Assembly (NCBI RefSeq): GCF_017357825.1
Contig: NZ_CP046073.1
Span: 1 to 64,000, forward strand
From: Sulfurimonas aquatica
GTDB taxonomy: Bacteria > Campylobacterota > Campylobacteria > Campylobacterales > Sulfurimonadaceae
DNA: 64,000 nt
Reading direction: 5' to 3'
Shown: in pieces, positions 1-64,000 of the stretch
Layout of the letters: each line of letters starts with the position of its first letter
How positions within the stretch are numbered: the stretch's first letter is position 1
Notes under the pieces: model-generated
Told to the model about the DNA's origin: nothing
The model's input: only the letters and a program-made list of their open reading frames with translations
Database searches by the model: none
Position numbers and translations under genes: made by a program

Positions 1-1212
1 CCCAAAGTACTCAAGCAACTTTTTCGTGACTTTGTGATGCTATGTCGTTCTGTAGATTTGATTGATGGTGCAGTAGTTGCTATTGATGGAGCTTTTTTAC
101 GTGCTAACGCTTCAAAGAATCAACTGATCTCAGAAAAAGTAACTATAAAAGATATAAAGTCAGTTGATGAGAAGATAACAGAGTATCTAGGTGCACTGGA
201 GTATAGCGATAAGTGTGAGAGCAAAGAGACAACACCAATAGTTAAAATGGAATGTCTAAAGCGACTGAACAAACGCAAAACCAAACTAGATGCTGATCTT
301 AATATCCTTAAAGAGCGTCAAGTAAAACAGTACTGTAAAAGTGATCCTGATGCTACCTTAATGACTAAACCAGCACATCATCTGATAGCCTATAATACAC
401 AGATTGCTGTTGATGGCAAATACAAGTTTATTGTAGCTACCAATATCTCCAGCAAAGGAGTTGATCACGATCAGCTCTACCCTATGGCTACCCAGGCCAA
501 AGAAGCTACAGGGAATGAGCAGATAAAGGTCGCAGCTGATGCGGGCTATTTCAGTTCTAAAGAATTAAAGCGATGTATCGATGAAGGGATTGATGTCTAT
601 GTCCCCATGCCAGACAAACAGAAGAAGCAGAAAGACAAGGGGAAGTTTCCAAGAGATGCATTTACCTATGATGAAACCGAGGACTGCTATATCTGTCCGA
701 ATGACAAAGTGTTGAAGCGACAAAAAACCACCTATGAGAACAAGGGTATTAAGCGTTTTATGTATTATGGCACTCGCTCTGTATGTAAAGTTTGTCCATT
801 GCATTCAGAGTGTATTTCAGATATTGCCAATGCAAAACGTCTGTGGCGCTGGGAACATGAAGCACTCATTACTGAACACCGTACAAAGATGAAAACATCA
901 AAAGCCAAAGCTATGATAAAAGAACGTGCCGCACTTGCAGAACATCCGTTTGGTACAATCAAACAAAAGCTTGGCTGGAGTCATTTTCTGGTGCGTGGCA
1001 AAACAAAGGTTGTTGGAGAGAATGCTCTGATTATGCTTACCTATAATTTCAGACGACTATTAAATTTGATTGGGATTACTCTGTTTCAAAAGCTGATAGA
1101 AGCACATAAACATGGTAATCTTGAGAGTATCAAGCAAGAAATAGCGGAGTATCTTGCAGTTTTATACTTTATTAGGGCATTTTTTCGTCAAAAAATGAGT
1201 TTGAGCGTCTGA
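1..1212 (+). CDS. IS1182-family transposase, 5' end cut by window start
   Basis: This is the C-terminal 403 residues of the 517-residue DDE transposase seen complete in the other two copies; the first in-frame base in the window is position 1. It catalyses excision and insertion of the element. A cysteine-rich patch (CPND, CKVCPLHSEC) and the C-terminal region of IS1182/IS5-like DDE transposases are visible. It differs from the other copies by a Val for Ala in the KTKVVGEN stretch near the C-terminus and by a silent change, so it is a slightly older or separately derived copy. No internal stop or frameshift is seen. Confidence 0.93.
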   Translation, partial: PKVLKQLFRDFVMLCRSVDLIDGAVVAIDGAFLRANASKNQLISEKVTIKDIKSVDEKITEYLGALEYSDKCESKETTPIVKMECLKRLNKRKTKLDADLNILKERQVKQYCKSDPDATLMTKPAHHLIAYNTQIAVDGKYKFIVATNISSKGVDHDQLYPMATQAKEATGNEQIKVAADAGYFSSKELKRCIDEGIDVYVPMPDKQKKQKDKGKFPRDAFTYDETEDCYICPNDKVLKRQKTTYENKGIKRFMYYGTRSVCKVCPLHSECISDIANAKRLWRWEHEALITEHRTKMKTSKAKAMIKERAALAEHPFGTIKQKLGWSHFLVRGKTKVVGENALIMLTYNFRRLLNLIGITLFQKLIEAHKHGNLESIKQEIAEYLAVLYFIRAFFRQKMSLSV

Positions 1213-1277
1213 AGCTTGAAAAATATTCTTTAGCTCGACTCTTTTTGCTTATATAGGGTTAGTTCTTTCACAGTCTC
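1..1277 (+). mobile_element. IS1182-type insertion sequence, copy 1 (left part outside window)
   Basis: This is the right-hand three quarters of an element present twice more in full at 2626-4328 and 46262-47964. Its right end matches the other copies and closes with the terminal repeat TTCTTTCACAGTCTC at 1263-1277. The next four bases, TCTT, would be the target duplication if the missing left end carries the same. It inserted inside a recurrent intergenic repeat: TCTTACTTTTGGAACA at 1278-1293 recurs in reverse complement at 34459-34474. Confidence 0.9.
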
Positions 1278-1362
1278 TCTTACTTTTGGAACAATTTTTA
1301 GTAACGGAAGGATTGCTCCAAATAGAGTTGAATTTTAGAACATTATGAAGCATTCAAATTGA

Positions 1363-1926
1363 CTATTTCTTTTTAGCTACATCTTTAATAGCTCTATAGA
1401 GTGTATTACGAGCAACATGAAAGAATTTTGATAGCCATGCTACAGACTTTCCTTTTTTGTGTTCCTTATATATGACATTTTTCTCTTTATTATTTAGAAT
1501 AGCTTTTCTTCCAAATTGAACTCCTTTTTTCTTTGCAGCTTCAATCCCTTCTTTCACTCTTTCATTGATAAGGTCTCGTTCAAACTCTGCAATAGCACCC
1601 AACATCGTAAATAATAATCTTCCTGCTGGTGTTGTAGTATCAATGTTTTGTTGAATGACTTTGAGATCGACATTTTTATCTTCTAAAAACTTAGCAATAT
1701 TTTGTAGGTCAATTACTGATCTTGCTAAACGGTCAAGCTTTGTTATAAAAAGCACATCTCCCTCTCTAATGAACTCCATCATAATTTTAAACTCTTTACG
1801 ATCAGCTTCATTTTTTCCAGATCTTTTTTCTGAGAAGATCTTTTCACAGCCTGCTTCTTTAAGCTGATCAATTTGATTCTCAAGGTTTTGGCTTGAAGTT
1901 GAAACTCTTGCATAACCTACATTCAT
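1363..1926 (-). CDS. Serine recombinase (resolvase/invertase family), copy 1
   Basis: This 187-residue site-specific recombinase has the N-terminal catalytic domain of the resolvase/invertase family. The nucleophile is the serine in GYARVST (S9), followed by the RSGK and LDRLAR motifs and a C-terminal helix-turn-helix (SVAWLSKFFHVARNTLYR). I chose the ATG at 1926 rather than an upstream in-frame ATG because it follows an AAAGGACG ribosome binding site and the catalytic domain begins there. It is near-identical to the gene at 40596-41159, with only a handful of substitutions, and similarity continues about 80 bp past both stop codons. It lies divergent to higBA. It probably resolves cointegrates or dimers, or mobilises a small element; its target site is unknown. 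Confidence 0.92.
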   Translation of the reverse strand: MNVGYARVSTSSQNLENQIDQLKEAGCEKIFSEKRSGKNEADRKEFKIMMEFIREGDVLFITKLDRLARSVIDLQNIAKFLEDKNVDLKVIQQNIDTTTPAGRLLFTMLGAIAEFERDLINERVKEGIEAAKKKGVQFGRKAILNNKEKNVIYKEHKKGKSVAWLSKFFHVARNTLYRAIKDVAKKK

Positions 1927-1960
1927 AGTTCGTCCTTTTAATAATTTTAGATGCATATAG

Positions 1961-1993
1961 CATGACATCCGTGATATTATGATATAATGTCAT
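1961..1993 (+). promoter_or_regulatory. higBA promoter/operator with inverted repeat
   Basis: ATGACAT (1962-1968) and ATGTCAT (1987-1993) form a 7-bp inverted repeat directly before the higB ATG at 1994. A perfect -10 box, TATAAT, lies inside it at 1983-1988. HigA antitoxins usually repress their own operon by binding such a repeat; that role here is inferred. The -10 is so close to the start codon that the mRNA may be leaderless. Confidence 0.55.
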
Positions 1994-2287
1994 ATGATTG
2001 TTTCTTTTAAAGATGTAGTAACAGAAAATATATTTAACGGTGTTACCAGTAAACAGGCAATGAAACGATTGCCAAATAAACTATGGAAGATAGCTGCGAG
2101 AAAACTCGATCAACTTGATTCTGTAATAATACTAGATGAACTAAAAGTTCCTCCTGGGAATCACTTAGAGAAACTAAGTGGTGACAGAAATGGCCAATAC
2201 AGTATACCTATTAACCAACAATACCGAATCTGTTTTATATGGACTGTCAGTGGTCCAGACAAAGTTGAAATAATAGATTATCATTAA
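1994..2287 (+). CDS. higB: HigB/RelE-family mRNA interferase toxin
   Basis: This 97-residue protein has the length and pattern of HigB (GraT-like) toxins of the RelE/ParE superfamily. It has an N-terminal MIVSFKD strand, a central LDELKVPPGNHLEKLSGDR segment and the C-terminal hallmark YSIPINQQYRICFIW. Such toxins cleave mRNA on the ribosome. It is followed after 12 bases by its HTH antitoxin, giving the toxin-first order typical of hig loci. No ribosome binding site precedes the ATG, which sits six bases after a TATAAT box, so leaderless initiation is possible. The identification is firm; activity in this host is inferred. Confidence 0.93.
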   Translation: MIVSFKDVVTENIFNGVTSKQAMKRLPNKLWKIAARKLDQLDSVIILDELKVPPGNHLEKLSGDRNGQYSIPINQQYRICFIWTVSGPDKVEIIDYH

Positions 2288-2299
2288 AAAGGAGAAAAG

Positions 2300-2599
2300 A
2301 TGCGTATTCCAACTCATAGAGAACCAACACATCCAGGTGAAATGCTTTTAGAAGAGTTTTTAGAACCTATGAACCTCACACAACGTATGCTTGCTGATGC
2401 GATACATGTTCCTTACCAACGTATTAATGAAATAGTAAATATGAAACGTGGGGTTACTCCTAGTACAGCTCTAAGACTTGCAAAATATTTTGGGGTAAGT
2501 GAAGATTTTTGGTTAAACCTTCAAACACGCTGGGATATATATCGCTCAAAAAAAATTGAGGCCGAAGAGTTAGAACGCATCAAGCCTTTAGCTTCTTAA
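2300..2599 (+). CDS. higA: HigA-family HTH antitoxin
   Basis: This 99-residue XRE-type helix-turn-helix antitoxin opens with the family signature HREPTHPGEMLLEEFLEPM. The HTH (TQRMLADAIHVPYQRINEIV) and the SEDFWLNLQTRWD segment of HigA follow. It neutralises HigB by direct binding and represses the operon. The start follows an AAAGGAGAAAAG ribosome binding site. The pair is bracketed by two IS1182-type copies in opposite orientation, but copy 2 has its own target duplication, so this is not evidence that the segment moves as a composite transposon. Confidence 0.93.
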   Translation: MRIPTHREPTHPGEMLLEEFLEPMNLTQRMLADAIHVPYQRINEIVNMKRGVTPSTALRLAKYFGVSEDFWLNLQTRWDIYRSKKIEAEELERIKPLAS

Positions 2600-2625
2600 G
2601 GTAAGGGCTTGTACCAAAAGGTACA

Positions 2626-4328
2626 GAGACTGTGAAAGAACTAACCCTATATAAGCAAAAAGAGTCGAGCTAAAGAATATTTTTCAAGCTTCAGACGCTC
2701 AAACTCATTTTTTGACGAAAAAATGCCCTAATAAAGTATAAAACTGCTAGATACTCCGCTATTTCTTGCTTGATACTCTCAAGATTACCATGTTTATGTG
2801 CTTCTATCAGCTTTTGAAACAGAGTAATCCCAATCAAATTTAATAGTCGTCTGAAATTATAGGTAAGCATAATCAGAGCATTCTCTCCAGCAACCTTTGT
2901 TTTGCCACGCACCAGAAAATGACTCCAGCCAAGCTTTTGTTTGATTGTACCAAACGGATGTTCTGCAAGTGCGGCACGTTCTTTTATCATAGCTTTGGCT
3001 TTTGATGTTTTCATCTTTGTACGGTGTTCAGTAATGAGTGCTTCATGTTCCCAGCGCCACAGACGTTTTGCATTGGCAATATCTGAAATACACTCTGAAT
3101 GCAATGGACAAACTTTACATACAGAGCGAGTGCCATAATACATAAAACGCTTAATACCCTTGTTCTCATAGGTGGTTTTTTGTCGCTTCAACACTTTGTC
3201 ATTCGGACAGATATAGCAGTCCTCGGTTTCATCATAGGTAAATGCATCTCTTGGAAACTTCCCCTTGTCTTTCTGCTTCTTCTGTTTGTCTGGCATGGGG
3301 ACATAGACATCAATCCCTTCATCGATACATCGCTTTAATTCTTTAGAACTGAAATAGCCCGCATCAGCTGCGACCTTTATCTGCTCATTCCCTGTAGCTT
3401 CTTTGGCCTGGGTAGCCATAGGGTAGAGCTGATCGTGATCAACTCCTTTGCTGGAGATATTGGTAGCTACAATAAACTTGTATTTGCCATCAACAGCAAT
3501 CTGTGTATTATAGGCTATCAGATGATGTGCTGGTTTAGTCATTAAGGTAGCATCAGGATCACTTTTACAGTACTGTTTTACTTGACGCTCTTTAAGGATA
3601 TTAAGATCAGCATCTAGTTTGGTTTTGCGTTTGTTCAGTCGCTTTAGACATTCCATTTTAACTATTGGTGTTGTCTCTTTGCTCTCACACTTATCGCTAT
3701 ACTCCAGTGCACCTAGATACTCTGTTATCTTCTCATCAACTGACTTTATATCTTTTATAGTTACTTTTTCTGAGATCAGTTGATTCTTTGAAGCGTTAGC
3801 ACGTAAAAAAGCTCCATCAATAGCAACTACTGCACCATCAATCAAATCTACAGAACGACATAGCATCACAAAGTCACGAAAAAGTTGCTTGAGTACTTTG
3901 GGATTATCTTTACGGAAGTTAGCGATGGTCTTATATCCAGGAGTGAGTCCTGCGCATAACCACATCATCTCAACATTACGTTTAATCTCACGCTCAAGCT
4001 TTCTAGAGCTTCGAATACTATTGAGATAACCGTAGAGATAGATCTTCAAAAGTAGTGCAGGATGGTATGCTGGTTGACCATCAGAACCACCACTAGATGT
4101 AAAGACTCCTAAATCAGCTAAATCAATACTATCAACATAGCTCTCAATTGCTCTTACTGGATTATTCTCATCAACATACTCATCTAGACTGGGAGGAAAA
4201 AGAAGTTGTTGATGACGGTTTAAACCCTCTTTGTAGTTTGGCATTCTTCAGCCTTTTTCATTGATATATGACATATCTATTTTAGCTAATTAGTCGTTAT
4301 AAGTGGCTTTGAGTTCTTTCACAGTCTC
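2626..4328 (-). mobile_element. IS1182-type insertion sequence, complete copy 2
   Basis: This 1703-bp element is bounded by inverted repeats GAGACTGTGAAAGAACT and its complement (2626-2642 and 4312-4328). It is flanked by a 4-bp target duplication TACA (2622-2625 and 4329-4332). Its length equals that of copy 3 exactly. The flanking duplications show that this copy inserted independently. Confidence 0.95.
2691..4244 (-). CDS. IS1182-family transposase (copy 2)
   Basis: This complete 517-residue transposase has an N-terminal DUF772-type helical domain (MPNYKEGLNRHQQLLFPPSL onward). The DDE RNase-H-fold core follows, with VVAIDGAFLRAN and AADAGYFSS supplying the usual acidic positions. A zinc-ribbon-like cluster and the C-terminal conserved block come last. 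It matches the copy at 46346-47899 residue for residue and fills most of its element. It has no frameshift and is presumably active. Confidence 0.96.
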   Translation of the reverse strand: MPNYKEGLNRHQQLLFPPSLDEYVDENNPVRAIESYVDSIDLADLGVFTSSGGSDGQPAYHPALLLKIYLYGYLNSIRSSRKLEREIKRNVEMMWLCAGLTPGYKTIANFRKDNPKVLKQLFRDFVMLCRSVDLIDGAVVAIDGAFLRANASKNQLISEKVTIKDIKSVDEKITEYLGALEYSDKCESKETTPIVKMECLKRLNKRKTKLDADLNILKERQVKQYCKSDPDATLMTKPAHHLIAYNTQIAVDGKYKFIVATNISSKGVDHDQLYPMATQAKEATGNEQIKVAADAGYFSSKELKRCIDEGIDVYVPMPDKQKKQKDKGKFPRDAFTYDETEDCYICPNDKVLKRQKTTYENKGIKRFMYYGTRSVCKVCPLHSECISDIANAKRLWRWEHEALITEHRTKMKTSKAKAMIKERAALAEHPFGTIKQKLGWSHFLVRGKTKVAGENALIMLTYNFRRLLNLIGITLFQKLIEAHKHGNLESIKQEIAEYLAVLYFIRAFFRQKMSLSV

Positions 4329-4431
4329 TACAGGTTAATGAACTTACCCTATACTCCATTAGCCTCTAATAATTTATGTTCTTAGCTATAATTGTACTTT
4401 GAATAAATAGTTAGCATACAGGACAAGTATA

Positions 4432-4782
4432 ATGAATTTTGAAGAAATAGATGAAAGTAAAATATCTTCTATCGCAAATGAAATGATGGATAATTTAATG
4501 GATGCATCAACATCCATAGATCATGCACGTCATGTAAAAGATTTTACAGATAGATTAAAAAATATCGTAACAAAAGAATATTTGACTAAAGTTTGTGAGG
4601 AATACCAAAAAGAAAAAGGGTTGTTTGCTGAAAGAAAGATAATTGCTGTACTACGTAGACCAAACTCTGCAATAGTTATTTGGAAGCAAAAATTTACAAA
4701 AGTTGGTGGTGAGTATTTAGCGGAAATGATAATAGTTCATCAAAATGGAAAATTTTTGGTCGACCATACTTGGGTCATTTAG
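4432..4782 (+). CDS. Hypothetical protein, 116 residues
   Basis: I do not recognise this family. The protein is acidic in its N-terminal half and predicted helical (SSIANEMMDNLMDASTSIDHA). The C-terminal half alternates hydrophobic and polar residues like a beta-sheet domain (AIVIWKQKFTKVGGEYLAEM, then GKFLVDHTWVI). That layout resembles a small alpha+beta cone fold, but no function is claimed. It stands alone between two insertion sequences. There is no signal peptide or membrane segment. The start follows an AGGACAAGT sequence. Confidence 0.6.
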   Translation: MNFEEIDESKISSIANEMMDNLMDASTSIDHARHVKDFTDRLKNIVTKEYLTKVCEEYQKEKGLFAERKIIAVLRRPNSAIVIWKQKFTKVGGEYLAEMIIVHQNGKFLVDHTWVI

Positions 4783-4821
4783 ATACTAACAAAACATTAG
4801 AGAAAAATAGTTGCTAAAGGG

Positions 4822-6132
4822 GGGACCGTTTAAAAATCTGTGTCAATCGGGTAAAATAACAATTACTCAAGGACACACAGATGAAGATAGAAATAGATGC
4901 AGAGCAATTTGCTCGTGATATAAAGGCTGGTAAGAGTATCAGTGGTAAAGATGGAGCATTAAGCTCTTTAATAAAGCAACTTACAGAAGCTGCTCTCTCC
5001 GCAGAAATAGATTCCCATTTAACACAAGATATCTCAAAGAACCGTAAAAATGGCTATGCCACTAAAACTATGAAAAGTGAACATGGTGAATTTGAACTTG
5101 ATGTTCCAAGAGACCGTAGTGGTAGTTTTGAGCCTGAGATTGTAAAGAAAAATCAACGAACTATGTCAGGTGAGATAGAAGATAAAATACTTGCTCTTTA
5201 CTCTCATGGTAACAGCTACTCTCAAATAGCAAAGCTTATCGAAGATATTTACGGTGTAGGCTTTTCTAAGGGTGCAATCAGTACAGTAACAGATAAAATA
5301 ATACCTATGCTTCAAGAGTGGAAAGTTCGTCCTCTTGAAGAAGTATATCCTTTTATATTTTTAGATGCGATTCACTATAAAGTAAAAGAGGATGGAAGAT
5401 ATATCTCAAAAGCATTTTATACCGTTCTCGGTGTCGGCATTGATGGGAAGAAAGAGATACTTGGTCTCTATCTCAATGAGAGTGAAGGTGCTAAGTTCTG
5501 GCTACAGGTACTTACTGATTTATCTCATCGTGGTGTTAAAGATATACTCATCGCTTCCGTTGATGGTTTAAAAGGCTTTCCTGAAGCCATAAACTCAGTC
5601 TATCCTGACACAGAAGTACAACTCTGTATTGTTCATCAAATCCGAAATTCACTTAAATATGTAGGTTCCGCTAATCAAAAGCAGTTCGCAAAAGAGTTGA
5701 AGAAAGTCTATCAAGCCTTTACGAAAGAAGAAGCTGAAATTGAACTCGATAAGCTTGAAGAAAAATGGGGTAAAAAATATCCAATCGTTTTTACTTCTTG
5801 GAGAAATAAATGGGATAATCTGTCTGTATATTTTAAATATCCAGCTGATATTAGAAAAGTAATCTATACCACCAATATCATTGAGTCTGTGCATCGACAG
5901 TTCAGAACACTGACTAAGACTAAAGGTGCTTTCCCTAATGATAATAGCTTATTAAAATTACTCTATATGGGCATCCAGAATGCCTCAAAAAAATGGACTA
6001 TGCCAGTTAGAAACTGGAGCTTAACTATCTCTCAACTCTCAATTCACTTTGAGGGGAGATTAGATAAAGCTCTTAATTTATGATACAATTTTAGGAATTA
6101 CTCGATACTGACACAGATTATTGAACACTACC
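4822..6132 (+). mobile_element. IS256-family insertion sequence, complete
   Basis: This 1311-bp element has imperfect terminal inverted repeats. The left end, GGGACCGTTTAAAAATCTGT, and the complement of the right end agree at about 19 of 24 positions. It is flanked by an exact 8-bp target duplication CTAAAGGG (4814-4821 and 6133-6140), the size usual for IS256 elements. It is the only copy in this window. Confidence 0.95.
4881..6083 (+). CDS. IS256-family transposase
   Basis: This 400-residue Mutator-like DDE transposase has an N-terminal DNA-binding region with SLIKQLTEAALSAEIDSHL and the KNGYATKTMKSEHGEFELDVPRDR motif. The catalytic core includes IFLDAIHYKVKEDG (first Asp) and LIASVDGLKGFPEAI (second Asp). 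The IS256 signature VQLCIVHQIRNSLKYV follows, and the terminal glutamate lies in YTTNIIESVHRQFR. It is full length for the family and uninterrupted. The ATG at 4881 follows a CAAGGACACAC ribosome binding site inside the element. Confidence 0.97.
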   Translation: MKIEIDAEQFARDIKAGKSISGKDGALSSLIKQLTEAALSAEIDSHLTQDISKNRKNGYATKTMKSEHGEFELDVPRDRSGSFEPEIVKKNQRTMSGEIEDKILALYSHGNSYSQIAKLIEDIYGVGFSKGAISTVTDKIIPMLQEWKVRPLEEVYPFIFLDAIHYKVKEDGRYISKAFYTVLGVGIDGKKEILGLYLNESEGAKFWLQVLTDLSHRGVKDILIASVDGLKGFPEAINSVYPDTEVQLCIVHQIRNSLKYVGSANQKQFAKELKKVYQAFTKEEAEIELDKLEEKWGKKYPIVFTSWRNKWDNLSVYFKYPADIRKVIYTTNIIESVHRQFRTLTKTKGAFPNDNSLLKLLYMGIQNASKKWTMPVRNWSLTISQLSIHFEGRLDKALNL

Positions 6133-6202
6133 CTAAAGGGTAACTATTTCTCAAATCAACCGTTATTCGCTTACTTGCATCTCCTTTCAACAACCTCTTA
6201 TA

Positions 6203-6300
6203 TTTTGAACACGAAGCACTCATATTAGTTTTCCGTGTTCCACAAAGTGTTCAAAAAGTAAAAATTGTAAAGTTCCATAAAGCCTTAGGGCTTTTGGAAC
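6203..6300 (+). repeat. About 100-bp intergenic repeat, copy A1 (inverted relative to 34370-34468)
   Basis: The stretch runs from TTTTGAACACGAAGCACTC to GCTTTTGGAAC. It matches the reverse complement of 34370-34468 at roughly 85 percent by eye, including GTGTTCCACAAAGTGTTC. Internally it has an inverted repeat TTTTGAACAC (6203-6212) and GTGTTCAAAA (6247-6256). No gene lies between 6141 and 6354. The two copies bracket the plasmid backbone in opposite orientation. Confidence 0.75.
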
Positions 6301-6354
6301 AAAAAAAGTACCCTAGTCTAAATTCTCTATAATCGTTTACCAATAGGATATAAC

Positions 6355-8064
6355 CTACCAAAGAGCAATTTTAATATCGTCATACGCAACTTGTCCATCT
6401 AATGCTTCAAATATGGGTTTTAGTCGAAGTTGTCCATCTTCTGAAAAATCTTCTTTATTATTTTGTTCTTTTAATTTTATGACTGCATCTTTGACAAGTA
6501 AAACAGTTTTTTCATCTGGCATAAATTTCTTTAAATCTATCTCAGGGTCTAGCTCTTTTAAAAGAGCTAGATGCTTAATAATCGTTCCCTTACTCATTCC
6601 TCTATTTTCAGCTAATTCTATAATTGTGTTAGATCTCTCAATCATCTCTTTAGTTTGTAGATGAGTTGCTACCAAACTACGAGTAACAAGCTTTTTAGCT
6701 GATTTTAGAATCTCTTCTTGCTTTTGAATTTGAACTTCATCTGTAATTCCATCTATGCTTTGAATATAAGCTAAAAATAGATTTTGAAGATTCTCAGATG
6801 AGACTGCGGAGATCTCATCACTTGCTTTTTTGGAAGCCGCTTTAATTCTATCATCAATATGTAAGATGAGAGGGTCTACACTCAAAGCAGAGTCGTTTAA
6901 GCCCATCAATCTTAATCCATCTATATTTTTAATCCTTGAAAGAGCTACATAACCCTGCCCTACTTCAAAAGTTTTAGATAAGTCTATTTCAGCGGCATCA
7001 AGTGTCATCCCTTGAGATTTATGAATAGTTATCGCCCATGCGAGCTTCAATGGAACCTGAGAGACTTTTGCAACTATGTTTGCGCTCTCATTTTCCATGG
7101 TCCAATCTTCTAAGTCAATTTTGACAACTCCACCATCGGTGGTTTTGATGATTGGAAGATTACTCTCTTTATCAAAGTCTATTACAACTCCAGTAGTTCC
7201 ATTAACATAACCCTTCTCATGGTTATTTTTTATAAACATGACAACAGCATCTTTTTTTAGAGTCAACTCTTCTAAGACGAGAGATGATTTAAATATTTTC
7301 TCAATATTATTTGTACTACCTTCTGATTTATATTTAAATATATGGGATCTATTATTTATTTTTGCTAACTCATCACTGTTGATTCTATCGACGTCTACAT
7401 TGTGAGTATATAGCTTTGTTGGCTCAAAATCTATACTTAGCTCTTTATAAAACCTAGAATTTAAAACATCATATGTATTAGTTGAAACATTACCACTTCT
7501 AATCTCATCTAAAATATTAATAAGTACATTATCATCTTGTCTATACTTCTCTTGCAGATAACATGTTTTTAGAGCTAACTCTTTCCATGATGGGGATTGC
7601 CAAGCAAAGCGTTTATCTTTAGGTACTTTGGAGATGGGTGGTAGTTGAAAGAAATCTCCAGATAGGATTACTTGTATACCACCAAAAGGTGTATCATTCT
7701 GTTTAAAAGCTCTTAGTATCTTGTCTATTGAGGAGAATATTTCAGGGGAGACCATAGAAATCTCATCTATTATAAGAATCTTTAGTTTTGAAAAACGTGT
7801 CTGTAAGTATTTTTTTTCTAACATCGATTCAATATAGTATTCATCAATAAAATCTCGAATTCCCAAACTAAAATATGAGTGTATTGTCTGACCCTGTAAA
7901 TGAGAAGCTGCTATCCCTGTAGGGGCAACTATTGTAGGTATTATATTTCTTGATTTTAGATAAAAAATAAATTGATTTAAGAGGTAAGTTTTACCAGTTC
8001 CTGCAGAACCAGTAATAAAAACATTGTTTCCTGTTTTTAATATATTTAACGCAGTATTTTGCAT
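6355..8064 (-). CDS. Pif1-like SF1B DNA helicase
   Basis: This 569-residue ATP-dependent 5'-3' helicase belongs to the Pif1/RecD-like group. It shows Walker A GSAGTGKT (residues 19-26), motif Ia APTGIAA (47-53), Walker B IIDEIS (98-103) and GDFFQLPP (136-143). The C-terminal motor has LAWAITIHKSQGMTLD and YVALSRIKN, typical motif V/VI sequences. After about residue 430 the protein carries a helical tail with a possible winged helix (MIERSNTIIELAENRGMSKG), as in other bacterial Pif1 proteins. It probably unwinds DNA during plasmid replication or recombination and lies directly upstream of the window's other backbone genes. Confidence 0.93.
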   Translation of the reverse strand: MQNTALNILKTGNNVFITGSAGTGKTYLLNQFIFYLKSRNIIPTIVAPTGIAASHLQGQTIHSYFSLGIRDFIDEYYIESMLEKKYLQTRFSKLKILIIDEISMVSPEIFSSIDKILRAFKQNDTPFGGIQVILSGDFFQLPPISKVPKDKRFAWQSPSWKELALKTCYLQEKYRQDDNVLINILDEIRSGNVSTNTYDVLNSRFYKELSIDFEPTKLYTHNVDVDRINSDELAKINNRSHIFKYKSEGSTNNIEKIFKSSLVLEELTLKKDAVVMFIKNNHEKGYVNGTTGVVIDFDKESNLPIIKTTDGGVVKIDLEDWTMENESANIVAKVSQVPLKLAWAITIHKSQGMTLDAAEIDLSKTFEVGQGYVALSRIKNIDGLRLMGLNDSALSVDPLILHIDDRIKAASKKASDEISAVSSENLQNLFLAYIQSIDGITDEVQIQKQEEILKSAKKLVTRSLVATHLQTKEMIERSNTIIELAENRGMSKGTIIKHLALLKELDPEIDLKKFMPDEKTVLLVKDAVIKLKEQNNKEDFSEDGQLRLKPIFEALDGQVAYDDIKIALW

Positions 8065-8100
8065 CTATATATCTTCTATTGGCACATATGAGTGCAAGGG

Positions 8101-8385
8101 TTATTTACCCTCTGCTACTCTGTCTTTTAAACCTTTACCAGCTTTAAACTTAGGAACCATTTTATCTTCGGTAGTATAAGTTTTATCAGTCCCTGGGACT
8201 TTACCGCTTTTACCTTTTTGTAAAGCAGCGTTAAAACTACCAAAACCTACTAAGGACACGTCTTCTTTTTTTGCTAATGCTACCGCTACAGCTTCAGTAA
8301 ATGCTTTAATAGCTTTCTCTGCTTCTACTTTTGTGTTGTATTCACCACTTGCTTGTACTAATTCAACAAATTCTGATTTATTCAT
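8101..8385 (-). CDS. HU-family histone-like DNA-binding protein
   Basis: This 94-residue HU/IHF-type nucleoid protein has the standard layout. N-terminal helices (MNKSEFVELVQASGEY) are followed by the LVGFGSFNAALQKGKSGKVPGT strand and arm region with the conserved GFGSF, and a lysine-rich end. I chose the ATG at 8385 because it follows AAAGGATGAAAATT and gives the normal HU length; an upstream ATG adds 17 residues without family similarity. Plasmid-borne HU proteins can compact the plasmid or assist initiator complexes at origins. Its place between the helicase genes fits a replication role, but that is inference. Confidence 0.93.
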   Translation of the reverse strand: MNKSEFVELVQASGEYNTKVEAEKAIKAFTEAVAVALAKKEDVSLVGFGSFNAALQKGKSGKVPGTDKTYTTEDKMVPKFKAGKGLKDRVAEGK

Positions 8386-8656
8386 AATTTTCATCCTTTT
8401 TTTTATATATGTAATTATATCTAAAGTAACATGCACCTATTCCTAGCTATATATATGTGTAAAGGCATAAACTTTGGTTATAGCAGCTATGATGTGTATT
8501 TTAAAGAAAATGCCTCTAAAGAGCTCTGAGAGATTATTTACATAAAAAGAGAGAAAAGTATATTAACCCAAGGGGTCATCTTTAGTTTTATCAAAAAACG
8601 AACTCAAATAATACACATCATCATCTCTAAATGCAAAGTGATTTAACACCCCTGCC

Positions 8657-9073
8657 CTACTCTCCATAAATAGTTATTATAAGATTTCTTCCATCTGCAC
8701 TATCTCTATGTTCGCCTAAATATATTCCCTGCCAAGTGCCAAGGTTTAATTTTCCATTTGTTATAGGTATTGTGAGAGATTGTCCTAGAAGTGAACTTTT
8801 AATATGTGCCGGCATATCGTCATCGCCTTCATAGGTATGAATATAATATGGTTTGTCATCTATGCTATCGCTAAAAAAGTTTTCCATATCATCTCTAACG
8901 CTTGGATCTACATTTTCATTTATGGCAACTGAGGCACTGGTATGTTGTATAAATATATTTATCATACCGATGGATATATTGTAATTAGAGAGTAAAGAGT
9001 TAAGCTGACTAGTGATTATGTTAAAGCCTCGTTTATATGACTTTAAAAGTAGGGTGGTTTGGTATATTTTCAT
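8657..9073 (-). CDS. YjbQ-family protein (UPF0047, thiamine-phosphate synthase-like)
   Basis: This 138-residue single-domain protein carries the UPF0047 signatures IFIQHTSASVAINENVDP, DDDMPAHIKSSLLG and GTWQGIYLGEHRD, with the histidines and glutamate that form the proposed active site. Members are annotated as secondary thiamine-phosphate synthases from weak activity in E. coli YjbQ; the physiological role is unclear. It is of chromosomal type, and its position in a plasmid replication block is unexpected. It may be cargo. It starts at ATG 9073, a few bases after a predicted 22-residue ORF. Confidence 0.92.
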   Translation of the reverse strand: MKIYQTTLLLKSYKRGFNIITSQLNSLLSNYNISIGMINIFIQHTSASVAINENVDPSVRDDMENFFSDSIDDKPYYIHTYEGDDDMPAHIKSSLLGQSLTIPITNGKLNLGTWQGIYLGEHRDSADGRNLIITIYGE

Positions 9074-9076
9074 GAG

Positions 9077-9145
9077 TTACGGATTCTCTCCCCATTTTCT
9101 TCGTTTAAATAAACTTAGCAGTTTATGCATTAAATATTTTATCAT
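9077..9145 (-). CDS. Possible 22-residue basic peptide
   Basis: An ATG at 9145 follows the ribosome binding site AAAGGATTAAAGTC. It opens a 22-codon frame (MIKYLMHKLLSLFKRRKWGE, then NP) that ends just before yjbQ. The peptide would be amphipathic and strongly basic. It lies between two co-oriented genes with tight spacing, so it could be translated or could act as a coupling leader. The evidence is only position and ribosome binding site. Confidence 0.35.
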   Translation of the reverse strand: MIKYLMHKLLSLFKRRKWGENP

Positions 9146-9158
9146 GACTTTAATCCTT

Positions 9159-10373
9159 TTAAAAGTCGTTATGCATTCCTAAACTATCTTCTTTATAACT
9201 AGTCTCTTCATACTTAATCTTAACCGGAAATAAATCTCTTTGAACACTAAAGCTTCCAAGTATACTACCTATTCCATAGTTATCCTTAGTGAGCTTAACT
9301 TCACGTTTATGAGATTCTTTTTCTTTGCCATCACTATCTCTAACTTTGTCAAGTTCATATACAGTTCTTACTGCATCTACAAATGCTGATGCTCCACGAC
9401 TTTGAGTGGTGTTTTTTGTACTGTGGTGTATAAATATAATAGTTTTGCTTTCTTTATTGGCCCAATCAGTAAAGAGCTGCATAAATCTTCTTGCGCTTGA
9501 ATTGTTATTTTCATCAGTTCCATAAAAAGCAATGAGCGGATCTAATATAATTAAATCATATTCTTGAAGTTTTGCTTTAAAATGAGAGAAGAGGGGAGAG
9601 ACTTCCACTCTACGTTGATCATCATATAAGAATTGAATAGTAGGTGAATCACTAATATCAATTTTAGTTTTTACCGATTGATCTGTTAATCTAAGCACTT
9701 TATCAAAGACTTTGTTAAATCTATTTTTGCTTATCTCTTTTGGATCTTCACTTAACCAAAGAAAGGCTTTTTTTATTTTTCCCTCTTGAATTGCTCTTAC
9801 TGCTAATTGAAGTACAAACCAAGATTTACCTGTTCCACCAGGAGCAGTAACTAATGATACCGTTCTTACTGGAATAGGGAGCCACTCTTTACAAATAAAT
9901 TCAACTTCTTTATCTTCTATGTCGTCTATGTTTTGGATATCGAGGAGTTCTATTTGATTTGATTTTGAGAGCTCTTGAGTAAGGTTGTTTATTTTAGCTT
10001 GTAATTCTAAGCCCGTAATGCTTGTTTGTAATCCTTTAGAGATATCCATTGCCATTGATTGCATATCACGCTTGATACTATAATCTTGCAGTATCTCAAT
10101 ATAGTCATCTAATCTGTTTATTGGATTTTTTGTAAGAATATATATTAAATCATTTTCATATTCATGACCAATTTTATTTCGAATTATCTCTTCATCAATG
10201 ATTTTGTCTGCAGAATTTAGAGATAAAATAACATCCACTATTTTTATATGCATTGGAAGAAAGAATAGCTTTTTTGTAATCTTTGAAGAGTAAGTTTCTA
10301 GAAGAGCAGGGGAATATATAATACTTGATATAACTGTTGCTTCTAGATTTGTATCGTATGTTTGTTCTTGCAT
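9159..10373 (-). CDS. Replicative helicase: DnaB-type N domain plus RepA/AAA_25 ATPase
   Basis: This 404-residue protein begins with a DnaB-N-like helical domain (LEATVISSIIYSPALLE, residues 10-26, to about 110). It continues as a RecA-fold ATPase of the plasmid RepA (AAA_25) type, with Walker A APGGTGKSW (177-185), Walker B YDLIILDPLIAFYG and the FIHHSTKN motif after it. RepA-type enzymes are hexameric helicases loaded at plasmid origins. The combination suggests this protein drives fork unwinding and can interact with primase through the N domain. It is divergent from parA-parB-rep, with a parS-like palindrome in the shared intergenic region. Confidence 0.88.
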   Translation of the reverse strand: MQEQTYDTNLEATVISSIIYSPALLETYSSKITKKLFFLPMHIKIVDVILSLNSADKIIDEEIIRNKIGHEYENDLIYILTKNPINRLDDYIEILQDYSIKRDMQSMAMDISKGLQTSITGLELQAKINNLTQELSKSNQIELLDIQNIDDIEDKEVEFICKEWLPIPVRTVSLVTAPGGTGKSWFVLQLAVRAIQEGKIKKAFLWLSEDPKEISKNRFNKVFDKVLRLTDQSVKTKIDISDSPTIQFLYDDQRRVEVSPLFSHFKAKLQEYDLIILDPLIAFYGTDENNNSSARRFMQLFTDWANKESKTIIFIHHSTKNTTQSRGASAFVDAVRTVYELDKVRDSDGKEKESHKREVKLTKDNYGIGSILGSFSVQRDLFPVKIKYEETSYKEDSLGMHNDF

Positions 10374-10397
10374 TCATTACTCTTTTTGTAAATTTCC

Positions 10398-10421
10398 AGG
10401 TGTTTCACATGTGAAACACCT
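10398..10421. promoter_or_regulatory. parS-like centromere palindrome
   Basis: The 24 bases at 10398-10421 are a perfect palindrome whose core is TGTTTCACATGTGAAACA. The chromosomal parS consensus bound by Spo0J/ParB is TGTTTCACGTGAAACA, so this site has both half-sites plus two extra central bases (AT). It lies 97 bases before the parA start codon, where ParB would be expected to nucleate. Only one copy was found in the window. Confidence 0.8.
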
Positions 10422-10440
10422 AATGTAAAAATATAACTAT

Positions 10441-10468
10441 TTGTATTTTAAAAATTAATTGCTATAAT
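10441..10468 (+). promoter_or_regulatory. Predicted parA-parB-rep promoter
   Basis: TTGTAT (10441-10446) and a perfect TATAAT (10463-10468) lie 16 bases apart, with the parA start about 50 bases downstream. A 13-bp direct repeat TTTTAAAAATTAA flanks the -10 (near 10447 and 10477) and may be an autoregulatory site. Confidence 0.5.
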
Positions 10469-10517
10469 TGTACAATTTTAAAAATTAAAATAAAGTTATT
10501 GACAGATAGGAGTTTAT

Positions 10518-11213
10518 TTGAAAACTAACATTATAACATTAGCACATCAAAAGGGTGGTACTGGTAAGAGTACAATGGCATGGAATTTAGCCGTTGAGAT
10601 GGGCAAGAAGTATAAGAAATATGGATATAAGAAATTCATATTTGTAGATTTAGATAATCAAGAATCCGTTACTATGACTAATAGATTAAGAATGCAATAT
10701 GGACAAGACCCACTTGAAATCGTTCGTTTTACCGATGATGAACGTAATAAACTTGAAGATTTTATTAACTCAATTGATGATGACACTTTGGTTATTATAG
10801 ATTCAGGTGGTTACGATGCTGACTTAAACAGATTGGCAATTATAGCGAGTGACTTTGTTATAACACCTGTATCATCTGACTATATGGAAATATTTGGACT
10901 TCAAAAGTTTAAGACAATTCTTGAAGAGCTCTCAGAAATAAAAAAAGAAACAGTCAGAGTAAATGTAGTATTAAATAAAATTGATCCTAAACTAAAAGAT
11001 TTTTCAGACATAGTTGACTTTATAAATGAAATAGAACACTTTAAACTGTGCGATACAGTAATAAGGTTTAGATCTGATTACAAACACTCGATTGGTTATG
11101 GCTTTAGTGTTAGAGAACTAGATAAAAAAAGTAAGGCTAGTGAAGAAATATCAATACTAATAAAAGAAATTGAAAAAAAGGCAGGATTAAAAAATGGCAA
11201 AAAAAAGAAATAG
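10518..11213 (+). CDS. parA: ParA-family partition ATPase
   Basis: This 231-residue Walker-type partition ATPase has the deviant Walker A KGGTGKST (residues 12-19), FVDLDNQES (switch I region) and LVIIDSGGYDADLN (Walker B/switch II). It lacks an N-terminal HTH, so it is the short ParA type. It binds nucleoid DNA in the ATP state and moves ParB-parS complexes. The start is TTG at 10518, after GATAGGAG. Its 3' end overlaps parB by 20 bases, indicating coupling. Confidence 0.93.
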   Translation: MKTNIITLAHQKGGTGKSTMAWNLAVEMGKKYKKYGYKKFIFVDLDNQESVTMTNRLRMQYGQDPLEIVRFTDDERNKLEDFINSIDDDTLVIIDSGGYDADLNRLAIIASDFVITPVSSDYMEIFGLQKFKTILEELSEIKKETVRVNVVLNKIDPKLKDFSDIVDFINEIEHFKLCDTVIRFRSDYKHSIGYGFSVRELDKKSKASEEISILIKEIEKKAGLKNGKKKK

Positions 11214-12069
11214 AATAACATCCGAAATGAGTAAGACAATTGCAGAGTCGTCTCCTTTAATAAAAAAAGCTACAACTAAAGTTGTAACTGAAGATAGTAA
11301 TAATTTAATTGAAGTAGGACTGAACCTCTTAATCGACAATCCGTTTCAACCTAGAATAGATATTAATGTGCACTCATTAAATGAATTAATATCATCTATA
11401 GAACAAAATGGTCTATTACAACCAATTGTCATTACAGAGAAGAACGAAGATGGTAAACATATTATCATTGCAGGGCATAGAAGATATGAAGCATTTAAAA
11501 TTATGGGTAGAGATAGCATTAAGGCGACTACGCTAAAAGATATAGCAGATAAAGATTTAGCAATTTTGTCTTTGACAGAAAATTTAATGAGAGAAAATCT
11601 ACATCCTATTGAAAATGCGATTGCAATTAAAAATATTTTAGATAATAATATTGTTGAAAGCCAAAATAAACTTGCCGAATATGTTGGTTTGTCAAAAGGT
11701 TATGTATCGAAATTAATGAACATCTTAAAATTACCAACTTCGATAATTCAAGTAATAAAAGATGATAATTATACAGATATAAATATTCTACTATTATTAA
11801 ATAAACTTGATGATGTTGAAACCATGTTAACAGTATATAAGTATGTGAAAAACCTTACACGAAGTGAAGCAGAAAAATATATTAAGATAAATTATTTAGA
11901 GCAAAAAACACAGACAAAAGAAGTGGCAACAATTAAAACAAGTAAATCAAAGATAGCACTAGACATCAATATTAAAATGCTCAGCAGTGAAGAGAATAAA
12001 GAAGTTTTGAATAAAATTGAAAAGTTACAACATGAAATCGAAAGCTTATATGCTGTTTGGGGCAAATAG
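11194..12069 (+). CDS. parB: ParB-family partition protein
   Basis: This 291-residue ParB/Spo0J homologue has the NPFQPRIDI box near residue 50. The CTPase-type nuclease fold follows, with IVITEKNEDGKHIIIAGHRRYEAF and LTENLMRENLHPIENA. An HTH (NKLAEYVGLSKGYVSKLMNIL) comes next, then a lysine-rich linker and a C-terminal dimerisation helix. It should load at the parS-like palindrome 0.8 kb upstream. The gene overlaps parA at its start and rep at its end (TAGTG), so the three are one transcription unit. Confidence 0.93.
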   Translation: MAKKRNRITSEMSKTIAESSPLIKKATTKVVTEDSNNLIEVGLNLLIDNPFQPRIDINVHSLNELISSIEQNGLLQPIVITEKNEDGKHIIIAGHRRYEAFKIMGRDSIKATTLKDIADKDLAILSLTENLMRENLHPIENAIAIKNILDNNIVESQNKLAEYVGLSKGYVSKLMNILKLPTSIIQVIKDDNYTDINILLLLNKLDDVETMLTVYKYVKNLTRSEAEKYIKINYLEQKTQTKEVATIKTSKSKIALDINIKMLSSEENKEVLNKIEKLQHEIESLYAVWGK

Positions 12070-12932
12070 TGAAAAAGAAAACTCAACTAACATTAGAATT
12101 TGATGTTATAAGAAAATTTGAAAAAACTTTAACTACAGCTAATGAGTTACGAACAGGAATATTCGCACCTATTGATAAGATATCTGCTAATTCTAAAACA
12201 TATAAAGATTTTTTAGCAAACAGTAGAAAAAGAACAATTGAAACAAGTTGGGGTAAAACAATTATAAAAGGTAATATTTTAACTCAAACGCATAGAGATT
12301 TATTGGACTGTATTATTACAGATGCCAAAGAAGTAAAAGAGTTAGAAGGTGGAGCAATTGCTGTATACTTTTCTACGACAGAAATTTTGAAGTCTTACAG
12401 TGGAAAAAGTAATACAAATACAAAATGGTTAAAAGACAAGTTAGACGAGATTCAGAATAGTTCCATTGAGTTTAAACAAAATAATACTGATGACTATTAT
12501 AGCTTTAGTATTATTGATTCACATGCATTTAGTACAAAGCATAATTCATTTGGATTAGTTTTTACTCCAGCATATAGAAACTTTTTTGAAGAACAATTAA
12601 CAATCAATTATAAAAAAGAGTTGCCAAAGCTATTAAAAGTTAAAAGTGCTTTATTAAAATCTATTATTAGATTCTTCTGGACACATTCAGTTAGTAGTTC
12701 GATGGACATATTGATTTTATTAAAAACAGTGGGTTTCCCTTTGGAGTCAGTACGCATGAAACAAAAAGCTGTTAAAGAAATTAAGGATAATGTTTTATTA
12801 TTAGAAGAGTATGGAATTGTATTTGAACCAAAATCTAAATTAATTTACAGTAAAAATAGCTTTGAAAATTCTATTACATTTATGAGTGGAAATCCAAATA
12901 AGAAATTAATTGAGAGCAAAGATAATAAATAA
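12069..12932 (+). CDS. Plasmid replication initiator, winged-helix Rep-like
   Basis: This protein of about 287 residues has the layout of theta-plasmid initiators. An N-terminal winged-helix region contains ILTQTHRDLLDCIITDAKEV and STTEILKSYSG. A second winged-helix half (FTPAYRNFFEEQLTINY, then LLKSIIRFFWTHS) is followed by a basic tail. The family resemblance is to Rep_3/RepB-like initiators, judged by pattern only. I prefer the GTG at 12069, which overlaps the parB stop; a TTG at 12057 is possible. An iteron array begins 68 bases after its stop codon, which strongly supports the assignment. Confidence 0.78.
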   Translation: MKKKTQLTLEFDVIRKFEKTLTTANELRTGIFAPIDKISANSKTYKDFLANSRKRTIETSWGKTIIKGNILTQTHRDLLDCIITDAKEVKELEGGAIAVYFSTTEILKSYSGKSNTNTKWLKDKLDEIQNSSIEFKQNNTDDYYSFSIIDSHAFSTKHNSFGLVFTPAYRNFFEEQLTINYKKELPKLLKVKSALLKSIIRFFWTHSVSSSMDILILLKTVGFPLESVRMKQKAVKEIKDNVLLLEEYGIVFEPKSKLIYSKNSFENSITFMSGNPNKKLIESKDNK

Positions 12933-13000
12933 GATATTATCTTGTTCTCATCTATATAGAATATATCTATAATATTCTATAAATACCTACAAAAGCAATT

Positions 13001-13725
13001 AAATGACTTCGTTATTTCATTTAAATGACTTCGCAATATACTTAATTGACTACGGCGAGTAGTTAAATGACTTCGCATTTACAATTAAATGACTACGGTT
13101 ATTTATACTATTTCTATAATATGACTTCGTTTTAATGAATATATTGATATTTTCTAGATGTATAATGCATATTATATAAGCTAACTAGTAAAATTAGTGA
13201 GAATTATATGGAAATACACTATTAAATGACTTCGTTTTTATTTAAATATAGTCTCTATAATCAATTAATTAATGGCAAATATATTAATAGTAAAAATCAG
13301 TTTTTTAGTGTTAATAATTAGTATGAGAAGCTCTTATTTGTATTAAATGACTTCGTTTTTTTTTTAATATTGCGTAAAAAATAATTAAATGACTTCGTTT
13401 TATAAAGAAAAATTGGGCTTTTTTATGTAGTAATCCGCTAAATATCTTAGTATTACTTAGAAAAAGACTCACACAAGCAAAGAATAATAGTATAAAATGA
13501 CTTCGTTACATAAGAAATATATTTAGCTAGAATAGATAATCAGTGCACTTAAATGACTTCGTTTATTAAATAAAATGTATCTTTATAGAAAGCAAAAGCA
13601 CTTAAATGACTTCGTAATCTGGGAATAAGTAATTTAATAAAGACTGAAAAATGCACTTAAATGACTTCGTTTTATGTTTATGACATTTTAATATTGAAAA
13701 AATAATAGAATATAAAATGACTTCG
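13001..13725. repeat. Iteron array, probable origin of replication
   Basis: The 834 bases between rep and the next gene hold 14 copies of AAATGACTTCG, usually preceded by TT. They start at 13001, 13023, 13044 (variant), 13065, 13087 (variant), 13119, 13224, 13345, 13387, 13495, 13551, 13604, 13659 and 13715. The first five are 21-22 bp apart (two helical turns); the last five are 53-56 bp apart (about five turns). The stretches between are very A+T rich, suitable for melting. All copies point the same way. Confidence 0.88.
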
Positions 13726-13766
13726 TATTATATTGGCTGAAGGAAGTAAAATATACAAGTCGCTAA

Positions 13767-14972
13767 TTAATATTCTTCAGCCTCAGGAACGAGCATAGGA
13801 AACAGAAAAGAAGCCATTGAAGCCCCTATTTTTAGTCTGATAGGACCTGCTTTGCTATCAGATTCTATAAAATTTCTCTTTAAGAGTTCTGCTATAACTC
13901 TTGATGCTGTTCTATCTTTCATACCAATTATCTCAGGTATTTTACCTCTTGCACACTCACCACTGAGAAGTAAATATTTAAATATCTTCTCACTATGATT
14001 AGGCAGGGGATCTATTCCGTGAAGACCATCATTAACTCTTTTCACATATAGCTCAATCTTTTTTGTAAGTGAATTGAGTTTTAGATGTGTATTCATATAA
14101 GCTACTTGATCTAATGAGATATCTAACATGAAGTCTACATAACGAGCTAATGAATTAGAAGAGAGAGCACCTCTACCATCTCTTTCACCTTGTCTTGGCA
14201 TATCAGCATAAGAAAGATTACTTTTATATGCTGTCGAGTTTCTTGCAAGCCCACGAGAAATATTCCATAATCCATAACCACTCATACCCATACAGGATAA
14301 TGCGCTATTAAGGGCTAATCTAGCTGTTCTTCCATTTCCATCTAAAAAAGGGTGTATCCACATGAGTCTATGGTGTGAAGAGAGTATATGAATTAGTTGC
14401 ACGGCATGACTAGTGTTTAAAGATTTATTATATAGATGCTCAAATTCATTTAATAAGTTATCAAGTTTATTTGGATTAGGCGCTAGATGATTTCCTACTT
14501 TAACATCGCGTTCTCGGATTTTACCTGGAGTTATCCTGGCATGCATACCATCATGAGTCACATCTAAAAAAGGTTCCATACCATTTTTAGAATAAAAGCT
14601 TTTATGAATGTTTAGTATAAACTCTTTATTATAGGCAGATGTAGAAGGATTATTTTTAAAATACTCTTCGCACTCTTTTTGTACTTCTATATGAGTTAGT
14701 GAGAGGATCTGTAAGTTTCTTTTCTTTATGTCTTTGGAATAATCTTGTTGCATTGCTTTTTCAATATCAATAATATGAGTGCTCTCTGATTCTATTCTAT
14801 TTGAATAATAACTATTTACGCTATATAAAAGATTTTTAACCGCTTGGAGTATTTGAGGGGTATGAGATCCTTCAAGTTTGGCAGCTTCAATAAGTAATTT
14901 GTTTGCTTTATCTAAAAGAGCTGAGTCTATATTACCTTTTATATCGGTTGGCGCAATTGGTGTAAAGCTCAT
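13767..14972 (-). CDS. Fic-domain AMPylase-like protein (Fic 1)
   Basis: This 401-residue Fic protein has the catalytic motif HPFLDGNGR at residues 207-215. Fic enzymes transfer AMP or related groups to hydroxyls of target proteins. Near the N-terminus, SNRIES (57-62) sits where class II Fic proteins carry the inhibitory (S/T)xxxE(G/N) helix. The glutamate is present, but the last position is Ser rather than Gly/Asn. The C-terminal region has a winged-helix-like domain (KYLLLSGECARGKIPEIIGM), common in Fic/DUF4172 proteins. It lies alone immediately beside the iteron array, pointing toward it. No separate antitoxin is adjacent, consistent with self-inhibition. Confidence 0.92.
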   Translation of the reverse strand: MSFTPIAPTDIKGNIDSALLDKANKLLIEAAKLEGSHTPQILQAVKNLLYSVNSYYSNRIESESTHIIDIEKAMQQDYSKDIKKRNLQILSLTHIEVQKECEEYFKNNPSTSAYNKEFILNIHKSFYSKNGMEPFLDVTHDGMHARITPGKIRERDVKVGNHLAPNPNKLDNLLNEFEHLYNKSLNTSHAVQLIHILSSHHRLMWIHPFLDGNGRTARLALNSALSCMGMSGYGLWNISRGLARNSTAYKSNLSYADMPRQGERDGRGALSSNSLARYVDFMLDISLDQVAYMNTHLKLNSLTKKIELYVKRVNDGLHGIDPLPNHSEKIFKYLLLSGECARGKIPEIIGMKDRTASRVIAELLKRNFIESDSKAGPIRLKIGASMASFLFPMLVPEAEEY

Positions 14973-15010
14973 ATTCTCACCTCTAAGATATTTTTATAAT
15001 TATATCATAA

Positions 15011-15110
15011 TATATGGCGAGTAAATTGGCTACTTATATATTCAAGATATTATCCTAAAATAGGGTTTAATAGAGAATAATTAGTTTATAATAAAATTTA
15101 TATGGCGAGT
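15011..15110. repeat. Direct repeats TATATGGCGAGT upstream of Fic 1
   Basis: TATATGGCGAGT occurs at 15011-15022 and 15099-15110, 88 bp apart, in the short gap between the Fic gene and the small HTH gene. They may be operator sites for the Fic promoter, but no direct support is available. Confidence 0.35.
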
Positions 15111-15329
15111 TTAATTGCGGGCTTCTAACTCAAGAATTTTATTTTTAATTAGTTCATATGCCTGAGCTTTTTCATAATTATCTAACCATGTATCAACCCA
15201 TGCAGGTATTTTTTTACCATCACCTTTCCAGTTTGTAATAGTGGTAACACCCTGACCGGTAATTTCAGCAAACTTTTTTTTAGTCATCTCAAGATTTTTT
15301 AATCTGTCAGTTAATTCATTATATTCCAT
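15111..15329 (-). CDS. Small HTH DNA-binding protein, candidate regulator of the nuclease cluster
   Basis: This 72-residue protein starts with MEYNELTDRLKNLEMTKKKF. It continues with a Cro-like helix-turn-helix (FAEITGQGVTTITNWKGDG) and IPAWVDTWLDNYEKA, as in short phage-type repressors. I chose ATG 15329 over a longer frame because the upstream extension is hydrophobic nonsense that reads through the promoter region. It is transcribed away from the 859-residue nuclease gene. The intervening region holds a strong promoter overlapped by an inverted repeat, so it is the natural candidate for repressor of that promoter. This regulatory link is inference. Confidence 0.8.
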   Translation of the reverse strand: MEYNELTDRLKNLEMTKKKFAEITGQGVTTITNWKGDGKKIPAWVDTWLDNYEKAQAYELIKNKILELEARN

Positions 15330-15385
15330 CAATACCCTTATTAGAGAAAGATTATAACATATAGCAGTGTTAAATATAATAAAAA

Positions 15386-15437
15386 CACTGTAATAAGTTA
15401 TATAAAGGTTGACACAGTAACTGTAATAAGTTACTAT
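15386..15437 (+). promoter_or_regulatory. Near-consensus promoter with operators for the zinc-module nuclease cluster
   Basis: TTGACA (15409-15414) and TACTAT (15432-15437) are 17 bp apart, close to sigma70 consensus. The spacer and -10 are covered by a perfect inverted repeat AGTAACT-GTAATA-AGTTACT (15416-15435). The core ACTGTAATAAGTTA also occurs upstream near 15387, giving a second site. The layout is typical of a repressor-controlled promoter; the small HTH protein encoded just to the left is the likely repressor. Translation starts at 15511 after AAAGGATAGAAG. Confidence 0.75.
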
Positions 15438-15510
15438 TAAAGAATTAAACAACCTTATAGAGTGTTTAAATTAAAAATAAATATGATTTATCATATGAAA
15501 AGGATAGAAG

Positions 15511-18090
15511 ATGAACAAGGTAATGAAAGAAACGCTAGAAGAGATATTTCCAATTAAATTAAAGGGGATTGATGAACGTATTAAGAGAAGACATCCACAA
15601 TACTCAATAGACCCATCCCAAAAGCTAGACACCATAGTTACAGACGCGTCTACAGACATAAAGCTAATCTGTAAAAAGCACGATGACTTCAAATTTACGT
15701 CTAAATGGCGTTACCTACGTTCAGATGCAAATGGAAATACCGGTCACTGCACAGTATGTCTAGTTGAGCAAGGTTTATCTAATAAAAAAGTAAAGAAGTA
15801 TGTAGATGAAGATATGCAAAAAAACAGTGAACATCCCGCAAAAATAATTGATGAGAGATATAGAGACTTCTCAATCATTAATACTAAAGATAGAATCTTA
15901 CTTGAATGCTTAAAGTGTGGTAATCATCATAAGGTTAGTTTGAACAATTTCTTCTTTCCTGGATCACATCAATGTAAAAAGTGCACTAAGATAGAAAGAG
16001 AAATAAATGGACATCCAAATTTAAAACTAACAGTAGAGGATGTAAATAAAGAACTTAAGCCATTTAAATTTGAGCTTCAAGATACTAATCAGCGTTTTTA
16101 TAAGGATAAAAATATCATTAAGTGCCCTAAAGGTCATCTATTTGAATTGGGATATAGCTCATTAAGAGAAAAAATAACTAAGATGCAATCATCCCCATTC
16201 AAACTAGAAGATATATGTACTAAGTGTAGAGATGAGGCCTTATATAATAAAAACAGAGAAATGATAGAAGCCAAAGGCTTTGTGATGCAAGAGAGTTTTG
16301 AGGAATATAAAGGCGTAAGGGCTGAATATACGTTTGTATGTAAAGAAAATTCCACTCATACTCGCAAATGCACATTTAACTCATTTTCTAAGACTAAGGA
16401 GTGTGATAGATGTAAGGATATTCAGCGTATGGAAAATGGCTTTGTGGAATTTATAAAAGTAGTGGAAGAAAGAGGAGGGCAAGTTAAAGAGGGAAATACT
16501 TATAAAACAAAGACGGATAAAATCAGTTGCCTCTGTAAAGAAGGGCATCACTTTAAGATATCACATGAGAAGCTAGACGCTAAGCAGTGGTGCCCTATAT
16601 GCGTAACTGGATTTGAGGAGAGATTATGTCGACTAATATTTGAACACATATTTAAAGCAGAGTTTAAAAAAGTGCATCCCGACTTTATGCCATCGCCCGA
16701 CTCTGATAAAAATCTAGAACTTGATGGTTACAATGAAGAGTTAGCAATAGCCTTTGAATACAATGGAGAATATTGGCACTCAAGTGAAAAAGCCAAGCAA
16801 CGAGACGCGTTAAAAATAGAGCAGACAAAAGCTCAAGGCATAAAGCTCATCGTAGTAAAACAGTTTAAAAACCATAAACTCAAAGAGCTGCTTCATCATA
16901 TAAGCAACTTATGTAAAAAGCAGGGTATAAAAATCCCACCCTATAGTGAGAAAATAGATATAAGCTGTGCATATGAGGGTGCCGCAAATCAGATTGTACT
17001 AGAGAGACTTCTAAAGAAGAAAGAAGCAAAATTGGTAGCAAAGGATGCTAATAAATATCATGGCCTAAATAAAAAGCTTAGTATAAAATGCAAAAAAGCC
17101 ACACATCCTATATTTGAGATGACGCCAAGAAATATGATTTATAAAGGTGGCTGGTGTAAAGAGTGTTTAAGCGATAGTAGAAAAATATCTCATTTGAAGA
17201 GTATAAAAAAAGGATTTGAAAAGTTTTTAGAAGATAACAAGGATATAAATTTAATAACTCAAGCGCTAGACCCACTCTATGAGCCCTCATATAAATATCT
17301 ATGGAAGTGTAGAGAAGGTCATGAGCAAAGAGAAAGTTATATAAAAATAAAAACATTGCATGATAAGCATAAAGAGCTATGGTGTCCTGATTGTAGGAAG
17401 GTAGTGAAGAAATTAAAAGACATAACACCCTTAATAAAAAAGGTAGAACAACTATACTCCCTAACTCATAATATAGAAGGATCTGATGTAGAGAATAATA
17501 GTTATGGCTTTACCTGTAAGAATAAGCACCGCTTAGAACTTAGCTCCAATAAAATATACTCTTTAGTAAGAGAGAATAAAAAAGAGAGTAGGGTATGCAA
17601 TAGCTGTAATAAGGAAGATAAATTAGACGAAATGAGAAGCATAGTAAGCTCTTTATATAAAAATGGCTCTCTACTAGATTCAGATTACACAAATTCAAAC
17701 CGCGTATATAAATTCTCATGTGGAGTAAAAGGCCATAAACCTTTCTTTCAGAACATGCATAAACTAAGAACTAGAGGCAGAACCTCTGGATGTAGCGAAT
17801 GCGTGCCAAAGAGAAACGTCAAACGATCTCAAGCGGATAAAATCGCGTTCGCCCAATCTCAAAACGATCTCCACTCAAAAGTAAAAGGAGAAGTATCCCT
17901 ACTCTCAATAAAAAGAGACACAGGTTCTACATATCCCGACGTATGGAGTTGCTCAAATAGAGATCACAAGCCATTTGTCCTATCCATAGATAATATGAAA
18001 AGACGAAATCAATGGTGTCCATACTGCACAAATAGAGTAGTTAAAAAAATACCAGTTGAGGGGATTGATTATGAGCTTGGCTCTAAATAG
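15511..18090 (+). CDS. 859-residue protein: ten zinc modules around a PD-(D/E)XK-like nuclease core
   Basis: The protein is built of repeated CxxC-type treble-clef/zinc-ribbon modules. Each has an upstream Cys or Cys-x-x-His and a downstream CxxC about 20-30 residues later; the CxxC pairs are at 80/83, 155/158, 236/239, 298/301, 361/364, 549/552, 625/628, 696/699, 761/764 and 836/839. Between modules five and six lies a nuclease-like core: FEERLCRLIF (E369/E370), LELDGY (D405), IAFEYNGEYWH (E416, N418, H423) and GIKLIVVKQF. This resembles Vsr-like/PD-(D/E)XK nucleases fused to zinc ribbons in DUF723/DUF4379-type proteins, with Asn where the motif lysine is usual. The function is probably DNA binding and cleavage, but the target is unknown. 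It heads a five-gene cluster under a regulated promoter. Confidence 0.8.
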   Translation: MNKVMKETLEEIFPIKLKGIDERIKRRHPQYSIDPSQKLDTIVTDASTDIKLICKKHDDFKFTSKWRYLRSDANGNTGHCTVCLVEQGLSNKKVKKYVDEDMQKNSEHPAKIIDERYRDFSIINTKDRILLECLKCGNHHKVSLNNFFFPGSHQCKKCTKIEREINGHPNLKLTVEDVNKELKPFKFELQDTNQRFYKDKNIIKCPKGHLFELGYSSLREKITKMQSSPFKLEDICTKCRDEALYNKNREMIEAKGFVMQESFEEYKGVRAEYTFVCKENSTHTRKCTFNSFSKTKECDRCKDIQRMENGFVEFIKVVEERGGQVKEGNTYKTKTDKISCLCKEGHHFKISHEKLDAKQWCPICVTGFEERLCRLIFEHIFKAEFKKVHPDFMPSPDSDKNLELDGYNEELAIAFEYNGEYWHSSEKAKQRDALKIEQTKAQGIKLIVVKQFKNHKLKELLHHISNLCKKQGIKIPPYSEKIDISCAYEGAANQIVLERLLKKKEAKLVAKDANKYHGLNKKLSIKCKKATHPIFEMTPRNMIYKGGWCKECLSDSRKISHLKSIKKGFEKFLEDNKDINLITQALDPLYEPSYKYLWKCREGHEQRESYIKIKTLHDKHKELWCPDCRKVVKKLKDITPLIKKVEQLYSLTHNIEGSDVENNSYGFTCKNKHRLELSSNKIYSLVRENKKESRVCNSCNKEDKLDEMRSIVSSLYKNGSLLDSDYTNSNRVYKFSCGVKGHKPFFQNMHKLRTRGRTSGCSECVPKRNVKRSQADKIAFAQSQNDLHSKVKGEVSLLSIKRDTGSTYPDVWSCSNRDHKPFVLSIDNMKRRNQWCPYCTNRVVKKIPVEGIDYELGSK

Positions 18091-18180
18091 TCATATCTAT
18101 GACAATTTGCAAATTATTTAGCAATAAAATTATCAGAGCGCTACAGTAATGATAGGTAGACTCTGTAAAAGGAGGAAATT

Positions 18181-18435
18181 ATGTATGATGCAAGAGTAAC
18201 TCTCTTTAGAATTGTGAATCATAATACGCGATACTACACATTACATTTATGCAAGACTCTTTTTGGAGAGTATATGCTGATAAAAATAAATGGAAGCATG
18301 AAAAACACAAGACCAACAAGAGTCATTAAAGAGCACTACAAGTCTGCAACAGAGGCAATGGACGCATATAAGAAGAAACTGCAAGAGAAGTATAAAAAAG
18401 GTTACAGCTTAGAGCTAAAACGTGAGGTAAATTAA
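18181..18435 (+). CDS. Single WGR-domain protein
   Basis: This 84-residue protein is essentially one WGR domain: VTLFRIVNHNTRYYTLHLCK, then LFGEYMLIKINGSM, then SATEAMDAYKKKLQEKYKKGY. In the namesake motif the Trp-Gly-Arg is replaced by NGS. WGR domains bind nucleic acid ends in PARPs and occur in bacterial proteins of unclear role. Start ATG 18181 follows a strong AAAGGAGGAAATT site, 90 bases after the nuclease gene. It is two bases from the next gene, so the genes are probably cotranscribed. I infer that it assists DNA recognition by the neighbouring nuclease. Confidence 0.8.
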   Translation: MYDARVTLFRIVNHNTRYYTLHLCKTLFGEYMLIKINGSMKNTRPTRVIKEHYKSATEAMDAYKKKLQEKYKKGYSLELKREVN

Positions 18436-18437
18436 TA

Positions 18438-18782
18438 ATGGTTAATTTTGAGAGAGCGCTATTTGACGCAAATGAAGCGCTGCATCATATGGGAGTGTTA
18501 GCCGCAGATAAAAATATAACGCTCTTCGCACTAGCATTTTCATTAGTGATTACTTTGATGACGCTTCCTATGATTATAAGGATGGTTGCTTATATTATGG
18601 AAAAAGATACAGAGAATTTATATCTACCTATATTTGTAAGTTTGAGTCTCTTATTAACGCTCTTCCTACTAGAAGCGTACTCCATTATTTTAGCGGCTTG
18701 CATATTTGGCGGTTTTATATATCTTATTAATAGATATCCTCAGTATAGAGATATTAAAAACTATATAGATAGATTTTTTTAA
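18438..18782 (+). CDS. Small membrane protein (114 residues)
   Basis: The family is not recognised. A short cytoplasmic N-terminus precedes hydrophobic segments at about residues 25-50 (TLFALAFSLVITLMTLPMII) and 63-100 (LPIFVSLSLLLTLFLLEAYS, then IILAACIFGGFIYLI), making three or four membrane spans. It starts two bases after the WGR gene and is 20 bases from the next membrane gene, so cotranscription is likely. Small membrane proteins beside nuclease genes often act as effectors in defence operons. That parallel is an inference here. Confidence 0.75.
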   Translation: MVNFERALFDANEALHHMGVLAADKNITLFALAFSLVITLMTLPMIIRMVAYIMEKDTENLYLPIFVSLSLLLTLFLLEAYSIILAACIFGGFIYLINRYPQYRDIKNYIDRFF

Positions 18783-18802
18783 ACAATAAAAAGGAAAAGA
18801 AG

Positions 18803-18988
18803 ATGTGGTTAACTGGAATTATATTATTGGCGGGATCGGCTATTTTATTTGGATTATGGGCGAAGAAATTCTATGGGATGAAGAAATACTCGCATTTGGT
18901 TAAAAAACAAGAGATGGAGATGGAGCAGATAAAGGGGATAGTGCTCTTTATAGCAATTGCGATATCGGCAGGTATGGTATGGGGATGA
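18803..18988 (+). CDS. Very small membrane protein (61 residues)
   Basis: Two predicted spans (TGIILLAGSAILFGLWAK and GIVLFIAIAISAGMVWG) flank a charged loop (KKYSHLVKKQEMEMEQIK). It has a ribosome binding site AAAAGGAAAAGAAG and sits in the gap between the 114-residue membrane protein and the DUF2130 gene, in the same direction. The family is not recognised. Its presence with the preceding gene suggests a two-component membrane module. Confidence 0.7.
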   Translation: MWLTGIILLAGSAILFGLWAKKFYGMKKYSHLVKKQEMEMEQIKGIVLFIAIAISAGMVWG

Positions 18989-19105
18989 TTATATTAGTTA
19001 ATATTTAAAATATAAAAGGAGAAGTTTATAGCTCTAGTAGAGAAAATAAACCAGTATAGATCAGATCTTAAGTAAAATAACTCTAACAATAAAGGAAAAT
19101 AAATT

Positions 19106-20383
19106 ATGACTACCCAATCAACTATCACTTGCCCTAAATGTTCTACAAAGATTAATATAGAAGACGCACTCTATTCACAACTACAGACTAAATTTGAGAT
19201 AGACAGAGAAGCAGAGAGAGTTAAATATAAAGAGGCGATGGATAAACTCCATCTTCAACAAACTGCATTAAAAAATCAAGAACAAGAGTTTAATAAAAAA
19301 CTCCATGACGCACTTGAGCTACAACTAAATGAGGAGAGAGTTAAACTACAAACTCAAATAAGTAAAGATATAAAAGCTAAAATAGACTCTGAGAATGCCT
19401 TACAACTCAAACAACTCCAAGAGGAGTTAGACGCTAAGAGTAAACAAGTGCAAGAACTTAACGCTTCTAAGGCGACCATCGCTAAGCTTCAACGAGAAAA
19501 GCAAGAGATAGAGTCTCGCGTTAAGGCTGATTCTCAAATAGAGTTTAACAAACAGCTCGATATAGAAAGAAGTAAGGCTCTTAAAGAAGCTCAAGAGTCT
19601 AACGCTTTAAAGATTAAAGAGAAAGACGAACAATTAAATCAGATAAAAAAGCAACTCGATGATGCCAAACGCAAGGCGGAGCAGGGGAGTATGCAGATTC
19701 AAGGTGAAGCTCAAGAGAAGAGCATAGAGGATTTTTTAGAGTTAAATTTTAAGTATGACGACATCCAAGAGGTAAGCAAAGGCGCCTTTGGAGCGGATTG
19801 TATACAGACTATAAATACACTCGATTTTACAAATTGTGGAAAGATCTGTTATGAGTCTAAAAACACTAAAACCTTTAGCAGCGACTGGATAAAAAAACTA
19901 AAAAACGACATGCTTGATGCTGGAGCAGATGTTGGAGTGCTAGTTACGTCTGCCATGCCAAAAGAGATGGATAGAATGGGTTATGTAGATGGAGTGTGGG
20001 TGTGTAGTTATGAGGAGTTTAAAGGTACCGCGGCACTTATTAGAACTTCAATGATAGAGATATATAAAGCGAGTAAATCTCAAGAGAATAGGGTAGACAA
20101 AATGAGTCTACTTTACACATACTTCACAAGTAACGAATTCAGTATGCAACTCCAATCAATTGTAGAAGGCTTCGTGGCGATGCAAGATGAGCTTAATAAA
20201 CAGAAGCGTTCAGTAATGGCTAGCTGGAAACGCCAACAAAAACAGATTGATTCAGTACTAACCAATACAACCAATATGTACGGCTCTATCAAGGGCATTG
20301 CAGGCAACGCAATTGCCAATGTTCAAGCTTTGGAGCTAGAGTATGATGAAGAGCTCTCAGATTCTTCCCAAAACGAGGAGTAG
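19106..20383 (+). CDS. DUF2130 protein: zinc knuckle, long coiled coil, PD-(D/E)XK-like domain
   Basis: This 425-residue protein starts with a CPKC zinc knuckle (C9, C12). It continues as a coiled coil to about residue 195 and then has the DUF2130 domain. The domain contains GEAQEKSIEDFL (E201/E204), GAFGADC (D231) and ICYESKNTKTFSSDW (E250, K252), matching the D...ExK pattern of restriction-endonuclease folds. A helical C-terminal region follows. DUF2130 proteins are widespread and uncharacterised; nuclease activity is predicted from the fold signature only. The gene is 117 bases after the small membrane genes. Together with the 859-residue protein it gives this cluster two nuclease-like proteins. 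Confidence 0.88.
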   Translation: MTTQSTITCPKCSTKINIEDALYSQLQTKFEIDREAERVKYKEAMDKLHLQQTALKNQEQEFNKKLHDALELQLNEERVKLQTQISKDIKAKIDSENALQLKQLQEELDAKSKQVQELNASKATIAKLQREKQEIESRVKADSQIEFNKQLDIERSKALKEAQESNALKIKEKDEQLNQIKKQLDDAKRKAEQGSMQIQGEAQEKSIEDFLELNFKYDDIQEVSKGAFGADCIQTINTLDFTNCGKICYESKNTKTFSSDWIKKLKNDMLDAGADVGVLVTSAMPKEMDRMGYVDGVWVCSYEEFKGTAALIRTSMIEIYKASKSQENRVDKMSLLYTYFTSNEFSMQLQSIVEGFVAMQDELNKQKRSVMASWKRQQKQIDSVLTNTTNMYGSIKGIAGNAIANVQALELEYDEELSDSSQNEE

Positions 20384-20710
20384 GGCATAGCAGAGTTTAG
20401 CTATTTAAATAGTGGTATTTTAGTAGTAGCACACATCATTATATTTTTATTACTCATAATACTCATTCTTAATAGAGTAAAAGCAATCCAAGAGTAGAAG
20501 AAGTTTAATAGAGTAGGATACTCTATAGCGATACTACTTATTGAGGTAATAATATGGGATGCATACTCTCATTATACAAAGACAATCAAAAATTATGAAG
20601 TCTTTAATCATCAAAAGACTTTAGAGTGCATATCACACGATGTTCGTTTTTAAATGGAGGGATAAATATATTATAGAGGGCCAATATATCAATATTTTAA
20701 AGTCTTACTC
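20384..20710. other. Intergenic region with hairpin; no firm gene
   Basis: A frame at 20387-20497 would encode a 36-residue hydrophobic peptide, but its only upstream start is ATA, after a GAGGAG sequence. A hairpin AAGTCTTT-aatcatca-AAAGACTT at 20598-20621 may end the operon. Nothing else is recognised. Confidence 0.4.
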
Positions 20711-20953
20711 TTAAAAAAAATCGCATATTTCTTTATCAAGTACTTTGGAGAGTCTAAAAATATGCTCTATATTAAAATGTTTGCCATACCTCAGAGATTC
20801 ACAGTTAGAGAAAAACGCTACAGATTTTATCCCTATCTCCAAACCTAAATCCATCTGCGTCATGCCCTTTAGTAATCGGTACTTTTTTACATTGTTAGAG
20901 ACCAGTTTATAAAACTCTTCTATCTCCTCGTCATTATCAAACTTAGATTGCAA
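20711..20953 (-). CDS. XRE-family HTH regulator, 80 residues
   Basis: This small Cro/CI-type DNA-binding protein has an HTH (LLKGMTQMDLGLEIGIKSVA, then FFSNCESLRYGKHFNIEHIF) and a short C-terminal helix (LSKVLDKEICDFF). It faces the DUF2130 gene convergently and is divergent from the PPC lipoprotein gene at 21119. It could regulate itself and that lipoprotein. No clear operator palindrome was identified. Confidence 0.85.
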   Translation of the reverse strand: MQSKFDNDEEIEEFYKLVSNNVKKYRLLKGMTQMDLGLEIGIKSVAFFSNCESLRYGKHFNIEHIFRLSKVLDKEICDFF

Positions 20954-21118
20954 ATATTATCCTGTGGAGTAAATTTTACTTCACTAACTTTATTATTTAA
21001 TGGATTTTTACTCTATATCCTATATGATAAATTTTTGTTATAATATGTCATAAATTTTAATAAACTGGAACAAACTACATCTGGTATGGTTTATTGATAA
21101 AAAAGCTAAAGGAATATC

Positions 21119-22447
21119 ATGAAGAAATCAGTACGTTTTGTATATAGAAATTGTCTTGTAATCTTTACACTACTTATAGTTGGGTGTGGTGGAGGTTCAG
21201 AGTCTGCTCAGAGTAGCAATGAAGTCATTAAAGCAGCAAGCGATTTTGATGCTGCCGTAGAAATTAACATCTCTAGTACGCAATTGGGTGATGTGAATCT
21301 TGAAACTGATAACTTAGTAGATTACTACAAAATAGATCTCAACGCTACTGGAACTTATAGCCTTTACTTAGCGTCATTGGCGGGTGGGACGAATGTAAGC
21401 TATGTGTATCTGTTAAATGCAGAAGTATTCAATACTCAAGGGATTACTCAAGGCAAGGTGAAAGTGCAGTATGAATACTTTAACTCAACGGGAACTGAAA
21501 ATGTAGTAGCCGAGTTTACTGCAAATACTATTGGCACTTACTATATAAAAGTTTACCGTGCTAGGTTTGATGAGCCTGATGCGATTGCCACCTCTTATAA
21601 ATTTAGAATCGAACCATCTGTAGCCAATGGTCTTGAGCAAAACGCTGATCTCGAGTATAACGACACCTTCTCTCAAGCCGCACCGCTTACTCTAGAAAAA
21701 TTTAGTGATGACGTCAATGGAACACTCAATACCACGCAAATAAGCGATCATTTTGATTGGTATGACCTCAAGGATTTAAAAGTTGGTAAATATACAATAT
21801 TCTTTAAAAGTAGAGCCGGTACCATTAGTGCGCCTGGAGAAAATATAGTGGCGGATATATATAATAATAATGCTATCGCCTATACAAACTACAGAATGGA
21901 TCTCTCATATGGATTGGACGGTGAGGGAAAATGGGATAGAAGAGTATTTGAAGTGACTACTCCAGGGAGTTATTTTTTAAGACTCTATAGAGTAAAGAGT
22001 AAAGCGGCAAGCTACTCCTTTAGAGTAGTTCCTTCAGTTGATAATGGACTTACACAAGATAGTAACGATGAGCCAAATGATGAGATACATCTCGCAAAAG
22101 AGATCAGTCTAAGTAGCAGTGATACGATGATAAGCAATAGTATTTCAACTACAGATATTTTAGACTCTAATGATTGGTATAAGTTCACTTCTGATATCTC
22201 TGGAAGCGTTAGTGTAAAAGTTGAAACGCTTAGTGCGACAGAGAGTGGCACGTATGGTCTACTTGTAGACCTTATAAATGAAAACGGAGTTGTTGTTAAG
22301 ACCATACCTTCGAGCCAGTATACTCTTAGTAGTGCAAACTTATATATAAATGACACTTTTACTCTTGAGAATAATGCAACATACTATTTACACATCTACC
22401 GTACATATAATGTTAAAACAGCGTATAAAATCACCCTAACTAAATAG
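21119..22447 (+). CDS. Lipoprotein with three PPC-like beta domains
   Basis: This 442-residue exported lipoprotein has a signal peptide ending in the lipobox LIVGC (acylated C23), followed by a Gly/Ser-rich linker. Three repeats of about 125 residues resemble bacterial pre-peptidase C-terminal domains, each with a core such as VDYYKIDLNATGTYSLYLAS, FDWYDLKDLKVGKYTIFF or NDWYKFTSDISGSVSVKVE. No protease domain is attached, so it is probably a surface or periplasmic binding protein. It lies 99 bases upstream of the envelope caspase operon in the same direction and may be part of the same export-linked set. Confidence 0.85.
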   Translation: MKKSVRFVYRNCLVIFTLLIVGCGGGSESAQSSNEVIKAASDFDAAVEINISSTQLGDVNLETDNLVDYYKIDLNATGTYSLYLASLAGGTNVSYVYLLNAEVFNTQGITQGKVKVQYEYFNSTGTENVVAEFTANTIGTYYIKVYRARFDEPDAIATSYKFRIEPSVANGLEQNADLEYNDTFSQAAPLTLEKFSDDVNGTLNTTQISDHFDWYDLKDLKVGKYTIFFKSRAGTISAPGENIVADIYNNNAIAYTNYRMDLSYGLDGEGKWDRRVFEVTTPGSYFLRLYRVKSKAASYSFRVVPSVDNGLTQDSNDEPNDEIHLAKEISLSSSDTMISNSISTTDILDSNDWYKFTSDISGSVSVKVETLSATESGTYGLLVDLINENGVVVKTIPSSQYTLSSANLYINDTFTLENNATYYLHIYRTYNVKTAYKITLTK

Positions 22448-22546
22448 AAGCATTTTCATGAGTTTCTCCAACCAATTTAGTGGTTGCGGGAATTTCTCAT
22501 ATGCTATACAATACCCATAACTTAAACACCACAAAAGGATAAAGAG

Positions 22547-23338
22547 ATGAGATACCTATTATTTTTACTAGCAATAAAGGCATTGGAGCTTCACGCGCAA
22601 ACTTATGTAATGAGCGCGCAAGCAAAGAGTATTGAAGCGGCGACAGATAAGGCTTCCAAGAAGGCGGTAGTAGCCATGCATGAAGAGATATTAAATAAGA
22701 TAGGCGGCTCTTGTAAGGATTACCCTGTAGAGATTAACAGTGAGGAGTATCAAGCAGACTTCATTATGTATAAAGAGCGAGTAATTACACCTAAGGGCTA
22801 TAGAGTTCAAGCGGAGTTTGATCTCTTTCCTAAGGATGAGGAGCATACAAAAAAAGTTCTCCAAAGATGTGATGAAAAGAGAGAGGAGTATTGGCAGGGA
22901 GTAAAAACTGATGAGTTTATGCAGAAGTTTAGTCTAGGAGTAGGGGTGATGGGATGGACTTCAACTTTAGGCGCGGAGTTCTATCTTGAGTATCTTCATA
23001 AAGATGATGTTTCCATTACTCTTACAGGCTCAGTGCAAGACCCTTATATTAAAGAAGATAGTGGACCAAGCGCTGTAGATTTACAGAGTATAGCGACACT
23101 TGGTTTTGAGGTGAGGTATCTCTATTTTACAGCAGGGTTTGAAAAAGTGCTCTCCTATAGCGCTCCAACGGCGATACCAGAGAGTGATGCACCGAGCAGT
23201 TCTTTACTGTATGGAGTATCTTATAGATTTGATGATTGTAAAAAACTCTGTTTGAGTGAGGTTGGATTTGTATTTAAGTACTATAACGATAAAGAGAGTG
23301 GGGCAGGAGGACTTCGTGTACGCTACAACCTCTATTAG
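22547..23338 (+). CDS. Exported beta-rich protein, probable outer-membrane component
   Basis: This 263-residue protein has a signal peptide (MRYLLFLLAIKALELHA|QT). A mixed N-terminal half (SAQAKSIEAATDKASKKAVV and a Cys pair) resembles LPP20/FlgT-like assembly domains. The second half is rich in alternating strands (LGVGVMGWTSTLGAEFYLEY, then VRYLYFTAGFEKVLSYS) and ends in VRYNLY, suggesting an outer-membrane barrel. It overlaps the caspase gene by 23 bases, so the two are translated from one mRNA. The family is not recognised. Confidence 0.75.
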   Translation: MRYLLFLLAIKALELHAQTYVMSAQAKSIEAATDKASKKAVVAMHEEILNKIGGSCKDYPVEINSEEYQADFIMYKERVITPKGYRVQAEFDLFPKDEEHTKKVLQRCDEKREEYWQGVKTDEFMQKFSLGVGVMGWTSTLGAEFYLEYLHKDDVSITLTGSVQDPYIKEDSGPSAVDLQSIATLGFEVRYLYFTAGFEKVLSYSAPTAIPESDAPSSSLLYGVSYRFDDCKKLCLSEVGFVFKYYNDKESGAGGLRVRYNLY

Positions 23339-25112
23339 ATTTCTTTTAGCGCTGCTACTATCGAGTTCGCTCTACTCGATGGAGCTCTACTGGAGTAAAG
23401 AGAGCAGACGCTATGAGACTCCAATAAGTGCGAATAAGCCTATCGAAGCTCTTCAGAGCGACTTCGCCAAACAGGTGCAAGAGTATATGAAGAGTCCAGC
23501 GCTGCTTAAAGAGAGTCTCAGCCGCGAGTTTATAAAAAAACCAATCTATCCAAAAAAGCCAAATAAACCTGTTTTGGGAAAGAGTAAGAAGGTACAAAGA
23601 AAACAGTTTGAGACTAAAGAGGAGTATAACTCAAGAAAGCAGAAGCTTCTAAAACAAAAAGAGCTTGAAGATAAAAAAGCGATAGAGCAGTATAACATTA
23701 GGCTTCAAAATTATAAAGAGAGGCTAGAGTATCTTAATGATAACTACAACAAGCAAGTTCTAGAGAGAAACGAGCGTATTAAAAAGGTCACCGCACTTCA
23801 AAGAGAAGAGCAGGCCAATATTAAAAAGCTTTTTTTAGAGAAAATGAGAAACCTACAAAGAGTCATTCCAATCTATGCTCAAAAGAGTCTTGCACGATAT
23901 CTTGGTAAACCAAAACTATCATTTATAGAGTATGACGTAGATAAAGAGATAGCGCAACTCAAGCTATACTCCCAGTATAACAACTTTTCTCAACTTGTAA
24001 ACATAGATATACAAAGGGATTCGATTTTAAAGCTCAAGGAGAATATAGAGAGTGTAGATATCTTTTATAAGTTAGAAGCCGGTGTGAAAGAGGGGAGCGA
24101 GAGTAGCATGTTTAGCAGACTAGCATTTAAATCACTTAATTTAGAGTATGACTCTAAAACCTATCTTGCTAGTATTGCTTCAGATAGTATGAAACTCTCC
24201 TACAATACAGAGATAATAGCACCGAAGGTAGCGATACTCAAAGAGGATGCAGTAGTACTCCAAGAGCTTATAGAGCAAGATGAAAAAAAAGAGGAGAGTT
24301 TATCTATAGAGAATATAGCATATAGAGTCACCCCTTTACATGGTGATGAACTCCTCAGTGAGATAAAGAGTCTCAAACCGGTAGAGGTAAATCCTAGAAA
24401 ATGGCTATTTCTCATTGCCATAGAGAAATATGCTAAAACAGACTCGGTCGCGTATGCTAAAAATAGCGCGCTTAGTTTTATAGAGGTTGCTAAAAAAGCT
24501 CTCGGGGTGCCCCAGAATCAGATTATACGACTCATCAATGAAGAGGCGACCGCGGCGAGCATAAAAGATCAACTAAGGTACCTCTCTAAGAGAGTCCCCA
24601 AAGGAGATACTATTTACTTTTACTACTCTGGTCATGGTGTGCCAGATATAAGAGAGGGAAATAGGCCTTATTTGCTGCCACAAGATAAGATGGCGCAGTA
24701 TGTCACAGAGGATAAGAAGTTGGCTCTTGAGAGTATCTATAAATCTCTTCAAAGAAGTAGGGCTTCTCGTGTGATAGCCTTCATAGATAGCTGTTTCTCA
24801 GGCTCCACTGATAATAAAACACTCTTTAGTGGAGTAGCCGCTAGTAGACTACAAGCAAGAGCACCTGAGTTAAAAAGTAAAAAGATAGTTGCACTCACCG
24901 CCGGGCGACATGATCAGTTCTCTAATATGTATAAAGAGAAAGAGCACCGCCTCTTTAGCTACTACCTTATAAAGTCTCTTATTAGAGGAGAAAAAAATAT
25001 AGCGGATATATATAACTTCGTTCGCAGCAGTGTTCGAAGTAAATCACTCCAGATGGGAGACCTTTATGAGCAAGAACCTACCTTACAAGGGAGCAGGAGG
25101 ATAGAATTATGA
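23316..25112 (+). CDS. Exported caspase-family (C14) protease
   Basis: This protein has a signal peptide (SIRFLLALLLSSSLYS), a long lysine/glutamate-rich coiled-coil region and a C-terminal caspase domain. The domain holds the histidine in YFYYSGHG (H440) and the cysteine in AFIDSCFSGS (C493), numbered from the GTG start. I chose GTG 23316 because GGAGG lies six bases upstream and the signal peptide begins there; a longer ATG frame has no ribosome binding site. Caspase-like enzymes cleave after basic or acidic residues. Placement in the cell envelope is inferred from the signal peptide. The last codons overlap the next gene by ATGA. Confidence 0.88.
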   Translation: MYATTSIRFLLALLLSSSLYSMELYWSKESRRYETPISANKPIEALQSDFAKQVQEYMKSPALLKESLSREFIKKPIYPKKPNKPVLGKSKKVQRKQFETKEEYNSRKQKLLKQKELEDKKAIEQYNIRLQNYKERLEYLNDNYNKQVLERNERIKKVTALQREEQANIKKLFLEKMRNLQRVIPIYAQKSLARYLGKPKLSFIEYDVDKEIAQLKLYSQYNNFSQLVNIDIQRDSILKLKENIESVDIFYKLEAGVKEGSESSMFSRLAFKSLNLEYDSKTYLASIASDSMKLSYNTEIIAPKVAILKEDAVVLQELIEQDEKKEESLSIENIAYRVTPLHGDELLSEIKSLKPVEVNPRKWLFLIAIEKYAKTDSVAYAKNSALSFIEVAKKALGVPQNQIIRLINEEATAASIKDQLRYLSKRVPKGDTIYFYYSGHGVPDIREGNRPYLLPQDKMAQYVTEDKKLALESIYKSLQRSRASRVIAFIDSCFSGSTDNKTLFSGVAASRLQARAPELKSKKIVALTAGRHDQFSNMYKEKEHRLFSYYLIKSLIRGEKNIADIYNFVRSSVRSKSLQMGDLYEQEPTLQGSRRIEL

Positions 25113-26122
25113 AAATGGGAGCACTCTATATAGTATGCATTTTTATTTTTAGCGCATGCTCGCAGACAAACTTAGAAGTAAAAAAGAGAAGTTTACCTGA
25201 GTGGTATGGAGCAATGAGTGTTGCAGCTGGATATCAGATAGGGTATGGATCAGGTGATACTCTTGAAAATGCAAAAACAGCAGCAAGAGCAGATCTTGCA
25301 GCACAGAGTAATATCACTGTTTCAAGTAGATTCACTTTAAATGAAATAAGCAAAAAGGAGAGCATTAACTTAAATAGTCAGAGCAGCATATATGAGAGAG
25401 TAAAAGGAGTCGAACTTAATAATGTGGAGATTCTAAAATCAAAGCTTCACAACAATAGATACTTCGTAGCGCTGCAATCTTACTTTGATACAAAACTAAA
25501 ATGGGTAGAGCAGACTATAAAAAACGAAAACTTTAGAGATGTGATGAGTGAGAATAATCCACTTTACTTTACACTATTCTCAGAGGAACTGCAAGCCTCT
25601 TTAGGGTATATACCAGACTATAGAGTGAGCATTAATAATAAAAGAGTTTATCTGCATCTTGCAGATAAAACTATTGCACTCAATGATAGCGATGTTTTAA
25701 AACTAAAGTTTGAGAAAAAGAGCCCGGTAATTGAGATGCATTTCTCTGTAGGCGATACCATCTTAAGTGGTGGAAGCTATAAGATAGATGTAGATATAAA
25801 AGAGCAGGGCTACTTCACACTACTAAGTATAGATGAGAATCATATCGTTAGCGTCGATATAGCTAATAAGAGGGTGTATGCAAATAATTCAATTACATAC
25901 CCAAATGATCGGAATCTAGAAGCAGAGATTATCAATTATGAGAGTGAGGTACTCCAGCAATATTTGGCACTGATTTGTAAAAAACAATTAAACCTCGTAG
26001 GGTTTGAGAAAACAGATATGAACTATGAGAAGAGTAGTGACGCACTATATTTTCCCTCACTGTTTTATATCATAGAAGGGTGTGAATATAGCTCAAAGAT
26101 ATTGAGGATTATAGAAGAGTAA
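25109..26122 (+). CDS. LPP20-like lipoprotein, partner of the envelope caspase
   Basis: This 337-residue lipoprotein has the lipobox FSAC (acylated C17) and an LPP20-type domain: LPEWYGAMSVAAGYQIGYGS, then TAARADLAAQSNITVSSRFT. The C-terminal half contains VIEMHFSVGDTILSGGSYKI and YFTLLSIDENHIVSV, similar to DUF4384, a domain often fused or adjacent to caspase/kinase envelope proteins. It starts inside the caspase stop codon (ATGA), so expression is coupled. It probably anchors or regulates the protease at the outer membrane. Confidence 0.85.
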   Translation: MKMGALYIVCIFIFSACSQTNLEVKKRSLPEWYGAMSVAAGYQIGYGSGDTLENAKTAARADLAAQSNITVSSRFTLNEISKKESINLNSQSSIYERVKGVELNNVEILKSKLHNNRYFVALQSYFDTKLKWVEQTIKNENFRDVMSENNPLYFTLFSEELQASLGYIPDYRVSINNKRVYLHLADKTIALNDSDVLKLKFEKKSPVIEMHFSVGDTILSGGSYKIDVDIKEQGYFTLLSIDENHIVSVDIANKRVYANNSITYPNDRNLEAEIINYESEVLQQYLALICKKQLNLVGFEKTDMNYEKSSDALYFPSLFYIIEGCEYSSKILRIIEE

Positions 26123-26138
26123 AAAAGAGTATATAGCC

Positions 26139-26300
26139 TTAAAATACAGACTCAAAGAATCTGTTGAGTCTGGAGTAGTAGTTGCTATTGAGTACAATAA
26201 GTATGAAGCCTAACCAAAGTGTGGTAATAAGTAGTGCTCCCCAAAGTTTAAATATAGCAGTTGTAACTATCAAAAGCAGTAAGATAATTATCTCTCTCAT
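26139..26300 (-). CDS. Small membrane protein, 53 residues
   Basis: The reverse strand carries a 53-codon frame from ATG 26300, preceded by TATGGAGTTTAT. The product has one long or two short hydrophobic segments (IIILLLLIVTTAIFKLWGAL, then LITTLWLGFILIVL) and a basic tail (SNYYSRLNRFFESVF). Similar short DUF-type membrane peptides are common near exported-protein operons. It converges on the LPP20 lipoprotein gene, ending 17 bases from its stop. The ribosome binding site and composition support a real gene. Confidence 0.6.
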   Translation of the reverse strand: MREIIILLLLIVTTAIFKLWGALLITTLWLGFILIVLNSNYYSRLNRFFESVF

Positions 26301-26437
26301 ATAAACTCCATAATACAAAAAAGTTATTTTTATATTCTATAAATGCATTATATGTGCTTTAGTAAAAAAGAGCAACCAGGGTTGACGAAATATTAGATGA
26401 GTTGTATAGTTCTTATATATAGCAATAGGAGAATAAT

Positions 26438-26881
26438 ATGCAAATAGATGACTTTGAAGATCCCTATAACACTCCACTCTATCAAGCTAAATTAGTAGAG
26501 CAAGATAAAGAGATATACCTAAAAGAAATACTACCAAAGAGTGATGAATTAATAGAAGCGCAAATTCAAGTTGAGATATCTTTGACTACTTGTGGAGTAG
26601 AACTTATTTATAACTCAAAAGTATTAAAATTTAGAGATGAAGAGGATAGAATCTGTTTTCAAAGGAGCATCAACGCTTTTTTTATATCACAAGGATTCAA
26701 ACTAGAAAATATATTCTATCCAATTTTAATATACAAATGCGCCACCACAAAAAATAGAAAAAATCTATTCGTTCATTCAGATAACAGATGTTTAAATGAA
26801 GATGAAATAAAAGAGTGGAGGAGCAACTTTTTAAAAATATATAGAGTGTTTTTTAGTTACGTTAGTAGTAAAGAGGGCTAG
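26438..26881 (+). CDS. Hypothetical protein, 147 residues
   Basis: The family is not recognised. The protein is acidic and soluble, with an N-terminal helix-rich segment (DFEDPYNTPLYQAKLVEQDK). A beta-rich middle follows (AQIQVEISLTTCGVELIYNS), and the C-terminus is basic with four cysteines spread without a CxxC pattern. The start follows AATAGGAGAATAAT. It stands alone between the caspase region and the second Fic gene. Confidence 0.65.
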   Translation: MQIDDFEDPYNTPLYQAKLVEQDKEIYLKEILPKSDELIEAQIQVEISLTTCGVELIYNSKVLKFRDEEDRICFQRSINAFFISQGFKLENIFYPILIYKCATTKNRKNLFVHSDNRCLNEDEIKEWRSNFLKIYRVFFSYVSSKEG

Positions 26882-27013
26882 AATATTTAAGTATAGTGAA
26901 TTATTAGATTGAGAAAATACCACTAAAGTTATAGAAAATTTCACAGAATGAGAAACTCGATTGTAAAAACACCTTTTCCTTGAGATAAATATATGCGAGT
27001 ACCACACCAAATA

Positions 27014-27042
27014 TGGTACGATTAAAAAATTTAATCGTACCA
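27014..27042. terminator. Strong hairpin in the 26882-27403 intergenic region
   Basis: TGGTACGATTAAA and its complement form a 13-bp stem with a 3-base loop at 27014-27042. A further GTACCA at 26998-27003 can compete for TGGTAC, giving two alternative hairpins. No T-tract follows on either strand, so it may be a rho-independent terminator variant or a protein site. The rest of 26882-27273 holds no recognised gene. Confidence 0.4.
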
Positions 27043-27273
27043 TTAGACTTAATTACAAAAATGGATGCTTATTTTTTACTTTTTGTTATTAAGTCACTTT
27101 TTACAGAAGGGAGCGGTTCTAATGGACAGTAAACACTCTCAAAGTATTGGCATTTTTGAGAGTTGTCTACAGGAGGATTGAAAGATATAAAATGATTGTT
27201 ACAATAGTGTTATTTAAGATGGAAGTACTCAATCTACTTATACTGGCATAGTTCAAGAGAATTCACGCATATA

Positions 27274-27384
27274 AATAAAATCCCTAAAACATCACGAAAT
27301 TTATGTTATACTGCATTAAAATTAATAAAACCCCGATATATATTTATTAACTTAATATATTCCCGAATAAATTAATAAAATCCC
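27274..27384 (+). promoter_or_regulatory. Four helically phased direct repeats upstream of Fic 2
   Basis: AATAAAATCCC or close variants occur at 27274-27284, 27324-27334 (AATAAAACCCC), 27354-27364 (AATATATTCCC) and 27374-27384. The spacings are 50, 30 and 20 bp, all whole helical turns, so every copy faces the same side of DNA. The last ends 20 bases before the Fic 2 start codon. They are probably operator sites for cooperative repression; the binder may be the Fic protein itself, whose N-terminus is a plausible DNA-binding domain. Confidence 0.6.
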
Positions 27385-27403
27385 AGAAAGGCGGTTTCTT
27401 AAC

Positions 27404-28918
27404 ATGGGTATTACATTTAATAATCAAATATTACCTAATTCATGCCAACTTATCGGGTATTCATGGTTGATAAATCATTTTAATTTAGAGTTACCTTTAA
27501 GACAATTATGCTGCATTAGCCAAAAAAGATTAGCAGGACAGTCTATTCATAAGGGTCAGTGGCTTATATATGATGCGCAGTTAATGGTTGAAGATATAGC
27601 TTACTCTCATTTAGAATTTGCATTAAAACATGAATACATTGATTTACTTATCTTAAAAAGAATATTCCAACAATATCCCTTACAAGAAATATCACAAAGC
27701 ATCGACATAAATCCAAAACGTATTTTAAGTAAAAAAATATGGTTTTTGTATGAATTTTTGTTAAATAAAAGACTCCCTCTCAAGGATCTTCCTGTTGGCA
27801 AGTATGATGATCTTCTCGACGTAAAAAAATATATTATTAGCGAAAAAATCATTAAATCTAAAAGGCATAAGATAAACAACAACTTGATTGGAACTGCTAA
27901 ATTATGTCCAATTATTAGAAAAACAGAGAAGTTACGACACTACCTAGATTCGAATTTAAATAAAAAAATATCGAATGTTTTAGGATCTGTTAGCAATTCA
28001 CTTATCAAAAGAGCGGCTAGTTTTTTATTATTGTCAGATTCCAAAGCATCGTTTGAGATAGAAGGGGAGCGACCAGCTAAAAATAGAATTGAAAGCTGGG
28101 GTAAAATTATTAATGAAGCTGGCAAAACAATTTTGAGTATAAATGAGATACAACGGCTTCATTCGATTCTTTTAGGAAATTCGAGATTTATTAAAATAGG
28201 CCTAAGAGAAGAAGAGGTCTTTTTAGGTGATAGAGATCGAGATAATTACCCCATCCCTGAATTTATTGGTGCGAATAGTAAAGATATTTTAGAATTAATG
28301 AACGACTGGATAGAACTAGAGCAAAAATTGCTTGAAGATGAAATTGATCCAATTCTACATGCGACTATTATCGCTTTTATATTTGTATATGTACATCCAC
28401 TTGAAGATGGAAATGGAAGGATACATAGGTATTTAATACATCATGTTTTAGCAAATAGAAATTTTTATCCCAAAGGGATGATTTTTCCAATCTCAACTGT
28501 CATTTTAGATAATATTAAAAGGTATCGTGACATATTAGTTCAACATACTAGCCCACTAATGAAGATGATAAATTGGGAGGCTACAGAGAATGGAAACGTT
28601 AAAATATTAAACAATACAGAGGATTTATATAGATACTTTGATGCAACTTCAAGTTGTGAATTCATTTTTGCATGCGTTGAAAAAACTATCAAAGAGACTC
28701 TACCAAATGAATTAAAATATCTAAATTCATTTGACAAAGCATACATAGAAATTAATGAAATTATCGAGATGCCGGAGAATAAATTGAAAAGTTTAATAAC
28801 ATATATTTTGCAAAATGAACACAAGCTTTCTAAAAACAAAAAAGAGAAATACTTTGATGAATTGACTGCTCATGAGATAAAAACAATAGAAGATATTGTT
28901 GTGAATAATTTCTTATAG
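27404..28918 (+). CDS. Fic-domain protein with long N-terminal domain (Fic 2)
   Basis: This 504-residue protein has catalytic motif HPLEDGNGR at residues 331-339. A class II inhibitory motif SFEIEG at 216-221 precedes the Fic core, so it can self-inhibit. The first 200 residues are an unrecognised, partly helical domain with an HTH-like stretch near 95-115 (LQEISQSIDINPKRILSKKI). A flap segment (EVFLGDRDRDNYPIPEFIGA) follows the inhibitory helix. The start ATG 27404 follows AGAAAGGCGG. No separate antitoxin gene is adjacent. Upstream it has four phased repeats, suggesting tight autorepression. Confidence 0.9.
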   Translation: MGITFNNQILPNSCQLIGYSWLINHFNLELPLRQLCCISQKRLAGQSIHKGQWLIYDAQLMVEDIAYSHLEFALKHEYIDLLILKRIFQQYPLQEISQSIDINPKRILSKKIWFLYEFLLNKRLPLKDLPVGKYDDLLDVKKYIISEKIIKSKRHKINNNLIGTAKLCPIIRKTEKLRHYLDSNLNKKISNVLGSVSNSLIKRAASFLLLSDSKASFEIEGERPAKNRIESWGKIINEAGKTILSINEIQRLHSILLGNSRFIKIGLREEEVFLGDRDRDNYPIPEFIGANSKDILELMNDWIELEQKLLEDEIDPILHATIIAFIFVYVHPLEDGNGRIHRYLIHHVLANRNFYPKGMIFPISTVILDNIKRYRDILVQHTSPLMKMINWEATENGNVKILNNTEDLYRYFDATSSCEFIFACVEKTIKETLPNELKYLNSFDKAYIEINEIIEMPENKLKSLITYILQNEHKLSKNKKEKYFDELTAHEIKTIEDIVVNNFL

Positions 28919-29159
28919 ACTTGTGATTACTGTATTAAAATTACATGTAACATCATGTGTGGTTTGCAATTTACTATAATATTTTATGTGATTTATTTAA
29001 AACATTCGATACTTATGTAAGAGTTTTTCTCATTAATTCAGTAATATGTTTTACTTATTAAAGGTAATAAAACTCTACAAGATGTGTATAGTTAAAGTAA
29101 TTATTGATGTGCATTTGAGCATATAATAGATAAATTAAAGTAAGAAATCCAATACATTT

Positions 29160-29360
29160 TTACTCTTTTATTGTGTAAAAAGCGTCTTTTTGACTCAAAA
29201 ATTCTAGTTCTTCTTCATAGGTCTCAAGGGACGAGTTAAAATATAAAACTATTATATTCTCTGTACTAAATATAGTATATTCCTTTTCTAGTAAGGGCAT
29301 TATTTGAAGAAAATAGTATATTCGGTAACTCTTGCTCAACATATTATCTTGATTATTCAA
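29160..29360 (-). CDS. Doubtful short ORF, 66 residues
   Basis: The family is not recognised. The product would be acidic, with a beta-like middle (TIFSTENIIVLYFNSSLETY) and an acidic C-terminus. It has no clear ribosome binding site before the ATG. It lies in a gene-poor stretch (28919-29701) where no other gene can be supported, so it is listed only as a possibility. Confidence 0.3.
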   Translation of the reverse strand: MNNQDNMLSKSYRIYYFLQIMPLLEKEYTIFSTENIIVLYFNSSLETYEEELEFLSQKDAFYTIKE

Positions 29361-29701
29361 TGATTATAGATAGCGTCATATCAATATAATTATTAGAAAA
29401 AGGCTATTAAAATTTAGCTTAAAATGAAAAAATATAGAAGGTTTAAGAGATCAAAACAGTGTAGTTTTGATTGGTATGGAGAATGAAAAAGGAGTCAGAT
29501 AAATCAGAAACATGGCTCAAAATAACTTAAGTAAAAAAGTAAATAAAGAAGATAATTTGTGCTGAAATTTCGAGCTTTTTTAATGAAAATAGGCTTGTAA
29601 ACTATAAAAATAGTATCTTGAATGGAAGAAAATTCAACACTCTGTAGGCAATAATTTAAAGAATTTTTAGTAATTACTAGCCTATTTTTACATCGATTTA
29701 T
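29361..29701. other. Gene-poor A+T-rich stretch
   Basis: Only very short frames are present (for example 20 codons beginning ATGAAAAAATATAGAAGG near 29424). I see no recognisable gene, RNA or strong hairpin here. Confidence 0.5.
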
Positions 29702-30310
29702 CTACTGTAAAGTTCTAATTTTGTCTACAAAAGTCATCCCAATTCCATTAAAAAAGTTTATTAATTCCCCATCTAAATACAATAAATATCCGTAAATTAT
29801 TACTGAATACAATATCAATTCGACTATAAAATTCAATGAAATTACCTCCCTGAATGCATTTTTTATATCTGTTTTTGAAGGTTTCGAGGCTATGAATAGT
29901 TGAATAAATATGAAAAATACAATGAGGTCTTGGTGCTTATATTCGTATGTGTTGTGTATTGAAAAATTTAAAATATTTACATATTCTATAGATACGTACT
30001 GAAGATATATTGCAGTAAAAATCATTATGAGAAGTGACAAAAGTGGAGCTAGGTTTATTAAAATTGATTGTGTTGGAGAAGCATTCATATAGGTTACTGA
30101 ACCTAAGTTTCCCGTTTCATGATTGGGTATTAAATTGAAGCCAACCACTTTGACGATTGGTTTCGTTTTTATATGAATAGCTGCTCTAATCATGTTGATA
30201 ATAATGTCAAAAAACATAAAAATAATTGCTATAAAAGCATGAAGTAGTTCATGTATTATCGTTGCGGGTAGAAATAAGATTGAGTGGATGAAAAATTTAA
30301 TTTTACTCAT
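29702..30310 (-). CDS. Membrane protein with HELLH zinc-protease motif
   Basis: This 202-residue integral membrane protein carries HELLH at residues 20-24 in its first hydrophobic segment. It has three or four further spans (IFMFFDIIINMIRAAIHI, INLAPLLSLLIMIFTAIYL, LIVFFIFIQLFIA, LILYSVIIYGYLLYL). The HExxH motif within a membrane span, with a later NLAP in the next hydrophobic region, is the pattern of M50/DUF3267-like intramembrane metalloproteases. The substrate is unknown. It is not part of an evident operon and reads away from the hairpin-repeat region. Confidence 0.75.
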   Translation of the reverse strand: MSKIKFFIHSILFLPATIIHELLHAFIAIIFMFFDIIINMIRAAIHIKTKPIVKVVGFNLIPNHETGNLGSVTYMNASPTQSILINLAPLLSLLIMIFTAIYLQYVSIEYVNILNFSIHNTYEYKHQDLIVFFIFIQLFIASKPSKTDIKNAFREVISLNFIVELILYSVIIYGYLLYLDGELINFFNGIGMTFVDKIRTLQ

Positions 30311-30441
30311 TTTGTTTGGGGCTCCTAAAAGGGCATAGGTTATTTTAAAATCATAGTATAATTTTTCAACTTAGCAGGACGGTTTTTAGGAATAGGACAT
30401 ATTGTATTGGTCTATGGTCTAAAAAGAGCAAAAATATTGTG

Positions 30442-30571
30442 AAAATATGGCTTCTCTTATAGAGTTGAGAGAGATGCCAGTTTTGAAATATGAAAAAAAA
30501 CTGGCATCTCTGGGAATTCAGTTTTGGCATCTCTGGGAATTCAGTTTTGGCATCTCTGGGAATTCAGTTTT
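30442..30571 (+). repeat. Structured repeat unit 1: shared leader, 15-bp hairpin, three 23-bp tandem copies
   Basis: A 32-base leader (30442-30473) is identical to that of unit 2. It leads into a perfect 15-bp stem, AGAGATGCCAGTTTT (30470-30484) with its complement at 30497-30511, around a 12-base loop. The right arm starts a 23-bp tandem repeat containing GGCATCTCTGGGAATTCAG, present three times (30503-30525, 30526-30548, 30549-30571). A frame across both units has no recognisable product and the palindromes dominate the sequence, so I treat it as non-coding. Confidence 0.85.
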
Positions 30572-30603
30572 CACAGACGCTCTAAGGCCAAGGGAAAATA
30601 GCA

Positions 30604-30709
30604 AAAATATGGCTTCTCTTATAGAGTTGAGAGAGCCGTCAGTTTTGAAATATAAAAAAAACTGACGGCTCTGGGAAATACGGTTTTGACGGCTCTGGGA
30701 ATTCAGTTT
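30604..30709 (+). repeat. Structured repeat unit 2: same design, different stem word
   Basis: The identical 32-base leader (30604-30635) precedes a perfect 15-bp stem, AGAGCCGTCAGTTTT (30632-30646) with its complement at 30658-30672. Two tandem copies of GACGGCTCTGGGAA-type sequence follow (30664-30687 and 30688-30709). Relative to unit 1, three stem positions differ (ATGCC versus CCGTC). All three are compensated on the other arm and carried into the tandem copies. Confidence 0.85.
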
Positions 30710-31127
30710 GTTAAATTTCTAATATGTAGTAAAAATAATAACAACACGCTGTTAAATAGGCAAGAACTATGTTTAAGTAATGATAATGTATGAGTCAACA
30801 AGAAAAATGATTCTATGGCAGATATGAGCTATTTTTCAAATATTTCAGACTCCTAGCTAAAACAAACAAATTTCTGAAAAAATTGGATAGCTTAAAGCGC
30901 TTGATACTTTACTTGATAAAAATCTAAAAGCAACATTTAAATTTTATCTATGCATATAAGTTACCACTCCAGTTACGAGTATGGAAAGAACTTGGTTTAA
31001 AATGTATTAAATGATAAATATAAAAAAATGTATGCAAAAGGCTTTATATCAACCAGCGGGATAGATATTCCATTAGAAGACACTTATAATCAAAACCAAA
31101 TCTACAAACAGTTACTTGGTCTAATCA
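30710..31127. other. Decayed sequence between hairpin repeats and AbiEii remnant
   Basis: Short broken frames are present. A 36-codon frame at 31028-31138 (MYAKGFISTSGIDIPLEDTY onward) overlaps the start of the AbiEii remnant as a partner gene would. No intact gene is supported. It looks like an eroded cassette. Confidence 0.4.
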
Positions 31128-31418
31128 ATGACTGCTAGGGTAAAAGAAGCATTAGAAAAAATTTCTAACAATGAAATATTTAATGGTGAGCTCTACTTCA
31201 CTGGAGGTACTACACTTGCTTACTATTTTAATCATCGAATTTCTGATGATGTTTATATAGTATTTTCTAAAACTTTAAATTATAAGCTTATCATACCTAG
31301 TATCAGCATATTAGGAGCATCAAAAATTAAAGATGAAAATGTAGCAGCTTTGAGAATGGCTAGATTGTTTCCAGATAATTATTTTTTTAAAAGCTGTTTT
31401 ACTTGGTTACTTCAGTAG
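31128..31418 (+). pseudogene. Truncated AbiEii-type nucleotidyltransferase toxin
   Basis: This 96-residue frame has the AbiEii/DUF1814 start (LEKISNNEIFNGELYFTGGT, then TLAYYFNHRISDD). The GG-T motif is intact, but the DxD metal-binding pair is degraded (SDDVYIVFSK), and the remaining two thirds of the domain are missing. It collides with the convergent Fic-like gene at 31412. A 36-codon upstream frame overlapping its start could be the end of its partner gene. This is a dead remnant of an AbiE-like cassette; compare the intact version at 39402-40489. Confidence 0.7.
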
Positions 31419-32014
31419 ATAATTTTATGCATCTCTATCAACTTTTTATAGTCTCCACCATCAGCAGCTTTAAGTGCTTGCATATATTCATCTCTTTTAG
31501 GGTTCTCTTTTGAGAGTAAATCTTCTTGCCACTTCACAGGCATAGAGCCATTCTGTCTGAGATAGATATTTGCTAACATTCTCGACCAACGACCATTTCC
31601 ATTTTTGTATGGATGAATTTGCACTGCTCTGTGATGTATACGAGTTGCAGTTTCGTAGATATCAAATGTTTTATTATTATCCCAATAAGTTAAATCATCT
31701 GCTAACTCTTTTAATGCAGTCGGTACTTGATAAGCTTTTATGCCTATGGAGAGTTCAACTCGCCTAAATTTTCCAGCCCAGTTCCACACATTACCAAACA
31801 TCTCTTCATGAAGTGATGATAACCATTCGTAAGAGAAAGATGCTATTTTTTTGGATGGTGGTGCTGATAAGTACTTTAGTGTTGCAAGCGCTATGTTATT
31901 CGCCTCTGCAACATAGATCTCTCTGAGCGAGTAGACCTTGTCACTTGGTAGTTTGAGTCCTGATATATCGTCAAGAGGTGTAGCATCATCTATAGGCTGC
32001 ATAGAATGTATCAT
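31412..32014 (-). CDS. Fic-family protein, mobile mystery protein B type
   Basis: This 200-residue protein is close to mobile mystery protein B: LHEEMFGNVWNWAGKFR, then motif HPYKNGNGR at 134-142 and a short C-terminal helical tail. The catalytic histidine is present, but the usual acidic residue before GNGR is Asn. This is typical of this subfamily and suggests altered chemistry or metal use. It starts one base after the stop of the HTH gene, giving the antitoxin-first order. Together they form a two-gene cassette. Class I Fic proteins are inhibited by the partner protein, which is the expected arrangement here. Confidence 0.87.
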   Translation of the reverse strand: MIHSMQPIDDATPLDDISGLKLPSDKVYSLREIYVAEANNIALATLKYLSAPPSKKIASFSYEWLSSLHEEMFGNVWNWAGKFRRVELSIGIKAYQVPTALKELADDLTYWDNNKTFDIYETATRIHHRAVQIHPYKNGNGRWSRMLANIYLRQNGSMPVKWQEDLLSKENPKRDEYMQALKAADGGDYKKLIEMHKIIY

Positions 32015-32015
32015 T

Positions 32016-32396
32016 TTAGGCTACCCAAAGTGTATCTTGATAACTTCCACTTAGAAACTCTTTTTCATAAGAGGCGATAATGGTATTTAAACTATCATCT
32101 TCTAGACCTTGCATTTCTAAAGCCGATATACCTTGAACAATAGAAGCTAAAAATAAAGCTTTCTCATGGGCTCTATGCTTCTTTAAGTCTCTTATTGATA
32201 CTTGTTCATTACCTGCAAAGTCTAAACCTAAAAAGTTTGTTACATGCTCAACTGTACTTAGCTTAACATCTTCATTCTTCAAGAGTCTATTAATAGTTCT
32301 AACACCTACACCACTAAGTTTGGCAAGATTTTCTACCGTAATGTGTAGTTGTTCTTTTCTAATAATGATTTGATTTATTAAGTCTAAACGTCTCAT
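32016..32396 (-). CDS. HTH partner (antitoxin) of the mobile-mystery-B Fic protein
   Basis: This 126-residue protein has an N-terminal helix-turn-helix (ITVENLAKLSGVGVRTINRL, then LKNEDVKLSTVEHVTNFLGL). The C-terminal half is helical (KHRAHEKALFLASIVQGISA). Order and spacing match antitoxin-toxin pairs: its stop codon lies one base before the Fic-like start. It probably represses the operon and neutralises the Fic-like protein. The start follows AAGGAGTTGTT. Confidence 0.85.
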   Translation of the reverse strand: MRRLDLINQIIIRKEQLHITVENLAKLSGVGVRTINRLLKNEDVKLSTVEHVTNFLGLDFAGNEQVSIRDLKKHRAHEKALFLASIVQGISALEMQGLEDDSLNTIIASYEKEFLSGSYQDTLWVA

Positions 32397-32505
32397 AACA
32401 ACTCCTTAAACTATATTATGCCATAAGTGGCATTAAAATATGCAATGTTTTAGAAGAGTAATTAGATAGAGTTACATGTATATTTGTTTTTGTATATGGT
32501 TAACA

Positions 32506-32527
32506 TAATCACAATTCTCTTGAAAAT
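32506..32527 (+). repeat. 22-bp direct repeat, left side of hipBA cassette
   Basis: TAATCACAATTCTCTTGAAA plus two more bases at 32506-32527 recurs exactly at 34306-34327, in the same orientation, 9 bases after the hipA stop codon. It marks the left edge of a 1.8-kb hipBA segment. The rest of 32397-32759 is A+T-rich promoter-like DNA without a gene. Confidence 0.75.
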
Positions 32528-32759
32528 AATCCTCTGCCCTCTTCAAGTTATTTATATTTTTTTCAATAATTTACTTAATATAATTCTCATTTTTCCATTT
32601 TAAAACTAACTTTACAATTTGGGTAATTAATAGAATATTTTACCCATATTATATTGATGCAGGTAATTTGAATGAATTAAAATATATTTTACTACATATA
32701 GTAGAGTTGTTATATAATATGTTAGCTATAATATTAATATATAATCATAAAGAGTTAAT

Positions 32760-33077
32760 ATGTTATCTATAAATATAAAAACACCTTCATCAGTAATGAA
32801 ATCTTTAAAAGATAATTTTAAACAACTAAGACTCTCACAAGAACTTACTCAAGAGGGGCTGGCATCCCGGAGTGGAGTAAGTCTTGGCAGTGTAAAGAGA
32901 TTTGAGGGTTCTGGTGAAATCTCCTTAAAATCCCTTTTAAAATTGGCTGTAGTTCTAGAGTGCTTAGACGATTTTGTGAATATAGCAACTGCTACTTCTG
33001 AAAAAATCTCTTCTATAGATGAACTAATACAACAAGAAGATAAAAAAGTAATTATTAAAAGAGGCAAAATCAAATGA
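32760..33077 (+). CDS. hipB: HipB-like HTH antitoxin
   Basis: This 105-residue XRE-type protein has the HTH LRLSQELTQEGLASRSGVSL and GSVKRFEGSGEISLKSLLKL. A C-terminal tail (ISSIDELIQQEDKKVIIKRG) is as in HipB proteins that pair with HipA kinases. It overlaps hipA by four bases (ATGA), so the two are coupled. It should repress the operon and hold the kinase inactive. The cassette is flanked by 22-bp direct repeats. Confidence 0.9.
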   Translation: MLSINIKTPSSVMKSLKDNFKQLRLSQELTQEGLASRSGVSLGSVKRFEGSGEISLKSLLKLAVVLECLDDFVNIATATSEKISSIDELIQQEDKKVIIKRGKIK

Positions 33078-34297
33078 GTATAAAAACCGTAAACGTATTT
33101 TTAAATCAAAGAGGTAAAAAAATTAGTGTTGGTAGATTAGCTTATAAAGATGAAGTCATATATTTTGAGTATGAAAAAGAGTTTTTAGATTCTAAGCTTG
33201 AACTATCCCCTTATAAAGTACCTTTAAGATCTGGTGTACTTGTTTGTGACGACAATGTTTTTGAAGGTTTATATGGATTATTTGGGGATTCACTTCCTGA
33301 TGGTTGGGGTAGGTTATTGCTTGATAGACATTTTCTAAATAGCGGTATTGATTACTCTGACATTACTCCACTAGATAGACTAAGTTATATTGGTAAATAT
33401 GGAATAGGTGCATTGTCCTATGAACCAATAATAGATGAGCTTCAAAGTACTACTTCTGATGAAGTTGTTTTAGATGATTTAGCGGAAGCTTCTAAAGAGA
33501 TACTTCAAGGCGATAGCCAAATAATGCTTGATGAACTTATTACTATGGGAGGTTCATCGGCTGGAGCAAGGCCAAAAATTATGATTCAACTTAGCGATGA
33601 TAAAAAAAGTATCATTCATGGTGCACAAAATTTACAAAGCAACTATCAACACTGGATGGTAAAATTCCCATCATCACATGATAGTCAAGATATAGCTAAG
33701 ATTGAGTATGCTTATTCTCTTATGGCTAAAGATGCTGGAATTACAATGAGTGATACTATCCTACTCGCTTCTAATAACAATAGTTACTTTGCCACTAAAA
33801 GATTTGATAGAGATGGGGATAATAGAATTCATATACACTCTGTAGCTGGATTAACACATAGTGATTTTAGATTCCCGACTCTTGATTATGATGATCTGTT
33901 AGGATTGACTCTTCATCTAAATAAAGATGTAAATGAACTGTCAAAAATGTTTAGATTAGCTGTGTTTAATCTATTTACTCACAACCGTGACGATCATGCT
34001 AAGAATTTTTCTTATTTAATGCAAGAAGATGGTAGATGGATATTGGCTCCTGCTTATGATTTAACATTTTCATATGGACCAGGCGGAGAGCATAGTACTA
34101 CATATTTAGGTTTAGGCAAAGAACCGACTTCAGAGACACTGATTAAACTTGCTAAAAAGCATGATATTAGTAATGCTTTAGAGATAATACAAGAGATAAA
34201 AGTAGTCGTTAATAATTTTAAATTTTATGCAAATAAAGTTTCTTTGAAGAGTGCATCCTATGAACCTATAAATAAAGTTCTATCAAGAATTAAATAA
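33074..34297 (+). CDS. hipA: HipA-family serine/threonine kinase toxin
   Basis: This 407-residue protein has the full HipA layout. The N-subdomain has YGLFGDSLPDGWGR at 67-80. The Gly-rich loop is GGSSAGARPK (159-168), with HWMVKFPS after it. The catalytic segment is THNRDDHAKN (residues 302-311), and the metal-binding Asp is in APAYDLT (D329). HipA enzymes phosphorylate and inactivate glutamyl-tRNA synthetase or related targets, inducing dormancy. All key residues are present, so it is likely active. It is the only one of the three HipA-type proteins in this window with a standard HipB neighbour. Confidence 0.93.
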   Translation: MSIKTVNVFLNQRGKKISVGRLAYKDEVIYFEYEKEFLDSKLELSPYKVPLRSGVLVCDDNVFEGLYGLFGDSLPDGWGRLLLDRHFLNSGIDYSDITPLDRLSYIGKYGIGALSYEPIIDELQSTTSDEVVLDDLAEASKEILQGDSQIMLDELITMGGSSAGARPKIMIQLSDDKKSIIHGAQNLQSNYQHWMVKFPSSHDSQDIAKIEYAYSLMAKDAGITMSDTILLASNNNSYFATKRFDRDGDNRIHIHSVAGLTHSDFRFPTLDYDDLLGLTLHLNKDVNELSKMFRLAVFNLFTHNRDDHAKNFSYLMQEDGRWILAPAYDLTFSYGPGGEHSTTYLGLGKEPTSETLIKLAKKHDISNALEIIQEIKVVVNNFKFYANKVSLKSASYEPINKVLSRIK

Positions 34298-34305
34298 ATT
34301 ATTAT

Positions 34306-34327
34306 TAATCACAATTCTCTTGAAAAT
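34306..34327 (+). repeat. 22-bp direct repeat, right side of hipBA cassette
   Basis: This is an exact match of 32506-32527 in the same orientation. Together they bracket hipBA and look like cassette borders or a duplicated target. Confidence 0.75.
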
Positions 34328-34369
34328 TAATACTCTCCCCTACTACTGATTTGAAAGGTGATTTTATTT

Positions 34370-34468
34370 GTTCCATAATCCCTTAAGCTTTATGGAATTT
34401 TGCAGTTTTTACTTTTTGAACACTTTGTGGAACACTGAAAGCTAATATGAGTACTTCGTGTTCCAAAA
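34370..34468 (-). repeat. About 100-bp intergenic repeat, copy A2
   Basis: The reverse complement matches 6203-6300 at roughly 85 percent by eye, including CACTTTGTGGAACACTGAAA. The adjacent 16-mer TGTTCCAAAAGTAAGA (34459-34474) is also found, in reverse complement, at 1278-1293. The region 34298-34777 has no gene. Confidence 0.75.
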
Positions 34469-34777
34469 GTAAGAATTTATAAATTCTATCCCACAGAATA
34501 CAAATAACTACAAAATACATTATTTAGTGCTTTTAGTATAATCTTTAAGTAATTTCATATAGACAATCATAAATATTTATGGCTTATTATTGGAACCATT
34601 TATATAAGTTTATGGCTGCAAATACTGGAAGTTTTATTCAAGTGAAAGAAATTATACAGGAGGATATTATTGAGGTAGTCTACACTATTTGAAATATCAC
34701 CAATATGTAACTTAAGTAGATAGCATATATTATAATATGTGTTATAATAAGAAAATTTTAGACGAGGAAACTTTTAT

Positions 34778-37129
34778 ATGAACCGCGAAACTGTTTTAAT
34801 TGTTGATGATAGCAAGATAGTCCAATTATATTTTAATCAGTTAATGGATCCAATGGAATTTAAAGTCCTAATGGCTAGTAGTGCAAAAGAAGCAAAAGAA
34901 ATAATTGATAGAGAAAAAAATATCAATGTTGCAATAGTCGATTTATCTCTTCCTGATTCGATGGATGGAGAAGTTGTTGATTACACTATTGAAAACAAAA
35001 TACCTACAATTGTCATAACCGGTTCAAAGAGTGAAGAAACTTCTAAACTTATTCGCTCAAAAAACATCGTAGAATATATGCAAAAAAACGATAAAAAAGA
35101 TTTTGTAAAGGCTGTTGCTTTAGTTAGGCGTTTACGTAAAAATAGAACTAAAACAATACTAATAGTTGATGATTCTGGAACATATCGTATGCATTTGAAA
35201 CAATTACTAAAACTTCATAAGTTTAATGTTCGTGAAGCTAAAAATGGTAAAGAAGCTTTAACCATAATGAAAGAACCTATAGATATTTCTATGGTATTAA
35301 CAGACTATGAAATGCCAGAGATGGATGGTTTGGAACTCATCATTAATTTACGTAAAGATCATGAAATACATAAACTACCTATAATTGTTTTATCCGTATA
35401 TGATGACGGACATAAAATATCAAACGCACTTAGAGAAGGTGCAAATGATTATATACATAAACCTTACCAATCCGAAGAATTTTTTAGTCGCCTTTACATA
35501 AATATTATCAATACAGAGTATGTAGAAGAAATGAAAGAACAAAATACTAATCTCGAACAATATAAAAATGCTATTGATAAAACAAATATCGTATCAAAGA
35601 CAGATACTTTTGGCAAGATTATAGATGTTAATGATATGTTTTGCAATATTTCAGGGTATACAAGGGAAGAACTTATTGGTAAAACTCATCGTATAGTTAG
35701 GCACCCTGACACACCAGAAGAAACCTTTAGTGCTTTATGGGAAACAATTACAAATAAAAAAATATGGCAAGGGGTCATTAAAAATCGTAAAAAAGATGGG
35801 AGTGTATACCTCGTTGATACAACAATTATACCTATCCTTAAGGATGATGGAAGTATTAAAAAGTATATATCAATTAGAAAAGACATAACAAAGATTGTTG
35901 AACAGAATACTCTTATTCAAAAGCAATATACAGATTCTTTGACACAATTACCAAACCGTTTAAAACTTTTAAAGGATTTATCATGTAGTAATGGTACATC
36001 TGCACTAGTAATTTTGAATATTGTTTCATTTACTAATATAAATAGTTTTTATGGTTTTGAAGTTGCAGATAAGCTACTAGTGTCAATAGGAAAAAAAATA
36101 AAGAGTTTTGCAAACAACACCCATAATGTATATAAACTTCATGTAGATGAATATGCTTTATTAGGAGAAAATATTTCTGAGGCTGAAGAAAAAATATTTA
36201 TAAAAGATTTATTAGAAAGTCTCAATCAAAATAGTTTTATTATTAATGGTCAAGAAATATTTGTAAATTTCAGTGTTGGACTATACTCTGGAGAGGAAAA
36301 TCATTTTATAAATGCTGATACAGCACTCCAACAATCTAGAGTTTTAAATAAAGATATATGTGCATACAGTGAATTACCTAATAATGTTGAAGTACAGGCA
36401 AATAATTTAAAATGGACAAGAAAATTGCACAAGGCTATTGAAGACAATAGAATGAAGGCATTTTTTCAACCAATTATAAATAATGCAACAAAAGAAGTTG
36501 ATAAGTATGAAGCACTAATTAGAATGATTGATGAAGAAGGAAAGGTTATTTCACCATTTTTCTTTTTAGATATTGCTAAAAAAACAAAACGCTATGAAGC
36601 ATTGACAAAAATAGTTTTTGATCAAACAGCTACTCTTGCAAAAAAAACATCTAAAGTATTCTCTATCAATCTTACAATAGCTGATTTCAAGAATTCTGAA
36701 TTAATGAAGTATATGCGTGATGAAATATATGCATTAAATATACATCAGTATATAGTTTTTGAAATTGTTGAATCAGAAGAGTTGGAATCTGAAGAAATGA
36801 TTAAAACCATTAATAATTTAAAAAACTGTCCTATTAAAATATCTATTGATGACTTTGGAACAGGGTATTCGAATTTCGACTATCTCATAAAATTAAATGC
36901 TGATTTTATTAAAATTGATGGTTCTATTATTAAACATGTTTTAGAAGATCCAAATGCAGAACTGATGGTTGAAACAATAGTTAATTTAGCTAAAAAACTT
37001 GGAGCAAAAACTATAGGAGAGTTTGTTGAAACTGAAGAGATATTCAATAAGATAAAAGAACTTGGTGTAGATTATTCACAAGGATATTATTTTGGTAAAC
37101 CACTTGAATGTATTTCAGAGAGCCTTTAA
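34778..37129 (+). CDS. Dual-receiver cyclic-di-GMP signalling protein (REC-REC-PAS-GGDEF-EAL)
   Basis: This 783-residue cytoplasmic regulator has two receiver domains with phosphoacceptor Asp 55 (VAIVDLSLPD) and Asp 176 (VLTDYEMPEMDG), a PAS domain at about 265-375, a degenerate GGDEF domain (HVDEYALL in place of GGDEF) and an EAL domain. The EAL domain has YEALIRM, FEIVESEE, DDFGTGYS, FIKIDGS and QGYYFGKP. It is therefore predicted to be a phosphodiesterase for cyclic-di-GMP whose activity depends on phosphorylation. It would lower cyclic-di-GMP and favour motility. No cognate kinase is adjacent; the orphan histidine kinase at 41400 is a possible partner. The start follows GACGAGGAAAC. Confidence 0.92.
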   Translation: MNRETVLIVDDSKIVQLYFNQLMDPMEFKVLMASSAKEAKEIIDREKNINVAIVDLSLPDSMDGEVVDYTIENKIPTIVITGSKSEETSKLIRSKNIVEYMQKNDKKDFVKAVALVRRLRKNRTKTILIVDDSGTYRMHLKQLLKLHKFNVREAKNGKEALTIMKEPIDISMVLTDYEMPEMDGLELIINLRKDHEIHKLPIIVLSVYDDGHKISNALREGANDYIHKPYQSEEFFSRLYINIINTEYVEEMKEQNTNLEQYKNAIDKTNIVSKTDTFGKIIDVNDMFCNISGYTREELIGKTHRIVRHPDTPEETFSALWETITNKKIWQGVIKNRKKDGSVYLVDTTIIPILKDDGSIKKYISIRKDITKIVEQNTLIQKQYTDSLTQLPNRLKLLKDLSCSNGTSALVILNIVSFTNINSFYGFEVADKLLVSIGKKIKSFANNTHNVYKLHVDEYALLGENISEAEEKIFIKDLLESLNQNSFIINGQEIFVNFSVGLYSGEENHFINADTALQQSRVLNKDICAYSELPNNVEVQANNLKWTRKLHKAIEDNRMKAFFQPIINNATKEVDKYEALIRMIDEEGKVISPFFFLDIAKKTKRYEALTKIVFDQTATLAKKTSKVFSINLTIADFKNSELMKYMRDEIYALNIHQYIVFEIVESEELESEEMIKTINNLKNCPIKISIDDFGTGYSNFDYLIKLNADFIKIDGSIIKHVLEDPNAELMVETIVNLAKKLGAKTIGEFVETEEIFNKIKELGVDYSQGYYFGKPLECISESL

Positions 37130-37694
37130 GATAGATGTAAAATCGTTTTTACTCAAAGAAAAGCAACATATAATTTCTACTGTGACTGGAAAAGTTGGAG
37201 CTTTTATTGTACTTTGACTTTTTATTGATTTATGTAGTGGAGAGATTATAGGTTTAGATGAAGATTTCACTAAAAAATAAACTATTAAAGAAGTTTTAGT
37301 TCGATACTATAATATTCTTAAGTATCATTTATAGTTAAGAGAGACTAAAGCACTTTTATTACTGCCTTGTGTAGCACCAAATAATCATCTACAATACAAG
37401 TCAAACTTGCACAACCTGTGCCTTTTGGAGTATGTTCAAAAATTGCGAGATTCCTGAATTAATAAGTGTCGATTTGATAAGTGACATTCCGCTCATCGGC
37501 TTAAATATTGGTACGTTGATAGCTGAAAGAAAAATTCACCTCGTTTATGGGATTGAAATGTCAAGATTTATCTCTTAAGCTTATCACGAAGTAGATTAAT
37601 ATAAATTTCAGATAAATACATTAAAATCACTGTTTTTTAGTTATAATATAAAAATAAACTTATATTACTTCGCAATAAGCTTAAAGGATTCAAG
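37130..37694. other. 565-bp stretch without a recognisable gene
   Basis: Frames on both strands are short and broken. A SPACER-like run of unrelated sequence ends in A+T-rich DNA with AAGGATTCAAG before the HipA-like start at 37695. It may be the remains of a decayed gene; none is identified. Confidence 0.5.
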
Positions 37695-39293
37695 ATGCCT
37701 ATAAATGTACTACAAATAGATATTTTAAAAGCTTTAAAGGAAGAAAATAGCTATGTAAGCTTAAAAGATATTATGATTAAGCTTTCGAGGCATAAATTAA
37801 CCGCTAGATCCTTCCAAAATGAAATAAAATCTATTCTTAATTCCCAAAGAGGAAACACAAGAGGTTCTGCATCTAGCACCGAATATATATTAGAAGATAT
37901 TCAAAGAAGCTACCCAAGTTCTAAATTTCTTTATGTGTATAAAGATTCAATTATTATAGGACTTTTTTTCAAAGTAAATGATATATATAGATTCTATTAT
38001 GATACCGATTATCTTATCAAGTATAATGTAGCGTTGCCTACACTTCCTTTACAGGTTGAACCATTTGATTTTAATGAAATTCCTCCGGTTTTTGAAGACA
38101 ACTTGCAAGAGGGGATAAATAGAGAGATTATAGAGATTACACATAAAGAAGCGGATGAATTTGAATTATTGGCATTAATTGAAGAATCAATCGGAGATAT
38201 TTGTTTTTCCAAATCCAAAGAAGAGTGTTACATTAAAGGGAAAAAAGCACATGGGTATCTCAATTCTTTAAATGAGATTTTATCCAGTAATGACAAAATA
38301 AATATTTTACACGGCTTTAAAATGCACTTTAGTGAGGTAGACCTGTTTCCTGAGAATGAAGACCTGTCATCTCTAAAATCTACAAGAGTAGAGGGTATTA
38401 GCGGGTATCAATACAAAAAATTCATCGATATAGATTTTGACAACAATAAAATATTGTCTGATAAAAACGCGAATAACTATATACTTAAGCCATACAGTAA
38501 GATTAAAGCCGATCCTACTACCGAGCATTACTATCCCCATCTTGCTATTAATGAGCATCTGTTCATGTCGTTTGCAAAAAATGAGTTGGGTTTTAGAGTA
38601 CCATATACAGCACTTATAAAAAGAGAGACTGATAAAGAGTTTCATTATATTGTTAAGCGATTTGACAGACTAAACGGGGATAGATTTGCCAAAGCGACAT
38701 TCGCAACATACTTAGGGCTAAGAAGCGAAAGTAAATATAAAACGACGACAGAGCAAATGTTTAAACGCATTGCAAAAGAGCTTATATCTCCAATAGAAAG
38801 GATGGAGCTTTTGAAGCATTACTTTTATTCCATCATGATTGTTCACGAAGATATGCATACTAAAAATCTTTCATTAATCCTTGATGAACATAAAGTGTTG
38901 TTTGCACCTCTTTATGATATATGCTCTACACCTTTTTATAGTTCATCAAAAGACTACGAAACATATCTCACGCTTAACGGAAAGCAAAAACAGATTAGAC
39001 CTAATGACTTTAAAGGTGTATGTAAAATACTCAATGTTGATTTTAAAGAGTTTAGAGCTGTTTGTAATGATATTGCGCTCAAGTACATTAATGTGTTGCC
39101 GGAGTATTTTGATATCATCGAAAGTCTAGGAAGTATCCCTTTTTACCATACAGGGTACAAGAAAGTAAAGGGTGATAGCGAGATGAGATGGTATCATAAA
39201 GATCAGATTGAATTTGTTAATATCCTTAGATCCGGACATGCAAAAAGAAAAGAGGAATTGATAAATTTAGGGTGGGTGAAACAAACTCAATAA
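37695..39293 (+). CDS. HipA-type kinase with fused N-terminal winged-helix region
   Basis: In this 532-residue protein the first 60 residues (MPINVLQIDILKALKEENSY and KLTARSFQNEIKSILN) look like a winged helix rather than the standard HipA N-subdomain. The region to about 210 is unrecognised. From GISGYQYK (234-241) onward it is a HipA kinase: NYILKPYS, EFHYIVKRFDR, catalytic HEDMHTKN (384-391) and APLYDI (D408). It belongs to the same subfamily as the gene at 44679. No separate antitoxin gene adjoins it, so the N-terminal region may supply regulation. The toxin-like role is inferred. Confidence 0.85.
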   Translation: MPINVLQIDILKALKEENSYVSLKDIMIKLSRHKLTARSFQNEIKSILNSQRGNTRGSASSTEYILEDIQRSYPSSKFLYVYKDSIIIGLFFKVNDIYRFYYDTDYLIKYNVALPTLPLQVEPFDFNEIPPVFEDNLQEGINREIIEITHKEADEFELLALIEESIGDICFSKSKEECYIKGKKAHGYLNSLNEILSSNDKINILHGFKMHFSEVDLFPENEDLSSLKSTRVEGISGYQYKKFIDIDFDNNKILSDKNANNYILKPYSKIKADPTTEHYYPHLAINEHLFMSFAKNELGFRVPYTALIKRETDKEFHYIVKRFDRLNGDRFAKATFATYLGLRSESKYKTTTEQMFKRIAKELISPIERMELLKHYFYSIMIVHEDMHTKNLSLILDEHKVLFAPLYDICSTPFYSSSKDYETYLTLNGKQKQIRPNDFKGVCKILNVDFKEFRAVCNDIALKYINVLPEYFDIIESLGSIPFYHTGYKKVKGDSEMRWYHKDQIEFVNILRSGHAKRKEELINLGWVKQTQ

Positions 39294-39328
39294 TTTATGT
39301 GCGGTATTTATTACAGAAAAAGTATCGT

Positions 39329-39351
39329 GGAATGTCCCCTATAAACTAGAC
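39329..39351 (+). repeat. 23-bp GGAAT cassette-border repeat, copy B1
   Basis: GGAATGTCCCCTATAAACTA plus GAC matches 49339-49361 and, in reverse complement, 48027-48049 at about 20-21 of 23 positions. It sits between the convergent HipA-like and AbiEii genes, at a cassette boundary. Confidence 0.7.
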
Positions 39352-39401
39352 TGTCACTAAAACAGTTCTATTTGGAACAAGCAAACTCCATAGCAGTACA
39401 T

Positions 39402-40100
39402 CTAAGTTAATATTTTTTGACATTCTTGTTTTATAATCTCAGGAGCATTTTTAGAGTCATTTATGTAATTCTCAAAAGGTGCTACAATTTCTATCTCTTC
39501 AAGAAATGTTGTTTTATCCAAGTTCTCTAATGAAATTTTTAACTCTTTCAAATCTAATTTATTAATCAAGCCTCTCTCAAGCATATTTTGCAGGATGCCA
39601 TCTTTAAACATTATAGCTATGGCAATATCTATAATGTCTCTTGTAAGATTATCCTTTCGTCTATAAACTATCTTCTTACCTATAATATCTTCTATGCTCT
39701 CAACATATACATCACTGGTAAAAATAACTTTTGAATCGTCAAGCAAATAATCAGATGAAGGATTTTGAGAGACCAACACATCGACTTTTATATTATTCTT
39801 TTTCTCCAATACTCTTATGTGGTTTGATAGATCAATGTACTTGCTAGTATTAAATTTATTTGTTTCATCTATCCAGTGCTTTGGGCTAAGGTAGTTTAAT
39901 ATTTGTACATCAGTCACAAATAAGTCAATATCAAAACTAAGCCTGTGTTGGAAATAGTATATAGCTAATGCAGTTCCACCACCAAACCTGATTGTAGAGT
40001 GGTCTTGATTTGGTAAAAAGCTGTAGGCATCTTCAATAAAGCTGTTTAAAGCATGTATCTGTTCACCATAATGCTCTTTTATAAATTCAACATTTTTCAT
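39402..40100 (-). CDS. AbiEii-family nucleotidyltransferase toxin
   Basis: This 232-residue protein has the DUF1814/AbiEii nucleotidyltransferase core: RFGGGTALAIYYFQHR (GGGT at 40-43), then LSFDIDLFV with the DxD metal pair (D57, D59). KNNIKVDVLVSQNPS and DIIGKKIVYRRKDNLTRDII follow. AbiEii toxins transfer nucleotides onto target molecules and cause bacteriostasis during phage infection. It overlaps its upstream partner by four bases (ATGA). All core residues are present, unlike the truncated copy at 31128. Confidence 0.92.
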   Translation of the reverse strand: MKNVEFIKEHYGEQIHALNSFIEDAYSFLPNQDHSTIRFGGGTALAIYYFQHRLSFDIDLFVTDVQILNYLSPKHWIDETNKFNTSKYIDLSNHIRVLEKKNNIKVDVLVSQNPSSDYLLDDSKVIFTSDVYVESIEDIIGKKIVYRRKDNLTRDIIDIAIAIMFKDGILQNMLERGLINKLDLKELKISLENLDKTTFLEEIEIVAPFENYINDSKNAPEIIKQECQKILT

Positions 40101-40489
40101 AATAAAGCCAATACTGTTTCAACTCTCTTAGGAGATATTCTATAGTAGTTTCTAAAATCAACTATCTCTTCTTCTAATGCTTCATTCTTTATAGTTTTAA
40201 GTGCGTATTTATCATACACATCTAAAGGCTCTTTTTTATAAAACAGATTCTTTAAACCAGTCAGTGTAAAATGTTTTTTTTTATTCCCTATAGAACAGTT
40301 TACCGTTGATAAAAGCATCACTGGCTTTGATTGAGACTTTAGTTCCTTTGATAAGATATCTTTAACATCATCCATACTCATATTCTTAAGTAACTTCGCA
40401 AGAGTATGTTTTTTGTTATCTTCTTTACTCCAGTCAGACAATGTAGATGGAGCAATACCAAATACATCAAATATATCTTTAGTTTTCAT
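40097..40489 (-). CDS. Putative antitoxin of the AbiEii toxin
   Basis: This 130-residue protein begins with a short HTH (MKTKDIFDVFGIAPSTLSDW). A helical C-terminal half (VYDKYALKTIKNEALEEEIV, then DFRNYYRISPKRVETVLALL) follows. It resembles the short HTH partners that precede AbiEii-type toxins rather than full AbiEi. The overlap with the toxin gene (ATGA) and identical direction indicate an operon. It probably represses its own promoter. The start follows AGGAGGATACTT. Confidence 0.8.
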   Translation of the reverse strand: MKTKDIFDVFGIAPSTLSDWSKEDNKKHTLAKLLKNMSMDDVKDILSKELKSQSKPVMLLSTVNCSIGNKKKHFTLTGLKNLFYKKEPLDVYDKYALKTIKNEALEEEIVDFRNYYRISPKRVETVLALL

Positions 40490-40595
40490 AAGTATCCTCC
40501 TTTTTTATAATTATACGATATTCGGATTAAAATAGCAAATAAATACTAATTTACAAAATGTTATAGTGAATCTATTCATAATAAAGGAGTCAACT

Positions 40596-41159
40596 ATGAA
40601 TGTAGGATATGCAAGAGTTTCAACTTCAAGCCAAAATCTTGAGAATCAAATTGATCAGCTTAAAGAATCAGGCTGTGAAAAGATCTTCTCAGAAAAAAGA
40701 TCTGGAAAAAATGAAGCTGATCGTAAAGAGTTTAAAATTATGATGGAGTTCATTAGAGAGGGAGATGTGCTTTTTATAACAAAGCATGACCGTTTAGCAA
40801 GATCAGTAATTGACCTACAAAATATTGCTAAGTTTTTAGAAGATAAAAATGTCGATCTCAAAGTCATTCAACAAAACATTGATACCACAACACCAGCAGG
40901 TAGATTATTATTTACCATGTTAGGTGCTATTACAGAGTTTGAACGAGATCTTATCAATGAACGAGTTAAGGAAGGAATTGAAGCTGCGAAGAAAAAGGGT
41001 GTTCAATTTGGAAGAAGAGCTATTCTCAATAATAAAGAGAAAAATGTCATATATAAGGAACGTGAAAAAGGCAAGTCTGTGGCATGGTTGTCAAAATTCT
41101 TTCATGTTGCTCGTAATACAATCTATAGAGCTATCAAAGATGTAGCTAAAAAGAAGTAG
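40596..41159 (+). CDS. Serine recombinase (resolvase/invertase family), copy 2
   Basis: This 187-residue paralogue of the gene at 1363-1926 has the same catalytic Ser9 motif and C-terminal HTH, differing at a few positions (for example KHDRLAR for KLDRLAR, ITEFERD for IAEFERD). The Leu-to-His change is next to a conserved Asp-Arg pair. Similarity continues into 3' flanking DNA to about 41245 but stops just before the ribosome binding site, marking a duplicated unit. The start ATG 40596 follows AAAGGAGTCAACT. Confidence 0.92.
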   Translation: MNVGYARVSTSSQNLENQIDQLKESGCEKIFSEKRSGKNEADRKEFKIMMEFIREGDVLFITKHDRLARSVIDLQNIAKFLEDKNVDLKVIQQNIDTTTPAGRLLFTMLGAITEFERDLINERVKEGIEAAKKKGVQFGRRAILNNKEKNVIYKEREKGKSVAWLSKFFHVARNTIYRAIKDVAKKK

Positions 41160-41399
41160 TCAAATGACTACTTCCTGATGTTCAAAAATTCAACTCTATT
41201 TGGAATAGTCTTGCTGTTACTGAAAACTGTTCAAAATATAAGAGTTTATGTAAGATAATTTGCAAATTATTTATTTAATTATCACTTATATAACTGTTAG
41301 AATGTTATATTATTTTAACTTATTTTTTATTAATATAAAGTACGATACACTATTAATATATATTAAAATATTAGCTAAATCCTTACTATCTTTCTTGTA

Positions 41400-43316
41400 A
41401 TGAATAACATATGTGGAGTACTTTTGATAAATAATAAAAACACTAAACTGCAACTAGGAATAGGTGAAAACAGTTATCGTACATTTTTTGAAGATAACAC
41501 TGCTGTAATGCTTCTTATTGACTCTGTTACTGGTGAAATTATTGATGCAAATAAGGCAGCAGAAAAATATTACGGATATACTTTAAATATGCTGCTAAAT
41601 ATGAATATTAAGGAGATTAATCAGCTATCATCTGAGTCTGTAGAAAAAGAAATGAAGTTCGCTTTGAGTGAAAAAAAATCCTATTTCGAATTTGAACATA
41701 AACTCTCTTCAGGAGAAATACGTAATGTAGATGTTTATTCTAATCCAATCCAAGAGAATAATAAAAAATACCTTCTCTCTATCGTCCATGAGAGCCCGGA
41801 GCACAAAAAAAATGAACGTTTGCTCAAAGAGAAAGAGGCCTATATAAGAAGTATTTTTCTCGCCCTTCCAGCAGGAGTTGGAGTTGTAAAAGAGCGTGTT
41901 TTACAAGAAGTTAATGATTATATGTGTGTGATGACAGGATATGCAAGGGAGGAATTACTTAATAAGAATTCGAGGATGCTATATCCGGATCAAGAAACAT
42001 ATGAAAGTGTTGGAAAAGAAAAATACAAGCAGATTACTAAATATGGTATAGGTAGTGTCGAGACCCAACTTCAGCGCAAAGATGGAACTATATTGGATGT
42101 TCTTCTCTCTTCAACACCAATTGAACCTCTAGATATCTCTAAGGGTGTAACATTTACTGCTACTGATATAACTGAATTAAACCAATCACATTCTGATGCT
42201 CTTAAAGCCAAAGAGGTCTACCGTTCACTTCTTGAAGATATAAATGAATGGGTATGGGAAGTGAATCTAGAGGGATGTTTTACTTACTCTAGTCCTCGTG
42301 TTAAAGATATTATTGGCTATTCACCCGATGAAGTTATGGGTAAATCACTATTTTATTTTATAGATGATGGAGAAGTAGATCTTGTCAAATCTATTTTTTC
42401 CGAAATTATTGCATCAAAATCGAGTTTTAAAAATATACAAAGCACTCAACGACATAAAGATACTCAAGACGTCATAATTGAGACAACAGGACGACCAGTC
42501 TTTGACAATGACACAGGAGAACTTATGGGGTATCGCGGTACTAATCGTGATATCACAGAACACATAACTATAGAAAAAGAGCTAAAATTAAAAGATGAAA
42601 TCATGTTTGCACAATCCCGCCAAGCAGCAATGGGAGAGATGATAGGTATGATAGCCCACCAATGGCGTCAACCTATTACAAGTATAGCTATGGGAGCGAA
42701 TAATATCATTGTAGATTCAATCCTAGGTAATATAGATAAAGATTCTTTAAATAAACTTGCTACAGATATAGTCGAACAAACACAGCACTTATCTAAGACT
42801 ATAGATGACTTTAGAGATTTTTTCAAACCAAACAAAGAACATGATGATGTAAATGTTTGTTCTGTGATTGAAGAGACACTTTCTATAATAGGTACCTCTT
42901 TAGTAAACAACAATATTAAAATTATTAAAGAATTTAATTCTCAAAGTACTATTTCAACATTCTCTAGAGAACTGCTTCAAGTCTATATAAACATACTAAA
43001 AAATGCTAAAGAGGCATTACTTGAGAACAAGATAGAAGATGCTAAGATAATCATTACAGTTACTGAAGATGAAAATAACATAATTACAACTGTATGTGAT
43101 AATGGTGGTGGTGTTAAACCTGAACTCTTAACAAAAATATTTGAACCTTACTTTACAACGAAAGAGGAACTCAATGGTACTGGGTTAGGTTTATATATGT
43201 CCAATATAATTGTCACTAAACACCTCAAAGGTACTTTACAAGTTAAAAATAGTGATGATGGTGCTTGTTTTATGCTTAAATTACCTAAGGTAAGGAGTGA
43301 TAATATTGGGACTTAA
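41400..43316 (+). CDS. PAS-domain sensor histidine kinase
   Basis: This 638-residue soluble kinase has three PAS domains (about 25-130, 140-255 and 265-395). The dimerisation/phosphoacceptor region contains MGEMIGMIAHQWRQP, with the phosphorylated histidine in AHQWRQP. The C-terminal ATPase has NILKNAKEALLENK, DNGGGV and GTGLGLYMS. The HQWRQP box is common in sensor kinases of Campylobacterota. It has no membrane segment and no adjacent response regulator. It may phosphorylate the two-receiver EAL protein at 34778; that pairing is speculative. Confidence 0.92.
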   Translation: MNNICGVLLINNKNTKLQLGIGENSYRTFFEDNTAVMLLIDSVTGEIIDANKAAEKYYGYTLNMLLNMNIKEINQLSSESVEKEMKFALSEKKSYFEFEHKLSSGEIRNVDVYSNPIQENNKKYLLSIVHESPEHKKNERLLKEKEAYIRSIFLALPAGVGVVKERVLQEVNDYMCVMTGYAREELLNKNSRMLYPDQETYESVGKEKYKQITKYGIGSVETQLQRKDGTILDVLLSSTPIEPLDISKGVTFTATDITELNQSHSDALKAKEVYRSLLEDINEWVWEVNLEGCFTYSSPRVKDIIGYSPDEVMGKSLFYFIDDGEVDLVKSIFSEIIASKSSFKNIQSTQRHKDTQDVIIETTGRPVFDNDTGELMGYRGTNRDITEHITIEKELKLKDEIMFAQSRQAAMGEMIGMIAHQWRQPITSIAMGANNIIVDSILGNIDKDSLNKLATDIVEQTQHLSKTIDDFRDFFKPNKEHDDVNVCSVIEETLSIIGTSLVNNNIKIIKEFNSQSTISTFSRELLQVYINILKNAKEALLENKIEDAKIIITVTEDENNIITTVCDNGGGVKPELLTKIFEPYFTTKEELNGTGLGLYMSNIIVTKHLKGTLQVKNSDDGACFMLKLPKVRSDNIGT

Positions 43317-43427
43317 TCAAGGTAGTGCAAAAGACTAGTTCCAAAATTCATCTCTTAATGGAACAATATTAATAACAGCATAGTTCGCTCCAAAATCTAG
43401 AGGTTACGAGGTTTAAGGTTAGTGTGC

Positions 43428-43499
43428 CTTCGGATACTGGGTTCGAACCAGTGACCAAGTGATTAACAGTCACATACTCTAGCGCTGAGCTAATCCGGA
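43428..43499 (-). tRNA. tRNA-Asn-like gene (anticodon GTT), partly degenerate
   Basis: The reverse strand reads as a 72-nt cloverleaf. The acceptor is TCCGGAT, the D arm starts GCTC, the anticodon loop is CTGTTAA (anticodon GTT at 43465-43467), and the T arm is ACTGG-TTCGAAC-CCAGT. There is a mismatch in the acceptor stem (C2-A71), one at the top of the anticodon stem, and the D-loop lacks GG. No CCA is encoded. It is either a diverged plasmid-borne tRNA or a remnant of an integration target. Confidence 0.65.
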
Positions 43500-43511
43500 A
43501 TGTGTATGAAA

Positions 43512-43585
43512 TGGTGTCAGAATGGATGGGGACTTGAACCCCAAATCCCGGGCTTATGAGAACGATTACGAATACGTCATACACG
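43512..43585 (-). tRNA. Degenerate tRNA-Met-like sequence (CAT loop)
   Basis: On the reverse strand a perfect T arm (TGGGG-TTCAAGT-CCCCA) and an anticodon loop CTCATAA are spaced as in a tRNA. The anticodon stem pairs poorly, the D-loop lacks GG and the acceptor stem does not close. It lies about 12 bases before the tRNA-Asn-like sequence. It is probably a pseudo-tRNA. Confidence 0.4.
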
Positions 43586-43680
43586 CGAACAAGGGGCTTT
43601 AGTCACCTACAATTAACGCTAATTAATGTTATTTCTACTATTTTTGGTGACACTTTTATGACACCTCTCCTTTATATTTT

Positions 43681-44529
43681 TCAAACGTGATACATTTTCC
43701 AATAAGGATTGTATGAATAATTTAATTGATTCTTGTCGGTGTAAAAATCAAACTCAGATATGCACTCTTTAAATTCATCAAGCTCTCTCTTTTCAAATCC
43801 TATCTCTTCTAGTATGTATCCTATGCTTTGAAAGTATGGATATATAAAATCAAACCTTTGTGTTATTGCAAAAACTTCATCTACATTAATATGGTTTTTT
43901 ATTTTTGAAAATACATCAATTATTTCTCTAGAGTTTCTAAAATATTGCACATTTACAACCATTTCAACTAGTGCTCGGTTAACACTTGATACTTTTATTC
44001 CATCAATTTCTGTCACACCGACTTGCATAGTATATTTAGGTTGTAAAAAAATTATATGCTTATTGTTATACTTCCCTATCATGTGTGTTTTTCTATAATC
44101 TTTCGCAAAAGCATTATCTATAGCCTTTTGTGTCAACTCAACATCTCCAGAGTCAGAGCCTTTATCTGTTTGTTCTTTTGATATAAATATAAAATTATTT
44201 CTATATTCAGATAATCCTATATAGTTAAGTGCACTACTCATAGAAAGAAAAGCATTTTTCTTCAGTGAAGTTAATAATTTTTCATCTGACAAAGATTCAT
44301 TAAAAGAATATCTCGTTAAATAACCACCATCCATAAAAACACTGAATGATAAAAGTCCTATGTCCACAAGACGATCATAAAATTTACTTGATGACATTGA
44401 ATTGGAAACTAAGCCTTTTTCTTTTAGATTTATCAATAAACCCTTCAGGTCATTAAGGTTATAGGAGTCGTTACTCGCAGCAATAGACTTTATTTGATTT
44501 ACATTTTTGTTAAAGTAATCTTGTCTCAT
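43681..44529 (-). CDS. AbiEi-like transcriptional regulator/antitoxin
   Basis: This 282-residue protein has an N-terminal winged helix (YNLNDLKGLLINLKEKGLVS, then SKFYDRLVDIGLLSF). It continues through the AbiEi-type domain: FLSMSSALNYIGLSEYR, GKYNNKHIIFLQPKY and IDGIKVSSVNRALVEMV. AbiEi proteins repress their operon and antagonise AbiEii toxins. Here no AbiEii gene is adjacent. Instead it is divergent from a HipA-type kinase, with two related palindromes between them. I infer that it serves as regulator and possibly antitoxin of that kinase. Confidence 0.8.
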   Translation of the reverse strand: MRQDYFNKNVNQIKSIAASNDSYNLNDLKGLLINLKEKGLVSNSMSSSKFYDRLVDIGLLSFSVFMDGGYLTRYSFNESLSDEKLLTSLKKNAFLSMSSALNYIGLSEYRNNFIFISKEQTDKGSDSGDVELTQKAIDNAFAKDYRKTHMIGKYNNKHIIFLQPKYTMQVGVTEIDGIKVSSVNRALVEMVVNVQYFRNSREIIDVFSKIKNHINVDEVFAITQRFDFIYPYFQSIGYILEEIGFEKRELDEFKECISEFDFYTDKNQLNYSYNPYWKMYHV

Positions 44530-44549
44530 AAAATTATACCTTCCTATAT

Positions 44550-44571
44550 GTTATAGTATATATACTATAAC
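44550..44571. promoter_or_regulatory. 22-bp palindromic operator, AbiEi side
   Basis: The 22 bases at 44550-44571 form a perfect palindrome with core AGTATATATACT (44555-44566). It lies 21 bases before the AbiEi-like start codon. The same 12-bp core recurs 95 bp away on the HipA side. Confidence 0.75.
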
Positions 44572-44646
44572 AATATCTAAATATAAAAGTTTTGTCAAGT
44601 GCTTAATACTTTAATTTATTGACTTAATTGTATTATGTCGCTATAA

Positions 44647-44664
44647 TTAAGTATATATACTTAA
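44647..44664. promoter_or_regulatory. 18-bp palindromic operator, HipA side
   Basis: TTAAGTATATATACTTAA is a perfect palindrome containing AGTATATATACT (44650-44661). It lies 15 bases before the HipA start codon, overlapping the expected promoter. Shared cores suggest one regulator binds both divergent promoters. Confidence 0.75.
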
Positions 44665-44678
44665 TTAATAGGGGATAC

Positions 44679-46028
44679 ATGAAAATTATTGTAATTAAAA
44701 GTAGCACTCCTATTGGAGAGCTTTCTGAAAGTGCAAGCGTTATACATTTCAATTATTTTGATGGGATAGAGCAAAATAGTTACATTCAAGGATTAAAAGA
44801 AAAAGTAAATACCTCAAGTTATCTTTTTCCTGTTTTTGAAAATCTTCTTCCTGAACATGAACAGCTTCAACTAATTAAAGCTAGATATAAAATTAAGGGA
44901 AATATTGAATCTCTACTCCACCTGGATAATATTCATGGTAGTTTTGAATTTTATACTGAAGAAAATTTCAAGAATTATATTGTCTCTCCAGAAGAAATAT
45001 TTTCATACAAAGATGCAAGAGAAGAAATTCTTGAGCAAAATTACAGCTTCCCTAATATATTAAGCGACTATACGGTTGCCATTGCAGATGCTAAAATATA
45101 CCCCAAAGGGCTACAAGGAAGTAAAGCTATTGGTATTAGTGGATTTCAATATAAGTTTAGTGTTTCTCTTGATAAAGATACCAAGGTAATCTCTCATAAT
45201 GAGGATGAAGACGGTGGGTATATTATGAAGCCATACAGCAAAGATAACCTTATCTACTCTGATGATACCAGTGCTTATATTCCACACCTCTTGGTCAACG
45301 AACATATATTTATGACTTTAGCAAGAGACTTTGGTTTCAATGTTCCTTACAATGGAATAATTAAGCATAAAGAAGATTATCTATATGTTATAAAAAGGTT
45401 TGATAGATATCAGAAGAGCAAGATAGATCATCATGAAATTCTTACCTTGTTAGGAAAAAAATCCTCACTAAAATATAGTGTTACTGCTCTCGAAGCAATG
45501 AAAAAAGCTGCTGAATATCTTAGGGAGGATGAGATTTTAGAGATGTTTAATTTTTTTGTTTTTTCAATTATAATTTCTCATGGAGATTTTCACGCAAAGA
45601 ATATATCTTTAATATATAAAACCAATGCTCTAGCTGAAAGAAATATGATGCTTGCTCCCTATTATGACATCTCAACAATTAGAATTTACAAAGACACCAA
45701 CGATGATGACATAGGAATGATGGTGAAAAATAAAAAAAGAAATATAAAAAAAGTAGATTTGCTTTGGCTTGCAGATAAATTAAATATAAATAAAGCAGAT
45801 GCAGCAAAATCTATAGAAAATTTAGGATTGAAGTTTGTTCAAGAATTTGAAAATTATATTGACCTGTTGCCTAGAGAGATAAAAGCTTTGAAAATTGTAA
45901 CAAACAGATATGGCTATTCTAAGCCATTTGAAGAAATATTGCGAAAATACTATACAAATAGAATTCAATATATTGATAAGTATTTAGATATTAGAGTTGA
46001 AGAAGTTGAAGAAGATATTTGGAAGTGA
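44679..46028 (+). CDS. HipA-type kinase paired with AbiEi-like regulator
   Basis: This 449-residue protein starts at ATG 44679 after TAGGGGATAC; a longer frame upstream crosses the operator. The N-subdomain shows FENLLPEHEQLQ (53-64). The kinase part has GISGFQYK (152-159), YIMKPYS, LYVIKRFDR, catalytic HGDFHAKN (301-308) and APYYDI (D330). It is a close relative of the kinase at 37695 but keeps the normal HipA N-subdomain. There is no HipB neighbour; the divergent AbiEi-like gene is the probable control partner. The catalytic residues are intact. Confidence 0.9.
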   Translation: MKIIVIKSSTPIGELSESASVIHFNYFDGIEQNSYIQGLKEKVNTSSYLFPVFENLLPEHEQLQLIKARYKIKGNIESLLHLDNIHGSFEFYTEENFKNYIVSPEEIFSYKDAREEILEQNYSFPNILSDYTVAIADAKIYPKGLQGSKAIGISGFQYKFSVSLDKDTKVISHNEDEDGGYIMKPYSKDNLIYSDDTSAYIPHLLVNEHIFMTLARDFGFNVPYNGIIKHKEDYLYVIKRFDRYQKSKIDHHEILTLLGKKSSLKYSVTALEAMKKAAEYLREDEILEMFNFFVFSIIISHGDFHAKNISLIYKTNALAERNMMLAPYYDISTIRIYKDTNDDDIGMMVKNKKRNIKKVDLLWLADKLNINKADAAKSIENLGLKFVQEFENYIDLLPREIKALKIVTNRYGYSKPFEEILRKYYTNRIQYIDKYLDIRVEEVEEDIWK

Positions 46029-46261
46029 TTGTTCATGGGTATTACTTACTACTGTGAATGTTCACCTTATATATTTCTTTTTTGCTTATGGAGCATGAAA
46101 CCTATGTTCAACTAAAATAAATTATGGTTAACATGCAGAATCTCTTGAAAGCAAAGCTTAAAGCCCATGATTTAGGACTTTCTTGTTACTGCTTAAGTTT
46201 CAGAGTATGTTTGAAAACTTAAATGGGATATTTTGGATTAAGAATAGTTCATCAAACTGTA

Positions 46262-47964
46262 GAGACTGTGAAAGAACTCAAAGCCACTTATAACGACTAA
46301 TTAGCTAAAATAGATATGTCATATATCAATGAAAAAGGCTGAAGAATGCCAAACTACAAAGAGGGTTTAAACCGTCATCAACAACTTCTTTTTCCTCCCA
46401 GTCTAGATGAGTATGTTGATGAGAATAATCCAGTAAGAGCAATTGAGAGCTATGTTGATAGTATTGATTTAGCTGATTTAGGAGTCTTTACATCTAGTGG
46501 TGGTTCTGATGGTCAACCAGCATACCATCCTGCACTACTTTTGAAGATCTATCTCTACGGTTATCTCAATAGTATTCGAAGCTCTAGAAAGCTTGAGCGT
46601 GAGATTAAACGTAATGTTGAGATGATGTGGTTATGCGCAGGACTCACTCCTGGATATAAGACCATCGCTAACTTCCGTAAAGATAATCCCAAAGTACTCA
46701 AGCAACTTTTTCGTGACTTTGTGATGCTATGTCGTTCTGTAGATTTGATTGATGGTGCAGTAGTTGCTATTGATGGAGCTTTTTTACGTGCTAACGCTTC
46801 AAAGAATCAACTGATCTCAGAAAAAGTAACTATAAAAGATATAAAGTCAGTTGATGAGAAGATAACAGAGTATCTAGGTGCACTGGAGTATAGCGATAAG
46901 TGTGAGAGCAAAGAGACAACACCAATAGTTAAAATGGAATGTCTAAAGCGACTGAACAAACGCAAAACCAAACTAGATGCTGATCTTAATATCCTTAAAG
47001 AGCGTCAAGTAAAACAGTACTGTAAAAGTGATCCTGATGCTACCTTAATGACTAAACCAGCACATCATCTGATAGCCTATAATACACAGATTGCTGTTGA
47101 TGGCAAATACAAGTTTATTGTAGCTACCAATATCTCCAGCAAAGGAGTTGATCACGATCAGCTCTACCCTATGGCTACCCAGGCCAAAGAAGCTACAGGG
47201 AATGAGCAGATAAAGGTCGCAGCTGATGCGGGCTATTTCAGTTCTAAAGAATTAAAGCGATGTATCGATGAAGGGATTGATGTCTATGTCCCCATGCCAG
47301 ACAAACAGAAGAAGCAGAAAGACAAGGGGAAGTTTCCAAGAGATGCATTTACCTATGATGAAACCGAGGACTGCTATATCTGTCCGAATGACAAAGTGTT
47401 GAAGCGACAAAAAACCACCTATGAGAACAAGGGTATTAAGCGTTTTATGTATTATGGCACTCGCTCTGTATGTAAAGTTTGTCCATTGCATTCAGAGTGT
47501 ATTTCAGATATTGCCAATGCAAAACGTCTGTGGCGCTGGGAACATGAAGCACTCATTACTGAACACCGTACAAAGATGAAAACATCAAAAGCCAAAGCTA
47601 TGATAAAAGAACGTGCCGCACTTGCAGAACATCCGTTTGGTACAATCAAACAAAAGCTTGGCTGGAGTCATTTTCTGGTGCGTGGCAAAACAAAGGTTGC
47701 TGGAGAGAATGCTCTGATTATGCTTACCTATAATTTCAGACGACTATTAAATTTGATTGGGATTACTCTGTTTCAAAAGCTGATAGAAGCACATAAACAT
47801 GGTAATCTTGAGAGTATCAAGCAAGAAATAGCGGAGTATCTAGCAGTTTTATACTTTATTAGGGCATTTTTTCGTCAAAAAATGAGTTTGAGCGTCTGAA
47901 GCTTGAAAAATATTCTTTAGCTCGACTCTTTTTGCTTATATAGGGTTAGTTCTTTCACAGTCTC
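46262..47964 (+). mobile_element. IS1182-type insertion sequence, complete copy 3
   Basis: This 1703-bp element has terminal repeats GAGACTGTGAAAGAACT (46262-46278) and its complement (47948-47964). It is flanked by a 4-bp duplication TGTA (46258-46261 and 47965-47968). It matches copy 2 almost base for base, but in the opposite orientation. Confidence 0.96.
46346..47899 (+). CDS. IS1182-family transposase (copy 3)
   Basis: This 517-residue transposase is identical in protein sequence to copy 2. DUF772-type N-terminal and DDE core motifs are intact (VVAIDGAFLRAN, VAADAGYFSS), with a cysteine cluster at CPND...CKVCPLHSEC. With copy 2 in inverse orientation 42 kb away, homologous recombination between the copies would invert the segment between them. 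The start ATG follows AAAAAGGCTGAAGA. Confidence 0.96.
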   Translation: MPNYKEGLNRHQQLLFPPSLDEYVDENNPVRAIESYVDSIDLADLGVFTSSGGSDGQPAYHPALLLKIYLYGYLNSIRSSRKLEREIKRNVEMMWLCAGLTPGYKTIANFRKDNPKVLKQLFRDFVMLCRSVDLIDGAVVAIDGAFLRANASKNQLISEKVTIKDIKSVDEKITEYLGALEYSDKCESKETTPIVKMECLKRLNKRKTKLDADLNILKERQVKQYCKSDPDATLMTKPAHHLIAYNTQIAVDGKYKFIVATNISSKGVDHDQLYPMATQAKEATGNEQIKVAADAGYFSSKELKRCIDEGIDVYVPMPDKQKKQKDKGKFPRDAFTYDETEDCYICPNDKVLKRQKTTYENKGIKRFMYYGTRSVCKVCPLHSECISDIANAKRLWRWEHEALITEHRTKMKTSKAKAMIKERAALAEHPFGTIKQKLGWSHFLVRGKTKVAGENALIMLTYNFRRLLNLIGITLFQKLIEAHKHGNLESIKQEIAEYLAVLYFIRAFFRQKMSLSV

Positions 47965-48026
47965 TGTAGGTTTTGGAGCAAAAAAATCGTTGTTCCAAAA
48001 TCAGAGCTAGTTGAATACATAAAATT

Positions 48027-48049
48027 GTCTACTTTATAGGGGATATTCC
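48027..48049 (-). repeat. 23-bp GGAAT cassette-border repeat, copy B2
   Basis: The reverse complement reads GGAATATCCCCTATAAAGTA plus GAC. It matches copies at 39329-39351 and 49339-49361. It lies four bases from the end of Fic 3 and is inverted relative to the copy on the other side of that gene. Confidence 0.7.
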
Positions 48050-48053
48050 AGTT

Positions 48054-49211
48054 TCAATCTTCTACATCAAAGAGAATCCTATAGCTTGTGCTACGACCAG
48101 CCTTGCCTTCTACTTTTGCAATCAATCCATGTTCAAGCAATTTCTTAATTTGTCTATTCGCTGTCATTGGTATTGTGTTTGTAATTTCTCTATAATCAAT
48201 ATTTGAAAACTCACTATTGCCATCCCGAGAAAGTTTATTGATAAAGCCATCAAGAAATACAGTCTGTCCTTCGCTTAATTTTATCATTTTACATCTATCC
48301 CAAAACTTAGCCTTTTTCACAATAAAAAGCACATCTTCATAAGCTTTCTCAAAGGTACTAATTAAAATATCAATATTCCATTCTATCCAATTTGTAAAGT
48401 CAAAGTGTCTATTTTTATGAAGATTAGTAGTCATATCTAACATCTCATAGTATTGGGCTCGTTTTGTATAGATTGTTGTTGACATAGAATAGGTTTTATG
48501 TTCCTCCTTTAAATCTCTAGAGAGTACATAATCTGCAATAGCCCTGGAGATTCTTCCATTTCCATCATCGTAAGGGTGAATAGAAACAAACCATAGATGT
48601 GCTAATGCACTTTTAATATAAGGATCCTCATTGCTTTCGTTGCAATATTTAATTAACGCATCTATATCTTTTTTAATAAGATGATGAGGAGGAGCAAGAT
48701 ATTTAACTACTCCCCCTGCTCGATTAAATGCATTTTCAATCACTTTCATATCGTCGTAATCTCTAAATTGAGCAATATTAATTTTTTTAACACCTTCATA
48801 GCCACTACTATTAGCGAAAAGTGCATTGTGCCAACCATGTAGTCTCTGGACAGACAATAACTCATTATTTCGATTACTATCCAGCATAAGAGCGACGAGG
48901 TTATCAGTATGCCTAGTAGACATGTCTTCTGATGAAATATAAGCTTGATTGATTGCTTTAGCTACCGAGTCTCTTACCGAATCTCTGTGTAAGTACTCAC
49001 CTTCAATTTGAAAGGTATTAATAATTTCATTTGTTAGATTAGTAATTTCAAGTTCATCGAATTCTTCTTTGTTAGCAATACAAAGAACACCAGATACTAG
49101 ACCTCTAAGGTATTCGGCTCGTTTTAACTTCTCTGATAACCTTTCTCTATCATATGAAAAATTTGGATAGTTTTCATGTTCCCATATCCACTTCTTAATA
49201 ATGTCTGCCAT
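48054..49211 (-). CDS. Fic-domain protein (Fic 3)
   Basis: This protein of about 385 residues has catalytic motif HPYDDGNGR and inhibitory helix NTFQIEGEYL (TxxxEG), so it is a self-inhibited class II Fic protein. An N-terminal DUF4172-like helical region (KKWIWEHENYPNFSYDRERL) precedes the core. A C-terminal winged helix (SNIDYREITNTIPMTANRQI) follows it. I prefer ATG 49211, after AGTGAGAATATC; ATG 49250 would place an operator palindrome inside the coding region. It forms a one-gene cassette with 23-bp inverted repeats on either side. Confidence 0.9.
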   Translation of the reverse strand: MADIIKKWIWEHENYPNFSYDRERLSEKLKRAEYLRGLVSGVLCIANKEEFDELEITNLTNEIINTFQIEGEYLHRDSVRDSVAKAINQAYISSEDMSTRHTDNLVALMLDSNRNNELLSVQRLHGWHNALFANSSGYEGVKKINIAQFRDYDDMKVIENAFNRAGGVVKYLAPPHHLIKKDIDALIKYCNESNEDPYIKSALAHLWFVSIHPYDDGNGRISRAIADYVLSRDLKEEHKTYSMSTTIYTKRAQYYEMLDMTTNLHKNRHFDFTNWIEWNIDILISTFEKAYEDVLFIVKKAKFWDRCKMIKLSEGQTVFLDGFINKLSRDGNSEFSNIDYREITNTIPMTANRQIKKLLEHGLIAKVEGKAGRSTSYRILFDVED

Positions 49212-49223
49212 GATATTCTCACT

Positions 49224-49256
49224 TATGTTATGAATAGTTTGCATAATCATAACATA
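49224..49256. promoter_or_regulatory. Operator palindrome upstream of Fic 3
   Basis: TATGTTATGA (49224-49233) and TCATAACATA (49247-49256) are perfect 10-bp arms around a 13-base spacer. A further half-site TATTCATAAC lies at 49278-49287. This is consistent with autoregulation by the Fic protein's winged helix. Confidence 0.6.
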
Positions 49257-49338
49257 TTTTGTTGTGATTAATTCATTTATTCATAACAGTTTTTAATTCA
49301 AGCTCATTAAGAGCCGTATCAGTCGGTTCATAGTGGAT

Positions 49339-49361
49339 GGAATGTCCTTTATAAACAAGAC
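49339..49361 (+). repeat. 23-bp GGAAT cassette-border repeat, copy B3
   Basis: GGAATGTCCTTTATAAACAA plus GAC matches B1 and B2. B2 and B3 form an inverted pair around the Fic 3 cassette. Confidence 0.7.
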
Positions 49362-49450
49362 AGCTCTAAATATAGCAGATTTTGGCACTTTGTCTAAGTT
49401 TCATGACTATCGGTCACTGACACATAACTCTGAGTGCTCTCTGAATAGTT

Positions 49451-49645
49451 CTACAATTCAAGTAACTTTCTTATCTGGTCTGACCCATAATATGACTCAA
49501 TAGCTTTATTAATAATATAATCAAGCTTTTTCTTCTCATTAAGCTCACTTACTTCATCTTCTAGCAAAGTAGCCATTATTTTAACTCTTTTAATATTTTT
49601 AACATCTAAATTTACTCTTTTGCCTATTACTTCATTTTCTTCCAA
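49451..49645 (-). CDS. Small ribbon-helix-helix-like protein
   Basis: This 64-residue protein starts at TTG 49645, after AAAGGATATATT. A beta-strand-like start (KRVNLDVKNIKRVKIMATLL) and two helices (EDEVSELNEKKKLDYIINKA, then IESYYGSDQIRKLL) fit a ribbon-helix-helix DNA-binding antitoxin. No toxin gene adjoins it, so it may be an orphan antitoxin or a regulator. The assignment is by pattern only. Confidence 0.6.
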   Translation of the reverse strand: MEENEVIGKRVNLDVKNIKRVKIMATLLEDEVSELNEKKKLDYIINKAIESYYGSDQIRKLLEL

Positions 49646-49790
49646 AATATATCCTTTATTGTTATTTAATACTCATATTATAGTTTAAATCTAATAAAAG
49701 TACAACTTTGTGTTTATTTTGTAAAATATGTGATTTATATGAGTTGTCTCAAACTTAAAGTTATGAGTAATTTGAGCACTAGTTCCTATT

Positions 49791-49840
49791 AAATAGTATA
49801 CATAATTAACTATTAAGTCTATTATTTTGATTTAATATAG
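49791..49840 (+). repeat. About 50-bp direct repeat, left of ATPase gene
   Basis: It begins with the exact 18-mer AAATAGTATACATAATTA (49791-49808) and continues with roughly 85 percent similarity to 51371-51418, in the same orientation. The rest of 49646-49965 is A+T-rich without a gene. Confidence 0.65.
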
Positions 49841-49965
49841 CTATTTAGGTAGTTTACTAGTCACAAAATACAGTTAAAATATATTATTTAAATGTAGATA
49901 TAACAAGTATTAATCAAATAAATACAAAAAATAGCTTATTCTATAAAATAAGCTATTTATGTATA

Positions 49966-51270
49966 TTAAAGTAACCATTCTTTTATATTTACAGTTTTAA
50001 TGTTTAAATCATCATATATTACATTTAATGTATTATCTTCATGTATTACGAAAAGTTCAATATTTTTGAGCTGTAAGTCTTCAATTGTTTTAGAAAAGAC
50101 TCTTAGTTCCCTCTTTTTAGTTTTTTCATCTTTAAGAGACGATGTGACTTGAATGAGTTGTGTTATTGCATTTTCTTCCTCAACTATAAAATCACACTCT
50201 AATCCATTAGAAGTTTTATAATAATAGACTTTATAGCCTCTTCTTAATAACTCCAAAAATACAATAGTTTCTAAATCATCTCCTCTGGTTTGAAGGTTTG
50301 GAACGCGCATAATATTAGAGAGTCCAAGGTCAACACTATAATATTTTTTGTCATTAGCATTTTGTTTTTTTAATGAGTAATCAAATTTAGGTATTTCAAA
50401 TAACATATATGCTTTGATAAGATATTCTAAATATGCATTTGCCATATCATAGGATATATGGAAATTATTTTTTAATTTGTTGATGCTTTGGCTTATACCA
50501 CTGTTCGCGAGCAAGAATGCAGCTATCTCTTCGAGAGTCTTAAACTCTTTTAGATTATATCTAGCAACTATATCTTTTAGTAGTATAGAGTCTTTGTATG
50601 TAATTAGGAGATCTCTTTTATCTGTTGTCTCATAGTCTAGAACTTTAGGAAATGCTCCATATTTCAAATAGGCTTCAAATTCACGATTCAATTCAATCTT
50701 TTTCTCTACAAAATCTAGTTTGTTTTTCACTTCTATAGATTTAAATTGTAGATACTCCCCAAAGCTTAAAGGATATACATCTATCTGCAAATATCTACCG
50801 CTTAAACTGGATGCTATCTCACTACTAAGCATAGAAGAGTTTGAGCCACTTATAGTTATATTAGAGAGTTTAAGTTCATATTCTTTATTTACCCACTTTT
50901 CCCAGTTAGGTATGTTTTGAATTTCATCTAAAAATATGTAAGGTTTTTCATCAGGATCAAGATACTCAAGATATACATCTTTTATCTCTTGTAGTAACTC
51001 TGGAGATAACTTATTGATGAAGCGTGGATCTTCTAGATTTACAAAAAGGATATTTTTAATATCAACACCATTTGCCAATAAGTTTTTTATACTATTAAGC
51101 ATCAATGTAGATTTACCACTTCTTCGTATACCTTTTATTACAAGTACTTCGTTATAGTTTAATAAAGTACTTATTCTACTGTCATAAATAGTTCTTGCTT
51201 GAGTTTGTGGTAGTTCTTTATTCCAATAATTCCATTCATTCAAAATTTCAATAATTTCTGACTTATCCAA
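49966..51270 (-). CDS. AAA_14/DUF4143 ATPase
   Basis: This 434-residue protein has an N-terminal P-loop domain with Walker A GIRRSGKST (47-55), Walker B PYIFLDEIQNI and sensor ISGSNSSMLSSEIASSLSGR. The C-terminal DUF4143 nuclease-like domain contains ETIVFLELLRRGYKVYYYKT and GLECDFIVEEENAITQLIQV; its ECDF and following residues resemble a PD-(D/E)XK core. These proteins are common accessory ATPases of unknown function. It is flanked by about 50-bp direct repeats and lies beside a tyrosine recombinase gene. Confidence 0.9.
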   Translation of the reverse strand: MDKSEIIEILNEWNYWNKELPQTQARTIYDSRISTLLNYNEVLVIKGIRRSGKSTLMLNSIKNLLANGVDIKNILFVNLEDPRFINKLSPELLQEIKDVYLEYLDPDEKPYIFLDEIQNIPNWEKWVNKEYELKLSNITISGSNSSMLSSEIASSLSGRYLQIDVYPLSFGEYLQFKSIEVKNKLDFVEKKIELNREFEAYLKYGAFPKVLDYETTDKRDLLITYKDSILLKDIVARYNLKEFKTLEEIAAFLLANSGISQSINKLKNNFHISYDMANAYLEYLIKAYMLFEIPKFDYSLKKQNANDKKYYSVDLGLSNIMRVPNLQTRGDDLETIVFLELLRRGYKVYYYKTSNGLECDFIVEEENAITQLIQVTSSLKDEKTKKRELRVFSKTIEDLQLKNIELFVIHEDNTLNVIYDDLNIKTVNIKEWLL

Positions 51271-51370
51271 AGGTAATCCTTTTAATTGTATGTTATATCT
51301 TATAATTTAGTAACTTATTGTTAGGTTAAACTTACATGATAATGACTTATTTTACTACTTAAGGACCTTA

Positions 51371-51418
51371 AAATAGTATACATAATTATTAACTAAGTAT
51401 ATTATTTAGATATAATAA
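51371..51418 (+). repeat. About 50-bp direct repeat, right of ATPase gene
   Basis: It starts with the same 18-mer AAATAGTATACATAATTA (51371-51388). It lies directly upstream of the recombinase gene and may also hold its promoter. Confidence 0.65.
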
Positions 51419-51445
51419 GAGAAATATATCTCAAAAGGAACTGCT

Positions 51446-52351
51446 TTGAGTAACGAATCACTCTTAACTAAATTAGATAAATATAATATTTTATTCATTA
51501 AAGAAAAAAAAGTATTAAACTGCTCTATTAATACAATAAGTACATATACTAGTATTTTAAATAACTTTTACGAGTATATACTAGAATTAGATGATATTAA
51601 AGAGATTAATGAACTTAGTAAAGAAATTGTAGTAAATTTTCTAAATTATGGAAATAAATCTTCTAATAATACACAGATACTTAAACTTGCAGTACTGAAG
51701 TCATATTTTACTTTTATAGATGAGAAAGAGGATTTAAAAGGTCTGTTTGAACTTCGATTTAAAAAGTTGACTATAAAGAAAGAGTCTGTTGAAGTTGATG
51801 CTCTTACTGCTGAAGAGGTAGTGAGACTACTTGAGTTATTTAAAAAGAGAAGTAGTAGCTTTAATAAGAATAGAGATGCTCTTTTAATTAAGCTTATTCT
51901 TTTTACAGGTATTAGAGCGAGTGAGTGCTTAGCTGTGAAGCTCTCTGATATCTCTTTAATAGAAGATGAGAGTGTTTATAAGATTAAAATTGCAGGTAAG
52001 GGATCTAAAGAGAGGTTTGTGTATATTAAAGCTGAGAGTATACAAACAGAACTAGAATTTTTAGTTTCTGCTGGTTATATAACTAACTATATAACGATTA
52101 CTAATACAAGTAAACCTATGAGTAGAATTGGTCTTTATAATATGGTTAGCAATAAAATGAAAAAAGCTAAAATAGCTAAGAGTGGAGTGCATATATTAAG
52201 ACATACATTTGCGCGTAATCTTGTTAGTAAGAATATTAATCTATCTACTATCTCAGAACTGCTTGGCCATGCTGATATTACACTTACTGCAAGGACTTAT
52301 GCTAAGAGTGATGAGCAGAGTAAGATTAGAGCAATTATTGCAGAGAGTTAG
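51446..52351 (+). CDS. Tyrosine recombinase, XerCD-like
   Basis: This 301-residue site-specific recombinase has an N-terminal SAM-like core-binding domain. The catalytic domain has FTGIRASE (R157), GKGSKERFV (Lys in the beta-hairpin), HILRHTFA (H249, R252), LLGHADI (H275) and TARTYAKS (Tyr 285 nucleophile). All catalytic residues are present. The start is TTG 51446 after AAAAGGAACTGC. It could resolve plasmid dimers or exchange the nearby cassettes. Its recognition site is not known, but the direct repeats around the ATPase gene are candidates. Confidence 0.92.
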   Translation: MSNESLLTKLDKYNILFIKEKKVLNCSINTISTYTSILNNFYEYILELDDIKEINELSKEIVVNFLNYGNKSSNNTQILKLAVLKSYFTFIDEKEDLKGLFELRFKKLTIKKESVEVDALTAEEVVRLLELFKKRSSSFNKNRDALLIKLILFTGIRASECLAVKLSDISLIEDESVYKIKIAGKGSKERFVYIKAESIQTELEFLVSAGYITNYITITNTSKPMSRIGLYNMVSNKMKKAKIAKSGVHILRHTFARNLVSKNINLSTISELLGHADITLTARTYAKSDEQSKIRAIIAES

Positions 52352-52442
52352 ATTGTATAGGTTCGATCACTATAAAGGGAGAAAAGCGAAACCGACCTTT
52401 CACAGGCTTTGTTTCAAGTATTCAATATTTATCTTTGATGCA

Positions 52443-52472
52443 ACTCTCTAGTATAAACATAGACTAGAGAGT
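52443..52472. terminator. Bidirectional hairpin between recombinase and giant lipoprotein gene
   Basis: ACTCTCTAGT (52443-52452) and ACTAGAGAGT (52463-52472) form a perfect 10-bp stem with a 10-base loop between two convergent genes. There is no strong T-tract, so termination is inferred from position. Confidence 0.5.
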
Positions 52473-52485
52473 CATGTGTTTCAAG

Positions 52486-55400
52486 TTATGGTTGATTCTC
52501 ATCCGGTGTAAATAAATATACTGCACCGGCATCGTTTCCAGAGGCATCATCTATCGGAAAACTTGCCACCATATAATCCTCTGAAATTGAAACTGTTTGT
52601 CCAAAGAAAAGACCACTTCCAGTAACTGAAGCCATAGCCTTTCCAATCTCGGTTATGGTATTATTACTTTCTCTCTTATAAAGATATGCCATACGGGTTT
52701 CTTTTTCACTAGTATCTATTGAATTTACCCCTACTGCAATGTAATCGCCTGAAATTGAAACTGATTGTCCAAATCGATCACCAGCCTCGGCGTCTGAAGC
52801 CATGATTTTGCCAATCTCGGTTATGGTGTTGTCAGTCTCTCTCTTATAGAGATATGCCGCGCCGGAATCACTTCCACCGGTGTCTTCTAAAAATGCACCT
52901 ACTATCATATAATCTCCTGAGATTGAAACAGAGTTTCCAAAATAAGCATATGGCTGGATATCTGAAGCCTTTATCTTCTCAATCTCGGTTATAGTGTTAT
53001 CAGCCTCTCTCTTGTAGAGATATGCCGTACCGGAATGAATTCCGCGTGTATCTTCATTTCTTGCCCCTATCAGTATATAATCTCCCGAGATCGAAACTGA
53101 GTATCCGAAATAATCTAAAGCCTCTGCATCCGAAGCCATGATTTTGCCAATCTCGGTTATGGTGTTGTCAGTCTCTCTCTTATAGAGATATGCCGCGCCG
53201 GAATCACTTCCACCAGTGTCTTCTCCATATGCCCCTACCACCAAATAATCGCCTGAGATTGCGACTGATCTTCCGAAATTATCGCTAATCTCGGCATCTG
53301 AAGCCATGACCCTTCCAATTTCGGTTATAGAATTATCTATCTCTCTCTTAAGGAGATATGCCGCCCCTTCAAGATTACTACCACTATTTGGTGCCCCCAC
53401 AACCATATAGCTTTCTGAAATTGAAACTGAATCTCCGAAATGATATCTATCATAGGTTTTTGAAGCCATCATCTTTCCAATTTCGGTCATAGTATTGTCA
53501 ATCTCTCTCTTGTAGAGATATGCCGCACCAGCTCTGTCTCCACCAGTGTCTTCTTCAGATGCACCTACTATCATATAATCGCCTGAAATTGAAACTGATT
53601 GTCCAAATCGATCACCAGCCTCGGCGTCTGAAGCGATGATTTTTCTTGAATATAGATATGCAGAGTCTTCAACTTTAACATTTATGTCATAACTGGTATT
53701 TATTTCTAACGAAGATTCAAGATTAAGTGTAAGAGCATAGTTGTTATCTAGATTCGCATCACTAGGGTTCTCAAAGTCAGCTACATTCACCTGCTTTAAT
53801 AAAGTATTATTTTGAACTGTAAATTTATCTGCATCCTCTCCTGACAATGTTATATTGACTGAAGATACATCATATGAAGTTACATATCTTACTAACTCAA
53901 ACTCATGTAATAAAGCTGACTCATTCATAGTAAAAGTATTTCTAAGTGCTGGCATGTATAGTTTGTCTCCATAAAGGTCGTATATACTTGCAGCACCGGC
54001 ATTACTTCCACCGGTATCTTCCCACCAAGTTCCAACTAATGCATAATCTCCGGAAATTGATACTGAATATCCGAAATTATCATCAGACTCTGCGTCTGAA
54101 GCCATAATCTTTCCAATCTCGGTTATGGTGTTGTCTGTCTCTCTCTTATAGAGATATCCCGCACCGGAATCACTTCCGCCAGTATCTTCTCCATATGCCC
54201 CTACCACCATATAATCGCCTGAAATTGATACTGAGTATCCGAAATAATCTAAAGCCTCTGCATCCGAAGCCATCATCTTTCCAATTTCGGTTATGGTGTT
54301 GTTAGTCTCTCTCTTGTAGAGATATGCCGCACCAGCACTGCTTCCACTGGTATCTTCTTCAGACGCACCTACTACCATATAATCGCCTGAAATTGCAACT
54401 GATTGTCCGAATAGATCACCAGCCTCGGCATCTGAAGCCATGATCTTGCCAATCTCTATTATAGTGTCATTGGCCTCTCTCTTATATAAATATGACGCAC
54501 CTGCACTGCTTCCACTGGCATCTTCATATCTCGCCCCCACTACCATATAATCGCCTGAAATTGCAACTGATTGTCCGAATAGATCACCAGCCTCGGCATC
54601 TGAAGCCATGATTTTGCCAATCTCTGTTATGGTGTTGTCAGTCTCTCTCTTGTAGAGATATGCCGCACCAGCTCTGTCTCCACCAGTGTCTTCTCCAGAT
54701 GCACCTACTATCATATAATCTCCAGAGATTGAAACTGAGTCTCCCAAATTATCGCTAGCCTCGGCATCTGAAGCCATGATCTTGCCAATCTCTGTTATAG
54801 TGTCATTGGCCTCTCTCTTATACAAATATGACGCACCAGCACTGCTTCCACTTGTATCTTCATATCTCGCCCCTACCACCATATAATCCCCTGAAATTGA
54901 TACTGAGTATCCGAAATAATCTAAAGCCTCTGCATCCGAAGCCATCATCTTTCCAATTTCGGTTATGGTGTTGTTAGTCTCTCTCTTGTAGAGATATGCC
55001 GCACCAGCTCTGTCTCCACCAGTATCTTCTCCATATGTACCTACTATCATATAGTCTCCGGAGATTGCGACTGATCCTCCAAAACTATCGCCAGCCTCGG
55101 TATCTGAGGCTATGATCTTTTTTATTTCCAATGGAATTGATTTTTTTATGCCTAACGTAACTCTTTGGGTAGCAATATTTCCGGCTGCATCATTTGCTGT
55201 TACTTCTATATTAAAACTTGAACTTACATCTGTTGTGAAATCTACTAGAAAAATATTTCCAGAGAGTAAGTCTATGTTAAAACTGTTACTGTTTACTCCT
55301 GAGAGAGTGTAAAATAATGTTGAAATATCAGTTGCTTGAGCACTATAAACTAACAAAGAGTTTTCCGATATGCTTCCATTAAAATCTAAAGAGGCTATGT

Positions 55401-58400
55401 TAGGGTTGAAGATGGGTGCCGTAGTATCTACTCTAAAAAATAGAAAACTATATCCTAATGAGTTTCCGGCTATATCAGTTCTCGCGCCAGCGACTCCACT
55501 CTCTATGAGGTACACACCGTCAGCTAGAGTCGTCGGTGTTACGCTAAGTGAATTTTGGGTAGTGCTTAACGTCTGCACAACTGCTGCAGATGCATCTTTT
55601 ATGACTGATGCGTCTTTTATGACTAAGGTCGTTGGAACGTCCGTGGTGATAGTCGGCGTCGAATCGTTCGTAATGTTATCCGTTGATGAAGTTCCCGTGT
55701 CGCTAGCCGTGTCTAAGTCTATGCTCGCCGTTTCAAAGCCAACGGTGTCTATCGTGAGAGCGAGAGGAGTGGAAGTAGCGAAATTTCCCGCCACATCCCA
55801 AGAGGCAGTGCTAAGCTCTATGTCATACTCGCCATCTGCGAGCGCTGAGCTAAGAGTTATGGAGTAATCTCCGTTTGAGTCAACCACTCCAGAAGCTATC
55901 TCTGTCGTCGCGTTCATTATAGATATGTTGCTTCCAATGTCTCCGGTACCAGTGATAGTTGGAGTTGTAATGTTAGTAATATTATCACTATCTGAATCAC
56001 CGCTATCGCTTGCCGCTGCTAGATCTATGGTAGGTGTGCTCATAGTCGTATCTACGGTAATAGAGAGTGAACTATATCCTAGCGGGTTACCAGCTATATC
56101 CGTTCCTACTGCTCCACTCTCTATAAGATATGTTCCATCCGCTAGAGTAGTTGGCGTTACACTCAGCGCTCCCCCTGTAGTGGTAAGAGTCTGAAGCACT
56201 GTTGAAGTGCTATCTTTTATAGTAAGAGTCGTAGCTACGTCTGTTGTAATAGTTGGCGTCGCGTCATTGGTTATATTATCGGTTGATGAAGTTCCCGTGT
56301 CGCTAGCCGTGTCTAAGTCTATAGAGGCTACTGCTATACCGACCGTATCTACGCTGATTGTTAGATTAGTTGAAGTAGCGCTATTGCCTGCAGTATCTGA
56401 AGCTACAGCACTGAGTGTTGCATCATACTCGCCATCTGCGAGCGCTGAGCTAAGAGTTATGGAGTAATCTCCGTTTGAGTCAACCACTCCAGAAGCTATC
56501 TCTGTCGTCGCGTTCATTATAGATATGTTGCTTCCAATGTCTCCGGTACCAGTGATAGTTGGAGTTGTAATGTTAGTAATATTATCACTATCTGAATCAC
56601 CGCTATCGCTTGCCGCTGCTAGATCTATGGTAGGTGTGCTCATAGTCGTATCTACGGTAATAGAGAGTGAACTATATCCTAGCGGGTTACCAGCTATATC
56701 CGTTCCTACTGCTCCACTCTCTATAAGATATGTTCCATCCGCTAGAGTAGTTGGCGTTACACTCAGCGCTCCCCCTGTAGTGGTAAGAGTCTGAAGCACT
56801 GTTGAAGTGCTATCTTTTATAGTAAGAGTCGTAGCTACGTCTGTTGTAATAGTTGGCGTCGCGTCATTGGTTATATTATCGGTTGATGAAGTTCCCGTGT
56901 CGCTAGCCGTGTCTAGGTCAAGTTCAACAGTTTCTCTTCCTATAGTGTCTATACTTAAAGATAAAGTGTCTGAAATATTGTTGTTACCAACTAAGTCTAT
57001 TGACTTTACTTGCAGAGCGATATCATACTCTCCCATTTGCAGCGATGGCACTTCTATAACATATGTGCCGTTATTCTCAACAGTAGTTGCACTAAGCGCA
57101 ACCATATCTTTTAATAGTGTTATAGTGGCACCTGCTTCAGCTGTTCCTATAATTAGTGGTCTTAATATATTGGTGATATTATCATTATTAGAGACACCAC
57201 TGTCAGATATGCTTGCTAAGTCTATTGTCGGCTTATCGGTAACCGTATCTAATTCTAACTCTATAGTAAGTGGATCACTTACTTGATCTAGTTTGTCTAC
57301 TAAAGTTATGTCAATGGTATACTCGCCATCTATGTTGATAAGAGTTAAGTTTACGTCAACGACTCTAGAAGTGGGAATAATTAGCCCACCATCAACTCCA
57401 TCTATAAAAACTTTACTACCAACCTCTCCAGTGATAGATATAGTGTTTATTAGTTTGTTTGTTAATCTCGCAATACTCCCTAAAGTAGTTTTAGCTGGCT
57501 TTGGAGGCACTGTGTCAACAGTTGAATCTATTTCTCTTCTTAATGTTTCTTCATAGTGAGCAACTGCGTAAGATTCAGGAATAGATATTTTTCCAATTTT
57601 CTGAACCAGAATGTCCAAATCTGCATAAGTCGTATTTACTCCAAGTAAATCGATATCGTTTGACTCCAATACTTGAGTAGTGGCTTGAGTGATATTTATA
57701 CCATTATCTGGATTTGAGTCATCATCAAGTGACTGAATAAATCTTATAAAATCTTTTAATTTTTGGTTCGTAGTGTTGTTTCTATCCAGACCTAACAGCT
57801 CTGCTGGATAGAGCACTCCATCCTTATTTATCTTCTCTTTGGAAATGGAGCCTAGCTTAACGCCACCAATGCTAAATTCCATCTCTTGACAGTTTGCATC
57901 GTATACATATCTTCCTTCTATGTCTGTTTTACCAGAGATACCATTGTTACATTTGTATGTAATACCTTCAATAGGGGAATCAACTAATTGTGCTTGATTT
58001 ATGTAGAGTTTACTAATGTCAACCACTCTAAGCCCATTGGGACCTGCGCTAATATATGCTAAACCGTTTTTAATAACAAGTCCAGATGCGAAGCTGTCAA
58101 CATCACCACCTAGAATAGCATTTTTTACAATGGATGGATTTAATATATCTGTAAGTTCTAAAAATGTTATTCCATTTTTATTGTCTGCAATAGCCGCATA
58201 TTTAGTAGAAGCATTATCATCGTAAGGGTATATGTCAATCGCTTGATCCACTACTGCAGCACTGCTTACTAATGCCGCAGTGTTTTTGTTAAATATTTCT
58301 ATACCACTATTTCTATTTGCAGTAATGAGATAGTCACCACTTACCATTGAAGCGTTAATTGTTTTATTTGAATCAAATGTTTTTTCTAAAACTATATTTG

Positions 58401-59091
58401 TAAGATTGGAAATATTTATCGCTATACTACCTTTATTCTCAAGTGTGGCATAGACTAAATCTCCTTCATGATCTACTGTATGTACATATGCATCTGTATC
58501 TACAGTTTTTACAAGCGTCATCGTGTTGTCTGCTTCAACCTTTAAAAAAAGAATTCCACTCTCACCTCCAGCAACTGCTATGTAGCCATCAGATATATAA
58601 GCAATACTCATTGCATCTGATTCAAATCTATATGTAGCCGATAAAACAGCCGGTTCAGAAAGATCAAGTTCATTAAACGTATAGAGTTTTATACCTTCAT
58701 TTTGTGCAGCTACATATAAAATCCCTTTATTTGGATCTTTTATTACTGAATGTACTAACCCTCCAACATTTATTGTTTGTTCTAATACAATATGCGAGGT
58801 GTCTTTTGAATCGATATTTGAAACAATATGGACCCCATTAAGTCTTCCTGCCACATATCCTATATTGTTGTTATCTATGTGGACATCTACGACATCATCA
58901 GTAAATGCGATAGACTTTAACTCATAACTTTTCAAGTTATAGTTATATGTCACTTCTTTAGGGTGTGAGTAGGGTGAAAATGAATACTCTACTTCTTGTG
59001 AAGGTTCTTGACAGTATTCGTCATCGCTACTACAACCTAAAATAGTAAAAAGTATTAGTATTAGTATTGCTAGTTTTTTATAAAAATTCAA
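52486..59091 (-). CDS. 2201-residue surface lipoprotein with Ig-like repeats and two FG-GAP propellers
   Basis: A lipobox TILGC (acylated C20) starts the mature protein. Residues to about 390 form an LVIVD-type propeller (DVVDVHIDNNNIGYVAGRLN and repeats). A short SPIEGITYKCNNGISGKTDI domain follows. A series of Bap/Big-type Ig-like repeats with DTASDTGTSSTDNITND leads to a cadherin-like domain. After it come seven FG-GAP repeats, a second cadherin-like insert and seven more, each with FGxSVxISGDYMxVG. Fourteen FG-GAP repeats in two blocks of seven suggest two seven-bladed propellers. The protein is probably an adhesin; no anchoring motif beyond the lipid is seen. Confidence 0.88.
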   Translation of the reverse strand: MNFYKKLAILILILFTILGCSSDDEYCQEPSQEVEYSFSPYSHPKEVTYNYNLKSYELKSIAFTDDVVDVHIDNNNIGYVAGRLNGVHIVSNIDSKDTSHIVLEQTINVGGLVHSVIKDPNKGILYVAAQNEGIKLYTFNELDLSEPAVLSATYRFESDAMSIAYISDGYIAVAGGESGILFLKVEADNTMTLVKTVDTDAYVHTVDHEGDLVYATLENKGSIAINISNLTNIVLEKTFDSNKTINASMVSGDYLITANRNSGIEIFNKNTAALVSSAAVVDQAIDIYPYDDNASTKYAAIADNKNGITFLELTDILNPSIVKNAILGGDVDSFASGLVIKNGLAYISAGPNGLRVVDISKLYINQAQLVDSPIEGITYKCNNGISGKTDIEGRYVYDANCQEMEFSIGGVKLGSISKEKINKDGVLYPAELLGLDRNNTTNQKLKDFIRFIQSLDDDSNPDNGINITQATTQVLESNDIDLLGVNTTYADLDILVQKIGKISIPESYAVAHYEETLRREIDSTVDTVPPKPAKTTLGSIARLTNKLINTISITGEVGSKVFIDGVDGGLIIPTSRVVDVNLTLINIDGEYTIDITLVDKLDQVSDPLTIELELDTVTDKPTIDLASISDSGVSNNDNITNILRPLIIGTAEAGATITLLKDMVALSATTVENNGTYVIEVPSLQMGEYDIALQVKSIDLVGNNNISDTLSLSIDTIGRETVELDLDTASDTGTSSTDNITNDATPTITTDVATTLTIKDSTSTVLQTLTTTGGALSVTPTTLADGTYLIESGAVGTDIAGNPLGYSSLSITVDTTMSTPTIDLAAASDSGDSDSDNITNITTPTITGTGDIGSNISIMNATTEIASGVVDSNGDYSITLSSALADGEYDATLSAVASDTAGNSATSTNLTISVDTVGIAVASIDLDTASDTGTSSTDNITNDATPTITTDVATTLTIKDSTSTVLQTLTTTGGALSVTPTTLADGTYLIESGAVGTDIAGNPLGYSSLSITVDTTMSTPTIDLAAASDSGDSDSDNITNITTPTITGTGDIGSNISIMNATTEIASGVVDSNGDYSITLSSALADGEYDIELSTASWDVAGNFATSTPLALTIDTVGFETASIDLDTASDTGTSSTDNITNDSTPTITTDVPTTLVIKDASVIKDASAAVVQTLSTTQNSLSVTPTTLADGVYLIESGVAGARTDIAGNSLGYSFLFFRVDTTAPIFNPNIASLDFNGSISENSLLVYSAQATDISTLFYTLSGVNSNSFNIDLLSGNIFLVDFTTDVSSSFNIEVTANDAAGNIATQRVTLGIKKSIPLEIKKIIASDTEAGDSFGGSVAISGDYMIVGTYGEDTGGDRAGAAYLYKRETNNTITEIGKMMASDAEALDYFGYSVSISGDYMVVGARYEDTSGSSAGASYLYKREANDTITEIGKIMASDAEASDNLGDSVSISGDYMIVGASGEDTGGDRAGAAYLYKRETDNTITEIGKIMASDAEAGDLFGQSVAISGDYMVVGARYEDASGSSAGASYLYKREANDTIIEIGKIMASDAEAGDLFGQSVAISGDYMVVGASEEDTSGSSAGAAYLYKRETNNTITEIGKMMASDAEALDYFGYSVSISGDYMVVGAYGEDTGGSDSGAGYLYKRETDNTITEIGKIMASDAESDDNFGYSVSISGDYALVGTWWEDTGGSNAGAASIYDLYGDKLYMPALRNTFTMNESALLHEFELVRYVTSYDVSSVNITLSGEDADKFTVQNNTLLKQVNVADFENPSDANLDNNYALTLNLESSLEINTSYDINVKVEDSAYLYSRKIIASDAEAGDRFGQSVSISGDYMIVGASEEDTGGDRAGAAYLYKREIDNTMTEIGKMMASKTYDRYHFGDSVSISESYMVVGAPNSGSNLEGAAYLLKREIDNSITEIGRVMASDAEISDNFGRSVAISGDYLVVGAYGEDTGGSDSGAAYLYKRETDNTITEIGKIMASDAEALDYFGYSVSISGDYILIGARNEDTRGIHSGTAYLYKREADNTITEIEKIKASDIQPYAYFGNSVSISGDYMIVGAFLEDTGGSDSGAAYLYKRETDNTITEIGKIMASDAEAGDRFGQSVSISGDYIAVGVNSIDTSEKETRMAYLYKRESNNTITEIGKAMASVTGSGLFFGQTVSISEDYMVASFPIDDASGNDAGAVYLFTPDENQP
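55827..56916 (-). repeat. 600-bp period tandem duplication inside the giant lipoprotein gene
   Basis: About 490 bases at 55827-56316 recur almost unchanged at 56427-56916, with a 600-bp period equal to 200 residues. Intervening parts have diverged. This is a recent in-frame domain duplication or gene-conversion tract. Confidence 0.85.
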
Positions 59092-59102
59092 TGTAATTTT
59101 CC

Positions 59103-60047
59103 TTAAAATGGGTTAGAAATAGAGAAGAAGAAACTATCACTTCTCCTAGGTTGGTCCGCAATTCCATCTGCATAAAATTCACGATGAGGAATAAGATAAC
59201 CAAAACTTAACGGAATATTAAAGATAGAACTGTCAACTGAAAATGCGATATCTTGATAAATCACAGCATCGTCTTGTTTAACATCAGAGATAGTGGTAGA
59301 ACTTATAGAGTTCAGTATGTACTTAATATTGAGACTTAGATTATTTAGTAGACTTTGGCCAAGTATAGCTGTAACCATTGCACTATCGCCATATTCTATA
59401 TATTCAGTCGTACATAATCCATAAATAGGTTCATTAATCTCAGTTACAAACATAGTATTGACACTAAAGTACAGCTTGTCTTCTTGAATGTATTTTTTTA
59501 ATGCGAGACTTAATGAGACTCTATTCGTAAGTGATGAATAACCTTTATCTCTATCTCCAGTAGGAATAGTAAAATTTGCTCCGACTGTAAGTGAATCTAT
59601 TGCAAGTATATTTTGAAAATTATATTTCAATCCATAAGAACTATCGCCATAACTCATATCATGTTCTTTAGACCTAATGCTTGAGACGGTGATTTCAAAT
59701 AATAAATTTTTAGTAATGAACAATGAAAATGGATAAACATTAATCATATTATCGTCAGAGATAATTGTATTAAGAGCTATGGATCCTGTTGATGTAGATG
59801 ATTTAGTGCCAGAAGACGATCCAGGTATAAATGAACCTCCACTAGTAACTATTGCACTTACATAAGAAGCATTAAATTTTGCTTGAGAAGACGAAGATGT
59901 ATAGGTTGGATCTGTTAACAGTTCAACGGGAACATTACACTCAGGCGTCCCAGGATTATTAAAGCAATAATAGTCATCAATTGCACTTGAGATTGTTGGT
60001 ATAAATATTATTAAATATGCAATACCTATATATTTCAATAATTTCAT
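59103..60047 (-). CDS. Exported outer-membrane beta-barrel protein
   Basis: This 314-residue protein has a signal peptide (YIGIAYLIIFIPTISSA). A Ser/Thr-rich spacer is followed by alternating strands such as NLLFEITVSSIRSK, SYGLKYNFQNILAIDSLTVG and SLNIKYILNSISST. It ends in phenylalanine (FFFSISNPF), as required for Bam-dependent barrel insertion. Two cysteine pairs near each end of the exported part suggest disulfides. It lies 11 bases upstream of the giant lipoprotein gene in the same direction, so the pair is probably an operon. It may help display the lipoprotein. Confidence 0.8.
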   Translation of the reverse strand: MKLLKYIGIAYLIIFIPTISSAIDDYYCFNNPGTPECNVPVELLTDPTYTSSSSQAKFNASYVSAIVTSGGSFIPGSSSGTKSSTSTGSIALNTIISDDNMINVYPFSLFITKNLLFEITVSSIRSKEHDMSYGDSSYGLKYNFQNILAIDSLTVGANFTIPTGDRDKGYSSLTNRVSLSLALKKYIQEDKLYFSVNTMFVTEINEPIYGLCTTEYIEYGDSAMVTAILGQSLLNNLSLNIKYILNSISSTTISDVKQDDAVIYQDIAFSVDSSIFNIPLSFGYLIPHREFYADGIADQPRRSDSFFFSISNPF

Positions 60048-60198
60048 ATTTTTCCTTAAAAATCGATATAATCATTATATTAATTTTTATGTTATAAAAA
60101 GTTTAAATAAACTATTTTTTAAATGATATAAAAATGGGCACCTCTAAAAATACAAGTCATTTAATCGTTAATTCAAAAACAGGGTATAAATCCATAAA

Positions 60199-60236
60199 GG
60201 GAGATTTTCTCCCATATAAACTTAAACTGCTTTAAG
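60199..60236. repeat. Candidate 38-bp terminal repeat of the Tn3-family transposon
   Basis: This 38-base stretch begins GGGAGATTTTCTCCC and ends CTGCTTTAAG. Tn3-family ends are typically 38 bp, begin with GGG and end in TTAAG-like sequence. It is 54 bases past the tnpA stop, where the end is expected. Its first 15 bases also form a hairpin, so it could instead be a terminator. The other end lies outside the window, so the call is unproven. Confidence 0.4.
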
Positions 60237-60290
60237 AAATCACAATTAGGAAAAAGGCACTGCTCATATTCCTCCTACAAACCATCTAAA

Positions 60291-63200
60291 TTATTTTTCT
60301 TTAGCTACAGCATTAAAATAACCTTTCGTCTCATCAAGAGCAATTAAACGGTGAATTCTCTTAGAAGAACGGGTAAAATCATATTCCCCATAAAAATTAA
60401 TATGACTCCAGTGAACAATAGAACTATTTTTAAGTGCTGTAATGATTTCAGCCTTTTCTTTTTGATTAGGTGCCTGTTGTATTTTCTTGGTGATAAACAT
60501 ATAATTCCACAATATAATTGCATTTTGAATTAGTCGTTTAGAGTTGTTCGCAATATTTTGCTCTTCAACTGTTGCTACTGTAAATTCAGAGCTATTTCCG
60601 AAGAAAACGGCTTTGGAAAATTTATTAGAGGCTTCAACTTTATTGAGTTGCTTCTCAATTCTTTGGCGAAGTTGCACATCATCAATATAGTTAAGCAAGA
60701 AATCTGTTTTTATAATCTTTCCATATTCTTTGAGTGCAGTGTAAAGCTTATGTTGACGAGAATAAGATGTTAGTCTCTTTAGCAATTGTGTTGCCGTTGT
60801 TTTACACTCTTTTATAGTTACTATAAATCTTAACATTTCATCCCAATTATCACTAATGAGTTTCTCATTAATTTTTCGTTTAGGTGTTAGTTTGTAACCT
60901 AAGTTATGGTAATGTTTTGGACTATTACAGCCATAGAGCTGTTGATCTTTGAAATTTTTAATTCTAGGTGCAAAGCTAAAGCCAAGAAGATTCGTTAAAC
61001 CAAATATCACCTCAGTAAAACCATGTGTATCAGTAGAATGGATATCTGACTTAACAGCATTGTTATGCATTAGACCATCAATAACATAGCCTGATTCACG
61101 CTCATTTACATTAATAACTTGAGAATGAAAAAGCCTGTGGGATTCATCTAAGAAGGTATAAGCTACAACACCTTTGTCAGTACCAAAGTATTTAAAAGAG
61201 TATCCCGTGTTTGTTGAGTCAATTGATTGAGAAATATTATATTTTTGACCATCACTAGAGGTGTGGTTTATATCTTGATCAGCTCTCATAACTTTTACTA
61301 TTTCTAATGTATCCATAAAGCTTATAATTTTATTGTTAGCTTCGTCAGTGTTTTCCTCACTTAAGTACCATGTCTTGATATTATCAAGTTGGTTCTCATT
61401 AATACCTTTAGATATTTTCCCAATTTTTGGTAGTGAAAGGTTACATCCGTAGCCAAGAAGTGCAGCTAATAATAGATTATGATTACTCTTTGACTTACTC
61501 TGATTATAGTGATGAAATGAGGATAAAAAGTCCACCTCTTCATTAATTGAGTGTAGTAAATCAATTACAGAAATATATTCATGAGCAGGGAAATATTTAG
61601 AGATGGATTCTTCATTCTCATCTCTCACCAATTTTGGTGTTTTTAGGATAAATGAACTCTCTGTAGAGGTGAAATAACTATTAAATCCTTTATTAATTTT
61701 TCTATTAGACTCTTTAAAACTACTTTCGAGTTTTCCTTTGATTGGAGCAATAAATATTTCATACTTTTTTAAATGCCCTAATTCATGAACTTTTATGAAC
61801 GATTCATTATTCTCTTTCCACTCCTCTTTATCAATTAGGTAGTCCTCAAAGTTTCGATATTTAAGGGAATACTTGAGGTTGAGTGTACCATTTTTAATAG
61901 CATCACTCACATGAAAAAAGAGTAATACTTTATAAAGTGATACTCTAAATTTACCACTCTCAAATATTGTTATCCGTTCTTCTTCATCTAAAAACTCTTT
62001 TGGAGCAGTTGAACTAATATAAGAGCTATTTTTAAAATAGTTGATAGCAGCAATAATATTTTTATTAGAATTGGCTTCATCAAACTCTATAGCTTTTAGA
62101 ATCCCTGAAAGCTTACCTTGTAATGATATAGACTTCTTTTCTATAAACTCATATTTATTGTCAATGAGAGAGTCAAGCACTTTTTTATCATTAAGGACTT
62201 GAGTGCTCTTTTGAGTTTGTGTTTCAAGTAGACTTTCCATCTGCAGAACCTTGTTTGGAGCACTTAATTTAACATCAGATAAAATGAACTCCATCTCATT
62301 TATTAGTGAGAGATGCATCTCTTCAAGTGATTGAATAATCTTGTTTTTCTGAGGTTCTAATTCAAAGCTAAACTCTTTTTGAGCTCTAAATGAAGAGTTC
62401 TTGGCTGTTTGAACTGTTGAGATAAATCTGTCAATTAGATTGTCATTTCTGATAAGATACTGATGATAAATAAATGAAAGGAGAGTGAATTTTTGATTGA
62501 GCTTATTCGTCTGATTTATTTGTGATGTTTGGGATTTCTCTATCCATTTTGCATAGTACTGTGCTATTTTTGGAGTGATGCCTACTGTTTCAATAATCTC
62601 TTTTAAGATAGTGAACTTTGATTGTATAGTTTTAAATTTTCCCAAACTGAGGAGCATTTTATTTTTTGTTGTAGCATGCTCAAGCTTTCTAAAGTAGGCA
62701 ATTTTATATCTATTTTTAGAGGACTTCTCTTTAACCAAAAATTCATCTAGCTCTTTTAATCTATCATCATGAAGTAGAAACTCTAGTTTAAAGAGAATGT
62801 CACTCTTTTGGGTGTTAAGTGCAGTGCTTATTATTCGTGTAAGCTCTGTATAACTTGGAACTTCAATGTTTAGTTTTTTAGATAAGGCAACTAAGGTGTA
62901 AAATATCTTTTTACGATGAATAAAGTTGTTCGCTAGATTATTTGCTTCTTTTTGGAGGATACTTTTCATCTCTTGAGTGTAATCATGAATCCCTAAATAA
63001 GTTTTTATTATTTCTTTATATCGGTATGTCGTAGTTAAAGCAAAAGTGGTATCAACAGCCTCTTCGCGATTATATAAAAGACGCAGAAATTTTAAATTCT
63101 CTACTTGAGAAAATTCCATGTAGAATTTATTCTTGGCTTTAAAATACCCCCATAATAAAGTCATGAGTACTTTATTTTTTGTTGTATTTAAATCACTTAA

Positions 63201-63308
63201 TAATATCTGTGGAATCTTGAAAAAATAGTTCTTTTCCTTTAATGAGAAACTTGGTTCTGACTCAAATTGTGCTTGTTCCACTTTAGATAAAATTGACAAA
63301 ATTGGCAT
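60291..63308 (-). CDS. tnpA: Tn3-family transposase TnpA
   Basis: This 1005-residue transposase is of normal length for the Tn3 family. The DDE part contains the hallmark DIHSTDTHGFTEVIFGLTNL plus LLGFSFAPRIKNFKDQQLYG. The terminal region carries the NAIILWNYMFITKK helix near the last catalytic residue. The N-terminal part includes the DUF4158-type start (QFESEPSFSLKEKNYFFKIP). No frameshift is seen, so replicative transposition should be possible if both ends are intact. The start ATG follows AAGGAGTTTAC. Confidence 0.95.
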   Translation of the reverse strand: MPILSILSKVEQAQFESEPSFSLKEKNYFFKIPQILLSDLNTTKNKVLMTLLWGYFKAKNKFYMEFSQVENLKFLRLLYNREEAVDTTFALTTTYRYKEIIKTYLGIHDYTQEMKSILQKEANNLANNFIHRKKIFYTLVALSKKLNIEVPSYTELTRIISTALNTQKSDILFKLEFLLHDDRLKELDEFLVKEKSSKNRYKIAYFRKLEHATTKNKMLLSLGKFKTIQSKFTILKEIIETVGITPKIAQYYAKWIEKSQTSQINQTNKLNQKFTLLSFIYHQYLIRNDNLIDRFISTVQTAKNSSFRAQKEFSFELEPQKNKIIQSLEEMHLSLINEMEFILSDVKLSAPNKVLQMESLLETQTQKSTQVLNDKKVLDSLIDNKYEFIEKKSISLQGKLSGILKAIEFDEANSNKNIIAAINYFKNSSYISSTAPKEFLDEEERITIFESGKFRVSLYKVLLFFHVSDAIKNGTLNLKYSLKYRNFEDYLIDKEEWKENNESFIKVHELGHLKKYEIFIAPIKGKLESSFKESNRKINKGFNSYFTSTESSFILKTPKLVRDENEESISKYFPAHEYISVIDLLHSINEEVDFLSSFHHYNQSKSKSNHNLLLAALLGYGCNLSLPKIGKISKGINENQLDNIKTWYLSEENTDEANNKIISFMDTLEIVKVMRADQDINHTSSDGQKYNISQSIDSTNTGYSFKYFGTDKGVVAYTFLDESHRLFHSQVINVNERESGYVIDGLMHNNAVKSDIHSTDTHGFTEVIFGLTNLLGFSFAPRIKNFKDQQLYGCNSPKHYHNLGYKLTPKRKINEKLISDNWDEMLRFIVTIKECKTTATQLLKRLTSYSRQHKLYTALKEYGKIIKTDFLLNYIDDVQLRQRIEKQLNKVEASNKFSKAVFFGNSSEFTVATVEEQNIANNSKRLIQNAIILWNYMFITKKIQQAPNQKEKAEIITALKNSSIVHWSHINFYGEYDFTRSSKRIHRLIALDETKGYFNAVAKEK

Positions 63309-63445
63309 GTAAACTCCTTATGTTTCATAATTAAAATATATAGTAGTTATGCAATATAGAATAATTAACGGATTGTTTAATAGTATATCAATATATTTTA
63401 GTATAAAATAGGGTTGTAATTTAAACGAAGGTTTATGTAACATTT

Positions 63446-64000
63446 ATGAAGAAGGTAAAAATGCTTATAGCATATGCACGAATTTCAAAAGCTGATGATT
63501 CTCAAGTCTTAGATTTACAATTAGATGCACTTATTGAAGCAGGTGTAGATATTAAAAATATCTACACTGACAAAATTTCTGGTGTAAAAGACAGTAGACC
63601 TGGATTAGAAAATTGTTTAAAAGCTTTAAGGCAAGATGATATCTTAGTTGTATGGAAATTAGATCGTTTAGGTAGAAATTTAAAACATCTAATTTCAACG
63701 ATTGAAGATCTTAATCAAAGAGGTGTGGGCTTTAAAGTTTTAACCGGCGAAGGTGTAAATATAGACACAACAACACCAGCTGGTAAAATGATATTTTCAA
63801 TATTTGGTGCTTTTGCAGAATTTGAGAGAGAACTGATTCGTGAACGTACACTTGCCGGATTAAAAGCTGCCCGAGCAAGAGGTAAAAAAGGTGGAAGAAA
63901 ATTCCAACTTACCAAATCACAGGTGAGATTAGCACAAGTGGCAATGAAAAATAGAGATACCAGTGTTGGTGAGCTTTGTAAAGAGTTGAACATTACAAGA
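63446..64000 (+). CDS. tnpR: Tn3-type resolvase TnpR, 3' end cut by window
   Basis: A frame starting at ATG 63446 (or ATG 63461) encodes at least 185 residues. The catalytic serine lies in LIAYARISK, with VVWKLDRLGRNL, TTPAGKMIFSIFGAFAEFER and a C-terminal HTH beginning at GRKFQLTKSQVRLAQ. It continues past the window edge. It is divergent from tnpA, as expected. It is only distantly related to the two other serine recombinases here. It resolves cointegrates at res, probably within 63309-63445. Confidence 0.93.
   Translation, partial: MKKVKMLIAYARISKADDSQVLDLQLDALIEAGVDIKNIYTDKISGVKDSRPGLENCLKALRQDDILVVWKLDRLGRNLKHLISTIEDLNQRGVGFKVLTGEGVNIDTTTPAGKMIFSIFGAFAEFERELIRERTLAGLKAARARGKKGGRKFQLTKSQVRLAQVAMKNRDTSVGELCKELNITR

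What the first reader, a model, noticed from the sequence alone, without database searches (positions are those of the whole stretch)
30442..30709. Two hairpin-tandem units with compensatory stem changes copied into downstream repeats
Both units share an identical 32-base leader and a 15-bp perfect stem, but the stem word is ATGCC in one and CCGTC in the other. Each change is matched on the other arm and again in every following 23-24-bp tandem copy (GGCAT x3, GACGG x2). Random drift would not keep three compensated changes and propagate them. This implies selection for a folded RNA or single-stranded DNA, or a copying mechanism that writes the same word repeatedly. I do not recognise the element.
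Basis: seen in the sequence. Interest (0 to 1): 0.82.

Follow-up and report, generated by a model that had tools for sequence, protein, structure and literature searches.

The report
Plasmid hairpin pair with matched repeats
Two neighbouring DNA hairpins on a bacterial plasmid differ in a five-letter word, and each word is repeated faithfully on both hairpin arms and in every following short repeat; the likeliest cause is copying errors during DNA replication that use the hairpin as a template, although a working RNA cannot be ruled out.

Summary
Two tandem units (30442-30571, 30604-30709) differ at 3 of their first 50 bases. Each has a perfect 15-bp stem and carries its own word in every copy: ATGCC with GGCAT three times, or CCGTC with GACGG twice; the first of these copies is the 3' stem arm. 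The three changed stem pairs are all compensated. Independent drift is excluded.

The window belongs to an 81,892-bp contig, read as a plasmid, rich in transposases and toxin-antitoxin genes. The unit occurs twice in this genome. No convincing relative was found in genus (135 genomes) and phylum (397) samples, or in the viral, phage, plasmid and genome collections searched. No Rfam family matches; no RVT_1 reverse transcriptase was found in the genome.

Agreement is complete over the 10 bases complementary to the 5' arm, but the spacers of unit 2's two repeats differ. Pairing therefore explains the agreement better than whole-repeat homogenisation, though unit 1's repeats are identical throughout. 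Hairpin-templated template switching, which is published, predicts this; so does selection on a folded RNA. Two copies cannot separate them. I favour the mutational explanation (0.5) over a selected RNA (0.27).

The parts
30402..30441 (+). left flank of unit 1; imperfectly complementary to the right flank (outer inverted repeat, includes TGTGAAAA / TTTTCACA)
   Evidence: duplex energy of the flanks against mononucleotide shuffles: 9 of 2000 as good with 12-nt flanks, 1 of 2000 with 20 nt, 0 of 2000 with 30 nt, 1 of 2000 with 40 nt; 64 of 3000 random places as good with 20 nt
30442..30473 (+). unit 1 leader, 32 nt, identical to unit 2 (overlaps the first bases of the 5' arm)
30470..30484 (+). 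unit 1, 5' stem arm AGAG-ATGCC-AGTTTT
30497..30511 (+). unit 1, 3' stem arm AAAACT-GGCAT-CTCT
30502..30571 (+). unit 1 tandem array, 3.0 identical copies of 23 bp; the first copy begins inside the 3' arm
30572..30603 (+). linker between the units; also the right flank that pairs with the left flank of unit 1
30604..30635 (+). unit 2 leader, identical 32 nt
30632..30646 (+). unit 2, 5' stem arm AGAG-CCGTC-AGTTTT
30658..30672 (+). unit 2, 3' stem arm AAAACT-GACGG-CTCT
30663..30709 (+). unit 2 tandem array, two copies (24 and 23 bp) with the same word but different spacers

Best explanation
A tandem-duplicated quasi-palindrome in a stretch of a plasmid with no recognisable gene. During replication the single strand folds into the hairpin, and the 5' arm (or its nascent copy) serves as a template for the matching bases of the 3' arm and of each following repeat. 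A multibase change in one arm is therefore rewritten into its pairing partners, while the spacers can drift. Slippage between the 23-24-bp repeats sets their number (three and two). Shown: the anatomy, the concordance of the word, and that in unit 2 the agreement between repeats covers the 10 bases complementary to the 5' arm (running on for five more) but not the rest of the spacer. Inferred: template switching as the agent, slippage as the cause of the copy number, and the lack of a cellular function.
For: Perfect 15-bp stems with 12- and 11-nt loops. The 10 bases complementary to the 5' arm agree in all copies of each unit, whereas the spacers of the two neighbouring unit-2 repeats differ (GGGAAATACGGTTT against GGGAATTCAGTTT), so in unit 2 the agreement follows pairing and not the whole repeat. 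The three changes lie within four bases of an otherwise identical 50-nt stretch (142 of 19,600 random triples are as tight, 0.7%), which fits one multibase event. Unit 1 lies in a larger imperfect palindrome. The process is documented: template switching can make multibase compensatory changes (PMC8794818), and in E. coli it makes quasi-palindromes more perfect (PMC7202029). No convincing relatives were found, as expected of a local product.
Against: No clear donor for the new word is present. The nearest match to GACGGCTCT in the 304 bases before unit 2 is GACGCTCT at 30576, one deletion away; 12 of 400 shuffles have a match within one edit. Template switching explains the spread of a word but not its origin. 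Tight clustering of the changes would also be seen if the word alone were free, or selected, to vary. Unit 1's three repeats are identical throughout, so there whole-repeat homogenisation fits as well. The authors of PMC8794818 call the strongest evidence for maintenance of short stems circumstantial. The mechanism must have acted on two or three partners in a unit without leaving an intermediate. Unusually low folding energy and raised G+C are also expected of a functional RNA.
Confidence: 0.5

Rival explanations
1. A structured regulatory or small RNA under selection. The 5' arm pairs with the first copy and can swap to the other copies, so every copy must keep the same word; the word sets a specificity that differs between the two paralogous units.
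For: RNA folding z-scores of -4.66, -4.76 and, for the whole region, -5.33. The word changes while the leader, the seven following loop bases and CTCTGGGAA stay constant. Local G+C is 0.43 against 0.27-0.29 in the neighbouring stretches 30200-30399 and 30700-30899. The outer inverted repeat of unit 1 exceeds shuffles.
Against: No Rfam family. No convincing homologue. The outer closing stem of unit 2 is not convincing (36 of 2000 shuffles with 12-nt flanks, 163 with 20 nt, 164 with 30 nt, 824 with 40 nt; 488 of 3000 random places). In the simple consensus scan promoter-like sites are no more frequent than in shuffles (12 against a mean of 11.2) and no terminator-like site follows either unit. 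The minus strand is just as extreme against its shuffles (z -5.85), although the plus strand folds more stably in absolute terms (-105.3 against -78.7 kcal/mol).
Confidence: 0.27
2. A cluster of protein-binding DNA sites (an operator for the divergent ORF at 29702-30310 or for a toxin-antitoxin regulator, or a partition or resolution site). The word is the recognition sequence, present once inverted and two or three times direct; the units bind two different proteins.
For: The array lies about 130 bp upstream of the start codon of the minus-strand ORF 29702-30310, on a contig that also encodes an HTH protein beside a Fic gene, a serine resolvase and tyrosine recombinases.
Against: TGACGGCTCT occurs nowhere else on the contig with up to 1 mismatch, and TGGCATCTCT outside the array only as 9 scattered 1-mismatch matches. 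A protein site does not require a 15-bp perfect hairpin continuing into AGTTTT/AAAACT. ParB lies at 11194-12069, the Rep3-like initiator (below Pfam's cut-off) at 12057-12932 and a 22-bp repeat array at 12996-13094, far away.
Confidence: 0.15
3. A dedicated system that writes a chosen word into several places (reverse-transcriptase based, or spacer-acquisition-like).
For: Same word in all copies, different between units; precedent that defence reverse transcriptases make repetitive DNA (PMC12632851 and PMC12039810, search listing and start of abstract only).
Against: No RVT_1 match in the whole own genome, while the same search rings in 3 of 14 named control genomes. No Cas, reverse-transcriptase or relaxase domain among the 36 plasmid proteins scanned against Pfam, which is not every ORF. 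Only two units.
Confidence: 0.03
4. Assembly artefact.
For: Tandem repeats can be misassembled in principle; no reads were available; listed contamination is 4.22.
Against: The two units differ at 3 compensated positions, in loop length, spacer and copy number, which a collapse or duplication error would not create; the assembly has 2 contigs with completeness 99.99.
Confidence: 0.02

Closest known systems
Quasi-palindromes corrected by replication template switching (E. coli, PMC7202029; hairpins in RNA genes, PMC8794818)
   Same: Inverted repeat with a short loop; multibase changes matched on both arms.
   Different: Here the same word is also carried by one or two extra tandem copies of the 3' arm, and two tandem units carry different words.
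Non-coding RNAs of defence reverse transcriptases (DRT2, DRT10) and retrons
   Same: Structured sequence with repeats; unit 1 has an outer inverted repeat.
   Different: No RVT_1 reverse transcriptase found in the genome; no Rfam match.
Type III toxin-antitoxin RNA repeats (ToxI-like; features recalled)
   Same: Short tandem repeats on a plasmid rich in toxin-antitoxin genes.
   Different: Repeats are 23-24 bp rather than about 34-45 (recalled); the next gene on the same strand is only a broken AbiE pair from about 30970.
Plasmid iterons
   Same: 22-24-bp direct repeats on a plasmid.
   Different: The iteron-like array of this plasmid is elsewhere (12996-13094, beside the Rep3-like gene), and the perfect-stem scan found no hairpin there.

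Membership tests
Quasi-palindrome shaped by template switching | inverted repeat with short spacer able to fold | tested here: met
   15-bp perfect stems, loops of 12 and 11 nt; DNA fold of unit 1 with flanks z -4.10
Quasi-palindrome shaped by template switching | multibase changes matched between the arms | tested here: met
   3 of 15 pairs changed on both sides, all within 4 bases
Quasi-palindrome shaped by template switching | a local donor sequence for the new bases | tested here: inconclusive
   GACGCTCT at 30576 is one edit away; 12 of 400 shuffles do as well
Quasi-palindrome shaped by template switching | ancestral state and direction of change known from relatives | not testable with these tools
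   no convincing relative found
Known structured RNA (Rfam 15) | match above the gathering score | tested here: not met
   one match in the window, a tRNA at 43428-43499; best of 22 weak matches in 30300-30800 is E 0.15, 22 bits against a gathering score of 116.6
Retron / DRT non-coding RNA | reverse transcriptase in the genome | tested here: not met
   PF00078: 0 matches in the own genome at E up to 0.001
Type III toxin-antitoxin RNA | toxin gene directly downstream of the repeats | tested here: not met
   no ORF of 80 aa or more lies between 30710 and 31128, then comes an AbiEii fragment
Conjugative oriT | relaxase on the plasmid | tested here: inconclusive
   none among the 36 proteins scanned against Pfam; not every ORF was scanned
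Dispersed palindromic repeat (REP/REPIN, MITE) | many dispersed copies in the genome | tested here: not met
   2 places in the own genome, adjacent; the repeat 17-mer with up to 2 mismatches only inside the array
Protein-coding repeat | homologous protein or family | tested here: not met
   frame open from 30447 to 30659 but no Pfam match at E 10, no match in the own genome outside the array, and a single plasmid hit at E 6

The most novel reading that the evidence does not exclude
A plasmid-borne RNA (or single-stranded DNA) element with an exchangeable specificity word: constant leader and frame, and a five-base word that is kept in step between one 5' strand and two or three competing 3' strands, so that paralogous units stay orthogonal to each other.
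Probability: 0.12. Interest if true: 0.75.

Novelty: new variant of a known kind. Interest (0 to 1): 0.36.

Why it matters
Compensated stem changes are widely taken as the best evidence of a selected RNA fold. This compact natural case has matched changes in one 5' arm and two or three partners, and it may be explained by replication errors alone. It therefore offers a test of whether template switching can counterfeit covariation. If instead it is a selected RNA, it would be a new type of element with an exchangeable word.

Tried and rejected
Protein-coding reading: the frame from ATG 30447 is open to 30659, but no family or homologue was found. Known RNA: rejected. Retron/DRT: rejected.

Relatives by DNA: a 60-genome sample of relatives, own included (one other match, E 9.9e-4, 42 bases at 82%), 135 genus genomes, own included, 397 phylum genomes, own included (own only). 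The genus and phylum samples overlap. Of the 33 loci from other genomes returned I read eleven by eye, nine distinct places. I saw the hairpin-plus-repeats layout in none; several are plainly coding sequence. The other 22 were not read.

Relatives by covariance model: genus, 48 of 135 genomes (own included) match at E up to 0.5, best other hit 26.2 bits against 109.7 and 106.8. Phylum, two other genomes of 397 at E up to 0.005, 32.9 and 30.3 bits (E 3.6e-4 and 9.7e-4 for one genome): one runs into the start of an htpG-like gene (named by eye), one lies inside a reading frame, and neither shows the repeats.

Exact patterns: 0 in viral contigs for three patterns; in genome contigs 0 for one and 1 for another, the one being in apparent coding sequence of a Bdellovibrionia bin (read by eye). 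By blastn the plasmid collection gave 4 records, none covering more than 15% of the query, the best a 25-base exact match in Fusobacterium varium at E 0.02; the phage collection gave 4 records at E 4.

Link to the AbiE remnant: homology to AbiE loci in related genomes starts at about 30965-30980 in the main match of each of ten loci; in the two loci whose ORFs I listed the pair looks intact. I found no long match between those loci and the array, so it does not look part of that operon's conserved sequence. The ORF 29702-30310 has no Pfam match at E 1, no relative in viral contigs or plasmids, and one weak hit (E 9.8e-4) besides itself in 397 phylum genomes, so it gave no context.

Literature: three searches for such an architecture or process (15 of 108, 12 of 18 and 1 of 1 papers listed) showed no described equivalent in the listings I saw; this is not proof that none is in print.

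Full report
WHAT IS THERE. The window is positions 1-64000 of contig C2 (81,892 bp) in a two-contig genome. The contig carries ParA, ParB and a Rep3-like initiator (below Pfam's cut-off) with a 22-bp repeat array beside it, so I read it as a plasmid. The host's name is not given by the tools; I take it for a Campylobacterota bacterium, probably Sulfurimonas (my inference, untested). The contig encodes a Tn3-type transposase, a serine resolvase, tyrosine recombinases, three Fic, two HipA and two AbiEii-like proteins by Pfam or PADLOC, and by eye further transposases and toxin-antitoxin-like genes.

The finding lies between a minus-strand ORF (29702-30310) and a broken AbiE pair (from about 30970), in a stretch without a recognisable gene. 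It is two tandem units. Unit 1, 30442-30571: a 32-nt leader, a perfect 15-bp stem with a 12-nt loop, and three 23-bp repeats of which the first begins in the 3' arm. Unit 2, 30604-30709: the same leader, a 15-bp stem with an 11-nt loop, and two repeats of 24 and 23 bp. The units differ in the stem word (ATGCC or CCGTC), one loop base, one spacer, the copy number and the outer flanks.

IS IT MORE THAN CHANCE. Yes. Three of 15 stem pairs are changed on both sides, and no partner register slid by 1-3 columns gives any. That tool's own shuffle control is weak with two sequences (60 of 500). In a simple independent-substitution simulation 0 of 200,000 trials were concordant over three copies. Among the perfect stems of 11 bp or more that my scan found, 7 on the plasmid contig and 22 in 400 kb of chromosome, these two are the only ones with 10 or more bases of an arm copied within 60 nt of the stem.

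WHICH PART IS KEPT IN STEP. The 10 bases complementary to the 5' arm are identical in every copy of a unit. The spacer is not always: in unit 2 the two repeats agree for five more bases (GGGAA) and then differ, GGGAAATACGG against GGGAATTCAG, the latter identical to unit 1. If whole repeats had been homogenised after the word changed, the spacers should agree too, unless the spacer changed later. In unit 1 all three repeats are identical throughout, so that unit does not discriminate. On balance, pairing with the 5' arm is the simplest common denominator. That is what hairpin-templated correction predicts, and also what selection for alternative pairing predicts. A partial copy in the leader (TGGCTTCTCT, one mismatch from unit 1's word copy) did not follow the change in unit 2, so not every similar sequence is kept in step.

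MUTATION OR SELECTION. For mutation: the three changes fall within four bases of an otherwise identical 50-nt stretch (142 of 19,600 random triples are as tight), which suggests one multibase event, although a word that alone is free to vary would look the same. Template switching is reported to give matched multibase changes in hairpins (PMC8794818, abstract and Discussion read; PMC7202029, abstract and start of introduction read). Against: I found no clear donor for the new word, and the authors of PMC8794818 call the strongest evidence for maintenance of short stems circumstantial. For selection: strong folding, raised G+C, and the outer inverted repeat of unit 1. Against: no convincing homologue, no Rfam family, no terminator-like site after a unit and no excess of promoter-like sites, an equally extreme z-score on the other strand, although the plus strand is the more stable in absolute terms, and an unconvincing outer stem in unit 2. 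One substitution (A-U against C-G) cannot pass through a G-U intermediate, which slightly favours a one-step copying event (inference).

RELATIVES. None found that convinces. The unit is present at two adjacent places in its own genome, and I recognised none among the other genomes of a 135-genome genus sample or a 397-genome phylum sample, nor by exact patterns in viral and genome contigs or by blastn in plasmids and phages. Remote or reworded relatives could be missed: the covariance model was built from two sequences, the large searches used strict filters, and I read only eleven of 33 weak-match loci from other genomes, besides the two.

VERDICT. The inference of selection is not required. 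I give 0.5 to a tandem-duplicated quasi-palindrome rewritten by template switching and slippage, 0.27 to a selected RNA, 0.15 to protein-binding sites, 0.03 to a dedicated writing system and 0.02 to an artefact. The layout itself, a hairpin whose 3' arm is repeated in tandem with the word kept in step, I have not seen described (listings), so I rate it a new variant of a known kind, of moderate interest.

Noticed in passing
30970-31418: Truncated AbiE pair: the antitoxin-like gene lacks its first part and the AbiEii-like ORF is cut to 96 aa, whereas two related loci whose ORFs were listed hold longer pairs.
   Followed up: partly
27404-28918: Fic-domain protein that matches the PADLOC candidate defence family PDC-S24 strongly (E 2.6e-172).
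   Followed up: no
12996-13094: About 4.6 copies of a 22-bp repeat just after a Rep3-like gene: probable iterons of the plasmid origin.
   Followed up: no
52566-55119: Two arrays of 168-bp repeats (6.4 copies each) inside a 2201-aa ORF: a repetitive, possibly surface protein.
   Followed up: no
23256-26122: Caspase-like domain protein (PADLOC 'caspase', E 1.7e-17) followed by an LPP20-type lipoprotein gene.
   Followed up: no
30447-30659: Open frame through unit 1 into unit 2 (71 aa) beginning with ATG in the leader; no homologue found.
   Followed up: yes
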